DNA from: Thioalkalivibrio sp. ALE14 | GTDB lineage: Bacteria > Pseudomonadota > Gammaproteobacteria > Ectothiorhodospirales > Ectothiorhodospiraceae | DNA length: 64,000 nucleotides | Assembly (NCBI RefSeq): GCF_000376845.1 | Contig: NZ_AQXY01000025.1 | Location: 124,001-188,000 of the forward strand | Reading direction: 5' to 3' | Shown here: positions 1 through 64,000 of the stretch, one piece after another | How positions within the stretch are numbered: the stretch's first letter is position 1 | How the letters are laid out: each line of letters begins with the position of its first letter | Notes under the pieces: model-generated | The model's database searches: none | What the model was told of the DNA's origin: nothing | What the model saw: the letters and a program-made list of their open reading frames with translations, nothing else | Position numbers and translations under genes: made by a program

Positions 1-2657
1 ACCAGGGTGAACAGGATCAGGCCGAAGGCGAGGATGCGGGCCCATTCCTCGAGGCCGATGGCGGTGGTGCCGAACAGCAGCTGCAGTGGCGGGGCGTAGG
101 TAAAGAGGCTCTGCAGTACGATCAGGATCCCGATTGCGACCAGGGCCGGTCGGCTGGCGACGAGGCTTGCATGGCTGAGAGCAGGCGCCAGAAGAGAACG
201 GCTGGTAAGCATGAAGAACAGCTGCCCCATCACCAGGGTGTTGATGGCCACCGTGCGGGCGAACTCGTGTTCCGCCCCCTGCTGCTCCAGCCACAGGAAG
301 TGGCCAAAGGCGCCGGCGACCAGCAGGGTGGACACGAAACTGACGCGCCAGAGCAGGAAGCCGGACAAGATAGGCGAATTGGGCGGGCGAGGAGGGCGTT
401 GCATGACGCCCGGCTCGGTAGGTTCGAAGGCCAGCGCCAAGCCGAGGGTAACTGCGCTGACCATGTTGACCCATAGCACCTGCACCGGAGTTAGCGGCAG
501 GGTCAGACCCAGCAAAATGGCAGCGACGATCGTGAAGGCCAGCCCCCCGTTGCTGGGCAGCAGGAACATGATCGCCTTTTTCAGGTTGTCGTAGACAGTT
601 CGGCCTTCTTCGACCGCATTGGCGATGGAGACGAAGTTGTCGTCGGCCAGTACCATTGCGGAGGCCTCGCGTGCGGCCTCGGTGCCCTTCAGCCCCATGG
701 CCACACCAACATCGGCGCGTTTGAGTGCAGGGGAGTCGTTTACGCCGTCACCGGTCATGGCCACCACGTCGCCGTGGCTCTGAATCGCGCGCACGAGGCG
801 TAGTTTGTGCTCCGGTGTGGTACGGGCGAATACGTCGACGCGCTGGACTATCGCCTTGAGGTCATCGTCCGAGGTGTTGTCCAGTTCGTGGCCGACCACC
901 ACACCGCCTTTGGTGTTGATGCCCAGTTCGTCGGCGATCGCCCGTGCGGTGACGCCGTGATCGCCGGTGATCATCTTCACGCGGATCCCGGCTCCCTGAC
1001 AGTGAGCCACCGCTTCGATCGCCTCTTCACGCGGCGGGTCGATGATTCCGCAGACAGCGACCAGGGTGAGCCCCCCGTTCTCGATGTCGCCAAACTCGAG
1101 CTCTCGACGGTGCCCTTCCATGCGCCGGGTAGCGAGAGCGAGCAGGCGCTGACCACGGGCGGCGACATCATCCATCCACTGTTGCCAGTGTTCGGAGTCC
1201 AGCGGTTCATCCTCATCTTTAGTGCGCTGGTGGCTGCACAGGGACAGCACGCGTTCTGGCGCGCCCTTGAGGAAGAGGAAGGCGTGACCCTCATGATCGT
1301 GGTGCAGGGTGGCCATGAACTTGTAGGACGATTCGAACGGGATCACGTCGTCGCGCACAAATTCCTTGTTCACGAGCTTCGGGTCCAGCCCGCCCTTCAT
1401 CGCCGCGGTGATCAGGGCCCCCTCGGTGGGGTCACCCTCCATGGTCCAGGCGTCGTCCTTCGGGTAGACCTCGGCATCGTTGCACAGGAGGATGCCGCGC
1501 AGGACCTCCGCGAGCAGCGGGTCGGATTCCGGATCGGCCTCCTGGCCGTCGCGGGTAATCCCGCCGTGCGGCTCGTAGCCCACCCCGGTCAGCTCGTACT
1601 CCGCCGCGGTGGTGACGATGCTCTTCACCGTCATCTCGTTGCGGGTCAGGGTGCCGGTCTTGTCCGAGCAGATGGTGGTGACCGAGCCGAGGGTCTCCAC
1701 CGCGGGCAGGCGGCGGATAATCGCGTGGCGCGCGGCCATGCGCTGTACCCCGATCGCCAGGGTGATGGTCATGATCGCCGGCAGGCCCTCGGGGATCGCC
1801 GCGACTGCGAGGCTGACCGCCGCGAGGAAGGTCTCCACCAGGTCGTAGTCGCGCACCCAGAAGCCAAAGGCGAAGGTGGCCGCGGCCAGTATGCCGATCG
1901 CCACCGACAGCCAGCGGCCGAACTGCGCGATCTGGCGCAGCAGCGGCGTCGTCAGGGTCTCCACCTCGCCGATCATGGTGGAGATGCGGCCGATCTCGGT
2001 ATCGGCCCCGGTGCCGACCACCACGCCGCGCCCCTGGCCGAAGGCGACCAGGGTGCCGGAGTAGGCCATGCACCGCCGATCGCCCAGGTCGGCCTCGGCC
2101 TGCACCGGGTCGGTCTGCTTGTCGCTGGCGACCGATTCGCCGGTCAGCGCAGCCTCGTCGATGCGCATGTTGTGCGCGCCAGTCAGGCGCAGGTCCGCCG
2201 GGACGCGATCCCCCGCCTGCAGATAGACGATGTCGCCGGGGACCAGCTCTTCCGCCGGGATGCTGCGGCGCTGGCCGTCGCGCAGCACCTGGGCGCGGGG
2301 CGAGAGCATCTGGCGGATGGCGTCCAGGGCCTTCTCGGCCTTGCCTTCCTGGATGTAGCCGATGATGGCGTTGATCAGCACCACCCCGAGGATCACGCCG
2401 GTATCCAGCCAGTGCCCGAGAAACGCCGTGCCGACGGCCGCGGCGATCAGCACATAGATCAACACGTTGTGGAACTGCAGCAGGAAGCGCTTCAGCGGGC
2501 CAGTACGCGCGGTCTCCGGCAGACGGTTGGGGCCTACCTGCTGCAGCCGTTCCTGCGCATCGCTGGATGCGAGCCCGCGATCACTCGCCTCCAGGTGCCG
2601 GAGCACCGCGTCGGTCTTCAGTGCGTGCCAGTCGCGTGACGGGTCGCGATCGCTCAT
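1..2657 (-). CDS. P-type cation-transporting ATPase (type II), partial
   Basis: This is an inner-membrane ATP-driven cation pump. The gene starts at ATG 2657 and runs off the left edge, so about 885 residues are visible and the C-terminal end is missing. The phosphorylation motif DKTGTLT is present with the acceptor Asp near residue 332. The hinge motif TGDGVND lies near position 740, the TGES actuator motif is in the N-terminal third, and the M4 motif PEGLP is followed by an ion-binding-type helix. The N-terminal cation-ATPase domain precedes these, giving type II order (Ca2+ or Na+/K+-like). The M6 region reads [16 protein letters not shown], which lacks the typical SERCA aspartate, so the transported ion is uncertain. 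It is divergent from the hydrolase gene at 2814. Family assignment is secure; substrate is not. Confidence 0.93.
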
Positions 2658-2813
2658 GCGTCTCCCGGGGAGGTGATGGCCAGGCAGTCGGTCCGGATGG
2701 TCCTATCATGCGCCGAGGCGCCGGCGCTGTCAGGCCGGTCTTCGGTCGCGTGGTGGAATTTTCCCAACACGAACGAGTCTATTTCCGGACCAACAGTCAC
2801 AGGAGGAATGCCC

Positions 2814-3715
2814 ATGTCCCGCTGGATTGCACTGACCGCCGTCGCGTTCGCCGGAATGTTTACCACCTCGGCGATGGCCGCGGAGAAGGTCACGCTGGAA
2901 CACGATGATCTGACCCTGGTCGGGCATATGAAGGAAGGCATGGGGGCGAGCCCCTCCGACGGTGTGGTGCTGATGCTGCACGGCACCCTGGCGCACGGTC
3001 GCATGGAGGTGATGGCGGGGGCCAGGACCTGCTGGCCGAGCACGGACTGAACTCCCTGTCGATCAACCTGAGCTATGGGATCGATGCACGTGAAGGGATG
3101 TTCGAGTGTGACGCCCCGGTGCGTCACGGGGTCGACGATCACCTGCAGGAGGTCAGCCTGTGGCACGAGTGGCTGCAGGACGAGGGCTATGGCCCCGTCA
3201 CCCTGTTCGGCCACTCGCGTGGCGGCAACCAGATCGCCCGTTACCTCACCGAGCACGACCCGGACGGTATTCGCGCCCTGGTGCTGGTGGCCGCATCCAC
3301 CTATGACGAGGACGAGGCCGCGGCCGAGTTCGAGGAGGACAGCGGCCTGCCGCTGCAGGTCATGCTGGATCGTGCCCGCGAGCTGCAGCGCATGAATCAG
3401 GAAGAGACCCTGATGGAGGACGTGCGCTTCCTCTACTGCGAGGAACTGGACGTGACCCCGCGCGCCTTCCTTGGCTACTACGAGCCGACCCGCCAGAACG
3501 ACACCCCCACGGTGATCCGCGGGATGCAGATCCCGACCCTGGTGATCGTCGGCTCCGAGGATGACGTGGTGCCGGACCTGCCGCAGAAGATCGAGGCGGT
3601 GAAGGACAGCGGCGACATCACCCTGATGACCGTGGACGGTGCCGATCACTTCTTCCGCGACTTCTTCGCGGATGACGTGGCCGATTTCACCGCGGACTTC
3701 ATCGATCAGAACTGA
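2814..3715 (+). pseudogene. secreted alpha/beta hydrolase, frameshifted
   Basis: The reading frame opens at ATG 2814, seven bases after an AGGAGG ribosome site, with a signal peptide (hydrophobic core ending AMA-AEK). It proceeds to the oxyanion-region motif VLMLHGT and then meets a stop at 3048-3050. The rest of a normal hydrolase continues in another frame from about 3020. There the nucleophile elbow GHSRGG, an acid-bearing strand (GSEDDVVP) and the catalytic His region (GADHFF) are intact up to the stop at 3715. The shift lies in a run of five G (about 3018-3022), and one extra G would restore a full protein of about 300 residues. It is therefore either a one-base sequencing error or a recent inactivating mutation. 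The substrate is unknown. A strong terminator follows. Confidence 0.8.
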
Positions 3716-3767
3716 TCGGCACGGGACCTAGAGGCTAACGAGCGTCTACGGGTCCGAAGCACCTTGA

Positions 3768-3799
3768 GGCCGGCCCGGGGTTTCCCGGGCCGGCCTTTT
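3768..3799 (+). terminator. Rho-independent terminator after the hydrolase gene
   Basis: A GC-rich hairpin with a perfect 12-bp stem (GGCCGGCCCGGG with its complement), a loop of about four bases and a following TTTT run lies 50 bases after the hydrolase stop. The T-run is on the plus-strand side, so it mainly serves the hydrolase gene. It also separates that gene from the convergent Mrp operon. Confidence 0.85.
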
Positions 3800-3821
3800 C
3801 CGTTTCTGGCGTGGCGGAGGA

Positions 3822-5543
3822 CTACCGCGCGAGCAACGTCAGGTAGAGCCCGAGCATCGCTGCGGAAAACAGCAGCCCGATGGTCTCCCAGCGGGTCAGC
3901 ACGCGTTCGGCGTCTTCCAGGCGCTGGCGCAGTTGCAGGCGCAGCACCCGGAGGCGTGCCGGCATCCGGCGCGGCTGGGGCGGTGGCAGCCTCAGGCGGC
4001 GCTCGGCGCGACAAGCACGCCTCCAGGCGGCCTCGGCCAGGACGGCCAGATCGCCCTCCGGTACGCGCGGCGTCTCGCGGTCATGAATCCAGCGCCAGGT
4101 GATGCCGGCGAGCACCAGTCCGAGGAGGACCGGCCACAGCAGGGCCAGGCCGTAGAGGTCACCCGCGGTGACGGGAAGGCCGTCGGGACCGGCCAGCCAG
4201 ACCCCGAGCGGGAGCAGGACCGCCATAGCGGCCAGGCTGCCCCAGGCCCACCAGCGTCGGCGGTCGGGCGCGCCGTCGGCGGGGGTAGACAGCCCGGTCC
4301 GCCAGCGCCACAGGAAGCGCAGCAGCAGCGCGGTGGTGCCGGCCGCGGCGAGGCTCAGCAACAGTTCCGTGTGGGACAGCCAGCCGGGCAGGGCCTCGGC
4401 CGCCAGAGGCCCCTTGAGGACGTTCTTGGCCAGCGCGCCGCTGGTGAACGGCAGGCCGGCCAGAGCCAGGGCAGGCAACAGGGTGAACAGGCCGAACAGG
4501 GCCCGGCCCGGAATACTGGCCGGCCACTGCCCCGCCATGCCGGCGGTGAGAAAAAGGGCCCCCTTGGCCAGCCCGTGGTGTACGGCGTACAGCGTGACGG
4601 CGGCCAGCAGCCCGCCGCGGGCCTCCGGCAGCAGCAGGGCCAGGCCGATGCCGGCCGTCATCAGTCCCATCTGGGAGATGCTGGAGTAGGCGAGGATGGT
4701 CTTCGGGCGCACCTGCACCACCCCGATCAGCACCCCAAGGAAGGCGGCGGCCAGGCCCAGCAGCATGAGCATCTCGCCCAGCACCGCGTGGCCGGCGGCG
4801 TCGATCGGCAGCAGTCGCATCCAGCCGAGCAGACCGGCCTTGATCATCGCCCCGGACAACACGGCGCTGGCGGGCACCGGGGCCGCCGGATGGGCCAGGG
4901 GCAGCCAGAAGTGAAGCGGCAGCATGCCGGCCTTGATGCCCAGGCCCAGCACCAGCAGCACCAGCGCCCAGCCGTCGGGGCGTGCCGCCGCCACCGCCGC
5001 CAGGCCGGACTGCCCCGCCGAATGCACGGCAAGGACCAGCCCCGCGAAGAGCAGTACCTCGCCCAGCACCGCAAGGATCAGGTACACCCGCCCGGCCCGC
5101 CACGCCTCCGGCTTCCCGGAGTGGACCACCAGCCCGTAGGCGGAGAGGCTCATCAGAGCAAAGAACAGGTAGAAGGCGAGCGCGTCCTGGGCCAGGATCA
5201 GCCCCAGGTTGCCGGCCAGCGCAAGCAACCAGAACACGTAGAATCGGTGGCGACGCGGGTCGTCGCGGCGTTCGGACAGGGCGAACAGCCCGGCGGCCAG
5301 CCACAGGCCCGCGGTCAGGGCCAGGAACGCCCGGCCGGTCGGATCGAGCGCCAGGTGGGTGCCCATCAGCAGGCTGTCGAAGGTCGCCTCGAGCCCAGTC
5401 GGGGCCAGTGCGGCGAGCAGCAGCCCGGGCAGGGCGGTCCAGGGCACCATGCGGTTTAGCCGTGCCCGTCCCGGGCGCAGTCCGACGAACACCGCGAGTA
5501 CCAGCGGCAGCAGCGGGACCGCGAGCAGCAGGGCGCCGTTCAC
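3822..5543 (-). CDS. Mrp-type antiporter, additional NuoL/MrpD-like subunit (TM5 Glu missing)
   Basis: This is a polytopic inner-membrane protein of 573 residues in the proton-conducting ND2/ND4/ND5-like family, the last gene of the Mrp operon. It uses a GTG start whose bases overlap the stop of the preceding gene by four. The lysine helix motif (LGIKAGMLPLHFWLPLAHP) and later IKAG motif are present. The TM5 motif that normally reads F-[FY]-E-[LI]-[MLT] here reads FFALMSL, with Ala at about residue 129 (codon 5157-5159) where the two paralogues in this operon have Glu. The protein may therefore be a structural or altered-conductance subunit. After the last helices the C-terminal region is rich in Arg and Pro before a final membrane segment. 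Family call is firm; individual role is inferred. Confidence 0.88.
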   Translation of the reverse strand: MNGALLLAVPLLPLVLAVFVGLRPGRARLNRMVPWTALPGLLLAALAPTGLEATFDSLLMGTHLALDPTGRAFLALTAGLWLAAGLFALSERRDDPRRHRFYVFWLLALAGNLGLILAQDALAFYLFFALMSLSAYGLVVHSGKPEAWRAGRVYLILAVLGEVLLFAGLVLAVHSAGQSGLAAVAAARPDGWALVLLVLGLGIKAGMLPLHFWLPLAHPAAPVPASAVLSGAMIKAGLLGWMRLLPIDAAGHAVLGEMLMLLGLAAAFLGVLIGVVQVRPKTILAYSSISQMGLMTAGIGLALLLPEARGGLLAAVTLYAVHHGLAKGALFLTAGMAGQWPASIPGRALFGLFTLLPALALAGLPFTSGALAKNVLKGPLAAEALPGWLSHTELLLSLAAAGTTALLLRFLWRWRTGLSTPADGAPDRRRWWAWGSLAAMAVLLPLGVWLAGPDGLPVTAGDLYGLALLWPVLLGLVLAGITWRWIHDRETPRVPEGDLAVLAEAAWRRACRAERRLRLPPPQPRRMPARLRVLRLQLRQRLEDAERVLTRWETIGLLFSAAMLGLYLTLLAR

Positions 5544-7060
5544 AGCCCGAACCCCGGCAGTGAATAATCACGCTGCACGATCAGGCTGACCCAGCCGAGC
5601 GGGCTGAGCCCCAGCCCGGCGAACAGCCCCACCAGCAGGCCCAGCGCGGCGGTGAAGACCACCGGGAACAGCAGCATCCAGTGGGTCTCGAAGCGGGTCG
5701 GCCCGGCATGTGCTTGCAGCGGTTCGTGCCATGGCTCGCGGCGCTCACCGAGCCAGCCACGGATCACCGGCGGCAGGAAATAGGCGGCGTTCAGCAGGCT
5801 GCTGAGCACGAGCACGCCCAGCACCCAGGGCATGCCGGACTCCAGCGCCCCCAGCCCGAGGTGCCACTTGGTCACGAACCCCGCGAGCGGCGGCAAGCCG
5901 ATCATGCCCAGCGCCCCCAGGGTGAAGGCGAGCATGGTCAGCGGCATGCGTCGGCCAATACCGTTGAGCTCGCTGATGCGGTGGATGCCCAGGGTCTCGG
6001 CGAAGTTGCCGGCGCAGAAGAACAGGGTGATCTTGGTGATGCCCTGATGCACCAGGTGCACCAGTCCGCCGATGATCCCCAGCGGCCCGGCCAGCGCCAC
6101 GCCAAGGATGATGTAGGAGACCTGGCTGACGGTGGAGAAGGCCAGGCGTTGCTTCAGGTCATCGGTGCGCAGGGCCTGAATGGAGCTGTAGAGGATGGTG
6201 ACCGCCGCCACCACCAGCAGCCCGGCGGTCAGGCCCAGCTCGATCGCCAGCTCGGCACCGTATACATCGTTGACCACGCGGATGATGCCGAAGGCCCCGG
6301 CCTTGACCACGGCCACGGCGTGCAGCAGCGCGCTGACCGGGGCCGGCGCGACCATCGCGATGGGCAGCCAGGAGTGCAGCGGCACCAGCGCGGCCTTCAC
6401 CCCGAAGCCGATCATCAGGAGCACGAACAGGACCTGCAGGGTGGTCGCGTGGGTTTCCGCCAGGCCGTCCAGATAGCCGCCCGGGGTGAAGCCCTCGGCT
6501 CCGGCCAGGAGCGTGAGCCAGACAATCGCCGTGAACAGCACTAGCCCGCTGGTCAGCGTGTAGGCGAGATAGAGCCGCCCGGCCCGCAGCGCTGCCGGCG
6601 TACCTCGATGGACCACCAGTGGCCAGGTCGCGAGTGTCAGAATCTCGTAGAAGATCAGGAAGGTGATCAGGTTGCCGGACAGGGCAATGCCGACCGTCGC
6701 ACTGACGCACAAGGAGAAGAACCCAAAGAAGCGACTGCGCCGGGGCGAACCCTCCAGGTAGCCGATCGCGTAGACGGTGGTCACGAACCACAGCACGGCC
6801 GAAAGACTGGCGAATAGCAGCGATAATGCATCGGCGGCCAGGACCAGTTCGATGCCCGGCATTAGCGGCAGGCTGAAGCGGTATTCGTCGCCGCGCAGCA
6901 CCCCGGCCAGCAGGACTCCGACCAGTGCCAGCTTGGTGCCGGCACCGCCCAGGTTGAGCGCGGTACGCAGGCCCTGGCGATGCTCGGGCAGGAAAAAGAT
7001 CGCGATCCCTGGCCCGAGGGAGCTGAACAGGATCGCGAGCAGCAGCCAGCCGCCGTCCAT
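5540..7060 (-). CDS. Mrp-type antiporter, MrpD/NuoM-like subunit
   Basis: This inner-membrane protein of 506 residues belongs to the proton-conducting transporter family and is the second of three such paralogues in the operon. The start at ATG 7060 is chosen because it overlaps the upstream stop as ATGA and gives a normal hydrophobic N terminus; longer open frame upstream is coding DNA of the previous gene. The conserved TM5 glutamate is present in FLIFYEILTLATW (about residue 139). The TM7 lysine is present in GFGVKAALVPLHSWLP, followed by APAPVSALLHA and VVKAG. These are the residues expected to form a proton path. It probably forms the ion-translocating module with its neighbours. Confidence 0.9.
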   Translation of the reverse strand: MDGGWLLLAILFSSLGPGIAIFFLPEHRQGLRTALNLGGAGTKLALVGVLLAGVLRGDEYRFSLPLMPGIELVLAADALSLLFASLSAVLWFVTTVYAIGYLEGSPRRSRFFGFFSLCVSATVGIALSGNLITFLIFYEILTLATWPLVVHRGTPAALRAGRLYLAYTLTSGLVLFTAIVWLTLLAGAEGFTPGGYLDGLAETHATTLQVLFVLLMIGFGVKAALVPLHSWLPIAMVAPAPVSALLHAVAVVKAGAFGIIRVVNDVYGAELAIELGLTAGLLVVAAVTILYSSIQALRTDDLKQRLAFSTVSQVSYIILGVALAGPLGIIGGLVHLVHQGITKITLFFCAGNFAETLGIHRISELNGIGRRMPLTMLAFTLGALGMIGLPPLAGFVTKWHLGLGALESGMPWVLGVLVLSSLLNAAYFLPPVIRGWLGERREPWHEPLQAHAGPTRFETHWMLLFPVVFTAALGLLVGLFAGLGLSPLGWVSLIVQRDYSLPGFGL

Positions 7061-8544
7061 CAGGGGGCCCCCGGCGTCAGCGCGAGCGTGTTGAGGGTCA
7101 GCGTCCCGGCCAGCCCGGCCAGCGCCGCGACAGTCGCCAGGCCCAGTGGTACCCAGTCCATCCACAGTGAGACCGTCTCGCCGGCGTCCGCGCGTCCGCG
7201 CTGGAAGGACGGGGCCACCATGCGCAGCACGTAGGCCGCTGCGAGCAGGCCGCCGCCGGCGATCGCCAGCACCCACAGCACGCCGATCACGCTACCGGCC
7301 AGTACCGTGCCCAGGCCGGCCTCCAGGAGCAGGTACTTGGCGATGAAGCCACCGGTGAACGGCAGCCCCATCAGGCTGACGCCGGCCAGCCCCAGGGCGA
7401 AGACCATGCGCGGCCGCGCCCGCAGTACATCGCCGAGATCGGCCAGCCGATCATGCCCGGCGGCGTGCTGCAGCGTGCCCGCCGCGAGGAAGACCGAGGC
7501 CTTGGCCAGCGCGTGGACGACGGTGAAGAACACCACCACCCGCCAGGTGCCCGGATCGACCAGCATTAGCGGGAAGGCCACCAGCAGATAACCGAACTGG
7601 GCCACGGTGGAGTAGGCGACGATGGACTTGAGCCGCCCCGCGCGCAGCGCCTGCAGCGACCCCCAGACCAGTGCCCCCACCCCGAGCAGCCCGACCAGGA
7701 TGCCGAAGGCCGGCGTCGCAAGCGGGGCGAACACCCCCAGCCACAGGCGCAGGATCAGGTAGAACGACCCGGTGACCACCAGCCCGGAGAGCACCGCGCT
7801 GACCGGCGCCGGGGCCGAGCCGTGGGCCGGTGCCAGCCAGACATGCAGCGGGAACAGTGCGGCCTTGAGCATCAGACCGGCGGTCATCAGCACGGCCGCC
7901 ATGCGCTCGGTCGGGCCCGCCTCGGTGCGTGCCTCCAGCAGCACCAGATCGAGGACCCCGTGCTCCCCGAACAGCAGCACCACGCCCATCAGGAAGCTCA
8001 GCGAGCCGAGGATGTTGACCAGCAGGTAGCGCACCGCGCCGGAGACCGCGGCGGCCGTTCCAGTGAAGGCGACCAGCGCCACTGCGGATAGCGAGACCAC
8101 CTCCAGCGTGATGTACAGGTTGAAGGCATCGCCGGAGAGAAACAGCATGTTGAGACCGGCCCACAGCCACAGCCAGAGCGGCCAGAACTGGCGCCGCTCG
8201 ATGCGATCATGCACATAGCCCAGGCTGTAGAGGCTGGTCGCCAGACCCACCACGGCAGTGAGCACCAGCAGGGTCACGGACAGCCCGTCCAGATGCAGCA
8301 TCAGGCCCAGTGGCGCCTCCCAGCCACCCAGCGCCACCCGCGTCGCGGCGGTCTCCGGATCCGGCCCGGCGTTCAGGAACACTGCGCTCAGGACCAGTAC
8401 CCAGGCCGTGACCGCGAGCGCCCCCAGCAGGCCGATGCGATGGGCCTGGCGCGGCCAGGCCGTCGCCAGGACCGCCACGGCCAGCGACAGCCCCACCAAC
8501 CCGGCGATCCCCGCCGGGAGCCATTCCGCGCCTGGCGGGCTCAT
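7060..8544 (-). CDS. mrpD: Na+/H+ antiporter subunit MrpD
   Basis: This inner-membrane protein has 494 residues, close to the usual length of MrpD, and about 14 predicted helices. TM5 carries FNLYITLEVVSLSA with Glu at about residue 148. TM7 has GLMLKAALFPLHVWLAPAH, followed by SAPAPVSAVLSGL and the VAYSTVAQFGY segment. All are hallmarks of MrpD and NuoN/M-type proton channels. Its start overlaps the end of the MrpC gene by four bases and its stop overlaps the next start as ATGA, so translation is likely coupled along the operon. Position directly after MrpC is the canonical one. Confidence 0.92.
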   Translation of the reverse strand: MSPPGAEWLPAGIAGLVGLSLAVAVLATAWPRQAHRIGLLGALAVTAWVLVLSAVFLNAGPDPETAATRVALGGWEAPLGLMLHLDGLSVTLLVLTAVVGLATSLYSLGYVHDRIERRQFWPLWLWLWAGLNMLFLSGDAFNLYITLEVVSLSAVALVAFTGTAAAVSGAVRYLLVNILGSLSFLMGVVLLFGEHGVLDLVLLEARTEAGPTERMAAVLMTAGLMLKAALFPLHVWLAPAHGSAPAPVSAVLSGLVVTGSFYLILRLWLGVFAPLATPAFGILVGLLGVGALVWGSLQALRAGRLKSIVAYSTVAQFGYLLVAFPLMLVDPGTWRVVVFFTVVHALAKASVFLAAGTLQHAAGHDRLADLGDVLRARPRMVFALGLAGVSLMGLPFTGGFIAKYLLLEAGLGTVLAGSVIGVLWVLAIAGGGLLAAAYVLRMVAPSFQRGRADAGETVSLWMDWVPLGLATVAALAGLAGTLTLNTLALTPGAP

Positions 8545-8969
8545 GCGGGCCGGTCCTCGCTGGAGGCGCGATCGGCCGGGCCGCCATCGGCGTGGTGTTC
8601 CTCGCGCGAGATGTCCTCCACCGGGGCGTCGTCATCGGGCGGCCCGGGCAGCATCACCGCGTGGCCGGTCAGGCGCGTCAGATGCACCACCAGGGCCAGG
8701 GCGAAGGCGGTTGCGCTGACCGCGACCACAATGCCGGTCAGGGTCAGCGCCTGGGCCACCGGGTCCGGCGGGCCCTCGCCACGGGCCGCCACACCCAGCA
8801 GCACCATGAATACGCCCGAGCCCATGATGTTCAGGGCCAGGATGCGCAGCACCAGATGGTGGCGGCGGATCAGCCCGTACAGGCCCAGGGCGAACAGGAT
8901 CGCTCCCCCGGTGGGATACAGCAGGCCCGGGGCCAGGGTGTGGGCAACCGTCTCGAGTAAGCCGTTCAT
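8541..8969 (-). CDS. mrpC: Na+/H+ antiporter subunit MrpC
   Basis: This is a small inner-membrane subunit of 142 residues, homologous to NuoK. It has three helices: an N-terminal one with the TGGAILFALGLYGLI pattern, a second with VLRILALNIMGSGVFMVLLGV, and a third with ALTLTGIVVAVSATAFALAL. The start at 8969 is taken because it overlaps the upstream stop as ATGA; the frame continues open upstream but within the preceding gene. The last 40 residues form an acidic His- and Asp-rich cytoplasmic tail not needed in the family core. It acts with MrpD in the antiporter membrane arm. Confidence 0.92.
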   Translation of the reverse strand: MNGLLETVAHTLAPGLLYPTGGAILFALGLYGLIRRHHLVLRILALNIMGSGVFMVLLGVAARGEGPPDPVAQALTLTGIVVAVSATAFALALVVHLTRLTGHAVMLPGPPDDDAPVEDISREEHHADGGPADRASSEDRPA

Positions 8970-9961
8970 GCGTCGTCCCCGGCCGGGCGTCCGGCCACGA
9001 ACAGGGCCACCAGGGTCAGGGCGATGGAGAGCGTCGCCGCGACCTCGATCAGGATGATCAGGGGATAGGCCCAGGCCTCCGCGTAGCCGAGGAAGCCATG
9101 CCCGGCGGCAAGACCGTACAGCCCCACCAGCAGGAACAGGGCGACCCCGGCGGAGATGCCCAGGCGCAGCGGCCCGCCCGGCGCCATCGGCAGCTGGCGC
9201 GGCCGTGCCAGGACCAGCAGGATGCCGGCCGCGCCGAGGATTGCCCCGGCCTGAAAGGCCCCGCCGGGGGCGTGACTCCCGGCCCACAGCACATACACCC
9301 CGGTGACGACCGCGACCGGGACCAGCAGCCGCAACGTGCCGGGCAGGATCGGCCCCGGGGCCGGGCGGGCCGGGATCAGGTCATGTCGCCCCAGCGACCA
9401 TGCACCCAGCAATGCGATCAGTACGATCGCCAGTTCCAGGAAGGTGTCGTAGGCACGGAAGTTCAGCAGCACCGCCGTGATCGGATGATCGACGCCGGAG
9501 ACGTCCATGTGGGCATCCACCACCGGCTCGAGGCCCACGGACTGCGGCTGGTGCCACAGCGCCGTGACCAGCAGGCCGCCGACCACCAGGGCAAAGGTCA
9601 AAGCGGGCAGGAAGGTCCGGTGTTCGGGCAGCGGGTCGTGCAGGGCCCGCAGCAGGGCATGCGGCCCGGTGGGGTCGGGCGGGGGTGAATGCGGGCGGCC
9701 GCTGCGCCGCTCGGCCATGATGCTGCGCAGGCGTTCCAGCGTGACCAGAAGCAGCGCCCCGGTGATGCCCGCGCCGATCGCGGCCTCGGCGAGCGCGATG
9801 TCCGGGGCCTCCAGCCGCACCCAGGCCAGCGCCAGCAGTAACCCGAAGGTAATGAACAGCACCACGGCCCGGAACAGGTCGGTACTCGCCAGACAGCGCC
9901 AGGCCACCCCGACGATGCCGGCCAGCAGGACCAGATCGAAGAGGACCAGCAGCCCGTTCAT
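8966..9961 (-). CDS. mrpB: Mrp antiporter subunit: MrpA C-terminal/MbhD-like plus MrpB fusion
   Basis: This inner-membrane protein of 331 residues looks like two Mrp modules joined. Residues 1 to about 85 resemble the MbhD/DUF4040 part otherwise found at the end of MrpA, with the segment PDIALAEAAIGAGITGALLL. The rest resembles MrpB, with ITAVLLNFRAYDTFLELAIVL and later GGAFQAGAILGAAGILLVL. Such a fused subunit replaces the large MrpA of the classical seven-gene operons. Starts and stops overlap both neighbours by four bases. The domain split is made from motifs, not from an alignment. Confidence 0.88.
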   Translation of the reverse strand: MNGLLVLFDLVLLAGIVGVAWRCLASTDLFRAVVLFITFGLLLALAWVRLEAPDIALAEAAIGAGITGALLLVTLERLRSIMAERRSGRPHSPPPDPTGPHALLRALHDPLPEHRTFLPALTFALVVGGLLVTALWHQPQSVGLEPVVDAHMDVSGVDHPITAVLLNFRAYDTFLELAIVLIALLGAWSLGRHDLIPARPAPGPILPGTLRLLVPVAVVTGVYVLWAGSHAPGGAFQAGAILGAAGILLVLARPRQLPMAPGGPLRLGISAGVALFLLVGLYGLAAGHGFLGYAEAWAYPLIILIEVAATLSIALTLVALFVAGRPAGDDA

Positions 9962-10254
9962 CGATCCGACTCGAACTCCCCGTGGGTCCAGGTCCGTTGC
10001 GCCACCATGTGCGCGGCGGTGGTCCCCGCCGCCAGCACCAGTACCCAGATCAGCAGCAGCTTGAGGATGTCCGCCGGACCGCTGGCCTGGAACATCAGCC
10101 CGAGTACCACCAGCCCGAGCCCGACGTTGTCGGCCTTGGTCAACGCATGCAGGCGCGAGTAGACGTCCGGAAAGCGCAGCAGCCCGGCGGTGCCGGCGGC
10201 GAAGAACACAAGCCCGGCCAGGACCAGGAGTACGGTCAGGGTATTAGCGATCAT
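9958..10254 (-). CDS. mrpG: Na+/H+ antiporter subunit MrpG
   Basis: This is a small inner-membrane subunit of 98 residues with three helices. The family signature GLLRFPDVYSRLHALTKADN lies between the first two helices. The start ATG 10254 lies 11 bases inside the end of the MrpF gene, and its stop overlaps the next start by four bases. The polar C terminus (residues 85-98) is cytoplasmic by the positive-inside expectation. It is a required accessory subunit of Mrp complexes. Confidence 0.93.
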   Translation of the reverse strand: MIANTLTVLLVLAGLVFFAAGTAGLLRFPDVYSRLHALTKADNVGLGLVVLGLMFQASGPADILKLLLIWVLVLAAGTTAAHMVAQRTWTHGEFESDR

Positions 10255-10570
10255 CGTTCGGCTCCCTTGATTCCGTGGACTCGGGATGCTGGCGGTGGGT
10301 CGGGGTATCCGGCGGTTCCGGCAGGCCGTGCTGGCGGACGAAGGCCACGGCCGCGACCACCGCCAGCAGCGCAAAGACCAGCGCCACATCCACCAGGGCG
10401 GATTCCTCCAGTGCCAGCGACAGCAACAGCAGGATCGTCACCCCGGTGGTGCCGAACAACTGGGCGGCCAGCATGCGGTCGCCGGAGCCCGGGCCGCGCA
10501 GCACGCGGATCAGCCCCAGAAGGATGGTGCCGAGCAGGAACAGGGCAGCGGCCAGGTAGAAGACACTCAT
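10244..10570 (-). CDS. mrpF: Na+/H+ antiporter subunit MrpF
   Basis: This small inner-membrane subunit has 108 residues. Three helices carry the family pattern LIRVLRGPGSGDRMLAAQL between TM1 and TM2, followed by ALEESALVDVALVFALLAVV. The aspartate-containing GDR motif and the DVALVFALL segment are conserved in MrpF/MnhF. The C-terminal 30 residues are hydrophilic and rich in Pro, His and Glu. The gene starts four bases inside the end of mrpE. Confidence 0.93.
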   Translation of the reverse strand: MSVFYLAAALFLLGTILLGLIRVLRGPGSGDRMLAAQLFGTTGVTILLLLSLALEESALVDVALVFALLAVVAAVAFVRQHGLPEPPDTPTHRQHPESTESREPNDDR

Positions 10571-11130
10571 GAGGTCGCCCCGTTGTCATCGGCGTGGCGG
10601 TCACGCGGGTCGCGGAATGCCGCACGGATCCGTTGTTCCAGGGTCATCAGCGCCCCGTGGGTGTCGGCGTCGCAGTCCAGTACGTGCAGGGTCAGCAGGC
10701 GACCCTCCAGGCGCACGCTGAGCGTGCCGGGCAGCAGGCTGACCACCGCCATGAACAGGGTCAGGGGCGGGCCGTGGGCCAGTTCCGTGCGGTAGGTCAG
10801 GAAGTCCGGCTGGATCGGCAAGCGCGGGTCCAGGGCGCGGCGGGCGACGTCCAGTCCGCCGAGGAACGAGCTCCGCAGGAAGAACCCCAGCAGGCCCGGA
10901 AGCGCGGAGGGTCGCAACGGCAGTGGCCGCCCGGCCGGCAGCAGCAGGCTCGCGACCGCGGCCAGGACGATGGCGAGCAGGGCCAGGGGTTCCAGCAGTG
11001 CGGCGCTGCCGGCCAGGATCCACCAGAGCAGTGCGGCGGCGACCGCGGTGGCCAGTGCCCGGCGGGCCCGCGACCGACCGCGACCGGCGAACGTTCGGCG
11101 GGCCGGGGTCGGAGTCGAGGCGCGCGCCAT
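10567..11130 (-). CDS. mrpE: Na+/H+ antiporter subunit MrpE
   Basis: This inner-membrane protein of 187 residues has a basic N-terminal tail (residues 1-25), two hydrophobic segments and then the MrpE cytoplasmic domain. Family features are FFLRSSFLGGLDVARRALDP, TLFMAVVSLLPGTLSVRLEG and LTLHVLD. It is the first true mrp gene of the operon, 32 bases after the IalB-like gene at 11163 and probably transcribed with it. The order E-F-G-(B)-C-D differs from the A-to-G order of Bacillus operons. Confidence 0.92.
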   Translation of the reverse strand: MARASTPTPARRTFAGRGRSRARRALATAVAAALLWWILAGSAALLEPLALLAIVLAAVASLLLPAGRPLPLRPSALPGLLGFFLRSSFLGGLDVARRALDPRLPIQPDFLTYRTELAHGPPLTLFMAVVSLLPGTLSVRLEGRLLTLHVLDCDADTHGALMTLEQRIRAAFRDPRDRHADDNGATS

Positions 11131-11162
11131 CGCGTGATCGCCGGGCGGGTCGTTGGCGGAGG

Positions 11163-11702
11163 TTATTGCAGTTGGTTGCTGGCGTCGGTGAAGCCCATCA
11201 GGGATACGTCAAAGACGAAGGGCTGTTCCTGATGCAGGGCACGGAAGGCGACGGTCAGGGCCTGGCCGCCGCGCAGCTCGCTCATCTGGTTGCTGTTCAG
11301 TTCGCGCCCGGCGACGCAGCCCTGCTGCACGCAGGTCACGTAGCCCGCGTCCATCTCCTCGCCCGCATCGTCCACCTGCATGCGGATACCGGGGCGCAGG
11401 TCCACGCCCAGCGGCACCAGGATCTCGATGATGTGCTGGTCGCCCTCGCGGCGCACGGTGGCCTGCAGGAACAGCCCCTGCGCCTGCTCGTCCTGGATCT
11501 CCAGCGTCTGCTGCATCCGGCAGCGCTCGCCCTGTGGCGTCTCGATACAGGCGACCTCCCAGTCCTGGTGGATTGTGGTCTCCGGCTCCTGCTGCTGCAT
11601 TTGTTGCTGCATCTGCGGGTCGGCCTGCTGGGCGAGCGCCAGGCCGGGCAGGAGGAGAAACAGGGCCGGGGTCAGGCCCGCGCGCAGGGGGCGGATAGTC
11701 AT
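11163..11702 (-). CDS. IalB-like secreted protein (invasion-associated locus B family)
   Basis: This is a 179-residue exported protein. The start ATG 11702 is preceded by a GGAG site and gives a signal peptide ending LALAQQA; an in-frame ATG further upstream would add a polar leader with no function in sight. A Gln/Met-rich linker (about residues 25-38) precedes the domain. The IalB-family features visible are WEVACIETPQGERCRMQQ, a paired cysteine further on (GYVTCVQQGCVAG), and a C-terminal strand with VSLMGFTDA. It lies 32 bases before mrpE, suggesting co-transcription, but its link with the antiporter is unknown. IalB proteins have no established biochemical activity. Confidence 0.82.
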   Translation of the reverse strand: MTIRPLRAGLTPALFLLLPGLALAQQADPQMQQQMQQQEPETTIHQDWEVACIETPQGERCRMQQTLEIQDEQAQGLFLQATVRREGDQHIIEILVPLGVDLRPGIRMQVDDAGEEMDAGYVTCVQQGCVAGRELNSNQMSELRGGQALTVAFRALHQEQPFVFDVSLMGFTDASNQLQ

Positions 11703-11849
11703 TCGGTGTGCTCCGGAACATGTATTCAGCCGTACAGAATGGCTAATGGCGGCCCTCGGTGGCAACCGTGGCCGGGGACAATAGAGACCGTGCTGGCTGA
11801 TGCATGTTCCCCATGCAGGGGCTTGAGAAGTGTCTCGTAGCCCTCGATG

Positions 11850-14759
11850 TCAGCGCGGTGGGTTGTGCATTGCAAACAGTTCCTCCAGGGGCTGCGGGCG
11901 GTGCAGCCCGTAGCCCTGGGCGAAGTCCACGTTCAGCTCGCGCAGGCGGGCGATGGTTGATGCGTCTTCGGCAAACTCGGCGATCGTTTTCTTGTCGAGC
12001 AGGTGACCGATGTTGTTGATATTGCCCACCAGGGCATCGTTGACCGGGTCGGTGGCGATGTTGCGCACGAAGCTTCCGTCGATCTTCAGGTAGTCCACCG
12101 GCAGGGTCTTCAGATAGGCGAACGACGACAGCCCGGAGCCGAAGTCGTCCAGCGCGAAGCGACAGCCCATGCCGCGCAACTCGCGGATGAAGCGCATCGC
12201 CGCCTGCAGGTTGGAGATCGCTGCGGTTTCGGTGACCTCGAAGCAGAAGATCTCGCCGGGCAGCTGGTGCAGGCTCAGCTGGTTGCGGATGAATGGCAGC
12301 AGGGTCTCGTCACTCAGGGTCGCGCCGGAGAGGTTGACTGCGCAGTGCTCGATGCTTGCGGGGCCGTGCACGCGGATGTGGTCAGCCACCATGGAGAAGG
12401 TCCGGGTGATGATCCAGCGGTCGACGATGGAGATCAGGTCAAAGCGTTCGGCGGCCGGCAGGAAGACCCCGGGGGGGATCAACTCGTCGTCCTGGCTCCG
12501 CAGGCGCACGAGCACCTCGAAGGAGAGTCCCGCGGGCGGTGCGCCGGAGTCGGGCTCGGCCAGTGGGTGAATCATCTGGGCAAACAGCACCAGGCGCCCC
12601 TGTTCGACGGCGTCGGAGATCTGTGTGGCCCAGTCCATCTCGCGCCGGTGCTGCTGCAGGTCCTGATCCTCCGGGCGGAAGATATGCGAGCGCCGTCGGC
12701 CGGCGTTCTTGGCCGCGTAGACCGCGATGTCGGCATCGGCGAGCAGCTGGTTCATGCTGCGCTCGCCGGGTTGGAACTCGATGATGCCGATGGAGGCGCT
12801 GATGCGGAACACGCGGTCTTCCCAGGCAAAGCGCAGTTCGTCCAGGACCGTATGGATGGCGTTGGCGATGCGGTCGGCGTGGGCGATGTCGCAGTGCGTG
12901 AGGATGATGCCGAACTCGTCGCCCCCAAGGCGGGCGAGCAGGTCGGTTTCGCGCACCTGATCCAGCATCAGTTCGCCGACCTGGCGGATCATCTGATCCC
13001 CGGCGACGTGGCCGGCGACATCGTTCACGACCTTGAACTGGTCGAGGTCGATGTACAGCAGGGTATGGTTTTCGTGCCCCTTCTGGCTTTCCGGGTAGCG
13101 CGCCAGCTGTTCCAGGCGCTGCTCGAAGGCGTGGCGGTTGGGCAGCCCGGTCAGGGCATCGTGGGTGGCCTGCCAGCTGAGCTGGTTGGCCAGCTCGCGC
13201 GCCTGGGTCACGTCATGGAACACCAGCACCACACCCACGATCTCGCCGTCCCGGTCGCGGATCGGCGCGGCCGAGTCCTCGATCGCGAATTCCTGCCCGT
13301 CCTTGCGCAGCAGCATGGTGTGGTTGGCCAGTCCGACGATCCGACCTTCCTTGAGGCAACGCTCGACCGGGTTGACCGCCGGTTTGCGGGTGATCTCGTT
13401 GAGGATGTTGAATACTCGCGTCAGCGGTTCACCGGTGGCGGCATCGGTGGTCCAGCCGGTCAGGTACTCCGCGATCGGGTTCAGGAACGTGACTCGGCCC
13501 CGGGTATCGGTGGTGATGACGCCGTCGCCGATGGAGGCGAGCGTGACCTGGGCGTATTCCTTTTCGCGGAACAGGGCCGCCTCGGCGCGCTTGGTCGCGG
13601 TGATGTCCTGCACGATGCCGTACATGCGCCGGGGCTGGCCGTCCGCGTCGCGCAGCACGTCGCCGCTCCCGAGCAGCCAGCGTTCGTCGCCATCGCGTGT
13701 GAGCACGCGGTGCTCGATGCTGTAGGCGGTACCCTGCTCGAGGGACTGCTCCACCGCGGCCTGGACCCGCGCACGGTCGTCGGGATGGACCCGCTCCAGG
13801 TAATGCTCGAAAGTGACCTCCGTCGTGTCCTCCGGCAGATCGAACAGCTGGTAGGTCGGACGGGTCCAGACCAGTTCGCCGCTGGCGATATCCCATTCCC
13901 AGGTGCCAACGCCGGAGAAGGCCTGGGCCAGATACAGCCGCTGCTCGCTTTCGCGCAGGCGCGCCTGTTCCTGCACCAGGCCATCGGCCATACGGTCGAA
14001 GGCGCGTGCCAGTCGGCCGATCTCGTCGCGCCCGGTGACCCCGGCACGCTGGTGGTGCTCGCCGCCGGCGATCTGCTCCGCGGTCCGGCTCAGGCGGCTC
14101 AGGCGCCGCCCCAGTGCCTGGTAGATCAACCACCACAGCGCGGCGAGTGCTGCGATAAGGATCGGCGCGAGCAGCAGCGCCGAGTTCAGGGCCGCGGTGC
14201 GCGCCTGCCGGAAAGGCAGCGACAGATCCCATGCGAGGATGACCGCGCCCGAGGGGCTGCGCCCCAGGTCCACCAGAGGCCCGGTGAACTGCAGCGGCGC
14301 CACCGCGATCAGGGTGTTCTCGCCCGCGACATGGCGCACCTTGGCGGCGCGGCGGTCGCGGGCGTCGGTCAGCAGAGTGCGCAGCGGGTCGGCCAGCGCG
14401 GCCATGGGTTCGGCGTCCAGGGTCTCCGCGAGCGGGCGTTCGCGCATGCCGCGATTCAGGGCGGCGAGGTAGTGCTCGCGTTCATCGACCACCCCGGCCA
14501 GGCGGACCCGGATATCGACATTGAGCGCCGCGATCTCGTCCTGAATGGCCTGCGTGCCGTTGTCTGCCAGGTGGTTCTGGACGATGCGCTGCATGCGGCT
14601 GATCTCGGTCGCCAGTTCGCGTTCGGCGTTCTCGAGGATGCCGCGCTGCTGGTTGTGGATCAGGGTCAGGGTGTAGAGGGTGCCGAGGACGAGTGCCACC
14701 ACCAGCAGGAAAAGCGGCAGCGTGGTGTTGATCGGATAGCGGAACAGGCCCTGCCACAT
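11850..14759 (-). CDS. membrane PAS-GGDEF-EAL c-di-GMP turnover protein
   Basis: This 969-residue inner-membrane signalling protein has TM1 at about 13-33, a periplasmic domain to about 190, TM2 at about 192-213, HAMP at about 214-265, PAS at about 280-395 and 400-520, GGDEF at about 530-690 and EAL at about 700-960. The GGDEF motif is intact (RLGGDEFG, residues 611-617), with an inhibitory-site-like RETD at 603-606. In the EAL domain the name motif reads EVL, but NLSG, EVTE, DDFGSG, LKIDGSF and the late glutamate (AEFAED) are all present. Phosphodiesterase activity is therefore possible. The start overlaps the stop of the solute-binding protein gene as ATGA, so the binding protein may supply the periplasmic signal. 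Whether it makes or breaks c-di-GMP cannot be told from sequence. Confidence 0.93.
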   Translation of the reverse strand: MWQGLFRYPINTTLPLFLLVVALVLGTLYTLTLIHNQQRGILENAERELATEISRMQRIVQNHLADNGTQAIQDEIAALNVDIRVRLAGVVDEREHYLAALNRGMRERPLAETLDAEPMAALADPLRTLLTDARDRRAAKVRHVAGENTLIAVAPLQFTGPLVDLGRSPSGAVILAWDLSLPFRQARTAALNSALLLAPILIAALAALWWLIYQALGRRLSRLSRTAEQIAGGEHHQRAGVTGRDEIGRLARAFDRMADGLVQEQARLRESEQRLYLAQAFSGVGTWEWDIASGELVWTRPTYQLFDLPEDTTEVTFEHYLERVHPDDRARVQAAVEQSLEQGTAYSIEHRVLTRDGDERWLLGSGDVLRDADGQPRRMYGIVQDITATKRAEAALFREKEYAQVTLASIGDGVITTDTRGRVTFLNPIAEYLTGWTTDAATGEPLTRVFNILNEITRKPAVNPVERCLKEGRIVGLANHTMLLRKDGQEFAIEDSAAPIRDRDGEIVGVVLVFHDVTQARELANQLSWQATHDALTGLPNRHAFEQRLEQLARYPESQKGHENHTLLYIDLDQFKVVNDVAGHVAGDQMIRQVGELMLDQVRETDLLARLGGDEFGIILTHCDIAHADRIANAIHTVLDELRFAWEDRVFRISASIGIIEFQPGERSMNQLLADADIAVYAAKNAGRRRSHIFRPEDQDLQQHRREMDWATQISDAVEQGRLVLFAQMIHPLAEPDSGAPPAGLSFEVLVRLRSQDDELIPPGVFLPAAERFDLISIVDRWIITRTFSMVADHIRVHGPASIEHCAVNLSGATLSDETLLPFIRNQLSLHQLPGEIFCFEVTETAAISNLQAAMRFIRELRGMGCRFALDDFGSGLSSFAYLKTLPVDYLKIDGSFVRNIATDPVNDALVGNINNIGHLLDKKTIAEFAEDASTIARLRELNVDFAQGYGLHRPQPLEELFAMHNPPR

Positions 14760-15796
14760 CAGCCGTCTTCCGATGGCGGGCAGCCCGCCGCCTGCAGAAT
14801 GCGGTCATCGAACAGTCGTTCCAGCTCCACCTCGCGCTCCAGCAGGCCCTGCTGCTGCATCAGGGTGGCCAGGCGCTTGCTGCTGGTGCGCAGGGATTCA
14901 CCGTCGTCGGCCAGGGCTGTGCAGTTTTCCGCGCGCGAGGGAAAGCGGACCCCGGCCAGTGCACCCGCCAGTTCCTCCGCGCTGAGGTCGCTGTACCGGG
15001 CCATGGCGGCCTTTGCGGGTTCCGGGTCGGTATGCAGATATTCGAGCGTTCCAAACCAGGCATCCACCAGCTGCCGGAGATGTCGCGGGTGGTCGTCGAG
15101 CGCTTGGCGCTGGATCACCAGGACATCGATAATCTCGCCCGGGATCCGGGTGCTGTCGAACAGCTCCTCGGCACCGGCATTCAGCAGCCGGGTGCGGATC
15201 GGCTCGAAGGTCGCCAGGGCGTCGACCTCTCCGCCGTGGAAGGCCTCCTCGTGGCGCCCCGCATCTACGCGCACGATATTGACTCTCTCGCGGTCGATGC
15301 CGCCGTGGTCCAGGCCGCGAGCGAGCAGGTAGGCGGTGGCGGCATCATTCTCGACCCCGATGCGGCGGCCCTCCAGGTCGGCCATGCGGGTGATGCCCGG
15401 CTGCGCCAGGATGGTGTCGCCGCCATGGGAATAGTCCAGCAGCAGGATGACGCGGATATCGTGGCCCTCGGCGCGCAGCAGCAAAGCCTCGTCCAGGGTC
15501 AGGGCGGCGGCGTCGACATTGCCGTTGCGAAAGGCGCGCAGGGACTCCACGTTCGAGCTGAAGCGGGCGAGGCGAATCTCGTCGCTGGGAAGCCTGCCCT
15601 CGGAGGCGGCCAGGTGGAGGGGCTGGTAGCCGATCCACTCGATGGTGGCCACTCGCAGCGGGGTCTCCTGGGAGCCACCACAGCCGAGCAGCAACAGCGG
15701 CAGCAGCAGAACGAGCACGGCGAGACCACAGCGCCAGCGGGTGCGTGCGCTCGCTCTACGCTGGCGGGCAGGGATCGCCGCTCCGGGTGCGATCAT
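14759..15796 (-). CDS. ABC-type solute-binding lipoprotein (NMT1/nitrate/taurine-like)
   Basis: This 345-residue protein has a lipoprotein signal (hydrophobic stretch then LLLGCGGS, lipidated Cys at about residue 39). It is followed by a periplasmic binding fold of the NMT1/SsuA type (RVATIEWIGYQPLHLAAS, then GNVDAAALTLDEALLL and GRRIGVENDAATAYLLARGL). The start ATG 15796 has a strong AGGGAGGGG site. No permease or ATPase gene is nearby; instead its stop overlaps the start of the GGDEF-EAL gene as ATGA. It most likely acts as a ligand-sensing partner of that membrane protein and not as a transporter subunit. Ligand unknown. Confidence 0.85.
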   Translation of the reverse strand: MIAPGAAIPARQRRASARTRWRCGLAVLVLLLPLLLLGCGGSQETPLRVATIEWIGYQPLHLAASEGRLPSDEIRLARFSSNVESLRAFRNGNVDAAALTLDEALLLRAEGHDIRVILLLDYSHGGDTILAQPGITRMADLEGRRIGVENDAATAYLLARGLDHGGIDRERVNIVRVDAGRHEEAFHGGEVDALATFEPIRTRLLNAGAEELFDSTRIPGEIIDVLVIQRQALDDHPRHLRQLVDAWFGTLEYLHTDPEPAKAAMARYSDLSAEELAGALAGVRFPSRAENCTALADDGESLRTSSKRLATLMQQQGLLEREVELERLFDDRILQAAGCPPSEDG

Positions 15797-15876
15797 CGCT
15801 CGCCCCTCCCTGGATGAAGTCGATGGCTCACGGACAACAGTATCCGGGGGGACGATTCCCTGGTCAACGCAGGGTC

Positions 15877-17388
15877 TTATTCCCGGTTCGTGTAGCGGTC
15901 GGTGAAGGCGCAGCGGCCCTCGGGCAGCCAGTCCGGGAAGTCGTAGTAGCGCGCGAGCACCGGCTGCAAGACCTGGTCGTGGTAGGCGGCGTAGTTGAAG
16001 CCGCGGCCTTCGGCGAGGGTCCAGTCGACGCCGCGGATGGTGACTTCGCGCACGCGCACCTCGTCGAAGAAGGGCTCCACATGCGCCGGGTCCAGCTCGC
16101 CGCGGGTGGGGACGTAGAGCAGGTTGGCGCCGTCCAGGGCGCGGAAGTCGGTCAGCAGGTCGTCCTGGCGGCCATAGTGCGAGCCGGGCCCGAACACGCC
16201 GACCTCGCGGCCGGCGTAGTAGCCCAGTACCGCGGAGCGCGAGTAGCTGCGGGTGAAGACGTGCCAGTCCGCGTCGTATTCGCCCACCACCCCGGCCACC
16301 GATTCCGGGGCCAGGTAGAACACGGCGTCGGCGTAGCGGTCCTGGCCCTTCAGCCATTCCACCGGCATCAGCGCGAGGGTCAGGATCGCGACGGCGTGCA
16401 GCACCGCGAGGGCCCCGGAGAGCCAGACGCCGAGCGTCAGCGAGCGTCGGGCCAGGAACAGCGCGGGCAGCAGCAGGAAGGGCGCGAAGGCGGCGAGCCA
16501 GTGCAGCCCGATGCTCTTGAACGGGGCGAGGAGGGCAAACAGGATCAGCGGGATCAGCCCGGCGGAGAGGAACACGCCCAGCTGGTGCTCGCGGATGCCG
16601 GCGGCCAGGGCGCGCCACTGGCGGGCGTAGAACCACAGCAGCCAGGGCGTGAACAGGTAGACGAGCAGGATCGCGTAGGTGAGCCAGTTGCCGGGGTCGA
16701 AGCCGCCGTCGCCGTGCCGGTTCACGATGTTGAACATCACGTTGTACCAGCAGTTGCCCCAATTCCAGTACAGATTGAGCGCCACCGCCGGCACCACGCC
16801 GAGGAGGATCAGCAGGAGGCCGCGCCAGTGCTGCCGCGCGAACAGCAGGATGTGCAGCCCCAGCGCGATGCCCAGGAGCACCGCGAAGTACTTGGACAGG
16901 AACGCCAGCCCCAGGGCCAGCCCGGCGAGCAGGAAATAGGCCGCGCGCCCGGTGCGCAGCGCCCGCCAGGCGAGGCCGGTGGCGAGCAGGGCGAACAGGA
17001 TCAGCGGGGTGTCCGTTGCGGTAATGACCGCGATGAAGAACAGCGGCATGAACAGCGCCAGCAGCGAGACCAGGCGCGCCCGGACCGGATCGGTATGTCG
17101 CCACCAGAGAAAGACCGCAAGCGCCGGGGCCATGGAGGCGAAGATGCCCAGCGCGCGGATCGCCAGCGGGTGCTCGGTCAGCGCCAGCACCGCGGTCAGC
17201 CCCCAGCCGATCATCGGGGGGTGGTCGTAATAGCCGAGATCCGGGTTGTGGCCCCAGATCAGGAAGTAGGCCTCGTCGCCGGTGATCGGCAGGGCCCAGG
17301 CCATGCCGATCTTGACCAGCAGCACGGCCAGCAGGATCGCGCCGTAGTGACGGGCGAGCCAGGGCCAGGAGGGGGTCGCCGTGTTCAC
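15877..17388 (-). CDS. GT39-family membrane glycosyltransferase
   Basis: This 503-residue polytopic protein of the dolichyl-phosphate-mannose/ArnT-like family transfers a sugar from a polyprenyl-phosphate donor on the periplasmic side. The GDE motif in the first periplasmic loop (LPITGDEAYFLIWGHNP) and the following YDHPPMIGW are typical of GT39 catalytic loops. About 11 helices follow, then a soluble C-terminal region (about residues 340-503). It starts with GTG 17388, overlapping the HAD gene stop as GTGA. Given the DprE1/DprE2/UbiA genes upstream, the donor is probably a polyprenyl-phosphate pentose such as D-arabinofuranose. The acceptor is unknown. Confidence 0.85.
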   Translation of the reverse strand: MNTATPSWPWLARHYGAILLAVLLVKIGMAWALPITGDEAYFLIWGHNPDLGYYDHPPMIGWGLTAVLALTEHPLAIRALGIFASMAPALAVFLWWRHTDPVRARLVSLLALFMPLFFIAVITATDTPLILFALLATGLAWRALRTGRAAYFLLAGLALGLAFLSKYFAVLLGIALGLHILLFARQHWRGLLLILLGVVPAVALNLYWNWGNCWYNVMFNIVNRHGDGGFDPGNWLTYAILLVYLFTPWLLWFYARQWRALAAGIREHQLGVFLSAGLIPLILFALLAPFKSIGLHWLAAFAPFLLLPALFLARRSLTLGVWLSGALAVLHAVAILTLALMPVEWLKGQDRYADAVFYLAPESVAGVVGEYDADWHVFTRSYSRSAVLGYYAGREVGVFGPGSHYGRQDDLLTDFRALDGANLLYVPTRGELDPAHVEPFFDEVRVREVTIRGVDWTLAEGRGFNYAAYHDQVLQPVLARYYDFPDWLPEGRCAFTDRYTNRE

Positions 17389-18065
17389 TCGGGGGCGCCC
17401 TCGAGGGCGGGCCCGTGGACACGCCGGAAACGGCCCCGACGCAGCCGGTAGCCGCTGCGAGCCAGCTCCAGCATCGGCTGGTCGGCGTCCCTGTCGCCGT
17501 AGGCCGCGACCAGGTCCACCGGCTCTTCCGGGGGCAGCGTCGCGCGCCAGGCGGCGATGGCGGCCGGCTTGGCCGCGCCCCGGCAGTTGGTACCGTCGAG
17601 GCGCCCGGTCACGCGTTCGCTGTCATCGACCGCCAGGCGCGAGCTGACTACGCCGGCAAGGCCGTGGCGCTCGGCCCAGGGCTGCAGCCAGAGATCCAGC
17701 GAGGCGGACACCAGCACGCAGTCATGGCCCGCAGCCTGGTGGGCCTGGAGCGCGCGCATGCCCGCCGGGCGCAGCAGACGGTCCAGGCGGCCCTCGGCGA
17801 ACTCGCGGCCCTTGGCCTGCAGGTGGGCGAGGGTCTCGCCGGCCAGCATGCGGGTCAGCACGGCCTCCTTCGCGTCCTGGTTGGAGAGGCGCTTCAGCGC
17901 CAGGCCGGTCAGGGCGGGGAGGCAGTCCGGCAGGCGGCGCAGGAATTCCACTGTCCCCAGTGCGTGGCGCAGGAAGGGGAACAGGCTGTCGCGCCGGGTC
18001 AGGGTGCCATCAAAGTCGAACAGCACGATCTGCCGCGCGGGGCCGGGCCGGGTGGGGGCGGACAT
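17385..18065 (-). CDS. HAD-superfamily (subfamily IB) phosphatase
   Basis: This cytoplasmic phosphatase has 226 residues. Motif I is FDFDGTLTRRDSL with the nucleophilic Asp pair, motif II is VLVSASLDLWL, and the late acidic motif is AYGDRDADQPML. A helical cap lies between about residues 30 and 100. The start ATG 18065 is chosen because it fits the fold and sits just inside the inverted-repeat element boundary. In the context of a polyprenyl-phosphoribose pathway it could remove the 5-phosphate of the prenyl-phosphoribose intermediate, as proposed for NoeH in Azorhizobium. That role is inferred from neighbours only. Confidence 0.85.
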   Translation of the reverse strand: MSAPTRPGPARQIVLFDFDGTLTRRDSLFPFLRHALGTVEFLRRLPDCLPALTGLALKRLSNQDAKEAVLTRMLAGETLAHLQAKGREFAEGRLDRLLRPAGMRALQAHQAAGHDCVLVSASLDLWLQPWAERHGLAGVVSSRLAVDDSERVTGRLDGTNCRGAAKPAAIAAWRATLPPEEPVDLVAAYGDRDADQPMLELARSGYRLRRGRFRRVHGPALEGAPE

Positions 18066-18067
18066 GG

Positions 18068-18370
18068 CTAGGGAAACACTGATCCATGTACACGCTCGCG
18101 CTCGAGTCGCTTTTGCGTGCGAACAAGGCGCGGTGACTGCCGTGCAGTCATTCTGCACAAGGGAACCGCAACGCCGTTCCCACGCAAAAGCGGCCGAGCC
18201 CCTGCATTCAATCGCTTGTGGGGTTGGCACCCCAGGTTCCCCGATCCTGCGTTGCGGCGCGAAATCATCAAAAACGGGCCGGTAGAACTACTACCGGCTG
18301 CGCACCGCGCCTTGTCTCGGAAAACCTGGGGTTCCAACGCGAGTGTGTACATGGATCAGTGTTTCCCTAG
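18068..18370. mobile_element. 303-bp miniature inverted-repeat element (MITE-like) bounded by CTAG
   Basis: The two ends, 18068-18093 and 18345-18370, are perfect 26-base inverted repeats beginning CTAGGGAAACACTG. Just inside, a second inverted pair ACAAGGCGCGGTG (about 18123 and 18303) and a third pair around GTTGGCACCCCAGGT (about 18222) and its near-complement (about 18325) extend the dyad. No transposase is encoded. The outermost CTAG at each end fits a 4-bp target duplication. Removing the element and one CTAG would put the DprE2-like stop (TAG) two bases before the HAD start ATG. The element thus appears to have landed in a tight operon junction and kept the stop codon through its duplication. 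CTAG matches the YTAR target of IS701-type elements, while TA would fit IS630; the parent is not identified. Confidence 0.8.
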
Positions 18371-19128
18371 AGTTTGAGGCGCTTGAACAGGTATTCGGGG
18401 ATCAGGCGGATGATGGTCATGATGACCCACCACTTGCCGGGCAGGTAGGCCACGTCGCGGCCACGGCGCATGGCGCGGACGATGCCCCGGGCGACCGTTT
18501 CCGGTTCGGCCCACAGGGCGCCGGCGCGGTTGAAGCCCTCGGTCATCGGGGTGCGCACGAAGCCGGGCTTGAGCGTGACCACGTCCACGCCGCTGAAGAA
18601 CAGCCGGTTGCGCAAACCCTGCAGGTAGATCGCAAGCATGCCCTTCGCCGTGCCATAGGCGTAGTTGCTCTGGCGCCCGCGGTCGCCGGCGACCGAGCCG
18701 ATGGCGGCGATCACGCCCCGGCCGCGGGCCTCGAAGTCCGGCGCGATGCGGGCAAGCAGGGCGATGGCGCTGGTGCCGTTCACGTGGATCGCTTGCAGGG
18801 TCTCGTCCACCGAGGCGTTGCAGGCCGCCTGGTCGGGCAGGGTGCCCCAGGCCAGCAGCACGCTGTCCACCTCGCCCAGGGCCTCCTGCGCCTGTTGCCA
18901 GATCGCCGCGTGGCCGTCGGTGTCCGCGAGATCGGCCGTGGCGCCGAGGATGCGGGTGCCGTCCGGGTCGTCGGCGCGCACCCGCAGGTCGGCCAGCAGG
19001 GCCTCCAGGGCCTCGCCGTCGCGGGCCACGCAGAAGAGTCGGGCACCGGTGTCCACCAGTTCCCGCGCCACTGCGGAGGCAATGGCCGAGGTGGCACCAA
19101 AGAGGACAACGTTTTTCATCGGGTTCAT
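18367..19128 (-). CDS. DprE2-like short-chain dehydrogenase (polyprenylphospho-2-keto-ribose reductase)
   Basis: This NAD(P)H-dependent reductase has 253 residues. The Rossmann motif is LFGATSAIASAVAREL, the catalytic Ser is in IGSVAGDRG, and the catalytic YxxxK is in YAYGTAKG. The C terminus has a membrane-associated hydrophobic stretch (WWVIMTIIRLIPEYLFKRL), as in DprE2. The start ATG 19128 overlaps the DprE1-like stop as ATGA, which matches the two-enzyme DprE1-DprE2 epimerase pairing. Together they would convert polyprenylphospho-ribose to polyprenylphospho-arabinose. The stop codon TAG is made from the CTAG at the edge of the inverted-repeat element. Confidence 0.88.
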   Translation of the reverse strand: MNPMKNVVLFGATSAIASAVARELVDTGARLFCVARDGEALEALLADLRVRADDPDGTRILGATADLADTDGHAAIWQQAQEALGEVDSVLLAWGTLPDQAACNASVDETLQAIHVNGTSAIALLARIAPDFEARGRGVIAAIGSVAGDRGRQSNYAYGTAKGMLAIYLQGLRNRLFFSGVDVVTLKPGFVRTPMTEGFNRAGALWAEPETVARGIVRAMRRGRDVAYLPGKWWVIMTIIRLIPEYLFKRLKL

Positions 19129-20423
19129 GCAGTCACCCTGCGCCAGAAGCCGGAGGAGAATTCGGGGTCCACATACGCGGCGAAGGCCTCCCAGCGGGGG
19201 AACCCCTGGCGGAAGACGTCGGCCGGCATGCGTGCGTCCTTCGCAGGGTACAGGGCACCGCCGGCCTCCTGCACGATCGCGTCCAGGCGCGCGAACAGGC
19301 GTTCGGTGTCGCGGCCCTTTTCCGGGAAGTCCAGCGCGAGCGTGGCACCCGGGCGCGGGAAGGACAGCAGGCCCGGCGCGGCGCGGTCGCCGAAGGTCTT
19401 GAGCACCGCGAGGAACGACCCCTGGCCACTGGCGGCGATGGCATCCAGCAGGGCCTGCACGCCGTCCTTTGAAGCCGCCGGCGGCAGCACGCACTGGTAC
19501 TGGTAGAACCCGTTGTGACCGTAGATCCGGTTCCAGTGCCGGATGGCGTCCAGCGGGAACAGCCAGGGCCGGTGGTGGACCGCGCGCGGCGTGGCATGCA
19601 CCGGCTGGCGGTAATAGAGGTGGTTGAACGCCCGCAGGGTCAGACGGTTGACCAGCGACACCGGCGGGTCCAGCGGGATGCTGCGGCGGCGTTCGTGCCA
19701 GGCGTCCTTGCGCGGCGCGGTGGTCGCATGGCGCCCGCCGCTGTAGATGCCGCGACCGACCCGGCCGCCCGCTCCCGGGTTCAGGCAGTCGATCCAGGCG
19801 ACGGTGTAGGGCCACTCGCGCTCGGCCTGCGCATTCAGCTCCCAGAACGCCTCCAGAGACTCGAAGCGCTGCGACCAGGCGCGCATCCAGGCGCTGCGGA
19901 CCGGGCTCAGCTGCAGCGTCACGGTCTCGATCAGGCCGGTCAGGCCCAGGCCGCCGACGGTCGCGGCGAACCATTCGGGAGTGTTCTCGGGAGTGACCTC
20001 CAGCACTTGACCGTCGGAACGGCGCAGGGTCAGGGCCCGCACGTGGTCGCCGAAGCTGCCGGCCTGGTGATGGTTCTTGCCGTGCACGTCATTGGCGACC
20101 GCGCCGCCGAGGGTCACAAAGCGCGTGCCCGGCACCACTGGCGGAAACCAGCCGCGCGGCACCGCGAAGCGCAGCAGCGCATCCAGCGATACCCCGGCCT
20201 CGGCGGTGAGCTCTCCGGTGGCCGCGTCGAAGGCCACGAAGCGATCCAGCCCCGGGGTGTGCAGCAGCGAGGCCTCCGGGTTCAGGCAGACATCCCCATA
20301 GCTGCGCCCCAGGCCGTGGGCGAGCACAGGCCGCGGCACATCGGGCAAGGCCCGACCGCGCCAGCCCAGCGCGACCTCGGCGGCGTGTTCGACCCGCGGG
20401 ATACGGTTCCAGCTGGCGGTCAT
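19125..20423 (-). CDS. DprE1-like FAD-dependent polyprenylphospho-ribose 2-oxidase
   Basis: This is a 432-residue flavoprotein oxidase of the vanillyl-alcohol/aldonolactone oxidase fold. The FAD-binding signatures are HGLGRSYGDVCLN (about residues 37-49) and the long motif beginning GTRFVTLGGAVANDVHGKN, both strongly DprE1-like. The substrate domain contains GHNGFYQYQCVLPP and a late LALDFP segment. DprE1 oxidises the C2 hydroxyl of polyprenylphospho-ribose; the product is reduced by the DprE2-like partner encoded immediately downstream. The gene has an ATG at 20423. Upstream it is separated from the UPF0104 gene by 375 bases of repeats, unusual within an otherwise overlapping operon. Confidence 0.9.
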   Translation of the reverse strand: MTASWNRIPRVEHAAEVALGWRGRALPDVPRPVLAHGLGRSYGDVCLNPEASLLHTPGLDRFVAFDAATGELTAEAGVSLDALLRFAVPRGWFPPVVPGTRFVTLGGAVANDVHGKNHHQAGSFGDHVRALTLRRSDGQVLEVTPENTPEWFAATVGGLGLTGLIETVTLQLSPVRSAWMRAWSQRFESLEAFWELNAQAEREWPYTVAWIDCLNPGAGGRVGRGIYSGGRHATTAPRKDAWHERRRSIPLDPPVSLVNRLTLRAFNHLYYRQPVHATPRAVHHRPWLFPLDAIRHWNRIYGHNGFYQYQCVLPPAASKDGVQALLDAIAASGQGSFLAVLKTFGDRAAPGLLSFPRPGATLALDFPEKGRDTERLFARLDAIVQEAGGALYPAKDARMPADVFRQGFPRWEAFAAYVDPEFSSGFWRRVTA

Positions 20424-20451
20424 GCAAGGCCTCCGGCGCCTTTCCCGTACC

Positions 20452-20607
20452 CGTCATTGCGAGGCCCCGCAGGGGCCGCGGCAATCTCCAGAAGCTGTTC
20501 CCGGCATCGGGGGATAACTCGCTGCACTCGCCCTTCGGGCCGGCCTGCGGCCGTTCGACGCGCTACGCGCTTTTGTACCCCGGCCCCTGCGGGGCCTCGC
20601 AATGACG
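20452..20607. repeat. 156-bp element with perfect 26-bp terminal inverted repeats
   Basis: The ends 20452-20477 and 20582-20607 are exact reverse complements starting CGTCATTGCGAGGCCCC. They enclose about 104 bases rich in small GC hairpins and without a gene. The ends belong to the GTCATNGCGAGG palindrome family seen at other intergenic sites in this window. Together with the REP-like hairpin that follows it fills the 375-base gap between the UPF0104 and DprE1-like genes. Confidence 0.8.
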
Positions 20608-20693
20608 GGGTTGTGGAATGTCGGTTGCGCACGACGATGTCGGGATGGCACCAGGAGAATCTTGCGGACCCTGCGGCTCTGTGGCTTCGAACC

Positions 20694-20767
20694 TGTAGGA
20701 GCCCGGCCCTCCGGGCGATTGGGGCATTGGTTGCACCCCATCGGCCAGGGGGCTGGCCTCCTACAGG
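20694..20767. repeat. REP-like hairpin (TGTAGGAGC family), copy 1
   Basis: The unit starts TGTAGGAGCCCGGCC and ends GGCTGGCCTCCTACAGG, forming an inverted repeat of about 74 bases with a variable centre. Five similar units occur at 37841, 54654, 57029, 57922 and 58153. Such extragenic palindromes commonly lie at 3' ends of genes and are moved by RAYT transposases, none of which is in this window. Confidence 0.75.
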
Positions 20768-20798
20768 GCTTCGCCATGACGTGGTGAGAGCGAGGCGC

Positions 20799-21773
20799 CT
20801 ACGCATGGTGCTCGTCCGGGTGTTCGCGGCCGTGGGCCTCGGGGTTGGTAGCGAGCGCGATCAGGCCGAGGATCACCGCGAACCACAGGGTGGTGAAGCG
20901 GATCAGCATCGTCGCCGCGACCGCGTCGGCTGGCGGCATGTCGGCCCACAGCAGCAGGGCGACCATCACCGCCTCGGTGCCGCCCAGTCCCCCTGGCAGG
21001 AAGCTCAGCGCGCCGGCCAGCATGGCCAGGGCGAAGACGAAGGCGGCAAAGGCGAAGCCGGCCTCGAAGCCCATGGAGTTGAGGATCCACCAGAAGGCCA
21101 GGGACTCCGCGCTCCAGGCGATCACGCTGAGGGTCGTTGCGCCGGCCAGCAGGGCGGGGCGGTGACAGCGCCGCGCCTGCAGCAGCACAGTGACCAGGTG
21201 GTGCAGGGTGCGCCACAGGCGCCGGCCGGGCCGGTCGCTCAGGGTCTGCAGCCACACCAGCGGCCGGCGCCAGGCGAGCACCACCAGTGCAGCGAGGATG
21301 CAGGCCGCGCCGACCAGGATCAGCCAGGTGCCCTGTGCGACCAGCGTCAGGCCCAGCATGGACAGCAGCACCACCGCGATCAGGTCGGACAGGCGTTCGG
21401 AGACGAACGCGGCGAAGCTGTCCGGGTAGGGCACCCGGCGGCGCTTCAGGAGCACGCCGCGCAGGGCCTCGCCGGCCTTGCCCGGGGTGGTGGTCAGGGC
21501 AAACCCGGCCACGTAGATATGCAGGCTGGCGCGGGCCGGGACGGCATGGCCGAGGGTGCGCAGGTACAACTGCCAGCGGGTGAAGCGCAGGCTGTAGTTC
21601 ACCAGTGACAGGCCCAGCGCCAGCAGGAGTCCGCCGATGCCCACCAGCTTCAGGGCGCGCCACACCTCGTCCGCCCCGGCCCACAGGGCGACCCCGAGAT
21701 ACAGCGCAACGGCGACGATGATCGAGAGCACCACCGCGCGCAGGCGCCAGCCCGAGAGATGTACCGCGCTCAT
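20799..21773 (-). CDS. UPF0104/AglD-like integral membrane protein (possible lipid-sugar flippase)
   Basis: This 324-residue protein with about eight helices belongs to the lysylphosphatidylglycerol-synthase transmembrane (UPF0104) family. Family motifs seen are YSLRFTRWQLYL, the TTPGKAGEALRG loop, SERLSDLIAVV and the late FLPGGLGGTEAVM. The start ATG 21773 overlaps the UbiA-like stop as ATGA and gives an N-terminal helix; the frame is open a little further upstream. In a polyprenyl-phosphate sugar cluster this protein could translocate or stabilise the lipid-linked sugar. In mycobacteria that step is assigned to an unrelated GtrA-type protein, so the role is inferred from context only. Confidence 0.82.
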   Translation of the reverse strand: MSAVHLSGWRLRAVVLSIIVAVALYLGVALWAGADEVWRALKLVGIGGLLLALGLSLVNYSLRFTRWQLYLRTLGHAVPARASLHIYVAGFALTTTPGKAGEALRGVLLKRRRVPYPDSFAAFVSERLSDLIAVVLLSMLGLTLVAQGTWLILVGAACILAALVVLAWRRPLVWLQTLSDRPGRRLWRTLHHLVTVLLQARRCHRPALLAGATTLSVIAWSAESLAFWWILNSMGFEAGFAFAAFVFALAMLAGALSFLPGGLGGTEAVMVALLLWADMPPADAVAATMLIRFTTLWFAVILGLIALATNPEAHGREHPDEHHA

Positions 21774-22648
21774 GCGAGCACGAGGATGGTGACCCCCAGC
21801 CACACCGCGACGGTGGCCAGCAGGTGGGGGTCGGTGACCAGGTCGCGCGAGGTGTCGTTGCCGCCGCCGCGGGCGTGCAGGAGGAACAGGTAGCGGAAGA
21901 TGCCGTAGATCACGAACGGCAGGGTGTAGATCAGCCCGTCGGTGCCGTGCAGTGCGATGGTCTGCGCGCTGACGGTGTAGAGCCCGTAGGCGAGCACGGT
22001 GCAGGCGGCGCTGATGGAGATGAACTGGTCCAGCAGGCTCACGCTGTAGTCATCGAGCACGCGCCGCGGCCCCTCGGTCGTTTCGCTGCGCTCGATGCGG
22101 TCATCGGCCAGCTCGGCGCGGCGCTTGGCGAAGCCCAGGAACAGCGTCAGCATCAGGCCGCACAGCAGCAGCCACTGCGAGGGCTCGATCCCCAGGCCCA
22201 GGGTGCCGGCCAGGATGCGCAGCATGAAGCCGGCGGCGATGCTGAACACGTCGAGGATCACGATGTGCTTGAGCGACCAGGAATAGGCCACGTTCAGCAC
22301 CAGGTAGGTCAGGATCAGCGCGATCACCCAGGTGCTGACCATCGCCGCGAGGACCAGCGCGATAATCACTGCCGTGGCAAAGATTGCCCAGGCGGTGGAT
22401 ACCGGGATCGCGCCACTGGCGATCGGCCGCTCGCGCTTGGTCGGGTGGCGGCGGTCGGCCTCGACATCGACGATGTCGTTCAGTACGTACACCGCGCTGG
22501 CAATCGCGCAGAATGCGAGAAAGGTGGTGCTGGCTGCGAGCACGGTGCCGGGCTCGCCCCATTCGTGCGCGAACACCACGCCGAGGAACACAAACCCGTT
22601 CTTGATGTACTGGTGCGGGCGCAGCAGCTTGATCAGCGAATACAGCAT
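21770..22648 (-). CDS. UbiA-family polyprenyl-phosphate phosphoribosyltransferase-like protein
   Basis: This inner-membrane prenyltransferase has 292 residues and about nine helices. The N-terminal signature LLRPHQYIKNGFVFLGV and the first Asp-rich motif YVLNDIVDVEADRRHPTKRERPIASG (split over about residues 56-80) match decaprenyl-phosphate phosphoribosyltransferases (Rv3806c/NoeC type) better than quinone UbiA enzymes. The expected reaction joins PRPP to polyprenyl phosphate, the first step toward polyprenyl-phosphate arabinose. It is the first gene of the cluster and overlaps the next one by four bases. The subfamily call rests on motifs and on the DprE1/DprE2 neighbours. Confidence 0.87.
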   Translation of the reverse strand: MLYSLIKLLRPHQYIKNGFVFLGVVFAHEWGEPGTVLAASTTFLAFCAIASAVYVLNDIVDVEADRRHPTKRERPIASGAIPVSTAWAIFATAVIIALVLAAMVSTWVIALILTYLVLNVAYSWSLKHIVILDVFSIAAGFMLRILAGTLGLGIEPSQWLLLCGLMLTLFLGFAKRRAELADDRIERSETTEGPRRVLDDYSVSLLDQFISISAACTVLAYGLYTVSAQTIALHGTDGLIYTLPFVIYGIFRYLFLLHARGGGNDTSRDLVTDPHLLATVAVWLGVTILVLA

Positions 22649-22771
22649 GCAGGTGTCGGTCGTGGAGGTCGTTGCAGTCTACTGACGCACTCGATGCGTT
22701 ACCATCGGCGCCGCTGTCGCGCACACCCGCGTGTGTTTCGATCCCATGTCTCGATCCGCAGGAGAACTGCC

Positions 22772-23278
22772 ATGTCGCTTGTTGCCCGATCCCTTCTGCC
22801 CGCCGCCCTGCTGCTCACCGTCGGGCTGGTGGCCGGCTGCATGTCCGGGGGCGGTCCGGAGCCCGAGTTCGCCGAGGGTCAGCCGTTTCCCGAGCGCACC
22901 CTGAATGACCAGCACGGGAACCCGGTCGAGCTGCCGGGCAATGCCCGCGTGATCCTGAAGACCGTCGAGGCGGCCCCGGCCGGCGTCGCCAACGCGGTCC
23001 TGAGCGAGATGAGCCCCGCCGAGCGCGAGGGGATCGTCTACATCGCCGACATCCACGAGATGCCGCCGCAGCCGATGCAGAACGTGGTCCTGCCGCGCAT
23101 GCAGGCGCGGGACTATTCCATCGTGGTGACCTCCAGCGCGGCCGATGCCGGCTTCCTGCCGCATGAGCGCGAGCAGGTGACCGTGATCCTGCTGGACACC
23201 GAGGGTGTGGTGACCGGCGTCGGCCATGCCGGTAGCGAAGAGGCCCTGAAGGACATGCTCGACGGCGCGCACGAGTAA
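22772..23278 (+). CDS. putative lipoprotein with thioredoxin-like/peroxiredoxin-like start
   Basis: This 168-residue protein has a lipoprotein signal (LLLTVGLVAGCMSGGG, Cys at about residue 23) and an AGGAG site eight bases before ATG 22772. The mature part opens with a segment resembling the beginning of AhpC/TSA folds (GQPFPERTLNDQHGNPVELPG) but contains no CxxC or other catalytic cysteine. It is probably a membrane-anchored protein with a degenerate thioredoxin fold; function is unknown. It is divergent from the polyprenyl cluster. Confidence 0.75.
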   Translation: MSLVARSLLPAALLLTVGLVAGCMSGGGPEPEFAEGQPFPERTLNDQHGNPVELPGNARVILKTVEAAPAGVANAVLSEMSPAEREGIVYIADIHEMPPQPMQNVVLPRMQARDYSIVVTSSAADAGFLPHEREQVTVILLDTEGVVTGVGHAGSEEALKDMLDGAHE

Positions 23279-23317
23279 GCTCGCGCATGATGGGTTCGAA
23301 CCGCGGCAGGATCTGAG

Positions 23318-24208
23318 TTGGCGTTCTTTCTGGGCCTGCTGACGGCCCTGGGGTTTGGCGCCGGCGATTTCTTCGGCGGGCTGGCCTCGCGACGCATTCC
23401 GGCGCTGGTGGTGGCCTGCTATTCGCAGATCCTTGCGACCGCGGCTCTGTTGGTGATCGCCCTTCCGCTGGCGGGGCTGCCTGGAGCGCAGGCCTTGATC
23501 TGGGGTGGGGCCGCGGGGCTTGCTCTGGCGCTGGGCCTGCTGGCGTATTACCACGGCCTGGCCCAGGGTTCGATGGGGCTAGTCGCTGCGGTGACCGGGG
23601 TGATCTCGGCGCTGGTGCCGCTGTTGGTCGGACTCGCGCTGGGTGAACAGCCGGGGCTGCTGGCGTTGCTCGGGATCGCCGCGATCGTGATCGCGATCGG
23701 GATGATATCTGGCGGGGCGCGCAAGGCGAGTCCGCGCAACCTGGATGAACCGGTACGTGGCCTGATGGCGCTGGCGAGGGGGGAGCATCCGGTTCGTGGC
23801 CTGCTCGACGCGGTGATCGCGGGGGCCTGCTTCGGTCTGATATTCGTGTTCCTCAACGAGGCCGAGGTTGGCTCGCCGCTGTGGCCGGTAGTCGCGACCT
23901 CGGCAGTGGGTGCCCTGGCCCTTCTGGTGGTGATGCTGATCCGCCGTCCGCAGCTGGGGATGAACCGCTCGACCCTGGTGTTGCTGTCGCTGGCAGGTCT
24001 GTTACAGGCGGCGGCCACTCTGGCCTTCGTGGTCGCGGTGCGCATGGGCCTGTTGTCGATCATCGCGGTGGCCGGGGCGCTGTCCCCGGCGCCGACGGCG
24101 CTGATGGCGCGATTGTTCCAGGCCGAGCGCATGTCACGGGTGCAACTGGGCGGGTTCTTCTTTGCCCTTGTCGGTATCCTGCTCATCGTGCTGGGCGGGC
24201 CCGGATAG
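23318..24208 (+). CDS. EamA/DMT-family transporter
   Basis: This 296-residue protein has ten predicted helices and the two-fold EamA repeat (helices 1-5 and 6-10). Typical features are the first-helix pattern FLGLLTALGFGAGDFFGGLA, AQGSMGLVAAVTGVISALVP ending the first repeat, and the GGFFFALVGILLIVLGG final helix. The start is TTG 23318, preceded by a GGCAGGA site; no ATG gives the full first helix. The family exports amino acids, nucleosides or other metabolites. The substrate here is not predictable. Confidence 0.85.
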   Translation: MAFFLGLLTALGFGAGDFFGGLASRRIPALVVACYSQILATAALLVIALPLAGLPGAQALIWGGAAGLALALGLLAYYHGLAQGSMGLVAAVTGVISALVPLLVGLALGEQPGLLALLGIAAIVIAIGMISGGARKASPRNLDEPVRGLMALARGEHPVRGLLDAVIAGACFGLIFVFLNEAEVGSPLWPVVATSAVGALALLVVMLIRRPQLGMNRSTLVLLSLAGLLQAAATLAFVVAVRMGLLSIIAVAGALSPAPTALMARLFQAERMSRVQLGGFFFALVGILLIVLGGPG

Positions 24209-24264
24209 GCATCGGGCGAGTCTGATAAGTTGGGCCCCGTCATTCACGCCACAGGAGGTGCGAA

Positions 24265-24654
24265 GTGTCCGAAGATCCGAAACCGGAAGTTGTGCGCAGC
24301 GACGTGAGCGAGCCCACGCTCGGCCCGCGCAAGGACGTCACCATGGTCACCGTGGTCTACGTGCTGTATCTGGTCAGCTTCCTGACCGCGCTGACCGCCA
24401 TCGCCGGCCTGATCATCGCCTATATCAAGCGCGGCGAGGCCGATACCGTCAGCGTCTCCCACTTCACCTACCAGATCCGCACGTTCTGGATCGGGCTGTT
24501 GTTTGCTGTGCTCGGGGTCATCACGACGCCGATCGGCATCGGCTTCCTGATCTTCCTGGCTCTGATCATCTGGCTGCTGGTGCGCTGCATCAAGGGCCTG
24601 CTGGCCAACAACGACAACCGCGCCATCGAGCAGCCCGAGACCTGGCTCTGGTAG
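24265..24654 (+). CDS. small membrane protein, DUF4870-like
   Basis: This 129-residue protein starts at GTG 24265, seven bases after an AGGAGG site. A polar N-terminal 28 residues precede three helices with the pattern YLVSFLTALTAIAGLIIAYI, HFTYQIRTFWIGLLFAVLG and a third hydrophobic segment. The HFxYQIRTFW motif between helices one and two is typical of DUF4870-like proteins found near Tic20-type families. No enzymatic function is known. It sits 34 bases before the arsenite-permease-like gene and may be co-transcribed with it. Confidence 0.78.
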   Translation: MSEDPKPEVVRSDVSEPTLGPRKDVTMVTVVYVLYLVSFLTALTAIAGLIIAYIKRGEADTVSVSHFTYQIRTFWIGLLFAVLGVITTPIGIGFLIFLALIIWLLVRCIKGLLANNDNRAIEQPETWLW

Positions 24655-24687
24655 TTCTTGTGCGCCGCCCTTGAGCGGCGTTGGCGA

Positions 24688-25656
24688 ATGCGCGAGCGGC
24701 TGGAGCAATACCAGGTACTGATCTACCTGGTGGCGATTGCCCTGGGGCTCGGCCTGGGCCTGTCCGCGCCGGAGTTCGGGGCGATGCTGGATGCCGTGCT
24801 CTGGCCGGTGCTGGGGCTGCTGCTGTACGCCACGTTCACGCAGACGCCGCTAAACCATCTGGGCGCGGCGTTTCGCGAGCCGCGCTTGCTGGCGGCGGCG
24901 GTGATCGGCAACTTCGTGGTGATCCCGCTGCTGGTCTGGGCGATCCTTCAGGTCGCGCCGGGCGGTCCGGCGGTCCTGCTGGGTATCGCGCTGGTGCTGC
25001 TGGTGCCGTGCACCGACTGGTTCATCACTTTCACCCATCTGGGTGGGGGTGACACGCGCCGGGCGATCGCCTTTTCTCCCCTTTCGCTGTTGCTGCAGCT
25101 TTCCCTGTTGCCGCTGTATCTGTGGTGGCTCTTCGGTGGCGAGTTCACCCTGGTGCTGGCCGGCGGAGACGTGCTGAAGGCCTTTGCCGGCCTGATCCTG
25201 GTCCCGCTGATTCTGGCGTATCTGACTGAGCGCTGGGCCGACGATGATCCCGGGCGCGGTCGTCTGATCGCGGGCCTGGCCTGGCTGCCAGTCCCGCTGC
25301 TGGCCGGGGTGGTGTTCGTTATCGCGGCCTCGCAGGTTACGACGGTGCTCGACGGAGTCGGCGTGCTGTTGCCGCTGCTGCTGATCTTTGCCGGTTTTCT
25401 GGTGGTTGCGGCCCTGCTGGCGCGGGCGCTGGCCCGGGGGTTCGACCTGCCGGTGGCGCAGGGGCGGGTGCTGGCGTTCAGCCTCGGCTCGCGCAATTCC
25501 TTCGTGGTGCTCCCGATCGCGCTGGCCCTGCCGCAGGGCCTGGAGCTCGCGGTGGTCGTGGTGGTGTTCCAGTCCCTGGTCGAACTGGTCGGCATGGCGC
25601 TGTACCTGTGGTGGATTCCCCGCTACCTGTTCCCCGATCCTTCGGCTGCTTCCTGA
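24688..25656 (+). CDS. ACR3/bile-acid-symporter-like permease (arsenic resistance protein family)
   Basis: This 322-residue inner-membrane protein has ten predicted helices. The motif LVLLVPCTDWFITFTHLGGGD corresponds to the fourth-helix Cys region of ACR3 arsenite permeases (about residues 107-127). SLGSRNSFVVLPIALALP near residue 270 matches the unwound helix of the BASS/ACR3 fold. An in-frame upstream start would add ten residues; ATG 24688 is preferred because it begins just before the first helix. No arsR or arsC gene is present, so arsenite transport is only a family-based suggestion. Confidence 0.75.
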   Translation: MRERLEQYQVLIYLVAIALGLGLGLSAPEFGAMLDAVLWPVLGLLLYATFTQTPLNHLGAAFREPRLLAAAVIGNFVVIPLLVWAILQVAPGGPAVLLGIALVLLVPCTDWFITFTHLGGGDTRRAIAFSPLSLLLQLSLLPLYLWWLFGGEFTLVLAGGDVLKAFAGLILVPLILAYLTERWADDDPGRGRLIAGLAWLPVPLLAGVVFVIAASQVTTVLDGVGVLLPLLLIFAGFLVVAALLARALARGFDLPVAQGRVLAFSLGSRNSFVVLPIALALPQGLELAVVVVVFQSLVELVGMALYLWWIPRYLFPDPSAAS

Positions 25657-25904
25657 GTACGGCGGGCCCTCCGGCACTGGCTTGATGTGAGCCCGGCGGA
25701 CCCGCTGGCGGCGTCGGTCCTCATGCGCCGCCGATCGCCCCGGCGACCCCTTGGTGTCATTAATCCGACAGTACCCTGCCTGTGTAGCATTTTTGTCATC
25801 CCTGGAAACGGATTTTTGACGGAAGCGGCCTATACTCCAAAAGGTGAAAAGCGTCACCCGGGACCTGGGGCGCCAGGGATTTCTTCGGACAGACGGGGAA
25901 GAGC

Positions 25905-27356
25905 ATGTCCGGATCAGGAAAGATCAACGGGGCCTTGTGGCCTGCGCTGCCCAGCGGAATTGTCGATTCGGCTGGCGCGCAGGCCGGCTTCGGTGCGGAG
26001 GTGTTCCGGGCCTGCTCCACGGGTGCACCCCGCGAGGTGGCCTGGCTGGATGCCGGTGGGCATGCCCGCGAGTCCGTGCTGCGCCTTTCGGGTGCCTGGC
26101 GATTGCGCCGCCTGAGCTTCCCGCTGGCGCGCGCCTGGCCCGACCTCGACGGGGTCCGGGTGGGTCTGCTGGATCTCGATCATCCCCTGCCGTCGCAGTT
26201 GATTGACTTCGTGAATGCCCACCAGCATGTCAAATGGATTGCGCTGGTCCATCCGGGGTTGCTGCCGAGTCCCGCATTGCGCGACCTGATCCGCGATAAC
26301 TGCTATGACTTCCATACCCTGCCGCTGGATCAGGCCCGTCTGGAGGTCACGCTGGGCCGTGCCTGTGGCATGGCCGTGCTGGAGACCCCGTCCGAGCACA
26401 CCGCGATGGTCCCGTCGCCCGCCGAGGGACGCCCGATTATTGGCCACAGCGCCCCCATGCAGTCCCTGGCGCGGCAGCTCACGCGCGTGGCCGGTTCGGA
26501 AGCGCCGGTCCTGTTCCTCGGGGAGAGCGGGACCGGGAAGGAACTGGCGGCGCGGACGGTACATCGTCTGTCGCGCCGCGCTGACGGTCCGTTTGTGGCG
26601 GTCAACTGCGGGGCGCTGCCGGCACCGCTGATCCAGTCCGAACTGTTCGGGCACGAGGCGGGGGCCTTTACCGGCGCGACGCGGCGCAAGATCGGGCAGC
26701 TGGAACTGGCTCATGACGGGACGCTGCTGCTGGACGAGATCGGGGATCTGGGCCTCGAGCTTCAGGTGAACCTGCTGCGCTTCCTGCAGGAGGGGACGCT
26801 GGTGCGTGTGGGTGGCCTGCAGCCCATCCAGGTCGATGTGCGGGTGCTGGCGGCCACCCACATGAATCTGTTCCGCGCCGTCGAGGCGGGGCGTTTCCGC
26901 GAGGATCTCTACTACCGCCTGAACGTGATTCAGCTCGATGTGCCGCCCCTGCGCGATCGCGGGAGCGACTTGATGGCGCTCGCGCAGTTCTATTTCGAGC
27001 GTTTCCGGTGCCAGAACCCGCGCCTGCGCGGCTTCACCCAGGCAGCGGTCCGGGCGCTCCATGGCCATCGCTGGCCGGGCAATGTCCGTGAACTGGTCAA
27101 TCGCATCCAGCGGGCCGTGACCATGGCGGAGGGACGCCTGATACGGCCGGAGGATCTGGGATTCCCGGCGCAGGAGCGGGATGACAGCCAGGAGACGCTG
27201 GCGCAGGCGCGCGACCGCGCGGAACGCGAGACGGTCATACGGGCGCTGGGGCAGTGCGACAACAACGTGTCGCGTGCCGCACGCCAACTGGGAGTGGGGC
27301 GAGTGACGCTTTATCGCTTGCTCGACAAGTACGGGGTGCGGCCACAGAAGCACTGA
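25905..27356 (+). CDS. VpsR-like sigma-54-family transcriptional regulator
   Basis: This 483-residue enhancer-binding protein has an atypical receiver-like domain (about 1-165) lacking a clear phospho-acceptor Asp and containing NCYDFHTLPLDQARLEVTLG, a hallmark of VpsR. The AAA+ domain (about 178-415) has Walker A GESGTGKE, the sigma-54 contact loop GAFTGA, Walker B LLLDEIGD and the arginine region [12 protein letters not shown] Fis-type helix-turn-helix ends the protein (RAARQLGVGRVTLYRLLDKYG). VpsR in Vibrio responds to c-di-GMP and activates biofilm matrix genes. Here it directly precedes a beta-barrel gene and faces an amyloid-like operon, so it is a likely regulator of both. Confidence 0.9.
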   Translation: MSGSGKINGALWPALPSGIVDSAGAQAGFGAEVFRACSTGAPREVAWLDAGGHARESVLRLSGAWRLRRLSFPLARAWPDLDGVRVGLLDLDHPLPSQLIDFVNAHQHVKWIALVHPGLLPSPALRDLIRDNCYDFHTLPLDQARLEVTLGRACGMAVLETPSEHTAMVPSPAEGRPIIGHSAPMQSLARQLTRVAGSEAPVLFLGESGTGKELAARTVHRLSRRADGPFVAVNCGALPAPLIQSELFGHEAGAFTGATRRKIGQLELAHDGTLLLDEIGDLGLELQVNLLRFLQEGTLVRVGGLQPIQVDVRVLAATHMNLFRAVEAGRFREDLYYRLNVIQLDVPPLRDRGSDLMALAQFYFERFRCQNPRLRGFTQAAVRALHGHRWPGNVRELVNRIQRAVTMAEGRLIRPEDLGFPAQERDDSQETLAQARDRAERETVIRALGQCDNNVSRAARQLGVGRVTLYRLLDKYGVRPQKH

Positions 27357-27466
27357 ACCGGCGGTTTGGTGTCGTGGAGGCGGTCCGATGGGGGACGCGC
27401 AAGGCCCGGTCGGCGTGACCGGGCTGTGGGTTCCTGTATTCGTTGCCCCCTTGCGGGGCCGGGAGA

Positions 27467-28525
27467 ATGACCGTGGACGGGACTTGGATCGGGAGGAGGG
27501 GGGCGGGGCTGATGGTCGGCCCGTTGTTGCTGGGATTTTCGGCCACGGTGGTTGCGCAGGAGGGTCGCGAGGCGGTCGGTGATGCACCGCGCGACACCGG
27601 GCCACAGGTCACGGTTTTCGAGGAGCGCGGCATGCTGACGCCGCAGGGGCAATGGGTGATCGAGCCCTCGCTGTCCTACGTGCACAGCAGCGCGCTGGAT
27701 GTCTCGATCGAGGGCTTCACGATTATCCCGGCCCTGGCGATCGGGCTGATCGATGTCAGCGAGACGGAGCGGGATACCCTGACGGCGGCGGTGGCATTGC
27801 GGTACGGGCTCACCGACCGACTGGAGGTCGGGCTGAAGATCCCCTGGGTCTACCGCGAGCAGCAGGTGCGGCGGCGTGACATCCTGGAGGGGACCGAGCT
27901 GGAGCGGGTCACCGGGTCCACGGGCAGTGGTCTCGGCGATATCGAGTTCGGATTGTCCTATCAGTTCAACACGGCGGACCGAGGACGACCGTTCTTTATC
28001 GGCAACCTGAAGGCCAAGAGCCGCACCGGGACCGACCCGTTCTCGGTGGATCGGCGCCGGATTGTGGACGAGGATGGCAATCGTCTCGGCGAGATCTTCC
28101 TGGAACAGCCAACCGGTTCCGGGTTCTGGGCGGTGCAGCCCAGCGTGACCATGATCTATCCGACCGATCCTGCGGTACTGTTCGCGAACGTCAGCTACCT
28201 GTGGAACATCGAGCGCGACGTGGGGCCGGATTACGGCACGGTCGATCCCGGGGATGCCTTCGGGGCCAGCCTCGGGATGGCCATCAGCCTGAACGATCGT
28301 ACCTCGATGAGCTTGGGCTACGACCACAGCGTGGTGTTTCGTACCCGCGTGGAGAACGATCCGGGGCTGGAGCCGGTGTTCGGACGACGCCAGGTGGGGA
28401 CTCTGCTGTGGGGGGTGTCGCACCGTCTGAGCGAACGCACCAGCCTGAACTTCTCCCTCGGTGTCGGGGTAACGGAATCGGCGCCCGACGTCCAGATGAC
28501 GGTACGGGTTCCGATGCGTTTCTGA
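27467..28525 (+). CDS. outer-membrane beta-barrel protein (MetA-pathway/transporter-like family), possible FapF-like role
   Basis: This 352-residue exported protein has a signal peptide with an n-region Arg pair (IGRRGAGLMVGPLLLGFSA, cleavage near VVAQ). It is followed by alternating amphipathic strands ending in aromatic Phe (VRVPMRF), typical of outer-membrane barrels. The segment PQGQWVIEPSLSYVHSSALD and ALRYGLTDRLEVGLKIPWVY match proteins annotated as transporters of the phenol-MetA-degradation family. An alternative ATG at 27512 has a better-spaced GGAGGA site. No N-terminal coiled coil, as in true FapF, is seen. It lies 110 bases after the VpsR-like gene and converges on the amyloid-like operon. 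Confidence 0.8.
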   Translation: MTVDGTWIGRRGAGLMVGPLLLGFSATVVAQEGREAVGDAPRDTGPQVTVFEERGMLTPQGQWVIEPSLSYVHSSALDVSIEGFTIIPALAIGLIDVSETERDTLTAAVALRYGLTDRLEVGLKIPWVYREQQVRRRDILEGTELERVTGSTGSGLGDIEFGLSYQFNTADRGRPFFIGNLKAKSRTGTDPFSVDRRRIVDEDGNRLGEIFLEQPTGSGFWAVQPSVTMIYPTDPAVLFANVSYLWNIERDVGPDYGTVDPGDAFGASLGMAISLNDRTSMSLGYDHSVVFRTRVENDPGLEPVFGRRQVGTLLWGVSHRLSERTSLNFSLGVGVTESAPDVQMTVRVPMRF

Positions 28526-28558
28526 GGGGCGTGGCAGGGGCGGTTGTGGCGGGTGTTA

Positions 28559-29122
28559 CTACCAGCCGCGGCCGCCGTCCAGAAGCTGCTGATTCAGGGC
28601 TCGCCCGAGGTCACTGCGCGGCATTTGCAGGTTGCGCAGTTCCAGTTGCATGATCGTCTGGTGGTGGATCGCCTGGCCGTCCAGTTGATTCTGAATGGTC
28701 GTGACCCAGCCCGTGCCGTCCAGCGAATCGGTGACCAGCGCCCGCGGCGGAAATGCATCCGGTCCACTGCGGATCATGATGCGACTGGCCGTGTGGGCAT
28801 GGCTCGCCGCCTGGTTCAGGGGGCCGATCGGGAGCAGCGTGGTCTGGTGCAGGGTCTCGCCGTTCAGGGAGGTGATCTGGTCCAGCCCGATCGCGATTTG
28901 CAGGCCGTCGCGGCCAAAGAAGCCGCCACGCTGTTCGGCCAGGATCGTATCGGGGACCACGCGCGGGTCCTGTGCGCCGGGGAGGCTGTCCAGGGCGAAT
29001 CCGGTGGCGGGCAGGGCGGCCAGTATGAAGCACAGCACCACTCGCAAGTACCTGCGCCTCTGACCCGTCCGCGGAGCATGCGGTTCGGCGAAGCCCGTTC
29101 GGTTCGTGGTTGTCGCAGGCAT
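28559..29122 (-). CDS. secreted protein of amyloid-like operon (TxIQN motif), function unknown
   Basis: This 187-residue protein is the last gene of the four-gene operon. The chosen start ATG 29122 shares its A with the C39-peptidase stop (TGATG); ATG 29128 is also possible. A basic n-region (GQRRRYLR) and hydrophobic stretch ending TGFALD form an export signal. The C-terminal third contains GWVTTIQNQLDGQAIHHQTI and MQLELRNLQ, a strand-turn-strand pattern. It resembles segments in the 131-residue and repeat-rich proteins upstream. It may be a minor fibre subunit or assembly factor, possibly FapE-like by position. No named domain is recognised. Confidence 0.75.
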   Translation of the reverse strand: MPATTTNRTGFAEPHAPRTGQRRRYLRVVLCFILAALPATGFALDSLPGAQDPRVVPDTILAEQRGGFFGRDGLQIAIGLDQITSLNGETLHQTTLLPIGPLNQAASHAHTASRIMIRSGPDAFPPRALVTDSLDGTGWVTTIQNQLDGQAIHHQTIMQLELRNLQMPRSDLGRALNQQLLDGGRGW

Positions 29123-29832
29123 CACCATTCTCGGGCTCGCGGGAGGTTGAGGGTGAATCGGCCGAGGTCGTGCCGCACCACACCCTCGCCGACGGGCGCC
29201 CGGGTGATGGCCGCCCACGTTTGCGGGGCGTTGAAGCTTGCGCGGGCACGCTCCACGTCTTCGCGAATGACGAACAGGATGTCGTTGACCTGGACCGACT
29301 CGAACTCGGGGCGACGATAGCTCTTGAGTCCCAGGGCCGGATCTCCGACCAGCACTTCGCCATCGCGCAGCCCCTTGATGACCACGAAATGCCGGTATCC
29401 TCGCGTCTCGATCATCGCGATCGCGGGGACGCCAAGCCCCTCAAGGTCGTCCAGGCCGATGCGGAAGCCATCTGCTGCAAGGTGGGCCTCCGAGGCGAGG
29501 TAGGTCTTCATGTCCAGGAGCGAGAAGCCCTGGGCACGAATCAGATCCTGATCGCCGCGGCGGAACATGCCGTCGAAGGTGGTGGTTTCCTCGGTGGGAC
29601 GGTCGTAGTGATAGCTCAGCAGGGTCGCCAGCGCCGCGGATCCACAGCTGAAGTCGTATTGCTGCGGCACCACCGAGCGGAAGCGCAGGGCCTTCATGCT
29701 GTCGACCGGTACGTTCATGCTCCCGATGACCCCCGGAAACTGGGCGCCACCCATCTGCGCCATCAGGGGCTGCGGGCCCTGCAGGGCCAGTAGCAGTGCG
29801 GCCAGTGCCAGACGAAGACCCCGGCGGGCCAT
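29122..29832 (-). CDS. secreted C39-type cysteine peptidase (FapD-like)
   Basis: This 236-residue protein has a signal peptide (residues 1-25, ending LMAQ) and a stand-alone C39 peptidase domain. The catalytic Cys is in QQYDFSCGSAALATLLSYHY (Cys63), the His in GYRHFVVIKG (His148) and the Asp in GDPALGLK (Asp164). C39 peptidases usually sit at the N terminus of bacteriocin ABC exporters and cut double-Gly leaders. A free exported form inside a small operon of repeat proteins is the arrangement of FapD in Pseudomonas functional-amyloid operons. It starts three bases after the preceding stop. It probably processes or helps export the fibre proteins. Confidence 0.88.
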   Translation of the reverse strand: MARRGLRLALAALLLALQGPQPLMAQMGGAQFPGVIGSMNVPVDSMKALRFRSVVPQQYDFSCGSAALATLLSYHYDRPTEETTTFDGMFRRGDQDLIRAQGFSLLDMKTYLASEAHLAADGFRIGLDDLEGLGVPAIAMIETRGYRHFVVIKGLRDGEVLVGDPALGLKSYRRPEFESVQVNDILFVIREDVERARASFNAPQTWAAITRAPVGEGVVRHDLGRFTLNLPRAREW

Positions 29833-29835
29833 GAT

Positions 29836-30231
29836 TCAGGGGTTGATCGTGACGTTCACGATCATCGATTCCTGGATGGCCACGTTGTGGCCGGTGTTCT
29901 GGATGATCGTGGAGAATCCACGGGCATTGTCAAAGGCGCCGTTGGCAATCAGGTTGGTACCGCCATGGCCGCCCACGACGACATTGTCGTGCAGGGCAAT
30001 CTGGGAATGGACCTGACCCAGCTGCACGTTGCTGACCCCCTGCCGGGCGCGTTGCTCATTCAGGGTATCCGTGCCCACAGGTGCCAGTGCCTGTATGTCC
30101 AGCTGGGATGGATGTGCATGAGAGGCGTGTCTCTCGATGGCGTCGTCCGCGGTGACTGTACCCGCCACTAGGCTCAGTGCGCCCAGCATTGCGGGCAGGA
30201 GGTATCGAGGGCGCTTTCGGGAAGGGAACAT
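29836..30231 (-). CDS. small secreted protein of amyloid-like operon
   Basis: This 131-residue exported protein has a basic n-region and signal peptide ending VTADD. The mature part contains ARQGVSNVQLGQVHSQIALH, NVVVGGHGGTNLIANGAFDN and the C-terminal stretch GFSTIIQNTGHNVAIQESMI, ending in VNVTINP. The N/Q-rich strand-turn-strand pattern with IQN-x-GxN-xxIQ is similar to curlin/FapB-type amyloid repeats. It follows the large repeat protein by 63 bases and precedes the C39 peptidase by three. It could be a nucleator or minor fibre subunit; this is inferred. Confidence 0.72.
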   Translation of the reverse strand: MFPSRKRPRYLLPAMLGALSLVAGTVTADDAIERHASHAHPSQLDIQALAPVGTDTLNEQRARQGVSNVQLGQVHSQIALHDNVVVGGHGGTNLIANGAFDNARGFSTIIQNTGHNVAIQESMIVNVTINP

Positions 30232-30294
30232 GACCGAATTCTCCAGTGGAGTACCAAGGCGCGACGGGTCCGGAGACCCGCCGCGTCGTACGGA

Positions 30295-31266
30295 CTAGTT
30301 GCCCAGGTTCAAGTGCGCCTGCACCGAGACCTGCTGTTGCGTCAGGCTGTTGGCCCCGCTGTTCTGCGAGACCTGGGTGATGCCAGCCGGGGACACGAAG
30401 GAATCGGAACCGATCGTGTTGTACGCGGTGCTGCGCGCCCCTTCGGCGATATCCACGTAGTTCCCGGTGACCGTACCGGACAGGTCGTTCTGGCTGACCA
30501 CGGCGTTGACCTGCAGCATGGTGTTGAAGCTGTCGGTTGCCGTGCTGTTGCCGGAATCCATGACCGCGAGGCTGTTGTCGGAGTTGTCGCTCTGATCGCG
30601 GGTCACGCTGGCGGTGGAGCCATTGTTGGCGGCGGCACTGTTGTCGTCGGCGCTGGCCGAGCTGTTGTCCGAGCTGTCGTTGCCCGAATCCGACACATTG
30701 AGGCTGTTGTCGGAGTTATCGTTGCCCGAGTCCGATACGTTCAGGCTGTTGTCGGAGTTGTCGTTACCGGAGTCGGCGACGTTCAGGCTGTTATCGGAGC
30801 TGTCATTCCCCGAGTCCGAGACCGTGGTGTTCCCCGAATCCGCGATGCTGGTGCTGTTGTCGGAACTGTCGTTACCGGAGTCGGCGACGTTCAGGCTATT
30901 GTCCGAGTTGTCGTTGCCCGAATCGGCGATGTTCAGACTGTTGTCCGAGCTGTCATTGCCCGAGTCGGCCACATTCAGACTGTTGTCGGAACTGTCGTTG
31001 CCCGAATCCGAGACCGTCGTGTTCCCCGAGTCCGCCACGCTGGTGCTGTTGTCGGAGCTATTGGACAGGTCGGAGTCATTGACCGTTACTGCCAGCGAAT
31101 TTTCGTTGGCGGAGGAACCGCCATTGTCGGCGGTCGAGGAGGCCGTGGCATTCTGATCGCCCACCTCGCCTTCCGCCGTATTGGTCGGATTGGCCAGCGC
31201 GAGTCCGGAGCTCAGGCCGAAAGCGAGTGCGATCGCGGAAGCGATAAGTGTCTTTTTGAAGCTCAT
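30295..31266 (-). CDS. large secreted Asp/Ser/Asn repeat protein, candidate functional-amyloid subunit
   Basis: This 323-residue protein has a signal peptide cut near LALA-NPT. Residues about 70-202 hold tandem units of 14 residues of the form DSGNDSSDNSLNVA, with two DSGNTTVS variants. They are acidic and almost free of hydrophobic residues except the LNV/LNI triplet. The C-terminal region has VSQNDLSGTVTGNY and GITQVSQNSGANSLTQQQVS, the latter similar to Fap and curlin repeat cores. No cysteine is present. It is the first gene of the operon and probably the main secreted product. The acidity would suit a saline or alkaline habitat. No database family was recognised with certainty. Confidence 0.78.
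   Translation of the reverse strand: MSFKKTLIASAIALAFGLSSGLALANPTNTAEGEVGDQNATASSTADNGGSSANENSLAVTVNDSDLSNSSDNSTSVADSGNTTVSDSGNDSSDNSLNVADSGNDSSDNSLNIADSGNDNSDNSLNVADSGNDSSDNSTSIADSGNTTVSDSGNDSSDNSLNVADSGNDNSDNSLNVSDSGNDNSDNSLNVSDSGNDSSDNSSASADDNSAAANNGSTASVTRDQSDNSDNSLAVMDSGNSTATDSFNTMLQVNAVVSQNDLSGTVTGNYVDIAEGARSTAYNTIGSDSFVSPAGITQVSQNSGANSLTQQQVSVQAHLNLGN
30661..31059. repeat. coding tandem repeats, about 42-bp period
   Basis: On the plus strand the unit reads like CTGTTGTCGGAGTTATCGTT followed by a GCCCGA(A/G)TCCGA stretch and ends in TTCAGG. About nine or ten units encode the DSGNDSSDNSLNVA repeats. Copies differ mainly by synonymous changes and by D-S/D-N swaps. Such an array is prone to length change by slippage or recombination. 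Confidence 0.8.
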
Positions 31267-31305
31267 GATGAATCTCCTTTGGGTTGTGTCGACACGCCTC
31301 TAGGC

Positions 31306-31345
31306 GTCGTGGCCGCCATGACGCAACCGCCCTGGCGGCCACGAC
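31306..31345. promoter_or_regulatory. perfect 12-bp inverted repeat in leader of amyloid-like operon
   Basis: GTCGTGGCCGCC at 31306-31317 is exactly complementary to 31334-31345, with a 16-base spacer. It lies 40-79 bases upstream of the repeat-protein start and overlaps the start site predicted from the -24/-12 candidate. It has no T-run on either side, so it is not a standard terminator. It could be an operator or a stem in the 5' leader. Confidence 0.6.
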
Positions 31346-31354
31346 AAATCCGTT

Positions 31355-31370
31355 AGCAGGCGTCGGGCCA
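31355..31370 (-). promoter_or_regulatory. candidate sigma-54 promoter (-24/-12) for the amyloid-like operon
   Basis: On the minus strand the site reads TGGCCCGACGCCTGCT, with GG and GC ten bases apart as required for -24/-12 elements. It matches most positions of TGGCACG-N4-TTGC. It is about 90 bases upstream of the repeat-protein ATG. The nearby VpsR-like protein has the GAFTGA sigma-54 loop and is a plausible activator. Confidence 0.5.
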
Positions 31371-31848
31371 AATGGAGGATTCTTCGATTAATCAGGGCCT
31401 TGCGGATTCCCCTCGGATGTCCGTCGCGGGCGATCTGTACCGCTGGCGAAACAACAAATGATCGGTCTCCTGCGGATCCGCCTGTAAGTGGCGGAAATCC
31501 GAAAAGAATCACGCGGGACGCAAGCTGTCTTCCCGGGAGACAACCATCGCCCAGCATCCACGCGAGATGGGCAAACGGGGTCCAACTGGTTCTGGGCAGA
31601 GGCGTATTGGGGCCGCAAGGCTTCGAGTGCCCAGGACGTGCGGTATCGCAGATCGGCGTATGGCTACGTGCCCGTTCATGGCGCCCGGGCTGGCCGATGA
31701 GACGATTACCCCGGCGGCAGGTGTGGCGGTTGGTGGAGGCGGGGGATCGCACCACAGCCGCCGGGCGGCCCTGCGGGCCGGCCCGGTGTACTGCGGTTAC
31801 GCGGACGGCCCGGGGTTCGGGATCCGCAGGGTATGTTGGGGTGGAGTC
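31371..31848. other. intergenic region without recognised gene
   Basis: These 478 bases lie between the putative sigma-54 promoter and the ferredoxin gene stop. A bulged GC hairpin near 31760-31790 (CCGGGCGGCCC with its near complement) lies downstream of the ferredoxin gene and may slow transcription. No conserved open frame, tRNA or repeat family member was seen. The area could contain upstream activator sites for the amyloid-like operon. Confidence 0.5.
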
Positions 31849-32172
31849 TCAGCGCTCCAGGTACTGCAGCTTGTTCTCGACGCCGTCCCATTCTTCGGCA
31901 TCTTCCGGAGGGTCCTTGCGCGAGGTGATGACCGGCCAGGTGCGGGCGAGTTCGGCGTTCAGCTCTATGAAGTGCATCTGATCCTCTGGCACGTCGTCCT
32001 CTGGCAGTATGGCTTCGGCCGGGCATTCCGGTTCGCACAGGGTGCAGTCGATGCACTCGTCCGGATCGATGGCCAGGAAGTTCGGGCCTTCATGGAAGCA
32101 GTCGACCGGGCAGACCTCGACGCAGTCGGTGTACTTGCACTTGATGCAGTTATCGATAACGACGAACGTCAT
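31849..32172 (-). CDS. fdxA: 7Fe ferredoxin FdxA ([3Fe-4S][4Fe-4S])
   Basis: This cytoplasmic electron carrier has 107 residues. The first cluster motif is [17 protein letters not shown], with Cys positions typical of Azotobacter-type 7Fe ferredoxins, and the second is [12 protein letters not shown]. The C-terminal extension after residue 60 (ending [13 protein letters not shown]) is diagnostic of FdxA. The start ATG 32172 opens directly with [13 protein letters not shown]. It stands alone between the amyloid region and mutS. The redox partner cannot be named from sequence. Confidence 0.95.
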
Positions 32173-32356
32173 GGTGTTTCTCCCTTTTCATTCAGTCTTG
32201 TGACCGGTCGTTTCCGCTGACCGCCCTGGCCGAGCGTGAACCGGCCGTGGCACCGCCAGCCGGCAGGATTTCGCCGCATTGTAACGCCTCCCCTGCGGCT
32301 GTCGGGAATCCCGGGCGAACCCTGGCCACATTCGGCGGGCGCGCCAGCGGCGGGCC

Positions 32357-32485
32357 GATTGCCGCGGCCCCCGCGGGGCCTCGCAATGACTGGGCGCGAG
32401 GCATGCCCACCCCTCAACCCCTCATCGCAAGGCGCGGCCATCCCCTTAACCGTCATCGCGAGGAGCGAAGCGACGTGGCGATCTC
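32357..32485. repeat. GTCATNGCGAGG-type repeats between fdxA and mutS
   Basis: A right-end type copy (GCGGGGCCTCGCAATGAC, ending at 32390) is followed by a left-end type copy (CGTCATCGCGAGGAGCGAAG, from 32451, running on to GCGATCTC). They belong to the same palindrome family as the element at 20452. The rest of the 404-base gap has no gene. Confidence 0.7.
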
Positions 32486-32576
32486 TCGGAGCACCCCCGA
32501 CGCTGGGCCCCTCGGGGAATTCCGATGGTTCCGAACGTGATGGCCACGGCCCCTTCGGGACCGCGCAACGAGCGCC

Positions 32577-35210
32577 TCAATCCGGGTTGCGCAGGGCCTC
32601 CTTCATCCGGTACAGCGCGTCCAGGGCCTCGCGCGGGGACATATCGTCGGGGTCCAGGGTGTCGAACAGCGCCTTCAGGGCGCGTTCTTCCGGAGCCGTT
32701 TGCGGTTCCGGGTCGCTCGTCACCTCGGGTGGCGCGGGGGTGAACAGGCCGAGCTGGGGCGAGTCGGCGGCGGCCGCACGATCCTCCAGCTCGCGCAGGT
32801 GGGTGCGCGCAAGCTTCAGCACGTCGGCTGGAACACCGGCGAGCTGGGCGACCTGCAGGCCGTAGCTCTGGTTGGCCGGCCCCTCGCGGACCTGGTGCAG
32901 GAACACGATGCTGTGTTCGTGCTCCATGGCGTCGGTGTGCACGTTGGCCACGGCCGCTTCGCGTTCGGCCAGCGCGGTCAGCTCGAAGTAATGCGTGGCG
33001 AACAGGGTCAGCGCGCGGTTGTGGCGCGCCAGGCGTTCGGCGCAGGCCAGCGCGAGCGCCAGCCCGTCGAAGGTGCTGGTGCCGCGCCCGATCTCGTCCA
33101 TCAGCACCAGGCTTTCGGGACCGGCGTTGTGCAGGATATTCGCGGCCTCGGTCATCTCCACCATGAAGGTGGAGCGCCCGGAGGTCAGGTCGTCGGAGGC
33201 CCCGATGCGGGTGAAGATACGGTCCACCGGTCCGATCTGCGCGCGCGCCGCCGGGACGAAGCTGCCCATGCAGGCCAGCAGTACGATCAGCGCGGTCTGG
33301 CGCATGTAGGTGGACTTGCCGCCCATGTTGGGGCCGGTGATCACGAGCAGGCGGCGTTCTTCGGGATCCAGGTCGGTGTCGTTGGCGACGAAGGGCGCAT
33401 CGAGGCCGGCCTCCACCACTGGGTGGCGACCCTGTTCGATGCGGATGCCGGGGTTCTCCACCAGTTCCGGGCAGTGCCAGTCCAGCCGCTGGGCCCGCTC
33501 GGCCAGGCAGGCGAGGGCATCCAGCTCGGCGAGCGCGTCCGCGATCGCGCGCAGGCGCGGGGCGCGGCCCTGGAGTTCGGTGATCAGGCCGTCGAACAGC
33601 GCACGCTCGCGGGCCATCGCCTGCTCGCGGGCGGAGAGGATCTCGTCCTCGAAGCGCTTGAGTTCCTCGGTGGTGTAGCGCTCGGCGTTCTTCAGCGTCT
33701 GGCGACGCATGAAGCGCCCGGGCAGCTCGGCCGAGCGCGTGCGCGAGACCTCGATGTAGTACCCGTGCACGCGGTTGTAGGCGACCTTGAGCGTGGGGAT
33801 GCCGGTGGCCTCGCGCTCGCGCGCCTCGATCTCGCGCAGGAACGAGTCGGCGTCGTGCTCCAGTGCGCGCAGGCGGTCCAGTTCGGCATCGAAGCCGGTG
33901 CGGATCATGCCGCCGTCGGTGACGCGCAGCGGTGGCTCCTCGACCAGGGCGGCGGCCAGGGTGGCGCTCAGCTCGTCTTCCGGGGCCAGGGCGTCGTGCA
34001 GCGCCTGCAGGGATGCCGCGCTGGCGGCCAGCGGGGTCAGGGCCTGGTGCAGGGGCGGCAGGCGCTCGAGGCTCGCGAGCAGGGCGGTCAGGTCGCGCGG
34101 CCGGGCGCTGCCGAGGACGATGCGCGACAGGATGCGTTCGACATCCGCGCTTCCAGCCAGGGCCTCGCGCAGGGGCGTGGTGGCACCCGATTCCAGCAGG
34201 GCGGTGATCGCGGTCTGGCGCTCGTGGATGATCGCGCGGTCACGCAGCGGCTGGTGCAGCCACTGCAGCAGCCGGCGCGAGCCCATCGCCGAGCGGGTGG
34301 TGTCCAGCAAGGCGAGCAGCGATCCGTGGCGTTCGCCGCCCAGGGTGCGGGTCAGCTCGAGGTTGCGGCGGGTGGCCGGGTCCAGCACCAGCATCTGGCT
34401 GCGCAGCTCGTGCGCCAGGCCGGTGATGTGCGCCAGATCGCCGCGATAGCGGTTCTGCACGTAGGCGAGCAGGGCGCCGGCCGCGGCGATGCCGAGGTCC
34501 AGGCCATCGCAGCCAAAGCCGGAGAGATCCCGGGTGCCAAAGTGGGTGGTCAGGACCCGGCGGGCGGAGACACCGTCGAAATGCCAGTCCGCGTGGCGCT
34601 GCGGGGCGAGGCTCTCGATCCCGGGGATGGGCGCGGCCTGGTCCGGGATCAGGCATTCCACCGGGTCCAGCCGTGCCAGCTCGGCGGCCAGTTCGGTCGC
34701 GTCGCGCACCTCCAGCAGGCGGAACTGGCCGGAGGCGAATTCCAGGCTGGCAATCCCGTAGCCCTCCTTGCGGCCCTTGATCGCGGCCGAGCCGGCGGGG
34801 CATACGGCGACCATCCGGTTGATGCTGCGCGCCTCCAACAGGGCCTCCTCGGTGACCGTGCCGGGGGTGACGATGCGCACGACCTCGCGCTTGACCGGGC
34901 CCTTCTGCTCGCCGACCGCGCCGGTCTGCTCGCAGATGGCGACGCTCTCGCCCAGCTTCAACAGGCGCGAGAGGTAGCTCTCCAGGGTGTGCACCGGGAT
35001 GCCGGCCATGGGGATCGGCTGCCCGGCGGATTCGCCGCGCCGGGTCAGGGTGATGTCGAGCAGGCCGGCGGCGCGTTCGGCGTCGTCGTAGAACAGCTCG
35101 TAGAAGTCGCCCATGCGGTAGAGCAGCAGCGTGTCCGGGTACTCGGCCTTGATACCGAGGTACTGCTGCATCATCGGGGTGTGGGCGGAAAGGGGTTCGG
35201 CGGTGCTCAT
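32577..35210 (-). CDS. mutS: DNA mismatch repair protein MutS
   Basis: This 877-residue protein recognises mismatches and starts methyl-directed repair. The mismatch-binding domain carries [14 protein letters not shown] near the N terminus (the usual GDFYE region with the stacking Phe just upstream in the family). The ATPase domain has Walker [16 protein letters not shown], Walker [17 protein letters not shown] and the [11 protein letters not shown] signature. The start ATG 35210 ([18 protein letters not shown]) matches MutS N termini; a longer frame upstream is not conserved-looking. Length is close to E. coli MutS (853). It is divergent from the PilZ gene. Confidence 0.97.
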
Positions 35211-35343
35211 CGGTTCGGCTGCGCTCGATCCGGGCAAACGCGCAGTATACGGATGCCGGGCGCCACATGGCAGGTGGGGCTGTACCGGCAGTTGTGCCAC
35301 ACTCGGGGCAGCGCAATCGAGGCGACGTCAGGGAGGGGCGAGC

Positions 35344-35637
35344 ATGATCGGGGAAGAAGACCGGCGCGATCACAGACGGATGCAGGTGAATGCCGAGGCG
35401 CGCATGACCTGGCGCTCCAGTGGCGAGTCCGTGTCCGTGCAGCTGGAAGATCTTTCGGCCACGGGCTGCGCGTTTGTGGTCCAGCGCGAGACCGATCCCG
35501 GGGTCGACGTCAGCGTGGTGGTGCCCAGCCCGGACGGCCGCCTGGCGGGCCTGGAGCGCCACGGCCGCGTGGTGCGCTGCGATGCCGCCGAAGGCGGTGG
35601 CTGGCGGGTTGCGGTCGCCTTTGATCCGGAGGGATGA
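35344..35637 (+). CDS. PilZ-domain c-di-GMP-binding protein
   Basis: This 97-residue protein consists of a single PilZ domain. The binding-loop motif is RRDHRRMQV (RxxxR-like, residues 7-15) and the second motif is [11 protein letters not shown] (D-x-S-x-x-G, about residues 36-46). It is preceded by a GGGAGGGG site at ATG 35344 and ends seven bases before pncC. It probably acts as a small c-di-GMP receptor. Its target is unknown, but the window has other c-di-GMP-linked genes. Confidence 0.87.
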
Positions 35638-35644
35638 TCGCGCT

Positions 35645-36178
35645 ATGACTGCCGAATCGAGCACGACCCTCCTGACCCTCCGCGAGGCCGACGCCCCCAG
35701 CCTGTCGGCCCTGGTGTACGACCTGGGCGAGCGCCTGATGGCGAAGGGCGAGCGTCTGTGTACCGTAGAGTCCTGTACCGGTGGCGGTATTGCCCAGGCG
35801 ATGACCGACATCCCGGGCAGCTCGCAATGGTTCGAATGCGGCTGGGTGGCGTACTCCAATGCCGCCAAGACCGCGATGGTCGGCGTCCCGGCCGAACTGA
35901 TCGAGGAACACGGTGCGGTCAGCGAGGCCGTGGCCCGCGCGATGGTCGAGGGCGGGCTGGCCCGCTGCGACGCGGATCACGCGCTTTCGGTCACCGGCAT
36001 CGCCGGGCCGGGCGGCGGGACGCCCGAAAAGCCGGTGGGCACCGTCTGCTTTGGCTGGCAGACGCGCGGCGGTCCCGCCCGGGTTCAGACCTGTCATTTC
36101 GATGGTGAACGCCACGAGGTTCGCCTGCAGTCCATGCTCCACGCCCTGAGCGATCTGCTCGCCCACGAGGCGGCCTGA
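35645..36178 (+). CDS. pncC: nicotinamide-nucleotide amidase PncC (CinA C-terminal family)
   Basis: This 177-residue cytoplasmic enzyme deamidates NMN to nicotinate mononucleotide in pyridine-nucleotide recycling. Family motifs are [32 protein letters not shown] and [20 protein letters not shown]. The last is the most conserved segment of CinA C-terminal domains. It is the stand-alone short form as in E. coli YgaD. Its place directly upstream of recA is the common proteobacterial order. Confidence 0.93.
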
Positions 36179-36322
36179 CGCCGCTCGGGGCGGGTTTCGC
36201 GCGCGGCATTGATCCGCGCAGGATCCCGGGTTGGGTCGTTCCCCGCCCTGTGGGATACTGCGGCCCCGTATCCGGCCCGCAACGGGTCGGAAACCATCGC
36301 TGCAAGTATCGGGAGGCAAACC

Positions 36323-37343
<1,021 letters not shown>

Positions 37344-37369
<26 letters not shown>

Positions 37370-37826
37370 TCCGGCCGACCCGGAGGCCGCGCTGGAGGCG
37401 GGTCTGCGGTTGCTGGTCCGGCGTGAACACTCCGCGCTGGAGCTTTCTCGCAAGCTGGCCGAGCGCGGCTTCGAGCGGGATGCGGTCGACGCCGCGCTGG
37501 AACGCGCGCGGGAACTCGACTACCTGAGCGACACCCGTTACGCGGATTTCATGGCCCGCCACCGCACCGAACAGGGCTACGGCGAGCAGCGCATCCGCGC
37601 CGAACTTGCTCACAACGGTATCGGCAACGATACCGTCAACACCGCAATCGAGGCCCTGGAGATCGACTGGGTCGACCAGGCGCGCGGACAGCTCGAACGC
37701 CACTTCCGCCACCCCCCCGAGACCCGCGAGGACGAGGCCCGCATGCTCCGCCACCTGGCGGGGCGCGGCTTCCCCGGCGGCGTCGCCCACCAGGCCCTCG
37801 CCGCCTGGAAGGACGAGACCCCGTAG
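37344..37826 (+). CDS. recX: RecX regulatory protein
   Basis: This 160-residue protein modulates RecA filament growth. It is a chain of three-helix repeats with [37 protein letters not shown] and [16 protein letters not shown], all typical of RecX. It starts 26 bases inside recA, with the ATG at 37344, so expression is probably coupled. A REP-like hairpin follows its stop by 15 bases. Confidence 0.94.
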
Positions 37827-37840
37827 GACGCCGTGGCCCC

Positions 37841-37913
37841 CTGTAGGAGCGCAGCCCTCTGCGCGATGGGGCGCTGGACAGGCTCGATCGGCCAGAGGGC
37901 TGGCCTCCTGCAT
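37841..37913. repeat. REP-like hairpin (TGTAGGAGC family), copy 2
   Basis: The unit starts CTGTAGGAGCGCAGCCCTCT and ends AGAGGGCTGGCCTCCTGCA. It lies between recX and alaS and could act as a transcription-attenuating stem at the end of recA-recX. Confidence 0.72.
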
Positions 37914-38001
37914 CATGGCCGGAAGGCGGGCCCGGCAATACGCGGGTGGGGCGCTCGCGTGATAGCATTCCGGGTTTGACCCCAACGCTCACCGGAACCG
38001 C

Positions 38002-40611
<2,610 letters not shown>

Positions 40612-40633
40612 TCGGCCCCGAGTCGGCGAAGCC

Positions 40634-40739
40634 CGTCATCGCGAGGCGCGCAGCGACGTGGCGACCTCCTTGGGGAGCCCCGGCGCATGAGCGCTTCGGC
40701 GGGCACCGCTGGGCCGCGAGGCAGGGCCTCGCAACGACG
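40634..40739. repeat. GTCATNGCGAGG-type palindromic element between alaS and lysC
   Basis: The unit begins CGTCATCGCGAGGCGCGCAG and ends GGCCTCGCAACGACG, giving imperfect inverted ends around about 80 bases. It is a smaller relative of the 156-bp element at 20452. Confidence 0.7.
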
Positions 40740-40841
40740 ATGCAAATAGTGTTTAATGTTTACTCTTTAAGTAAACGCTAATGGATGGGGCGCGCCCTGT
40801 CCGGACGGCCGCAAGGGCCGGGCACGGAACGGAATCTTCAA

Positions 40842-42086
40842 ATGGCGTTGCTGGTACTCAAATTTGGCGGCACTTCGGTGGGATCGCCCGAGCGCATCCA
40901 GGCGGTGGCGGAACGCGCCCTGAAGCTGCGCGAGGAAGGCCATCAGCTGGTGATCGTGGTCTCCGCGATGAGCGGCGAGACCGATCGTCTGCTGGGGCTG
41001 GCGCACGCGCTGAACCCGCGCGCGGACGGTCGCGAACTGGATGTGCTGCTGTCCACCGGGGAGCAGGTCACCATCGCGCTGCTGGCGATGGCGCTGGAGG
41101 CGCGCGGCTGTGACGCACGCTCCTACACCGGCGCGCAGGTGACCATCCGCACCGACAGTGCGCACAACAAGGCGCGCATCCGCAGCATCGACGATGCCCG
41201 CGTGCGCGGCGACCTGGACGCGGGACGTGTCGTGGTCGTGGCCGGTTTCCAGGGCGTGGACGAGGAAGGGGCGATCACCACCCTGGGGCGTGGCGGATCG
41301 GACACCACAGCCGTGGCGCTGGCCGCGGCGCTGAAGGCCGACGAGTGCCGAATCTACACCGATGTCGACGGCGTCTACACGACCGATCCGCGCCTGGTCC
41401 CGAATGCCCGGCGTTTGCACCGCATCACCTTCGAGGAGATGCTGGAGATGGCAAGCTTGGGCTCCAAGGTGCTGCAGATCCGGGCGGTGGAATTTGCCGG
41501 CAAGTACAACGTCCCCCTCAGAGTGCTGTCCTCGTTCGAGGAAGGACCGGGGACCCTGATTACCACGGAGGAGGATGCGCAGGTGGAACAGGCTCTGGTT
41601 GCGGGTATCGCGTTCAATCAGAACGAGGCCCAGCTGACGGTTCAGGGCGTCCCCGATCAGCCGGGGGTCGCGCATCGCATCCTCGGCCCGATCGCGGAGG
41701 CCAACATCGAGGTGGACATGATCGTGCAGAACGTGGGCGCGGATCAGACCACCGACTTCACCTTTACGGTTCATCGCAACGACTACGACAAGGCCCTGGA
41801 GATCCTGCAGGCGGCGGCCCGCGATCTGGGTGCCCGCGAGGTCGCGGGCGACACGCACATCGTGAAGATCTCGGTGGTCGGGGTGGGCATGCGTTCCCAC
41901 GCCGGGATTGCCAGCAAGATGTTCCAGGCCCTGTCCCGCGAAACCATCAACATCCGGATGATCTCCACCTCGGAAATCAAGATCTCCGTGGTCGTGGATG
42001 AGAAGTACCTCGAACTTGCAGTACGTGCATTGCACGATGCCTTTGAACTCGAACACGACCCAGCCGGTCAACAGGAGGACGGTTAA
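40842..42086 (+). CDS. lysC: aspartate kinase
   Basis: This 414-residue enzyme phosphorylates aspartate, the first step to lysine, methionine and threonine. The start at ATG 40842 begins the kinase motif [16 protein letters not shown], and a GGAA site precedes it; the frame is open further upstream without a conserved N terminus. The kinase domain also has [20 protein letters not shown]. Two ACT domains follow (about residues 260-330 and 340-410), so feedback control by lysine and/or threonine is expected. Location between alaS and csrA is common in gammaproteobacteria outside the enterics. Confidence 0.96.
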
Positions 42087-42154
42087 GGATGACAGACCGT
42101 AAAACGGTTACCGGACGACCGACTCCGTCCGACACAGGCACTGCGGAGAAGAGC

Positions 42155-42409
42155 ATGCTCATTTTGACTCGACGTGTGGGCGAGACCCTCATGATCGGCG
42201 AGGATGTGTCCGTCACCGTCCTGGGGGTCAAGGGCAATCAGGTCCGCATCGGCATCAATGCGCCCCAGGACGTCGCGGTCCATCGCGAGGAGATTTTCCA
42301 GCGCATCCAGCGCGAATCCAACGTCGCCGGCGGTGAAGGCGGCGGGGAGAACTCCAGTGGCGGTGGCACCGGGGCTGGGGGCGTCGCCGCAAGCGCACGC
42401 GACGACTGA
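42155..42409 (+). CDS. csrA: carbon storage regulator CsrA with Gly-rich tail
   Basis: This small RNA-binding dimer has 84 residues. The core reads [20 protein letters not shown], followed by [12 protein letters not shown] and [10 protein letters not shown]. These carry the conserved RNA-binding Leu4/Arg6 and Arg44-type residues. The start ATG 42155 after GGAGAAGAG gives the normal N terminus; an in-frame ATG at 42089 would add 22 residues not found in CsrA. After residue 55 comes an unusual Gly/Ser-rich tail of about 28 residues (usual length 60-67). It controls translation of many mRNAs, often biofilm and carbon genes. Confidence 0.95.
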
Positions 42410-42429
42410 GGTCCCCGTACGGAAGTGGG

Positions 42430-42470
42430 AAGGCCCGGAGGTGGCGATCCGCCTTTCGGGCCTTTCATTT
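42430..42470 (+). terminator. terminator hairpin after csrA
   Basis: AAGGCCCG at 42430-42437 pairs with CGGGCCTT at 42457-42464, followed by TCATTT. The second arm can alternatively pair with GAAGGCCCGA at 42471-42480. Two mutually exclusive stems are thus possible just upstream of the tRNA-Ser gene. Confidence 0.65.
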
Positions 42471-42504
42471 GAAGGCCCGAGGCCTTATCCTGTGCCGCGT
42501 TTCC

Positions 42505-42595
42505 GGAGAGTTGGCCGAGTGGTCGAAGGCGCTCCCCTGCTAAGGGAGTATGGGTCAAAAGCCCATCGAGGGTTCGAATCCCTCACTCTCCGCCA
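42505..42595 (+). tRNA. tRNA-Ser (anticodon GCT)
   Basis: This is a 91-base class II tRNA with CCA encoded. The acceptor stem GGAGAGT pairs with ACTCTCC, the D-arm contains TGGCCGAGTGG, and the anticodon stem-loop is CTCCCCTGCTAAGGGAG with anticodon GCT (reads AGC/AGU). A long variable arm (TATGGG...CCCATC) is typical of serine tRNAs, and the T-loop is GGTTCGAATCC. The order csrA-tRNA-Ser is conserved in gammaproteobacteria. Confidence 0.97.
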
Positions 42596-42823
42596 AATCC
42601 TGCAAAGGGGCCCGAGTGGCCCCTTTCGCACGTCTGGCCCCCGAGATTTCCGGGATTCGAACCCGAGATATAAAAGCGATGGTTCGACCGGTGGCGCGTA
42701 GCGACACCGGAACGCCGCAGCGTAGCGAAGGCGGCCCGAAGGGCGACCGGCGCAGCCGGGCGTAATCCTCACTCTCCGCCAAATCCTGCAAAGGGGCCCG
42801 AGTGGCCCCTTTCGCATGTCTGG
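42581..42823. repeat. direct duplication of the tRNA-Ser 3' end and its terminator (period 186)
   Basis: The 57-base block 42581-42637 (last 15 tRNA bases plus downstream hairpin) recurs at 42767-42823 with one difference. Both copies carry the stem AAAGGGGCC...GGCCCCTTT, a likely terminator of the tRNA transcript. The 129 bases between them contain a T-arm-like motif in antisense (GGGATTCGAACCCG) and GC-rich filler, without a gene. The layout resembles an attL/attR remnant or an unequal tandem duplication at a tRNA gene. Confidence 0.8.
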
Positions 42824-42945
42824 CTCCGGCGTTCGTCCCCCAGCCCGTCCCCCATTGCTTCGTGATCCGAACCTGTTTGTGCGGCCACCGAAAGTCGGAT
42901 GCCGGCGTGTCGGGCGCGTTTCGCTGCGAGGGCCCGCGGCCGGCC

Positions 42946-44628
42946 TCAGCTCCGGCCGAGCGGTTTCGCGATCTCGAGGCGCGGCCAGCTGGCCGGCAGT
43001 TGTTCCGGGGCATGGGTGACGAGGATGCACTGACGGTCCTGCAGCCAGGGCAGCAGCCGTTCCACCACTCGTTGTTGCGTGGGGGTATCCAGACCGGAAA
43101 AGGGCTCGTCGAGCAGGACGACAGGCCGGTCCTGAAGGACGACCGCCGCCAGGGCCAGACGGCGCCGCTGGCCGCCGGAAAGATACGAGCCGCCCTCGCC
43201 GATGCGGTAGTCCAGACCTTCGTCGGTACTGCGCACGGCCTCTGCGAGATCGACCTGTTCCAGGGCCTCCCACAGTGCGGCATCGCTCAACGGCGTGTGA
43301 TTCGGACTCAGTATGCTGCGGAGGGCCGTGTCCGGCAGTTGCAGGCCCTGGGGCAGGTAGCTGATGTGGCGGTACCGGCTATCGACCGTGATCCGTTGCA
43401 GATCGTCGTCGCCGAGCAATACGGTACCGCCCAGCGGTGGCATTTCGCCGGCGAGGGTATCCAGCAGCGTGCTCTTGCCGCGCCCGCTGGCCCCGCTGAT
43501 TACCAGGGGATGGCCGCGCACGGGTTCGAGGTCCAGTGGCCCGAGTAACGGGCGCTCGCGGCGAAAGCCGATGATCATGCGGTGGGCGCGCAGCGCAGGG
43601 ACCTCATCGGCCGGGGTCGGGTCCGGGCGCTCGACGGGTGCGGGGTTCTGGGCGGTCGTCTCCAGATGCTGCACGCGGCCGGCGGCCTCGAGACTCTCGC
43701 CGGCACGCCACCATGCGCCGGGCAGGCTGCCGAGGACCTCGCCCAGGCCCAGCGTCATCAGCGGGAGCAACACCGCGACAGGGGCGCTCAGCGCTCCGTC
43801 GCGATACCAGCCCAGTGCCAGCACCAGCATCAGCAGGGCGGCTGTGCCAACCACGGCCTGCACGAGCTGCTCGGACCCGACGCCAAATGCCTCCTGGGCA
43901 CGTTGCCGGCGGGCATAGGCGTCGTTGTCCTGCCGCAAAACGGCCTCGTGTTCGCGGGCGCGGTCGTAGGCCAGCAGTTCGGCCAGGCCGCCGATGTAGT
44001 CGAACAGCCCGACGCGTTCCCGGGCCCGGGCCTGCACGAGTGCGTGGCTGCGCCGCTGTCCGGCAAGGGCGAGCAGACCGGAGACCGCGAGCGTCGCGAC
44101 GCCCGAGGCCGCGAGTACGACCGCGGCGGGCCAGGGTGCCAGCCAGACGGCGATGACCAGCGTGACCACCAGGCTGATCGCCGCCGCGATCATGGGGCCA
44201 ACCACCCGCAGGGGCATCGCATCGAGGGTGTCGATGTCGCCGGTCAGGCGCGTCTGCAGGTCGCCACTGCGGTAGGCGCGAATGCGTTCCATGGGCAGCG
44301 CGGCGAGGCCGCGGAAGCTGTGGCCGCGCAGGTCGGCCAGGCTGCGCAGCACCGCCTCGTGACTGACCAGGCGTTCGAAGTAGCGCGCTAGGGTGCGACT
44401 GATCGCGGCGGTGCGGATGCCACCGGACGGCACGTAGAGGTCCAGGGTGGCCAGAAGCCCGGCGCCGGCCAGGGCGGTCGCGGTGATGAACCAGCCGGAC
44501 AGCGCCAGCAGCGCGATGCCGGCGATCCAGGTCAATGCCAGAAGGCCCCAGGCACCCCAGTACCAGGCCCGGCGTTGGCGGAATACGCGATGCAGAAAGG
44601 CCAGTTTGGCACGGGTCCCGTCACGCAT
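42946..44628 (-). CDS. cydC: thiol-reductant ABC exporter subunit CydC
   Basis: This 560-residue ABC half-transporter has six helices in the first 300 residues, then an ATPase domain. Walker A is SGASGRGKST, the signature is YLSGGQRRRLAL and Walker B is VVLLDEPFSGLD. CydDC exports cysteine/glutathione (and affects haem) to the periplasm and is needed for cytochrome bd assembly. It starts eight bases inside the end of cydD. The pairing with SQR-like and cydAB genes in one island fits that role. Confidence 0.93.
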   Translation of the reverse strand: MRDGTRAKLAFLHRVFRQRRAWYWGAWGLLALTWIAGIALLALSGWFITATALAGAGLLATLDLYVPSGGIRTAAISRTLARYFERLVSHEAVLRSLADLRGHSFRGLAALPMERIRAYRSGDLQTRLTGDIDTLDAMPLRVVGPMIAAAISLVVTLVIAVWLAPWPAAVVLAASGVATLAVSGLLALAGQRRSHALVQARARERVGLFDYIGGLAELLAYDRAREHEAVLRQDNDAYARRQRAQEAFGVGSEQLVQAVVGTAALLMLVLALGWYRDGALSAPVAVLLPLMTLGLGEVLGSLPGAWWRAGESLEAAGRVQHLETTAQNPAPVERPDPTPADEVPALRAHRMIIGFRRERPLLGPLDLEPVRGHPLVISGASGRGKSTLLDTLAGEMPPLGGTVLLGDDDLQRITVDSRYRHISYLPQGLQLPDTALRSILSPNHTPLSDAALWEALEQVDLAEAVRSTDEGLDYRIGEGGSYLSGGQRRRLALAAVVLQDRPVVLLDEPFSGLDTPTQQRVVERLLPWLQDRQCILVTHAPEQLPASWPRLEIAKPLGRS

Positions 44629-46339
44629 CGTGTGTCTCCGGAGTGGCCGGCGTCAGTTCCAGGCGTTGCGGGCAGCGCTGGTGGATGGCGGCATGATGAC
44701 TCGCGATCACCAGCGTCAGGCCCCGGGCCTCGGCCAGCTGAAACAGCGTGTCGAGCAAGGCCTGTTCGGTGTCCGGGTCGAGTGCACTGGTGGGTTCGTC
44801 GAGCAGCCAGAGTCGGTGCCCCGAGAGCAGGGCGCGTGCCACGGCGACCCGCTGGGCCTGACCGCCGGAAAGCCCGTGCCGGGCCTCGCCGATAGCGGTA
44901 TCCAGGCCGTCGGGGAGCTCCGGGGCATCGAGCGGCAGCCCGGCCTGCTCCAGCGCCGTGGCCATCTCCGCATCGGCGATCGTTGCATGGCGGGCGAGCT
45001 GCAGGTTCTCGCGCAGGCTGCCGTGGAACAGATGGGCGTCCTGGTCGATCCAGGCGAAATGCCGGGCCAGGGGATGGCGCCGGACGCGGCCTTCGGCGGG
45101 CGGCAGGAAGCCGGCGCACACCGCGAGCAGGGTGGACTTGCCACTGCCACTGGGCCCGGTCAGCGCGAGATGCGCCCCGGTTTGAATCTCGAGGTCGAGA
45201 GACTTCAGGACGGGCGTGCGCTGCCCCGGGTAGTGCACCGTGACGCCTTCGAGCTGCAGCCAGGGGCCGGTCACGTCCTCGCGATTGAATTCGGTGGCCT
45301 CGGCCAGCCCCTCGGGGTCGGTGGGTGCCGCAAGCGCGGGGGCAAGGCTCTGCGCCGCCGCCAGGGCGCTCGCGCGGTCATGGTAGCTCTGGGCGAACTG
45401 GCGCAGGGGCAGGAAGTACTCCGGCGCCAGCAGCAGGACGAACAACCCGGTGAACAGGGTGATGTCGCCGGCGGGGCCGTAGTCGATGGCGCCGAACAGG
45501 GCGAAGCCGATGTAGATGGCGACCATGCCGATGGCAACCGCGCTGAAGAATTCCATGATCGCCGAGGACAGGAACGCGACCCGCAGGGTGCGCATGGTCA
45601 GCCGCCGTTGCTGGTGACTGCGCTCGACGACCTCCGTCTCGGTCGCGGCGATGGCGCGGGCTCGGCGCAGCCAGTCCAGGGTACGGATACGGTCGAGAAA
45701 GTGCCCCGCCAGGCGGTTCTCCTCCTCCTGCTGACGCCGGTGGATCTGTTCCGCGCCCATGCCGACGATCGCCATGAACGCCGGGATCAGCGGAGCGGCG
45801 AGCAGCAACAGCAGGGCGGCGAGCCAGTCCAGCCAGAGTGCCGCGACCAGGATCGCCAGTGGCGTCAGGATGACCGCCTGGCGCGCGGGCAGGTAGCGCG
45901 CGTAGTAGCCGGTCAGGTCATCCACCCGCGTCTGGAACTGCTCGGCCCAGGCACCCGCGGTGGTCTGCCCGGCCAGCCGCGCAGGTCCGGCCTCCCGGGC
46001 CTGTTGCAGGAGATCGGCGCGCAGCTGCTGCTTCACCGCGAAGGCGAGGCGGTGACCGGCCAGATCCCGCAGGGTCTGGGCGGCATAGCGCAGGGCGAGC
46101 AACACGAGGCCCGCGAGCAGGATGCCCGGCAGGTTCGGGGGATCATTGGCGAACAGCGTCCCGTGCACCGCCCAGGCCACCAGCCCCGCCAGCGCAATGG
46201 TGGCCAGCGTGGCCACCAGCGTGCCCGCGGCGCTGAGCGCCAGCCAGCGGCGGTGCGGCCGTTGCCGCACGCGCAGCCATTGCCCCGGCGAGGCACGGTC
46301 GTCCGTCGCCTGTGCGTCTGTTCCACCCGGTTGCGTCAT
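44621..46339 (-). CDS. cydD: thiol-reductant ABC exporter subunit CydD
   Basis: This 572-residue partner of CydC has six helices to about residue 310 and an ATPase domain with Walker A TGPSGSGKST, signature LSGGQAQRVAVARALL and Walker B LWLLDEPTSALD. The transmembrane part has the CydD-like EQIHRRQQEEENRLAGHFLD stretch. It begins four bases after the SQR-like gene stop and is almost certainly in the same transcript. Confidence 0.93.
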   Translation of the reverse strand: MTQPGGTDAQATDDRASPGQWLRVRQRPHRRWLALSAAGTLVATLATIALAGLVAWAVHGTLFANDPPNLPGILLAGLVLLALRYAAQTLRDLAGHRLAFAVKQQLRADLLQQAREAGPARLAGQTTAGAWAEQFQTRVDDLTGYYARYLPARQAVILTPLAILVAALWLDWLAALLLLLAAPLIPAFMAIVGMGAEQIHRRQQEEENRLAGHFLDRIRTLDWLRRARAIAATETEVVERSHQQRRLTMRTLRVAFLSSAIMEFFSAVAIGMVAIYIGFALFGAIDYGPAGDITLFTGLFVLLLAPEYFLPLRQFAQSYHDRASALAAAQSLAPALAAPTDPEGLAEATEFNREDVTGPWLQLEGVTVHYPGQRTPVLKSLDLEIQTGAHLALTGPSGSGKSTLLAVCAGFLPPAEGRVRRHPLARHFAWIDQDAHLFHGSLRENLQLARHATIADAEMATALEQAGLPLDAPELPDGLDTAIGEARHGLSGGQAQRVAVARALLSGHRLWLLDEPTSALDPDTEQALLDTLFQLAEARGLTLVIASHHAAIHQRCPQRLELTPATPETHDA

Positions 46340-46342
46340 CGA

Positions 46343-47728
46343 CTAGCGCAGATAGCGCCCGCGCAGCATGTTGAAGTACAGCGGCTTGATCATGTGGACC
46401 TTCAGGCGCCACCACATCCAGCTGGGTTCCCCCTGATCGAGGAAGCTGAAGGTCGGCACCTCCTGCAGGCTGTAGTCGAACTCCACCAGGGCGGCCTTGC
46501 CCACCTCGGTGATCAGCGGACAGGAGGTGTAGCCGTCGAACTGCCGCGAGGGCTCCCGATCCTGGATCACGTCGACCAGGTTGTCCGGCATCACCGCGCC
46601 ATGCGAACGCACGGTGGATGCGGTCTTGCCGATCGCGGTCGCGACCACGTCCCCGGCCCCGAAGATGTTCGGGTAGTCCGTGTGCTGCAGCGTGCGGTCA
46701 TCCACCGCCAGCCAGCCACCGGCCGCCAGGGGCCCGTCATCCACCGCCAGGCCGGCGTCGCGAACAAAGTCGTGCGCGCGCATCGGCGGGGTCACGTGAA
46801 GATAGTCGTAGTCAACGGTCTCGCGCCCGCCGTCGCGGGTCTCGAACTGGGCCTGGCGGGCGGCGACATCCACCGCCACCAGGGCGCCGCCGTCGTTCAC
46901 GCTCACGCCGCGTTCGGCATACAGGTCGCGCACCAGGTGGTCGAAGCGCTGCACGCTGAACAGGGTGTCCGATCCCGTGTGATAGTGGAAATCGGCCCCG
47001 TTACGCTGGCCGGCCGAGCGCAACAGGTCATCGGCGATGAAGGTCGCCTTGATCGGCGCACCGGCACACTTGATCGGTGTATTGGGGATGGTGAAACGCG
47101 CGACCCCGCCGTTCTCGCCGAACGCATGGATCTGCTCGTAGGCATCGCGTGCGGCCTCGGCGCTGGCGTACAGGCTGGTCAGGCCGGGGCGGCCAATATC
47201 CTCGCGGCGCAGCCCCTCGATCGCCTCGTAGTCCAGATGCAAACCGGTGGCGACCACCAGGAAGTCGTAGTCGAGCCGGTCGCCGTCGGTGGTCTCGACC
47301 CGCTGCGATTCGGGATCAATGGCCGCCACCGCCGAGCGGACCCATTCCACCCCGCGCGGGATGTAGCGTTCGTTGCGGCGCTGGACCTCGCCCACCGAAT
47401 AGACGCCCGCGGCTACCAGCGTCCAGCCGGGCTGGTAATGATGGATCTCGCTCGGTTCGACAATCGTGATGCGCGCCCCGTCGAGCAGGTCGCGCAGGCG
47501 GGCGGCCATGGTCATCCCCGCGGCGCCCCCGCCGAGCACCACGATGCGGGCCTGGCTGGAGACCGCTGCGCGGGCCGGGGCGGCCTGTACGCCGGTCGCC
47601 GACACCAGGCCGGCGGCCCCGGCGATCTTCAGGAAATCGCGCCGGGAAATCCCCCGCAACGTCTCCTGCGCCTGACGGGCCAGGGCCTTTTCAATCTCGG
47701 GATGCTTCGGGTCTTCGGGATGATGCAT
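46343..47728 (-). CDS. Tat-exported FAD-dependent oxidoreductase, sulfide:quinone oxidoreductase-like
   Basis: This 461-residue flavoprotein has a twin-arginine signal (SRRDFLKIAGAAGLV at about residues 28-42), predicting export to the periplasm. The FAD-binding motif is RIVVLGGGAAGMTMAARL, and the second nucleotide region is DFLVVATGLHLDY. Two cysteines in IKCAGAPIK and YTSCPLITE match the redox Cys pair of sulfide:quinone reductases. The C terminus (WWRLKVHMIKPLYFNMLRGR) is amphipathic, as in membrane-bound SQR. It would oxidise sulfide and pass electrons to quinone. Flavocytochrome c sulfide dehydrogenase is an alternative. It heads the cydDC operon and is divergent from cydAB. Confidence 0.87.
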   Translation of the reverse strand: MHHPEDPKHPEIEKALARQAQETLRGISRRDFLKIAGAAGLVSATGVQAAPARAAVSSQARIVVLGGGAAGMTMAARLRDLLDGARITIVEPSEIHHYQPGWTLVAAGVYSVGEVQRRNERYIPRGVEWVRSAVAAIDPESQRVETTDGDRLDYDFLVVATGLHLDYEAIEGLRREDIGRPGLTSLYASAEAARDAYEQIHAFGENGGVARFTIPNTPIKCAGAPIKATFIADDLLRSAGQRNGADFHYHTGSDTLFSVQRFDHLVRDLYAERGVSVNDGGALVAVDVAARQAQFETRDGGRETVDYDYLHVTPPMRAHDFVRDAGLAVDDGPLAAGGWLAVDDRTLQHTDYPNIFGAGDVVATAIGKTASTVRSHGAVMPDNLVDVIQDREPSRQFDGYTSCPLITEVGKAALVEFDYSLQEVPTFSFLDQGEPSWMWWRLKVHMIKPLYFNMLRGRYLR

Positions 47729-47891
47729 GGCTCTCTCCGCGTATCCGTCTGCCGCGCCGGGGACCGGGCGGTCAGTTCTGAGGGGCGCGCCGTCTTGCGG
47801 GCGCTTCGTGTGACGGATTGCTTACAAGTTGCATGCCAACGCCGGCAGACCGCGCCACCGGGGCTTGTGTGCCGATATTGGCGCCATCAGG

Positions 47892-47938
47892 CTGCCATTT
47901 ATGACAGTCATGCGCGACAAGACTGACAAATATGGCAG
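47892..47938. promoter_or_regulatory. 18-bp-arm dyad between SQR-like gene and cydA (candidate enhancer/operator)
   Basis: The arms 47892-47909 (CTGCCATTTATGACAGTC) and 47921-47938 (GACTGACAAATATGGCAG) are complementary at 15 of 18 positions with an 11-base spacer. The centre is about 138 bases upstream of the start site predicted from the sigma-54 site at 48027, the usual distance of an enhancer-binding-protein site. It could also act on the divergent SQR-cydDC operon. The 367-base gap has no gene. Confidence 0.65.
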
Positions 47939-48026
47939 AACCGAGGCGGCGTTGGCTGGCGTCGGCCCGGTGGGAAAACACTGGTTTACAGCTTACAGCC
48001 CGTCGCCATGGTCCGGACAGGCAGTC

Positions 48027-48042
48027 TGGCACGGTACTTGTT
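48027..48042 (+). promoter_or_regulatory. candidate sigma-54 promoter of cydAB
   Basis: The site TGGCACGGTACTTGTT matches TGGCACG-N4-TTGCW except for T in place of the -12 C. It lies 54 bases before the cydA ATG. GG and the -12 G are correctly spaced. The gene after cydB encodes a sigma-54 activator, supporting the call. Confidence 0.7.
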
Positions 48043-48095
48043 AGGGATTCATCGATACGTCATTTCGGCGTGCCCCTGACGACGGAGGAAAGGCC

Positions 48096-49502
48096 ATGGA
48101 GCTCGACCCCATACTGCTATCGCGAATCCAGTTCGCGTTTGTTGTTTCGTTTCACGCGATCTTCCCGGTCTTCACGATCGGGCTGGCTTCGTTTATCGCG
48201 TTTCTGGAATTTCGCGCCTGGAAGACCGGCGACACGCTCTATACCCAGATCTCGAAGTTCTGGATCAAGATCTTCGCGGTGGTGTTCGGCATGGGCGTGG
48301 TCTCCGGGCTGGTCATGTCGTTCCAGTTCGGCACCAACTGGAGTGCGTTCTCCTACGCCACGGCCAATTTCCTCGGGCCCGTGTTGTCCTACGAGGTGCT
48401 GACCGCGTTCTTCCTGGAGGCGGCCTTCCTCGGCGTGCTGCTGTTCGGGCGTGACCGGGTCCCGCAGGGCGTGCATCTGTTCTCCGCGCTGATGGTGGCG
48501 CTGGGCACGTTCATCTCGTCGTTCTGGATCCTGGTGGCCAACAGCTGGATGCAGACACCGGTCGGTTTCGAGCTGCAGGACGGTGTGTTCCACGTCACCT
48601 CCTGGATCACGGCGATCTTCAACCCGAGCTTCTGGCCGCGCTTCTTCCACATGGGCCTGGCCTCGCTGCTGACGGCGGGCTTCGTGGTCGCCGGGGTCTC
48701 GGCCTGGTACCTGCTGCGTCAGCGCGATGTGGTGATGAATCGCAAGGCCCTGGGCACCACCATGTGGGTGCTGCTGTTCGCGGCACCGGCGCAGCTGGTG
48801 GTCGGTGATATCCACGGCCTCAACACCTTCGAGCATCAGCCGACCAAGGTGGCGGCGATGGAAGGCGTGTGGGAGACCGAGCGCGGGGCGCCGCTGCTCT
48901 TGTTCGCGATCCCGGACTCGGCCAACGAGACCAATCACTTCGAGATCGGTATCCCGAAGATGGCGAGCTTCATCCTCACCCACGAGATGGACGGGGAAGT
49001 GCCTGGCCTGCTGGAGGTTCCGGCCGAGGAACGTCCGCCGGTGGGCATCACCTTCTGGTCGTTCCGCGTGATGGTGGCGATTGGCATGGTGATGATCCTG
49101 TTCGCGCTGGCGGGTGCCTGGCTGCGCTTCCGCCGCCGGATGTATGCCTCGCCGCTGTTCCTCAAGGGGCTGGCCTGGATGATCCCGGCGCCGTTCCTGG
49201 CGGTGGTCGCGGGCTGGTTCGTGACCGAGACCGGGCGCGCGCCCTGGCTGGTCTACGGCGTGATGAATCATGCCGAGGGCATTACCCCGGCCCTGACCGG
49301 TGGCATGGCCCTGTTCACCCTGATCGGCTATGTGGCGGTCTACGCGGCGGTGTTCACCGGGGGCGTCTACTACCTGGTGCGCATCGTGCGTCAGGGCCCG
49401 GAACCGGCCGATGCCGTGCATGCGCCGGCGCACGCCAAGCGTCCGCTGTCGGCCGCTGACACCTTCGTCGATGACGCCGCGGTCAGCGGTGCAAGGAGCT
49501 AA
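48096..49502 (+). CDS. cydA: cytochrome bd-type quinol oxidase subunit I
   Basis: This 468-residue subunit has nine helices, binds haems b558, b595 and d, and carries the quinol site. The high-spin haem ligand His is in VVSFHAIFPVFTIGLA near the N terminus. GMGVVSGLVMSFQFGTNWS and the late GRAPWLVYG are family motifs. The periplasmic Q-loop is short, so this is the CioA/short-loop type. A GGAGG site precedes ATG 48096. It reduces O2 to water with quinol electrons without proton pumping, useful at low O2 or when sulfide inhibits haem-copper oxidases. Confidence 0.95.
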   Translation: MELDPILLSRIQFAFVVSFHAIFPVFTIGLASFIAFLEFRAWKTGDTLYTQISKFWIKIFAVVFGMGVVSGLVMSFQFGTNWSAFSYATANFLGPVLSYEVLTAFFLEAAFLGVLLFGRDRVPQGVHLFSALMVALGTFISSFWILVANSWMQTPVGFELQDGVFHVTSWITAIFNPSFWPRFFHMGLASLLTAGFVVAGVSAWYLLRQRDVVMNRKALGTTMWVLLFAAPAQLVVGDIHGLNTFEHQPTKVAAMEGVWETERGAPLLLFAIPDSANETNHFEIGIPKMASFILTHEMDGEVPGLLEVPAEERPPVGITFWSFRVMVAIGMVMILFALAGAWLRFRRRMYASPLFLKGLAWMIPAPFLAVVAGWFVTETGRAPWLVYGVMNHAEGITPALTGGMALFTLIGYVAVYAAVFTGGVYYLVRIVRQGPEPADAVHAPAHAKRPLSAADTFVDDAAVSGARS

Positions 49503-49505
49503 GTG

Positions 49506-50510
49506 ATGGAAACCACGATCGATATCACGCTGATCTGGGTCGTCATCATTGCCGTGGGCGTGATCGCCTACGTGCTGATGGACGGGTTCGACCTCGGGGT
49601 GGGGATTCTCTTCCCCTTTGCGCCGGGGGAGACCTCGCGCGACGTGATGATGAACTCGGTCGCCCCGGTTTGGGACGGCAACGAGACCTGGCTGATCCTC
49701 GGCGGGGCCGGGCTGCTGGCGGCCTTCCCGCTGGTCTACTCGGTGTTCCTGCCGGCGCTCTATATCGGGGTATTCCTGATGCTGGCCGGGCTGATCTTCC
49801 GCGGCGTGGCCTTCGAGTTCCGCTTCAAGGCACATCGCTCCAAGGGGCTGTGGAATGCTGCCTTCGCGATCGGCTCGGCGGTGGCGGCCTTCGCCCAGGG
49901 CGCGGTCGTGGGTGCCTACATCCAGGGCTTCGAGATGGATGGGTTAAGTTTCGCCGGCGGACCGCTGGACTGGCTGACGCCGTTCACCGTGCTCACCGGG
50001 ATCGGACTGCTGGCGGGCTATGCCTTGCTGGGCGCTACCTGGCTGATCGTCAAGACCGAGGGTGATACCCAGGCCTTTGCCTATCGGGTGGCGCCGTGGA
50101 TGCTGGCGGTCGTGCTGCTGGTGTTCGGCGCGGTGAGCTTCATCACGCCGTTTATCGATCCGAAGGTCATGGAGCGCTGGATGGGGACCTGGCAGTACCT
50201 CTGGGTGCTCCCGGCGCTGGCGCTGTTCTCCGCCTGGGTGCTGATTCGTGCGGTGCGCCGCCGTGACGAGGGGATCCCGTTTGTCGCCACGATTGCCCTG
50301 TTCATCACCACCTATCTCGGATTGCTGGTGAGCAAGTGGCCGTACGTGGTGCCGCCGGACTACACCTTCTGGGATGCGGCCTCCTCGCCGGATGCGCAGC
50401 TGTTCATCCTGGTGGGGGCGCTGTTCGTGATCCCGATCATCCTGGGTTACACCGCGTGGACCTACTGGGTCTTCCGCGGGAAGGTGACCCCGGAGACCGG
50501 CTATCACTAG
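49506..50510 (+). CDS. cydB: cytochrome bd-type quinol oxidase subunit II
   Basis: This 334-residue structural subunit of the bd oxidase has eight helices. The N-terminal signature is YVLMDGFDLGVGILFPF, followed by NSVAPVWDGNETWLILGGAG, both diagnostic. The start at ATG 49506 is seven bases after AGGAG; the GTG just before it is also possible. It follows cydA by three bases. No small CydX-type frame was recognised right after it. Confidence 0.95.
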   Translation: METTIDITLIWVVIIAVGVIAYVLMDGFDLGVGILFPFAPGETSRDVMMNSVAPVWDGNETWLILGGAGLLAAFPLVYSVFLPALYIGVFLMLAGLIFRGVAFEFRFKAHRSKGLWNAAFAIGSAVAAFAQGAVVGAYIQGFEMDGLSFAGGPLDWLTPFTVLTGIGLLAGYALLGATWLIVKTEGDTQAFAYRVAPWMLAVVLLVFGAVSFITPFIDPKVMERWMGTWQYLWVLPALALFSAWVLIRAVRRRDEGIPFVATIALFITTYLGLLVSKWPYVVPPDYTFWDAASSPDAQLFILVGALFVIPIILGYTAWTYWVFRGKVTPETGYH

Positions 50511-50661
50511 GCGGGATCGCCCATCGGTTGTCACAGGGCCTTTCCGGAATGTCCGAGTCCGCCATTCAGGGCATCGAGCCACGCGTCTGCAGGAAGTCGG
50601 CGCCGTGGCAGGACCCGGATGGCGGACCTTCCTCTCACGAGCTGCATACGGGGGTGATGGC

Positions 50662-52143
50662 ATGCCGTTGAACATCGCTCGTCTGAACGTGTCTATCGGG
50701 CAGCGTGATGGCGTCGGTTCCGGTGTCGGATACGCCTTCCAGGACCCCTTTGTGCGAGGCGACGTGACGAGCATCCCGAAGAAGGAAACGGCACCCCTGG
50801 ATCCCGATGCCGGGACCCTGCGTCAGGTGCTGGATGTATTCCGTGAACCGGCCATCCTGCTGTCCCCGGACTATCGCATCCTGGCGGCCAATGGCGCCTA
50901 CCAGCGCATCTACGGGACCGACCGCGATGGCTCCGGCCGCACCTGCTTCGAGGCCTCGCACGGGTTCCGCCGCCCCTGCGACGAGGCGGGGGAGTCCTGC
51001 CCCCTGCGGGCCGCCCTGGGCAGTGGCCACCGCGAACGCGTGCTGCACGTGCATCACACCGAGGCCGGGCGCGAGCACGTGGACGTCGAGTTGCTGCCGA
51101 TCCGGGGCGAGGGCGGGGAGATCCGCTACCTGATCGAACGGCTGCACCACCTGCCGGTATCGGCACCGCAGGCGGGCAGTGGCGGGCTGTTCGGTCGCTC
51201 GAAGGCCTTCAATGCCATGCTGGGGATGATCAGCCGGGTGGCGCCGAGCAATGCCTCGGCCCTTCTGCTCGGCGAGTCCGGCACGGGCAAGGAACTGATC
51301 GCACGCGCCATTCACGAAGCGAGCCCGCGGCAGAAGTTGCCGTTCGTGCCCGTGGAATGCTCCGGCCTCACCGAAACCCTGTTCGAAAGCGAGCTGTTCG
51401 GCCATGAACGGGGGGCGTTTACCGGGGCGACCTCGGCCAAGGCCGGGCTGGTGGAGGCGGCGGCCGGCGGCACCCTGTTTCTCGACGAGGTGGGGGATAT
51501 CCCGCTGAGCCAGCAGGTCAAGTTGCTGCGGTTGCTGGAGACCCACGCCTATCGCCGTGTCGGGGGTGTCGAGTCGCGGCGGGCGGATTTCCGCCTGGTC
51601 TGTGCGACCCACCGCGATCTCGAATCCATGGTCCGGGCCGGCGAGTTTCGCGAGGACCTCTACTACCGCATCAACACCTTCCCGATCGAGGTGCCCCCGC
51701 TGCGCGCGCGGGCCGAGGATCTCCCGTTGCTGGTAGAAGCGCTCGGCGAGCGCCTGGATCTGGCCGTGCCGCCGCGCCTCGAAGAGGAGGCCCTGAAAAT
51801 CCTCAAGCAGTATTCCTTCCCCGGCAACGTGCGCGAGCTGCGCAACATCCTCGAGCGTGCGGCATTGCTGGCGGACGGCGAGGCGATCCGGCCGGAACAT
51901 CTTCCGGATCGCGTGCGGGAAGGAGGGCAGTCCCCGAGCGGGGCGGAGACCGGCGGACTGGACGGATTGCTGCATCCGCAGTCACTGCGCCCGCTGGACG
52001 AGATCGAGCGCGAATACCTGCGGCACGCGGCTGCGGTGTACCCCGGGGACCGCCGGGCGCTGGCGAAGACCCTGGGGATCAGCGAGCGCAGCTTGTACCG
52101 GCGCCTGAGCCAGCTCGAGGACGACGCCAACGAGCGGGACTGA
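50662..52143 (+). CDS. PAS-domain sigma-54-dependent activator with Cys/His cluster
   Basis: This enhancer-binding protein has 493 residues from ATG 50662 (GTG 50605 or a later GTG are possible). A PAS-like domain (about 48-155) contains C-x4-H-x5-C-x6-CP (Cys95, His100, Cys106, Cys113), suited to binding a metal, Fe-S cluster or making a redox switch. The AAA+ domain has [23 protein letters not shown] and [10 protein letters not shown]. The C-terminal Fis-type helix-turn-helix is [20 protein letters not shown]. It lies 151 bases after cydB and probably activates the sigma-54 promoter of cydAB through the dyad at 47892. The sensed signal is inferred to be redox or sulfur related. Confidence 0.88.
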
Positions 52144-52316
52144 AATCGCCCGTCCGGGCGGGCCTGGTAACGCGCCCCGCCCGGCTTGAAGCGGCGTCCG
52201 CCGCAGCGGTCGGACGCCCGGCACGGGCCCGTCACCAAGGATGGGGCTGCATGCATACCGCCAGACGAATCAGTAAATAGCGATAAACCGATACACCCGA
52301 AAGACTGGAGTCTCAG

Positions 52317-52973
52317 ATGAAAAAGACCGCAATGACCCTCTCCCTGTCCGCCGCGCTGCTGGCCAGTCCGATGCTGGCCTCGGCCGAGCCGCTGTCGTTC
52401 GGCGAGCACCAGACCATCCGCTCGATGGCCAGTGCCGGCATCGGCCAGGCCATCGTGAACGAGATGGGGGCCGGTTCGATGGCCGTGATCAACAACCCGT
52501 CCGCGGTCTGCGGCGCCCTGGCCGGTGGGCTGGGTGCGTCGATGCTGTCGGCCGATCCGCAGGCCGGCTTCCGCATCGCCACCCTGCGCTCCGCTGACGA
52601 CGCCGCGGCCGCGGTGCGCGTGACCGCGGACAAGGACGTGGCCTATCTCGCACTCGGGGGAAATCTCGCGCGTGACGAAAACGTTGCCCTGGCCCACGCC
52701 TATCTGCAGGAACTCGCGGCCTCCGAATGGGACGGCACGCTGGTGCTGCATATCTCCTCGTGGATGCAGAAGCAGGTCCAGGCCGTCGCGGAGGCAGACA
52801 CGGCCGTGGCCGACTATCTTCAGGGGATCAACATGGTCGCGCTCCAGCCCGACCTGGATGCGGGTCAGGCGGTGATGCTGGGTGTGAACTTCGACGGCGA
52901 GCGCTTCACGACCGAGGAGATGGGTCGCCAGGACATGCGCCAGGACCTCGTGGAGCTGTTCCGCCGTATGTGA
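52317..52973 (+). CDS. secreted protein of unknown function
   Basis: This 218-residue protein has a clear signal peptide (MKKTAMTLSLSAALLASPM, cleavage near ASAEP) and a TGGAG site before ATG 52317. The mature region has alternating Ala-rich helices and strands, a single Cys (NNPSAVCGALAGG) and a segment WDGTLVLHISSWMQKQVQA. No family was recognised. It has its own 173-base upstream region with a short GC hairpin at 52147-52162. It is probably periplasmic. Confidence 0.8.
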   Translation: MKKTAMTLSLSAALLASPMLASAEPLSFGEHQTIRSMASAGIGQAIVNEMGAGSMAVINNPSAVCGALAGGLGASMLSADPQAGFRIATLRSADDAAAAVRVTADKDVAYLALGGNLARDENVALAHAYLQELAASEWDGTLVLHISSWMQKQVQAVAEADTAVADYLQGINMVALQPDLDAGQAVMLGVNFDGERFTTEEMGRQDMRQDLVELFRRM

Positions 52974-53047
52974 GTCGGCGCGCGGTGGGCCGGATGGGCG
53001 CAAACTCTGCCCGGCTCATCGTTAGGGTTAAACTATCGGTCCGTTAA

Positions 53048-53071
53048 CGAATTAGTAATTCACTAAATTCG
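53048..53071. promoter_or_regulatory. imperfect palindrome upstream of peroxiredoxin gene
   Basis: CGAATTAGT and ACTAAATTCG form an imperfect inverted repeat in an unusually AT-rich stretch, about 85-107 bases before the peroxiredoxin start. A TATAAA sequence at 53080 could be a -10 element. It may be an operator for a redox regulator; the regulator is not identified. Confidence 0.4.
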
Positions 53072-53154
53072 GAAGGGCGTATAAAGTAGAACGTACATGG
53101 AGGCAAGGCCCCATGAGCTTCCGAATCACTATCTAAACCGAAAGGAGTTACATC

Positions 53155-53781
53155 ATGGCACTGCGTTTGGGCGATACCGCACCGAATTTCCAGATTGATA
53201 CCACCAAGGGCAAGATCGATTTCCACGAATGGATCGGCGACTCCTGGTGCTTCTTCTTCAGCCACCCGGCCGACTTCACCCCGGTGTGCACCACCGAGAT
53301 GGGCCGCACCGCGCAACTGGCCAAGCAGTTCGCGGACCGCAACACCAAGCCGCTGGGTCTGTCCACGGATACCGTCGAGGAACACAACAAGTGGATTGAA
53401 GACGTCAACGACACCCAGGACACCACGCTGGAGTTCCCGATCGTCGCGGATGCCGACAAGAAGATCTCGGAGCTCTACGAGATGATCCACCCGGGCGAGA
53501 GCGAGACCGCCGCCGTGCGTTCGGTCTACATCATCGACCCGAACAAGAAGATCCGTCTGATGATGACCTACCCGATGTCGGTGGGCCGCAACTTCGACGA
53601 GATCCTGCGCGTGATCGATGCGCTGCAGACCGGTGACAAGCACGGCATCGCTACCCCGGCCGACTGGACCCCGGGTGCCCGGGTGATCATCCCGCCGACC
53701 GTCAGCAACGAAGATGCGCAGAAGAAGTTCCCGCAGGGCTTCGAGGAGATCCGCTCCTACCTGCGCTACACCAAGGTCTGA
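53155..53781 (+). CDS. 1-Cys peroxiredoxin (Prx6-type)
   Basis: This 208-residue peroxidase reduces H2O2, organic peroxides and peroxynitrite. The active-site motif is SHPADFTPVCTTEMG with the peroxidatic Cys at about residue 45. The Prx6 long C-terminal domain is present (TPGARVIIPPTVSNEDAQKK). No resolving Cys in the Prx1 position is visible. An AAGGAG site precedes ATG 53155. A strong terminator follows, so it is monocistronic. Confidence 0.93.
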   Translation: MALRLGDTAPNFQIDTTKGKIDFHEWIGDSWCFFFSHPADFTPVCTTEMGRTAQLAKQFADRNTKPLGLSTDTVEEHNKWIEDVNDTQDTTLEFPIVADADKKISELYEMIHPGESETAAVRSVYIIDPNKKIRLMMTYPMSVGRNFDEILRVIDALQTGDKHGIATPADWTPGARVIIPPTVSNEDAQKKFPQGFEEIRSYLRYTKV

Positions 53782-53841
53782 TCCGGACCAACCAGCCTCC
53801 TCGCCCGGTTACGGGCGGGGCCGTTCTCCCCAGGTGGGAGC

Positions 53842-53865
53842 AAGGGGCCGCAAGGCCCCTTTTTT
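53842..53865 (+). terminator. Rho-independent terminator after the peroxiredoxin gene
   Basis: The hairpin AAGGGGCC-GCAA-GGCCCC is followed by TTTTTT. It lies 60 bases after the stop and also separates the gene from the convergent glyoxalase gene. Confidence 0.9.
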
Positions 53866-53908
53866 GTGTCCGCCGATTGCGGGCGTGCGGGTGCCCGCGA
53901 TAGCCGGG

Positions 53909-54409
53909 TTAGCTCCCGAGTCCGGTCAGGCGGGCGGGTTCGAGGATCTCGATCCAGTAGCCGTCGAGGTCCTTCACGAAGGCGATGTCCTTCAGGCCGC
54001 CCTCGTCGGGGCGCTTCACGAACTCCACGTTGTTCTGGTCGAACCAGCGCACCGCGGCGTCCAGGTCCGGGACCGAGAAGCAGATGTGGCCGAAGCCCTG
54101 CGGCTCGGCGTTGCCATCGTGGTAGTGGAAGTCGGCGTCCTTCTCGGTGCCGTAGTTGTAGGTCAGCTCCAGGATGCCGCGCTGGCTGAACATCCAGCGG
54201 GTGGCCTCGCCGGCGTCCTTCGGCGGCTGCGGTTCGTCCTCGCCGAGCCGCGCCAGGAAGTACAGCGTGAATTCGAACTCCGGGAAGTCCAGCGTCTTGA
54301 CCAGCTGCATGCCGAAGACGCGCTGATAGAAGTCCAGCGCCTTCTGCGGATCCTTCACGCGCAGCATGGTGTGATTGAAGCGAAAGCCTGCGGTCGGGTT
54401 GTCGCTCAT
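53909..54409 (-). CDS. gloA: lactoylglutathione lyase (glyoxalase I)
   Basis: This 166-residue metalloenzyme converts the methylglyoxal-glutathione hemithioacetal to S-lactoylglutathione. Two glyoxalase half-domains are seen: FNHTMLRVKDPQKALDFYQ (metal-binding His, first half), LELTYNYGTE (metal Glu), GFGHICFSVPDLDAA (His) and YWIEILEP (Glu). It resembles the longer proteobacterial/eukaryotic type containing the RWMFSQRGILELT stretch. It is monocistronic on the minus strand. Confidence 0.95.
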   Translation of the reverse strand: MSDNPTAGFRFNHTMLRVKDPQKALDFYQRVFGMQLVKTLDFPEFEFTLYFLARLGEDEPQPPKDAGEATRWMFSQRGILELTYNYGTEKDADFHYHDGNAEPQGFGHICFSVPDLDAAVRWFDQNNVEFVKRPDEGGLKDIAFVKDLDGYWIEILEPARLTGLGS

Positions 54410-54514
54410 TGTGCGTCCTTGTATTCCGAAAGAGGGTACTCCGGAGACTGGAACACGGCGGCGCGGGTTCCCTCAAGTACCGTCGTCACGTCTCGTGGTG
54501 CCGCGCCTGGATGC

Positions 54515-54550
54515 CGTCACTGCGAGGAGGCAAAGCCGACGTGGCAGTCT
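54515..54550. repeat. GTCATNGCGAGG-type repeat copy upstream of gloA
   Basis: The copy reads CGTCACTGCGAGGAGGCAAA and then GCCGACGTGGCAGTC. It lies in the 398-base gap between gloA and the transglycosylase-like gene, next to a REP-like unit; no gene is seen in the gap. Confidence 0.65.
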
Positions 54551-54653
54551 GCGTGGGTGGCCCCGGCGCCGGGCCTGGGGCGGGAGATCCCGGCTCTCCG
54601 CTGCGGAGTTGCCGGGATAACCAATGCCCTGACTGCGGAGGTGTGCAGCGCCA

Positions 54654-54734
54654 TGTAGGAGCCTGCTTGCAGGCGAACGGCTTGCGATGGACTCCGGCGC
54701 GGGCAGGGGCTTCGCGGGCGAGCCCGCTCCTACA
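54654..54734. repeat. REP-like hairpin (TGTAGGAGC family), copy 3
   Basis: It starts TGTAGGAGCCTGCTTGCAGG and ends GGGCGAGCCCGCTCCTACA. The outer TGTAGGAGC arms are exact complements. The unit contains two nested short palindromes separated by about 25 bases. Confidence 0.8.
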
Positions 54735-54807
54735 AGCATCGTCGCCCCGGAAACCGCGCAGCGGTAATTCCGGATCTACCGGTCGGGAACCGGCGTTATC
54801 GACCGGG

Positions 54808-55434
54808 CTACCCTCGGCAGAAGGGCCAGATCTGATAGAAGCGGCGGCAGCGGAACTCGGATTCGCAGCTCGCCAGCTGGGACTCGTAGCGGTCCGCTCG
54901 CTGGGCGACCTGGCGCGCCGCGGCCCGCACCTGCGGCTTGTTCTGGTAGCTGCCGCGGCTGTAGCCGCCCTGGCCCTCGTGGTAGGCGAGGTAGAGGTGT
55001 TCCGCGTTGTACAGCGGCACGCCGGTCATGCGCCGGGTGCGGTCGTTGTACCAGCCGATGAAGTCGGTGGCGTGTTTCATGTGCGTGCGCCGCGCGAAGC
55101 GACTGCCGGCATCCTCCCGGTATTCGCCCCAGACCGGGTCCTGCGCCTGGGCGTAGCCGCGCGCGGAAGACGGCCGACTCCACGGGATAATGCCCAGCAG
55201 GCGTTCACGGTCCGGGCGGACGTGACTGCGGAACGACGACTCCTGCTGGATGAACGACATCTGCGTGGCGATGGGCGTGCCCCATTCCCGTTCGGAATCG
55301 CGCGCGTGGTCGTACCAGCGCGGCTGCTCGCGGAAGATCTCGCAGATGTTGCTCTGGTCCTCGGGCGGGGAGGGGGCCAGCGCGGCGCAGCCGGTGGTGA
55401 TCGCCGCCAGCGCCAGCAGCAGCCCCATGCGCAT
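54808..55434 (-). CDS. lytic transglycosylase-like (SLT domain) lipoprotein
   Basis: This 208-residue protein has a short lipoprotein signal (LALAAITTGCAAL, Cys at about residue 16), predicting outer-membrane anchoring. The SLT-like region contains MSFIQQESSFRSHVRPDRE with the likely catalytic Glu in the QQESSF motif. YAQAQDPVWGEYREDAG and YLAYHEGQGGYSRGSY follow. It would cleave peptidoglycan at MurNAc-GlcNAc bonds. The start ATG 55434 is chosen for the signal peptide; ATG 55428 is also possible. It is flanked by repeats. Confidence 0.85.
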   Translation of the reverse strand: MRMGLLLALAAITTGCAALAPSPPEDQSNICEIFREQPRWYDHARDSEREWGTPIATQMSFIQQESSFRSHVRPDRERLLGIIPWSRPSSARGYAQAQDPVWGEYREDAGSRFARRTHMKHATDFIGWYNDRTRRMTGVPLYNAEHLYLAYHEGQGGYSRGSYQNKPQVRAAARQVAQRADRYESQLASCESEFRCRRFYQIWPFCRG

Positions 55435-55576
55435 GATGGCGACGAGTGTCCGCCGCGTCTTCCCTGATCCTGTCCCCTTCACCCGAATCTCCCGCCCGGT
55501 TCCCCAATGCCCCGCGAGTATAAAGCACCTGCAACGGGGGCCAAGGGTGCGCCATGCGCCGGGCCCGGTTGGGGAG

Positions 55577-55792
55577 GTTGCTGCGGCCCCTGTGGCACCT
55601 CGCAGTGACGGGATGCCTTGCCCGTTATCGCGAGCACCGCGACGCGATCTTCCCGGGATCCCCGGCGTTGGGGCAATCCCTGAGCGACTGCCACGTCGGC
55701 TTTGCCTCCTCGCAGTGACGGGGCGGGGATGGGCGGTACCGGCACGCCGACACGCTGTCATCGCGAGGCGCGCAGCGCCGTGGCGATCTCCG
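55577..55792. repeat. cluster of GTCATNGCGAGG-type repeats beside the IS110 element
   Basis: At least four partial copies occur: a right-end copy (GTGGCACCTCGCAGTGACGG), a left-end copy (GTTATCGCGAGCACCGCGA), a right-end copy (GCCTCCTCGCAGTGACGGGG) and a left-end copy (GTCATCGCGAGGCGCGCAGC). They fill most of the 411-base gap between the transglycosylase-like gene and the transposase; no gene is seen there. Confidence 0.7.
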
Positions 55793-55845
55793 TCCGGGAC
55801 CACCGAATCCAGCGTAAAAGCGCCAATTGTAGATACCGTCTTGCC

Positions 55846-56838
55846 CTACGGGGTGCAAGGGGTTTCATGGCGGGCTTGATACGGGGTTTGGGATTTGAGC
55901 ACACCGAAGGCGATGTGCAGGAGTTTGCGCATGGCCGCCCCGATTGCCGACATCTTGGCCTTGCCGCGTGTCAGCAGACGTTGATGTTGGTGTCGCACGT
56001 CCGGGTTGTACCGGGTCGCCACCACCGCCGCCATGTAGAGCGCCTTGCGCAGTCGGCTGGAACCGATCTTTGCCAACCGTGAGGGCCGCCGGACCGTGGC
56101 CCCCGATTCTTCCAGGACCGGCGCCAGCCCATGGAACGCCGCCGCTTGTCGAGCGCTCGTGAACGCGCGGCTGCGCAGCGCTGCGGTCATCGAGGCCGAC
56201 AGCACTCGGCCGATGCCGGGGATGCTCTCCAGCAAGGCCCGATCCCGCTTCAGGTGGTGATGAGCGTCGAAGTGATCGTCGATCTGCTGCTGGAGCCGAC
56301 GGTGTTCCTCACGCAGGGCCTGCAGGACGTTGTCGATCGACGCCTGGGCTAGGGTGTCCTCGCTGAAACGCGCCTTCTCCAGGCGGTTCTCTTCGCGCCG
56401 CATGTCCTGTTCCAGAGCCCCCAGGCGGCTGAGCAGGCGCTTGAGTTCCCGCACCTCCGGCGGTTCGGGCTGCCAGCGCCGTGGTGCGCGTTCGATGCCG
56501 TAGCGGGCCAGCATCATGCTGTCCTTGCGGTCGGTCTTGTTGCGCACCCCCATGCCCTTGGCATGCGAACGCACCTGGGCCGGGTTCAGCACGTGGACCT
56601 GCACCCCCTGATCATGAAGCCAGTACGCCAGCGGCTCGTGGTAGATGCCGGTGGCCTCCAGATACACATGGAGCCCCTCGGGGGCCTCGCCGGTGTTGCG
56701 CTCGAGCCAGCGCAGCATCTCCGGATACTGGTCCCGACGGTTCGGGAACACCTTCGGCTTCACCTTGCCCGCTGCCAGGTCCCGGACCCACATGCAGTCG
56801 AGCTTGTTCTTGCTAACATCAATGCCAATATGAGCCAT
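55846..56838 (-). CDS. IS110-family transposase
   Basis: This 330-residue DEDD-type (RuvC-like) recombinase has the N-terminal GIDVSKNKLDCMWV (first Asp), HVYLEATGIYHEPLAYWL (Glu) and MGVRNKTDRKDSMMLARYG (Asp pair). The C-terminal domain has LLESIPGIGRVLSASM and AAFHGLAPVLEESG, which holds the conserved Ser-bearing region. It is full length and looks intact. Recombinases of this family are guided by a bridge RNA encoded in the element's noncoding end. The element borders are not defined by inverted repeats. REP-like units lie on its upstream side. Confidence 0.95.
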   Translation of the reverse strand: MAHIGIDVSKNKLDCMWVRDLAAGKVKPKVFPNRRDQYPEMLRWLERNTGEAPEGLHVYLEATGIYHEPLAYWLHDQGVQVHVLNPAQVRSHAKGMGVRNKTDRKDSMMLARYGIERAPRRWQPEPPEVRELKRLLSRLGALEQDMRREENRLEKARFSEDTLAQASIDNVLQALREEHRRLQQQIDDHFDAHHHLKRDRALLESIPGIGRVLSASMTAALRSRAFTSARQAAAFHGLAPVLEESGATVRRPSRLAKIGSSRLRKALYMAAVVATRYNPDVRHQHQRLLTRGKAKMSAIGAAMRKLLHIAFGVLKSQTPYQARHETPCTP

Positions 56839-57028
56839 CTCGTCCTCTCGCCTTGTCCGTACAGCCTCACCCGTCCGTCACGGAGGGGGGTCTTGGATAC
56901 CGTTCAAACTTCGAGATGAGAAAGGACTCGGGGGCCAATCTACAGAACAGGTTCGTGACCTCAGGAGCCTGACGGGTTACCCGAGCCCAATACGGTTCAT
57001 GGTAGCGATCCGTGAACCGCAAGACACA
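56839..57028 (-). ncRNA. candidate IS110 bridge-RNA region (noncoding left end)
   Basis: These 190 bases precede the transposase start and lack a gene. IS110-group elements encode their bridge RNA here. A stem CGGTTCA/TGAACCG (56992-57019) and other short dyads are present. The end of the element is not defined, so some of this may be flanking DNA. The call rests on family knowledge and not on a matched secondary structure. Confidence 0.4.
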
Positions 57029-57104
57029 AGGAGCCTGCTTGCAGGCGAAGCCCCTGCCCGCGTCCGACTTTGGCAGGGGCATTCGCCTGCCAGCAGGCTC
57101 CTAC
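57029..57104. repeat. REP-like hairpin (TGTAGGAGC family), copy 4, beside IS110
   Basis: It starts AGGAGCCTGCTTGCAGGCGA and ends CCTGCCAGCAGGCTCCT, with a central CCCCTGCC...GGCAGGGG pair. It sits directly upstream of the IS110 transposase region, and the leading TGT of other copies is replaced by ACA. Confidence 0.78.
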
Positions 57105-57123
57105 CGGGGCGTCCGGGGTCGCG

Positions 57124-57879
57124 TTACGAGGGGGTGTTCCAGCCAGGGTCGAGGGGGCTCAGGGTCGGGTCGGTGCGCCATGGGCCGGGTTCGACGGGTT
57201 CGTTTGCGATGTCGCGGATGCGGGCGATGAACTCGTGGCGGGGCAGGGTCACGGCCCCCAGGTTGAGAAGATGGGCGGTCTCCATCTGCACGTCCACCAG
57301 CGGCCAGCCCCAGGCGACCAGGTGGCGGCTGAGCCAGGCGAGCGCGATCTTGGATGCGTCGCGCTCGCGCGAGAACATGGACTCGCCGCAGAACAGCCGC
57401 CCCACGGCCACGCCATAGAGCCCGCCGATCAGGCGCGGGCCATCCCAGACCTCCACCGAGTGTGCGTGCCCCGTGCGGTGCAGGGCGATGTAGGCCTGCT
57501 GCATGCTGGCGGTGATCCAGGTTCCGTCGGCGTAGTCGCGCGGCGCGGCGCAGGCCTCGATCACGGCCTCGAAGGCGCGATCAAAGCTGACCGTGTAGCC
57601 ACGGTTGCGGATCGCCTTCTTCAGGCTGCGGTGCAGGCGGAAGTGACCCGGCTCCAGCACCGCGCGCGGGTCCGGGCTCCACCACAGGATCGGCTGCCCG
57701 GCCTCGAACCAGGGGAAGATGCCGGAACGGTAGGCGTTGAGCAGGCGCGGCACGGAGAGATCGCCCCCGGCGGCCAGCAGGCCGTTCGGCTCGACCAGGG
57801 CATGGGCCGGGTCCGGGAACGGCGCCTCCGGATGCTCCGGGTCCAGCCAGGGCAGGGTGATCTGCGGCCCGCCGTTCAT
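57124..57879 (-). CDS. aat: leucyl/phenylalanyl-tRNA--protein transferase
   Basis: This 251-residue cytoplasmic enzyme adds Leu or Phe to proteins with N-terminal Arg or Lys, marking them for ClpS/ClpAP degradation. Motifs are [39 protein letters not shown] and [20 protein letters not shown]. The start ATG 57879 gives the standard N terminus; the open frame extends upstream through repeat DNA. It often follows trxB in proteobacteria, as here on the same strand. Confidence 0.95.
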
Positions 57880-57921
57880 GCGGCACCCCCGTGCAAGACC
57901 TGAGACTGGCGGCACGCGTCT

Positions 57922-58002
57922 TGTAGGAGCCTGCTTGCAGGTGAACGGCCTGTGGCGGAGCCCCTCGCGGGCAGGGGCTTCGCGGGCGAGCCCGCTCCTA
58001 CA
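57922..58002. repeat. REP-like hairpin (TGTAGGAGC family), copy 5
   Basis: It starts TGTAGGAGCCTGCTTGCAGG and ends GCGAGCCCGCTCCTACA. It lies 43 bases upstream of aat within the 441-base gap that precedes the FemAB-like gene stop. Confidence 0.8.
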
Positions 58003-58152
58003 GGGCGATCCGGGTTCTTTGTGCGCGGCCAGAGGGTCGAGCGCAGGGGTATCGGTGAGGTCTGGAGATCGCGGCTCTTCGCTGCGCTGCGTCCGGGATG
58101 ACGGGGTGGGGCGCTGCGGTTGGGATGATGGATCTGGGTGCCCCGGCGGCAT

Positions 58153-58232
58153 TGTAGGAGCCTGCTCGCAGGCGAACGGCCTGTGGCGGAGACCCGGGCG
58201 GGCAGGGGCTTCGCCTGCGAGCAGGCTCCTAC
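58153..58232. repeat. REP-like hairpin (TGTAGGAGC family), copy 6
   Basis: It starts TGTAGGAGCCTGCTCGCAGG and ends CCTGCGAGCAGGCTCCTA. Copies 5 and 6 are 151 bases apart in the same orientation. The rest of this gap contains no recognised gene. Confidence 0.8.
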
Positions 58233-58320
58233 GGGGGGTGGGGGCGCGGTGGTGGGTAGCGCGCGGGTCGGGTGGGTGTTCGTCTGCGCGCGGGCACCGG
58301 CGGACGGGTGTGGGGAGCGG

Positions 58321-59568
58321 TCAGCGGTCGGGTTCATCGTCGGGTTGGACCTGCCGGTAGGGCGAGTGTTCGTGCAGGCGTTCGCAGTGGGCCTGCATCA
58401 TCTGGGCCTCGCGTTCGCAGAAGTCGCGCACCGGCTGGTCGAAGCCCTCGGTCAGGATCATGTGGGCGGAGTACGTGGGCGTGGGCAGGAAGCCGCGCGG
58501 GATCTTGTGTTCGCCCTGGGCGCCGGGCTCGAAGCGGGTCAGGCCTTCGCGGATGCAGAATTCGATGCCCTGGTAGTAGCAGGTCTCGAAGTGCAGGTCG
58601 GCCAGCTCCTCGGTGCAGCCCCAGAAGCGCCCGTAAAGGGTGTCGTGGCTGCGATAGCAAAGGGCGGCGGCGATGGTCTCGTCGTCGCCCACCGCGCCGG
58701 GTCGCCGGGCCTCGAACAGCACCACCTGATCGCCCAGCGCCGCTGCCGTCTCCACGAAGAAGGCCTCCGACAGCGTCGGGATGCCCATGTGCTTCTCGAA
58801 GGTGTCGACGTAGAAGCGGTGAAAGCGCGCCCAGTCCTCGGCCTCGCCGGTCGCGCCCGTCAGGGTGCGAAAGACGATCCCGGCCTCCTGCACGCGGCGG
58901 CGTTCGCGCTTGATGTTCTTGCGCTTCTTCGAGCTGAGCGCGCCGAGGAAGGCGTCGAAGTCCGCGTAGCCCCCGTTCGGGGCATTGGTCCAGTGGTACT
59001 GGCAGCCCATGCGCTCGGCCAGGCCCAGCTCGCGGGTCACGTCCAGGTCGTCGGCATTGGGGAACAGGATGTTCACGCCGGAGGCGTTCAGCTCGCGCCC
59101 GTGGGTGGCAAGGGCACGCACGAGCAGGGTGCGCAGGTGATCGAAGTCCGGCGCCTCCGGGTGCACCAGCAGGCGCGGCCCGGTGGCGGGGGTGTAGGGG
59201 ACGGAGACGACCAGCTTGGGGTAGTAGTTGAGCCCGTGGCGGTTCCACGCGCCTTCCCAGGCGAAGTCGAACACGAACTCGCCGTAGTTGTTGGTCTTGG
59301 CATAGGCGGGTGCCGCCGCGACGAGCTGGTCGTCGCGGAAGATCAGCACATGCTGCGGGAACCAGCCGAACTGCCGGCCCAGACACTCGTGGCGCTCCAG
59401 GCCTTCCAGGAAGGCATGGCGCAGGAACGGCTCGGTGCCGCCAGTCAGGGCATCCCAGGCGGCCGGGTCCACCTCGGCCAGGCCGTCGCGCAGCTCGACG
59501 CGCTCGGTGGTGGCGCCCGAGTCGTCCTCCGGCGGGTGCGGTGCCTGGGTATCGCCCTCGGCGCTCAC
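58321..59568 (-). CDS. COG3146-type GNAT/FemAB-like acyltransferase
   Basis: This 415-residue protein of the peptidoglycan-biosynthesis/GNAT_acetyltransferase-like family has features EFVFDFAWEGAWNRHGLNYY, FDAFLGALSSKKRKNIKRER (basic loop), FYVDTFEKHMGIPTLSEAFF and the late FEPGAQGEHKIPRGFLPTPT. Members are widespread in proteobacteria but their substrate is not established. FemAB relatives use aminoacyl-tRNA, which is of interest beside aat. It starts four bases after the trxB stop and is likely co-transcribed. Confidence 0.87.
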   Translation of the reverse strand: MSAEGDTQAPHPPEDDSGATTERVELRDGLAEVDPAAWDALTGGTEPFLRHAFLEGLERHECLGRQFGWFPQHVLIFRDDQLVAAAPAYAKTNNYGEFVFDFAWEGAWNRHGLNYYPKLVVSVPYTPATGPRLLVHPEAPDFDHLRTLLVRALATHGRELNASGVNILFPNADDLDVTRELGLAERMGCQYHWTNAPNGGYADFDAFLGALSSKKRKNIKRERRRVQEAGIVFRTLTGATGEAEDWARFHRFYVDTFEKHMGIPTLSEAFFVETAAALGDQVVLFEARRPGAVGDDETIAAALCYRSHDTLYGRFWGCTEELADLHFETCYYQGIEFCIREGLTRFEPGAQGEHKIPRGFLPTPTYSAHMILTEGFDQPVRDFCEREAQMMQAHCERLHEHSPYRQVQPDDEPDR

Positions 59569-59572
59569 GCGA

Positions 59573-60796
<1,224 letters not shown>

Positions 60797-60815
60797 CTAT
60801 CGGGTGGCGGGATCC

Positions 60816-60983
60816 CCAGGAGCCTGTCGACTTTGGGACGGATCTGCTGCGCGTGCGGGAGAGCGGTCCCTTTCTCCGCTCTTTCTCGTTACATAGCCCC
60901 ACTATGCGCCTCGAAAGACCGAAAAAAGGGCCTCGCTCTCCCGCTACGCTCGCGACGATCGGCCAAACCCGACAGGCCCCTGG
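60816..60983. repeat. 168-bp imperfect palindrome between trxB and nrdA
   Basis: Outer arms CCAGGAGCCTGTCG and CGACAGGCCCCTGG, middle arms GCGGGAGAGCG and CGCTCTCCCGC, and an apical CATAG-CCCCA-CTATG stem together form one long hairpin. It does not belong to the two other repeat families here. It sits in the 690-base divergent gap, about 125 bases before trxB. No gene is seen in it. Confidence 0.7.
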
Positions 60984-61194
60984 ACGGCCCGCACGCGGCG
61001 GGGCGTCCGGATCGGGGATCGATATGGCGGGGATTATTGGGACGCCGGGCGGCTTTGTCCAACGAGGTCACGGGTGTCGCGGGAACGCCGCCGTGGACCG
61101 GACGCGGATCTGGTTCCAGTAATCGCGGACGATAAAACATTTTCATGATCGCGCCGCCCGCATGAGCGCCCGGGCAGTCACTACATCAGCGTTT

Positions 61195-61259
61195 GGTGGA
61201 TAACCCGGGCGGCTCTTCGGGAATGGCGGCAGGACGGGGAATCGCCGTTTTTATCCACA
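61195..61259. promoter_or_regulatory. two DnaA-box-like sites upstream of nrdA
   Basis: TTATCCACA occurs exactly at 61251-61259, and its near match TTATCCACC lies on the other strand at 61195-61203. DnaA is known to regulate the nrd operon in E. coli, so these may tie nrdA expression to replication initiation. Confidence 0.5.
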
Positions 61260-61298
61260 GCTTGCCCACGGGTTGTGCGCGGCTTGTTCTTTCGCGAA

Positions 61299-61348
61299 CC
61301 ACTATATCTAGTGGCTATGCAGTTTCGGATCCCCGATCTATAGTACTT
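61299..61348. promoter_or_regulatory. tandem NrdR boxes upstream of nrdA
   Basis: CCACTATATCTAGTGG at 61299-61314 is a close match to the NrdR palindrome (ACWCTATATATWGT), and a weaker copy around GATCTATAGTAC lies at 61335-61346. The 30-32 base offset is the three-turn spacing typical of NrdR sites. NrdR would repress nrdA when dATP is high. Confidence 0.75.
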
Positions 61349-61381
61349 CACGTTCGATCCAACACCACCCGCGAGGCCGTC

Positions 61382-64000
61382 ATGAACAGCGAACCCTACA
61401 CCGCCGAAGCCCACGAGGGCACCCAGTACCCGCCGCAGGCCGAACCGTCGGCCGAGGTCCTGGCGACCAGCCCGGGCCAGCACCAGGTGATTCGCCGCAA
61501 TGGCAAGGTGACCGGCTTCGATGCCTCCAAGATCGAGGTCGCGGTGACCAAGGCCTTCCTCGCGGTGGAGGGCGGCAATGCCGCGGCCAGCCGCCGCATC
61601 CACGAGGTGTCGAAGGAAGTCGCCGGGCAGGTGGTGGACAGCCTGTTCCGCCGCGCCGGCACCCAGGGCATGACCGTCCACATCGAGGATATCCAGGACC
61701 AGGTGGAACTGGCCCTGATGCGCGGCGGCCACCACAAGGTCGCGCGGGCCTACGTGATCTACCGCGAGCAGCAGGCGCAAAAGCGCGCCGCCGAAGCCGC
61801 CGAGCAGTCCCCGGAAGAGCAGGAAGCGGCCGCCACCCTGAACGTGACCCGTGCCGACGGCACCCAGGCCCCGCTGGACGAGGAGCGTCTGCAGGCGGTG
61901 GTCGCCGAGGCCTGCGCCGGCATCGACCAGGTGGACGGCGAGAAGATCCTGACCGAGGCCCGCCGCAACCTGTTCGACGGCGTGGCCGAGAAGGACGTCT
62001 CCACCGCGCTGGTGATGGCCGCGCGCGTGATGATCGAGAAGGAGCCGAACTACTCCGAGGTTACCGCGCGGTTGCTGATGGACGCGCTGCGCCGCGAGGC
62101 CCTGAGCTTCGTGCACGACCGTCCGGAAGAGGCCACCCAGGCGCAGCTGGCCGAGCGTTACGGCGAGTACTTCGGCGCCTACATCAAGCGCGCCGCCGAG
62201 CTGGAGCTGGTCGACAGCGAGCTGACCCGCTACGACCTCGAGCGCCTGGGCGCCGCGCTCAAGCCCGAGCGCGACCTGCAGTTCACCTACCTGGGCCTGC
62301 AGACCCTGTATGACCGCTACTTCATCCACTCGGACGGCACGCGCTTCGAGCTGCCGCAGGCGTTCTTCATGCGCGTGGCGATGGGCCTGGCGATCAACGA
62401 GATCGACCGCGAGGCGCGCGCGATCGAGTTCTACAACCTGCTGAGCTCGTTCGACTTCATGAGCTCCACGCCGACCCTGTTCAACTCCGGCACCCTGCGT
62501 CCGCAGCTCTCCAGCTGTTACCTGACCAGCGTCCCGGACGACCTCGACGGCATCTACAGCGCCATCCGCGACAACGCGCTGCTGTCCAAGTTTGCCGGCG
62601 GGCTCGGCAACGACTGGACCCGCGTGCGCGGCATGGGCGCCCACATCAAGGGCACCAACGGCAAGTCGCAGGGCGTGGTCCCGTTCCTCAAGGTCGCCAA
62701 CGACACCGCGGTGGCGGTGAACCAGGGCGGCAAGCGCAAGGGGGCCGTGTGCGCCTACCTCGAGACCTGGCACATCGATGTCGAGGAGTTCATCGAGCTG
62801 CGCAAGAACACCGGCGACGACCGCCGCCGCACCCACGACATGAACAGCGCCAACTGGATCCCGGACCTGTTCATGAAGCGCGTGGCCGAGGACGGCGACT
62901 GGACCCTGTTCTCCCCGAACGAGACCCCGGACCTGCACGACCTGGTCGGCACTGACTTCGAGAAGCGCTACTGCGAATACGAAGAGAAGGCCGCGCGCGG
63001 CGAGCTGCGCGTGCACAAGACCATGAAGGCCGTGGACCTGTGGCGGAAGATGCTCGGCATGCTGTTCGAGACCGGCCATCCGTGGATGACCTTCAAGGAC
63101 CCGTGCAACCTGCGCAGCCCGCAGCAACACACCGGCGTGGTCCACAGCTCGAACCTGTGCACCGAGATCACCCTGAACACCTCGGATGACGAGATCGCGG
63201 TGTGCAACCTGGGCTCGATCAACCTGGCCGCGCACGTGAACGAGGCCGGCGAGCTGGATCAGGACAAGCTCGAGCAGACCGTGAACACGGCCATGCGCAT
63301 GCTCGACAACGTGATCGACTACAACTACTACTCCGTGCCGCAGGCGCGGCGCTCCAACCTGCGCCACCGCCCGGTGGGGCTGGGGATCATGGGTTTCCAG
63401 GATGCGCTGTACAAGCTGCGCATGCCGTATGCGTCCGAGGGCGCCGTGGAGTTCGCCGATACCTCCATGGAGGCGGTGTCCTACTACGCGATCAAGGCCT
63501 CGACCGACCTGGCCGAGGAGCGCGGGCGCTACGAGAGCTTCCCCGGCAGCCTGTGGAGCCAGGGCATCCTGCCGATCGACTCGGTGAAGAAGCTGGCCGA
63601 CTCGCGCGGCGAGTACCTGCAGATGGACACCACCCAGCGCCTGGACTGGGACACCCTGCGCAAGCGGGTGAAGAAGATCGGCATGCGCAACTCCAACACC
63701 ATGGCGATCGCCCCGACCGCGACCATCTCCAACATCTGCGGGGTCAGCCAGTCGATCGAGCCGACCTACCAGAACCTGTTCGTCAAATCGAACCTGTCGG
63801 GCGAGTTCACCGTGATCAACCCGTACCTGGTGCGCGACCTGAAAGACCGCGAGCTGTGGGACGAGGTGATGGTCAACGACCTCAAGTACTACGACGGCTC
63901 GGTGCAGCCGCTGGACCGCGTGCCGGAGGACATCAAGGCCCTGTACGCCACCGCGTTCGAGCTGGACACCCGCTGGCTGGTCGAGGCCGCCTCGCGCCGA
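61382..64000 (+). CDS. nrdA: class I ribonucleotide reductase large subunit, partial
   Basis: The gene begins at ATG 61382 (GAGG site) and runs off the right edge with 873 residues visible, so the C-terminal redox tail is missing. Two ATP-cone domains lie at the N terminus (HQVIRRNGKVTGFDASKIE at about residue 34, and LNVTRADGTQAPLDEERLQ at about residue 150), as in Pseudomonas aeruginosa NrdA. The catalytic barrel has QLSSCYLTS (redox Cys), NLCTEITLNT (Asn/Cys/Glu triad) and VCNLGSINL (second redox Cys). It reduces ribonucleotides with an NrdB partner expected downstream. Confidence 0.96.
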   Translation, partial: MNSEPYTAEAHEGTQYPPQAEPSAEVLATSPGQHQVIRRNGKVTGFDASKIEVAVTKAFLAVEGGNAAASRRIHEVSKEVAGQVVDSLFRRAGTQGMTVHIEDIQDQVELALMRGGHHKVARAYVIYREQQAQKRAAEAAEQSPEEQEAAATLNVTRADGTQAPLDEERLQAVVAEACAGIDQVDGEKILTEARRNLFDGVAEKDVSTALVMAARVMIEKEPNYSEVTARLLMDALRREALSFVHDRPEEATQAQLAERYGEYFGAYIKRAAELELVDSELTRYDLERLGAALKPERDLQFTYLGLQTLYDRYFIHSDGTRFELPQAFFMRVAMGLAINEIDREARAIEFYNLLSSFDFMSSTPTLFNSGTLRPQLSSCYLTSVPDDLDGIYSAIRDNALLSKFAGGLGNDWTRVRGMGAHIKGTNGKSQGVVPFLKVANDTAVAVNQGGKRKGAVCAYLETWHIDVEEFIELRKNTGDDRRRTHDMNSANWIPDLFMKRVAEDGDWTLFSPNETPDLHDLVGTDFEKRYCEYEEKAARGELRVHKTMKAVDLWRKMLGMLFETGHPWMTFKDPCNLRSPQQHTGVVHSSNLCTEITLNTSDDEIAVCNLGSINLAAHVNEAGELDQDKLEQTVNTAMRMLDNVIDYNYYSVPQARRSNLRHRPVGLGIMGFQDALYKLRMPYASEGAVEFADTSMEAVSYYAIKASTDLAEERGRYESFPGSLWSQGILPIDSVKKLADSRGEYLQMDTTQRLDWDTLRKRVKKIGMRNSNTMAIAPTATISNICGVSQSIEPTYQNLFVKSNLSGEFTVINPYLVRDLKDRELWDEVMVNDLKYYDGSVQPLDRVPEDIKALYATAFELDTRWLVEAASRR

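Follow-up and report, generated by a model that had tools for sequence, protein, structure and literature searches.

What controls the transcription of cytochrome bd genes that lie back to back with a sulfide:quinone oxidoreductase gene in Thioalkalivibrio, a sulfur-oxidizing bacterium of soda lakes? The window, a 64,000-nucleotide stretch of a 3.02-Mb Thioalkalivibrio genome, contains such a locus, in which sqr, cydD and cydC on the minus strand are separated from cydA, cydB and a regulator gene on the plus strand by a 367-bp intergenic region.

Gene organization of the locus

The divergent unit consists of six genes.

42946–44628 (−): cydC (TIGR02868 above cut-off)
44621–46339 (−): cydD (TIGR02857 above cut-off)
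46343–47728 (−): sqr, sulfide:quinone oxidoreductase-like flavoprotein with a Tat signal (Pyr_redox_2 and TAT_signal)
48096–49502 (+): cydA, cytochrome bd subunit I (PF01654, 6e-163), with a short CIO-like N-terminus and GRAPW
49503–50510 (+): cydB, cytochrome bd subunit II (PF02322; TIGR00203 above cut-off)
50662–52143 (+): gene for a FisR-type sigma-54 activator (PAS_4, Sigma54_activat and HTH_8, in that order), with Cys95, Cys106 and Cys113 in numbering from ATG 50662

The oxidase has both subunits of a cytochrome bd quinol oxidase, and its GRxPW motif reads GRAPW. The top NCBIfam match of the sqr product is the type III SQR model, at a score under that model's cut-off. No pdo gene was seen in the sqr/cydAB/regulator unit of the window. 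A secreted-looking protein of 218 residues is encoded 3' of the regulator gene (52317–52973, +) and is kept in most Thioalkalivibrio cyd loci; it matches no Pfam or NCBIfam family and possibly belongs to the cyd/regulator unit. Further downstream, a transposase-like reading frame resembles the IS110 family (55846–56838, −).

A FisR-type regulator with a cysteine triad

The sequence-only reading had placed a sigma-54 activator gene after cydB, and the Sigma54_activat, HTH_8 and PAS_4 domains of the product bear this out. The likely start of the gene is ATG 50662, at a conserved MPLN, instead of GTG 50605. The regulator carries GAFTGA, and its PAS–AAA+–Fis order fits FisR-type activators, as does its linkage to sqr across the divergent unit. 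No NCBIfam equivalog scored above cut-off for this protein. The PAS domain contains a C-x10-C-x6-C triad that is invariant among 11 aligned relatives and occurs in 94 of 95 regulators, a set that was chosen by its PAS cysteine motif and is biased in this respect. A FisR-like protein of the Cupriavidus metallidurans CH34 megaplasmid, encoded divergently from pdo-sqr, shares 52.5% identity with the window regulator over 432 residues and has the identical triad spacing (Cys53, Cys64 and Cys71). FisR from C. pinatubonensis is reported to have its cysteines at these numbers. Because the window protein is a FisR-type activator, its signal is likely to be reactive sulfur, and by kinship with FisR we infer that sulfide or persulfide is sensed.

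Only about 26 bp separate cydB from the regulator gene in two relatives (L035 and L036), so cotranscription with cydAB is likely, and the regulator gene probably shares the cydAB operon.

Predicted divergent sigma-54 promoters and tandem palindromes

The intergenic region contains four predicted regulatory elements.

47825–47838 (−): predicted divergent sigma-54 −24/−12 promoter of sqr-cydDC, TGGCATG-CAAC-TTG, with +1 predicted near 47814
47892–47907 (no strand): predicted upstream activator palindrome 1, CTGCCATTTATGACAG, a pattern match with conserved half-sites and a non-conserved spacer
47923–47938 (no strand): predicted upstream activator palindrome 2, CTGACAAATATGGCAG, a pattern match with conserved half-sites
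48027–48040 (+): predicted sigma-54 −24/−12 promoter of cydAB, TGGCACG-GTAC-TTG (TGGCACGGTACTTG), with +1 predicted near 48051

The near-consensus promoter previously reported ahead of cydA, whose ATG is at 48096, was thus recovered, and a second, divergent promoter ahead of sqr, which the earlier reading overlooked, was added. Both have GG at −24, G at −12, the exact spacing and candidate sites upstream, and the genome contains rpoN; their −12 elements read TTGT, without the usual C. The promoter pattern TGGCAYGNNNNTTG occurs twice in the window vs 0.26 expected, and two of its seven occurrences in the whole genome, where the reversed-pattern control gives five, fall in the sqr–cydA region. 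The region was also scanned for sigma-70-like promoters and FNR-type boxes (up to two mismatches allowed), and neither type of element was found.

The two palindromes, each 16 bp long, are arranged in tandem between the divergent −24/−12 elements and follow CTGCCA-N4-TGRCAG, with their centres 31 bp apart (three helical turns). They lie 96.5 and 127.5 bp upstream of the −24 element; sigma-54 enhancer sites are generally found roughly 60–200 bp upstream. The pattern CTGNCANNNNTGNCAG occurs twice in the window, both times here, vs 0.13 expected, and at three places in the genome. The third genomic match (C19:3112) was read as a chance occurrence; the stretch around it has no recognizable sulfur or respiratory gene. 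The dyad with 18-bp arms that had been described about 138 bases before the start does exist (arms 47892–47909 and 47921–47938, 15 of 18 positions paired) and is centred at 47915, some 136 bases ahead of the +1 predicted near 48051, but it is really the outer symmetry of the two tandem palindromes. Dyads of this grade are not rare, with eight listed in 64 kb, some of them overlapping, and an inverted-repeat search at seed 9 did not return this one because it is imperfect.

Conservation within Thioalkalivibrio

The order of sqr, cydAB and the regulator gene is kept in nine Thioalkalivibrio genomes, in seven of which cydDC lies beside sqr. The intergenic regions of these nine genomes were aligned, and column identity was computed only between three lineages. 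Identity reaches 0.98 in the cydA −24/−12 element, 0.88 in the sqr −24/−12 element and 0.74–0.96 in the palindrome half-sites, vs 0.25–0.34 in the palindrome spacers and 0.41 in the remainder of the region. When an operator mask was slid along the alignment, the true position scored highest of 300. In the two most distant genomes (loci G007 and G013), the palindromes are present only in degenerate form.

Thioalkalivibrio also contains a paralogous group of regulators without cyd linkage (L042–L048), in which mostly one palindrome directly precedes the regulator gene; this placement suggests that these paralogues may be autoregulated. A Fer2 reductase-like gene is located near one of them (L042).

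The palindrome accompanies the regulator family

At the loci of related regulators, the palindrome is found ahead of the regulator gene, the adjoining operon or both, irrespective of the neighbouring genes. Of 80 regions that precede related regulators, 46 contain CTGCCA-N4-TGGCAG with up to two mismatches, and other spacer lengths yield 3–10 matches in the same set. The true half-site ranks best of 120 permuted half-sites, the next of which gives 9. The region of the C. metallidurans regulator contains no close match with a spacer of four. Since palindrome and regulator co-occur, which is the best available evidence on this point, the regulator is the candidate protein for palindrome binding.

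Other members of the family adjoin different genes. At L041 (7127–11481; the host is probably T. sulfidiphilus) and at L040, a FisR-type regulator faces an operon for multi-spanning membrane proteins and the flavoprotein of a flavocytochrome c sulfide dehydrogenase. A sigma-54-like site and two palindromes, spaced 30 bp apart, lie in front. One of the multi-spanning proteins has a CSNCH haem-c motif, and these proteins gave no Pfam match; the L041 neighbours look cydA-like by eye and, given the lack of a Pfam match, were not counted as cytochrome bd. In Gallionellaceae and relatives (L058, L081, L090, L109 and L129), FisR-type regulators adjoin a FixG/CcoG-like ferredoxin protein, which suggests additional targets in respiration; a search that allowed up to one mismatch did not find the CTGYCA palindrome at these five loci.

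Recurrent linkage with cytochrome bd

The pairing of the regulator with cytochrome bd extends to other Gamma- and Betaproteobacteria. A scan of GTDB genomes provided 77 related loci outside the Thioalkalivibrio cyd loci, picked by the PAS cysteine motif and hence biased to that type, of which 38 contain sqr or pdo and 21 have cydA adjoining the regulator gene (11 of these 21 together with sqr or pdo), in most cases preceded by a sigma-54 site and a palindrome. The cydA-linked loci occur in Nitrincola, Thalassolituus, Zhongshania, Neomelitea, Pseudohongiella, Azoarcus, Malikia, Zoogloea and others, and cyd genes also lie beside the regulator on two Pseudoalteromonas plasmids, with no sqr or pdo detected near one such unit (L136). 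Across 23 cyd-linked intergenic regions, both elements are strongly over-represented, with combined p-values of 4e-28 for the sigma-54 site and 3e-18 for the palindrome, values that are indicative only, as kin species were treated as independent and the promoter weights were set from the published consensus. The palindrome in these regions is mostly 81–149 bp upstream of −24. Weaker cases are those (e.g. L057 and L116) in which another gene intervenes between cydA and the regulator gene, since the promoter detected may be that of this first gene.

The cyd label has to change 13 times on the regulator tree, and well-supported branches force at least eight of these changes; therefore, the pairing has been gained or lost repeatedly. 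Judged by their N-termini and lengths, the CydA proteins at cyd-linked loci fall into at least two kinds, one short and CIO-like, the other long and bd-I-like; this, too, favours repeated recruitment of cytochrome bd. A dedicated sigma-54 circuit for cyd had been presented as a notable variation; the circuit itself gains comparative support, but it is no lone variation, as the arrangement is widespread.

Proposed circuit and alternative explanations

Based on the observed sequence elements and their conservation, the kinship and cysteine triad of the regulator, its co-occurrence with the palindrome and the recurring cyd linkage, we propose with good confidence that a FisR-type activator and sigma-54 RNA polymerase switch on both sqr and cytochrome bd in Thioalkalivibrio in response to sulfide or persulfide. 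The activator encoded after cydB would bind the tandem pair of CTGCCA-N4-TGRCAG palindromes in the sqr–cydA intergenic region. Sulfide would be converted into sulfane sulfur (persulfide), which would modify the three-cysteine PAS domain of the activator, and the modified protein would hydrolyse ATP to open sigma-54 RNA polymerase at both divergent −24/−12 promoters in vivo. SQR, which would oxidize sulfide and pass electrons to quinone, CydAB, a presumably sulfide-resistant quinol oxidase that would transfer electrons to oxygen, and the assembly transporter CydDC would be induced jointly. The activator gene, probably a part of the cydAB operon, would be induced as well, creating positive feedback. 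The suggestion of a sigma-54 circuit for cydAB is supported by the promoters and palindromes kept in the nine genomes, by their recurrence upstream of cydA in other genera and by the palindrome following the regulator, and the same evidence supports the idea that the dyad is an activator site that also serves the sqr-cydDC operon.

Could the same sigma-54 circuit respond to a different signal? The PAS domain might sense the quinone or redox state, low oxygen, NO or cyanide, and cytochrome bd would then be induced by general respiratory stress. Relatives that lie beside cyd without sqr or pdo in Pseudoalteromonas (L136), Malikia (L116), Zoogloea (L120) and Thalassolituus (L057) would suit such a signal, as would the regulator beside the FixG/CcoG-like protein at L090. 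However, about half of the related loci do contain sqr or pdo, the triad has the spacing of the C. metallidurans protein and the window itself couples cyd with sqr, and we regard a signal other than reactive sulfur as unlikely. The palindromes might instead bind some unrelated repressor or activator, and an FNR/ANR- or ArcA-type regulator might be the main driver of cydAB, acting at an unrecognized promoter; the genome does encode CRP/FNR-type HTH proteins, and most known cyd operons are under such control. This explanation is very improbable, given that neither an FNR-type box (up to two mismatches) nor a sigma-70-like promoter was found in the region and given the tendency of the palindrome to travel with the FisR-type gene whatever its neighbours. 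Least probable is a set of chance matches in GC-rich DNA, which is already contradicted by conservation over nine genomes and recurrence in other genera. The commonness of such dyads and the near-control genomic count of the promoter pattern (7 vs 5) would allow for chance, but a single 367-bp region holds two of the genome's three palindromes and two of its seven promoter patterns.

Beyond this locus, the proposed circuit leads us to a broader view that we favour with some reserve. FisR-type persulfide sensors may have been assembled repeatedly into a sigma-54 switch, widespread in Gamma- and Betaproteobacteria, for respiration that resists sulfide. Through a conserved CTGYCA-N4-TGRCAG operator, this switch would place cytochrome bd, in more than one CydA type and whether or not sqr/pdo is included, under the control of reactive sulfur, and in many species it would take the place of FNR, ArcA or Rex as the main cyd regulator. 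Cytochrome bd is known to sustain bacterial respiration in sulfide, and the circuit offers a concrete candidate regulator, operator and promoter that can be tested in culturable species, including Thioalkalivibrio versutus, Nitrincola, Zhongshania, Thalassolituus and Pseudoalteromonas. If true, a single control unit would govern sulfide oxidation together with the oxidase to which its electrons pass.

Comparison with known systems

Transcription of cyd operons is controlled by ArcA, FNR/ANR, CydR and Rex, which respond to oxygen or redox at sigma-70 promoters. The proposed window circuit would likewise represent transcriptional control of cytochrome bd, but neither an FNR-type box (up to two mismatches) nor a sigma-70-like promoter was found in its region. 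A paper on the evolution of C. necator was considered as a precedent, given its cydA2B2 operon and rpoN mutations, and was set aside; it is not evidence for sigma-54 control of cyd because the new promoter that arose by mutation is sigma-70-like and the rpoN mutations had no specific effect. In excerpts of papers on Nitrospira, Methylococcus and Acidithiobacillus, sigma-54 and bd oxidases are both mentioned, but no link is made between the two. We found no report of FisR or sigma-54 control of cytochrome bd, cydAB or cioAB in the open-access literature, an absence that is not proof.

Cytochrome bd is sulfide-resistant and sulfide-induced in Escherichia coli and Acinetobacter baumannii, according to excerpts of PMC7315123 and PMC9774250, and the mechanism of sulfide-dependent cyd induction has been described as having remained unknown (PMC9774250). 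E. coli YgaV is a regulator that responds to sulfide, and cydAB transcripts rise when it is lost (PMC9774250), but it is an unrelated protein of the SqrR/BigR type that lacks a sigma-54 activator domain. A. baumannii FisR resembles the window regulator as a sigma-54 activator needed for sulfide induction of pdo1-sqr in an organism where cydAB also rises with sulfide; the excerpts of PMC7315123 name no regulator for that cydAB. Because A. baumannii FisR still mediates sulfide induction without regulatory cysteines (PMC7315123), the cysteine triad and the signal are not strictly tied.

Another close counterpart is FisR of C. pinatubonensis JMP134 (Li et al. 2017, via PMC7315123 and PMC9774590), a sigma-54 activator of sulfide-oxidizing genes with three sensing cysteines. 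Excerpts of these two papers describe FisR as activating sigma-54 transcription of sqr/pdo, and those of PMC9774590 report that it senses reactive sulfur through disulfide and tetrasulfide links among the three conserved cysteines. Whereas the targets described there are sqr/pdo, the window would add cydAB (and cydDC), with divergent sigma-54 promoters. Measured against the open-access literature, in which FisR control of sqr/pdo is already known, the extension to cytochrome bd would widen the range of an established circuit and not constitute a new kind.
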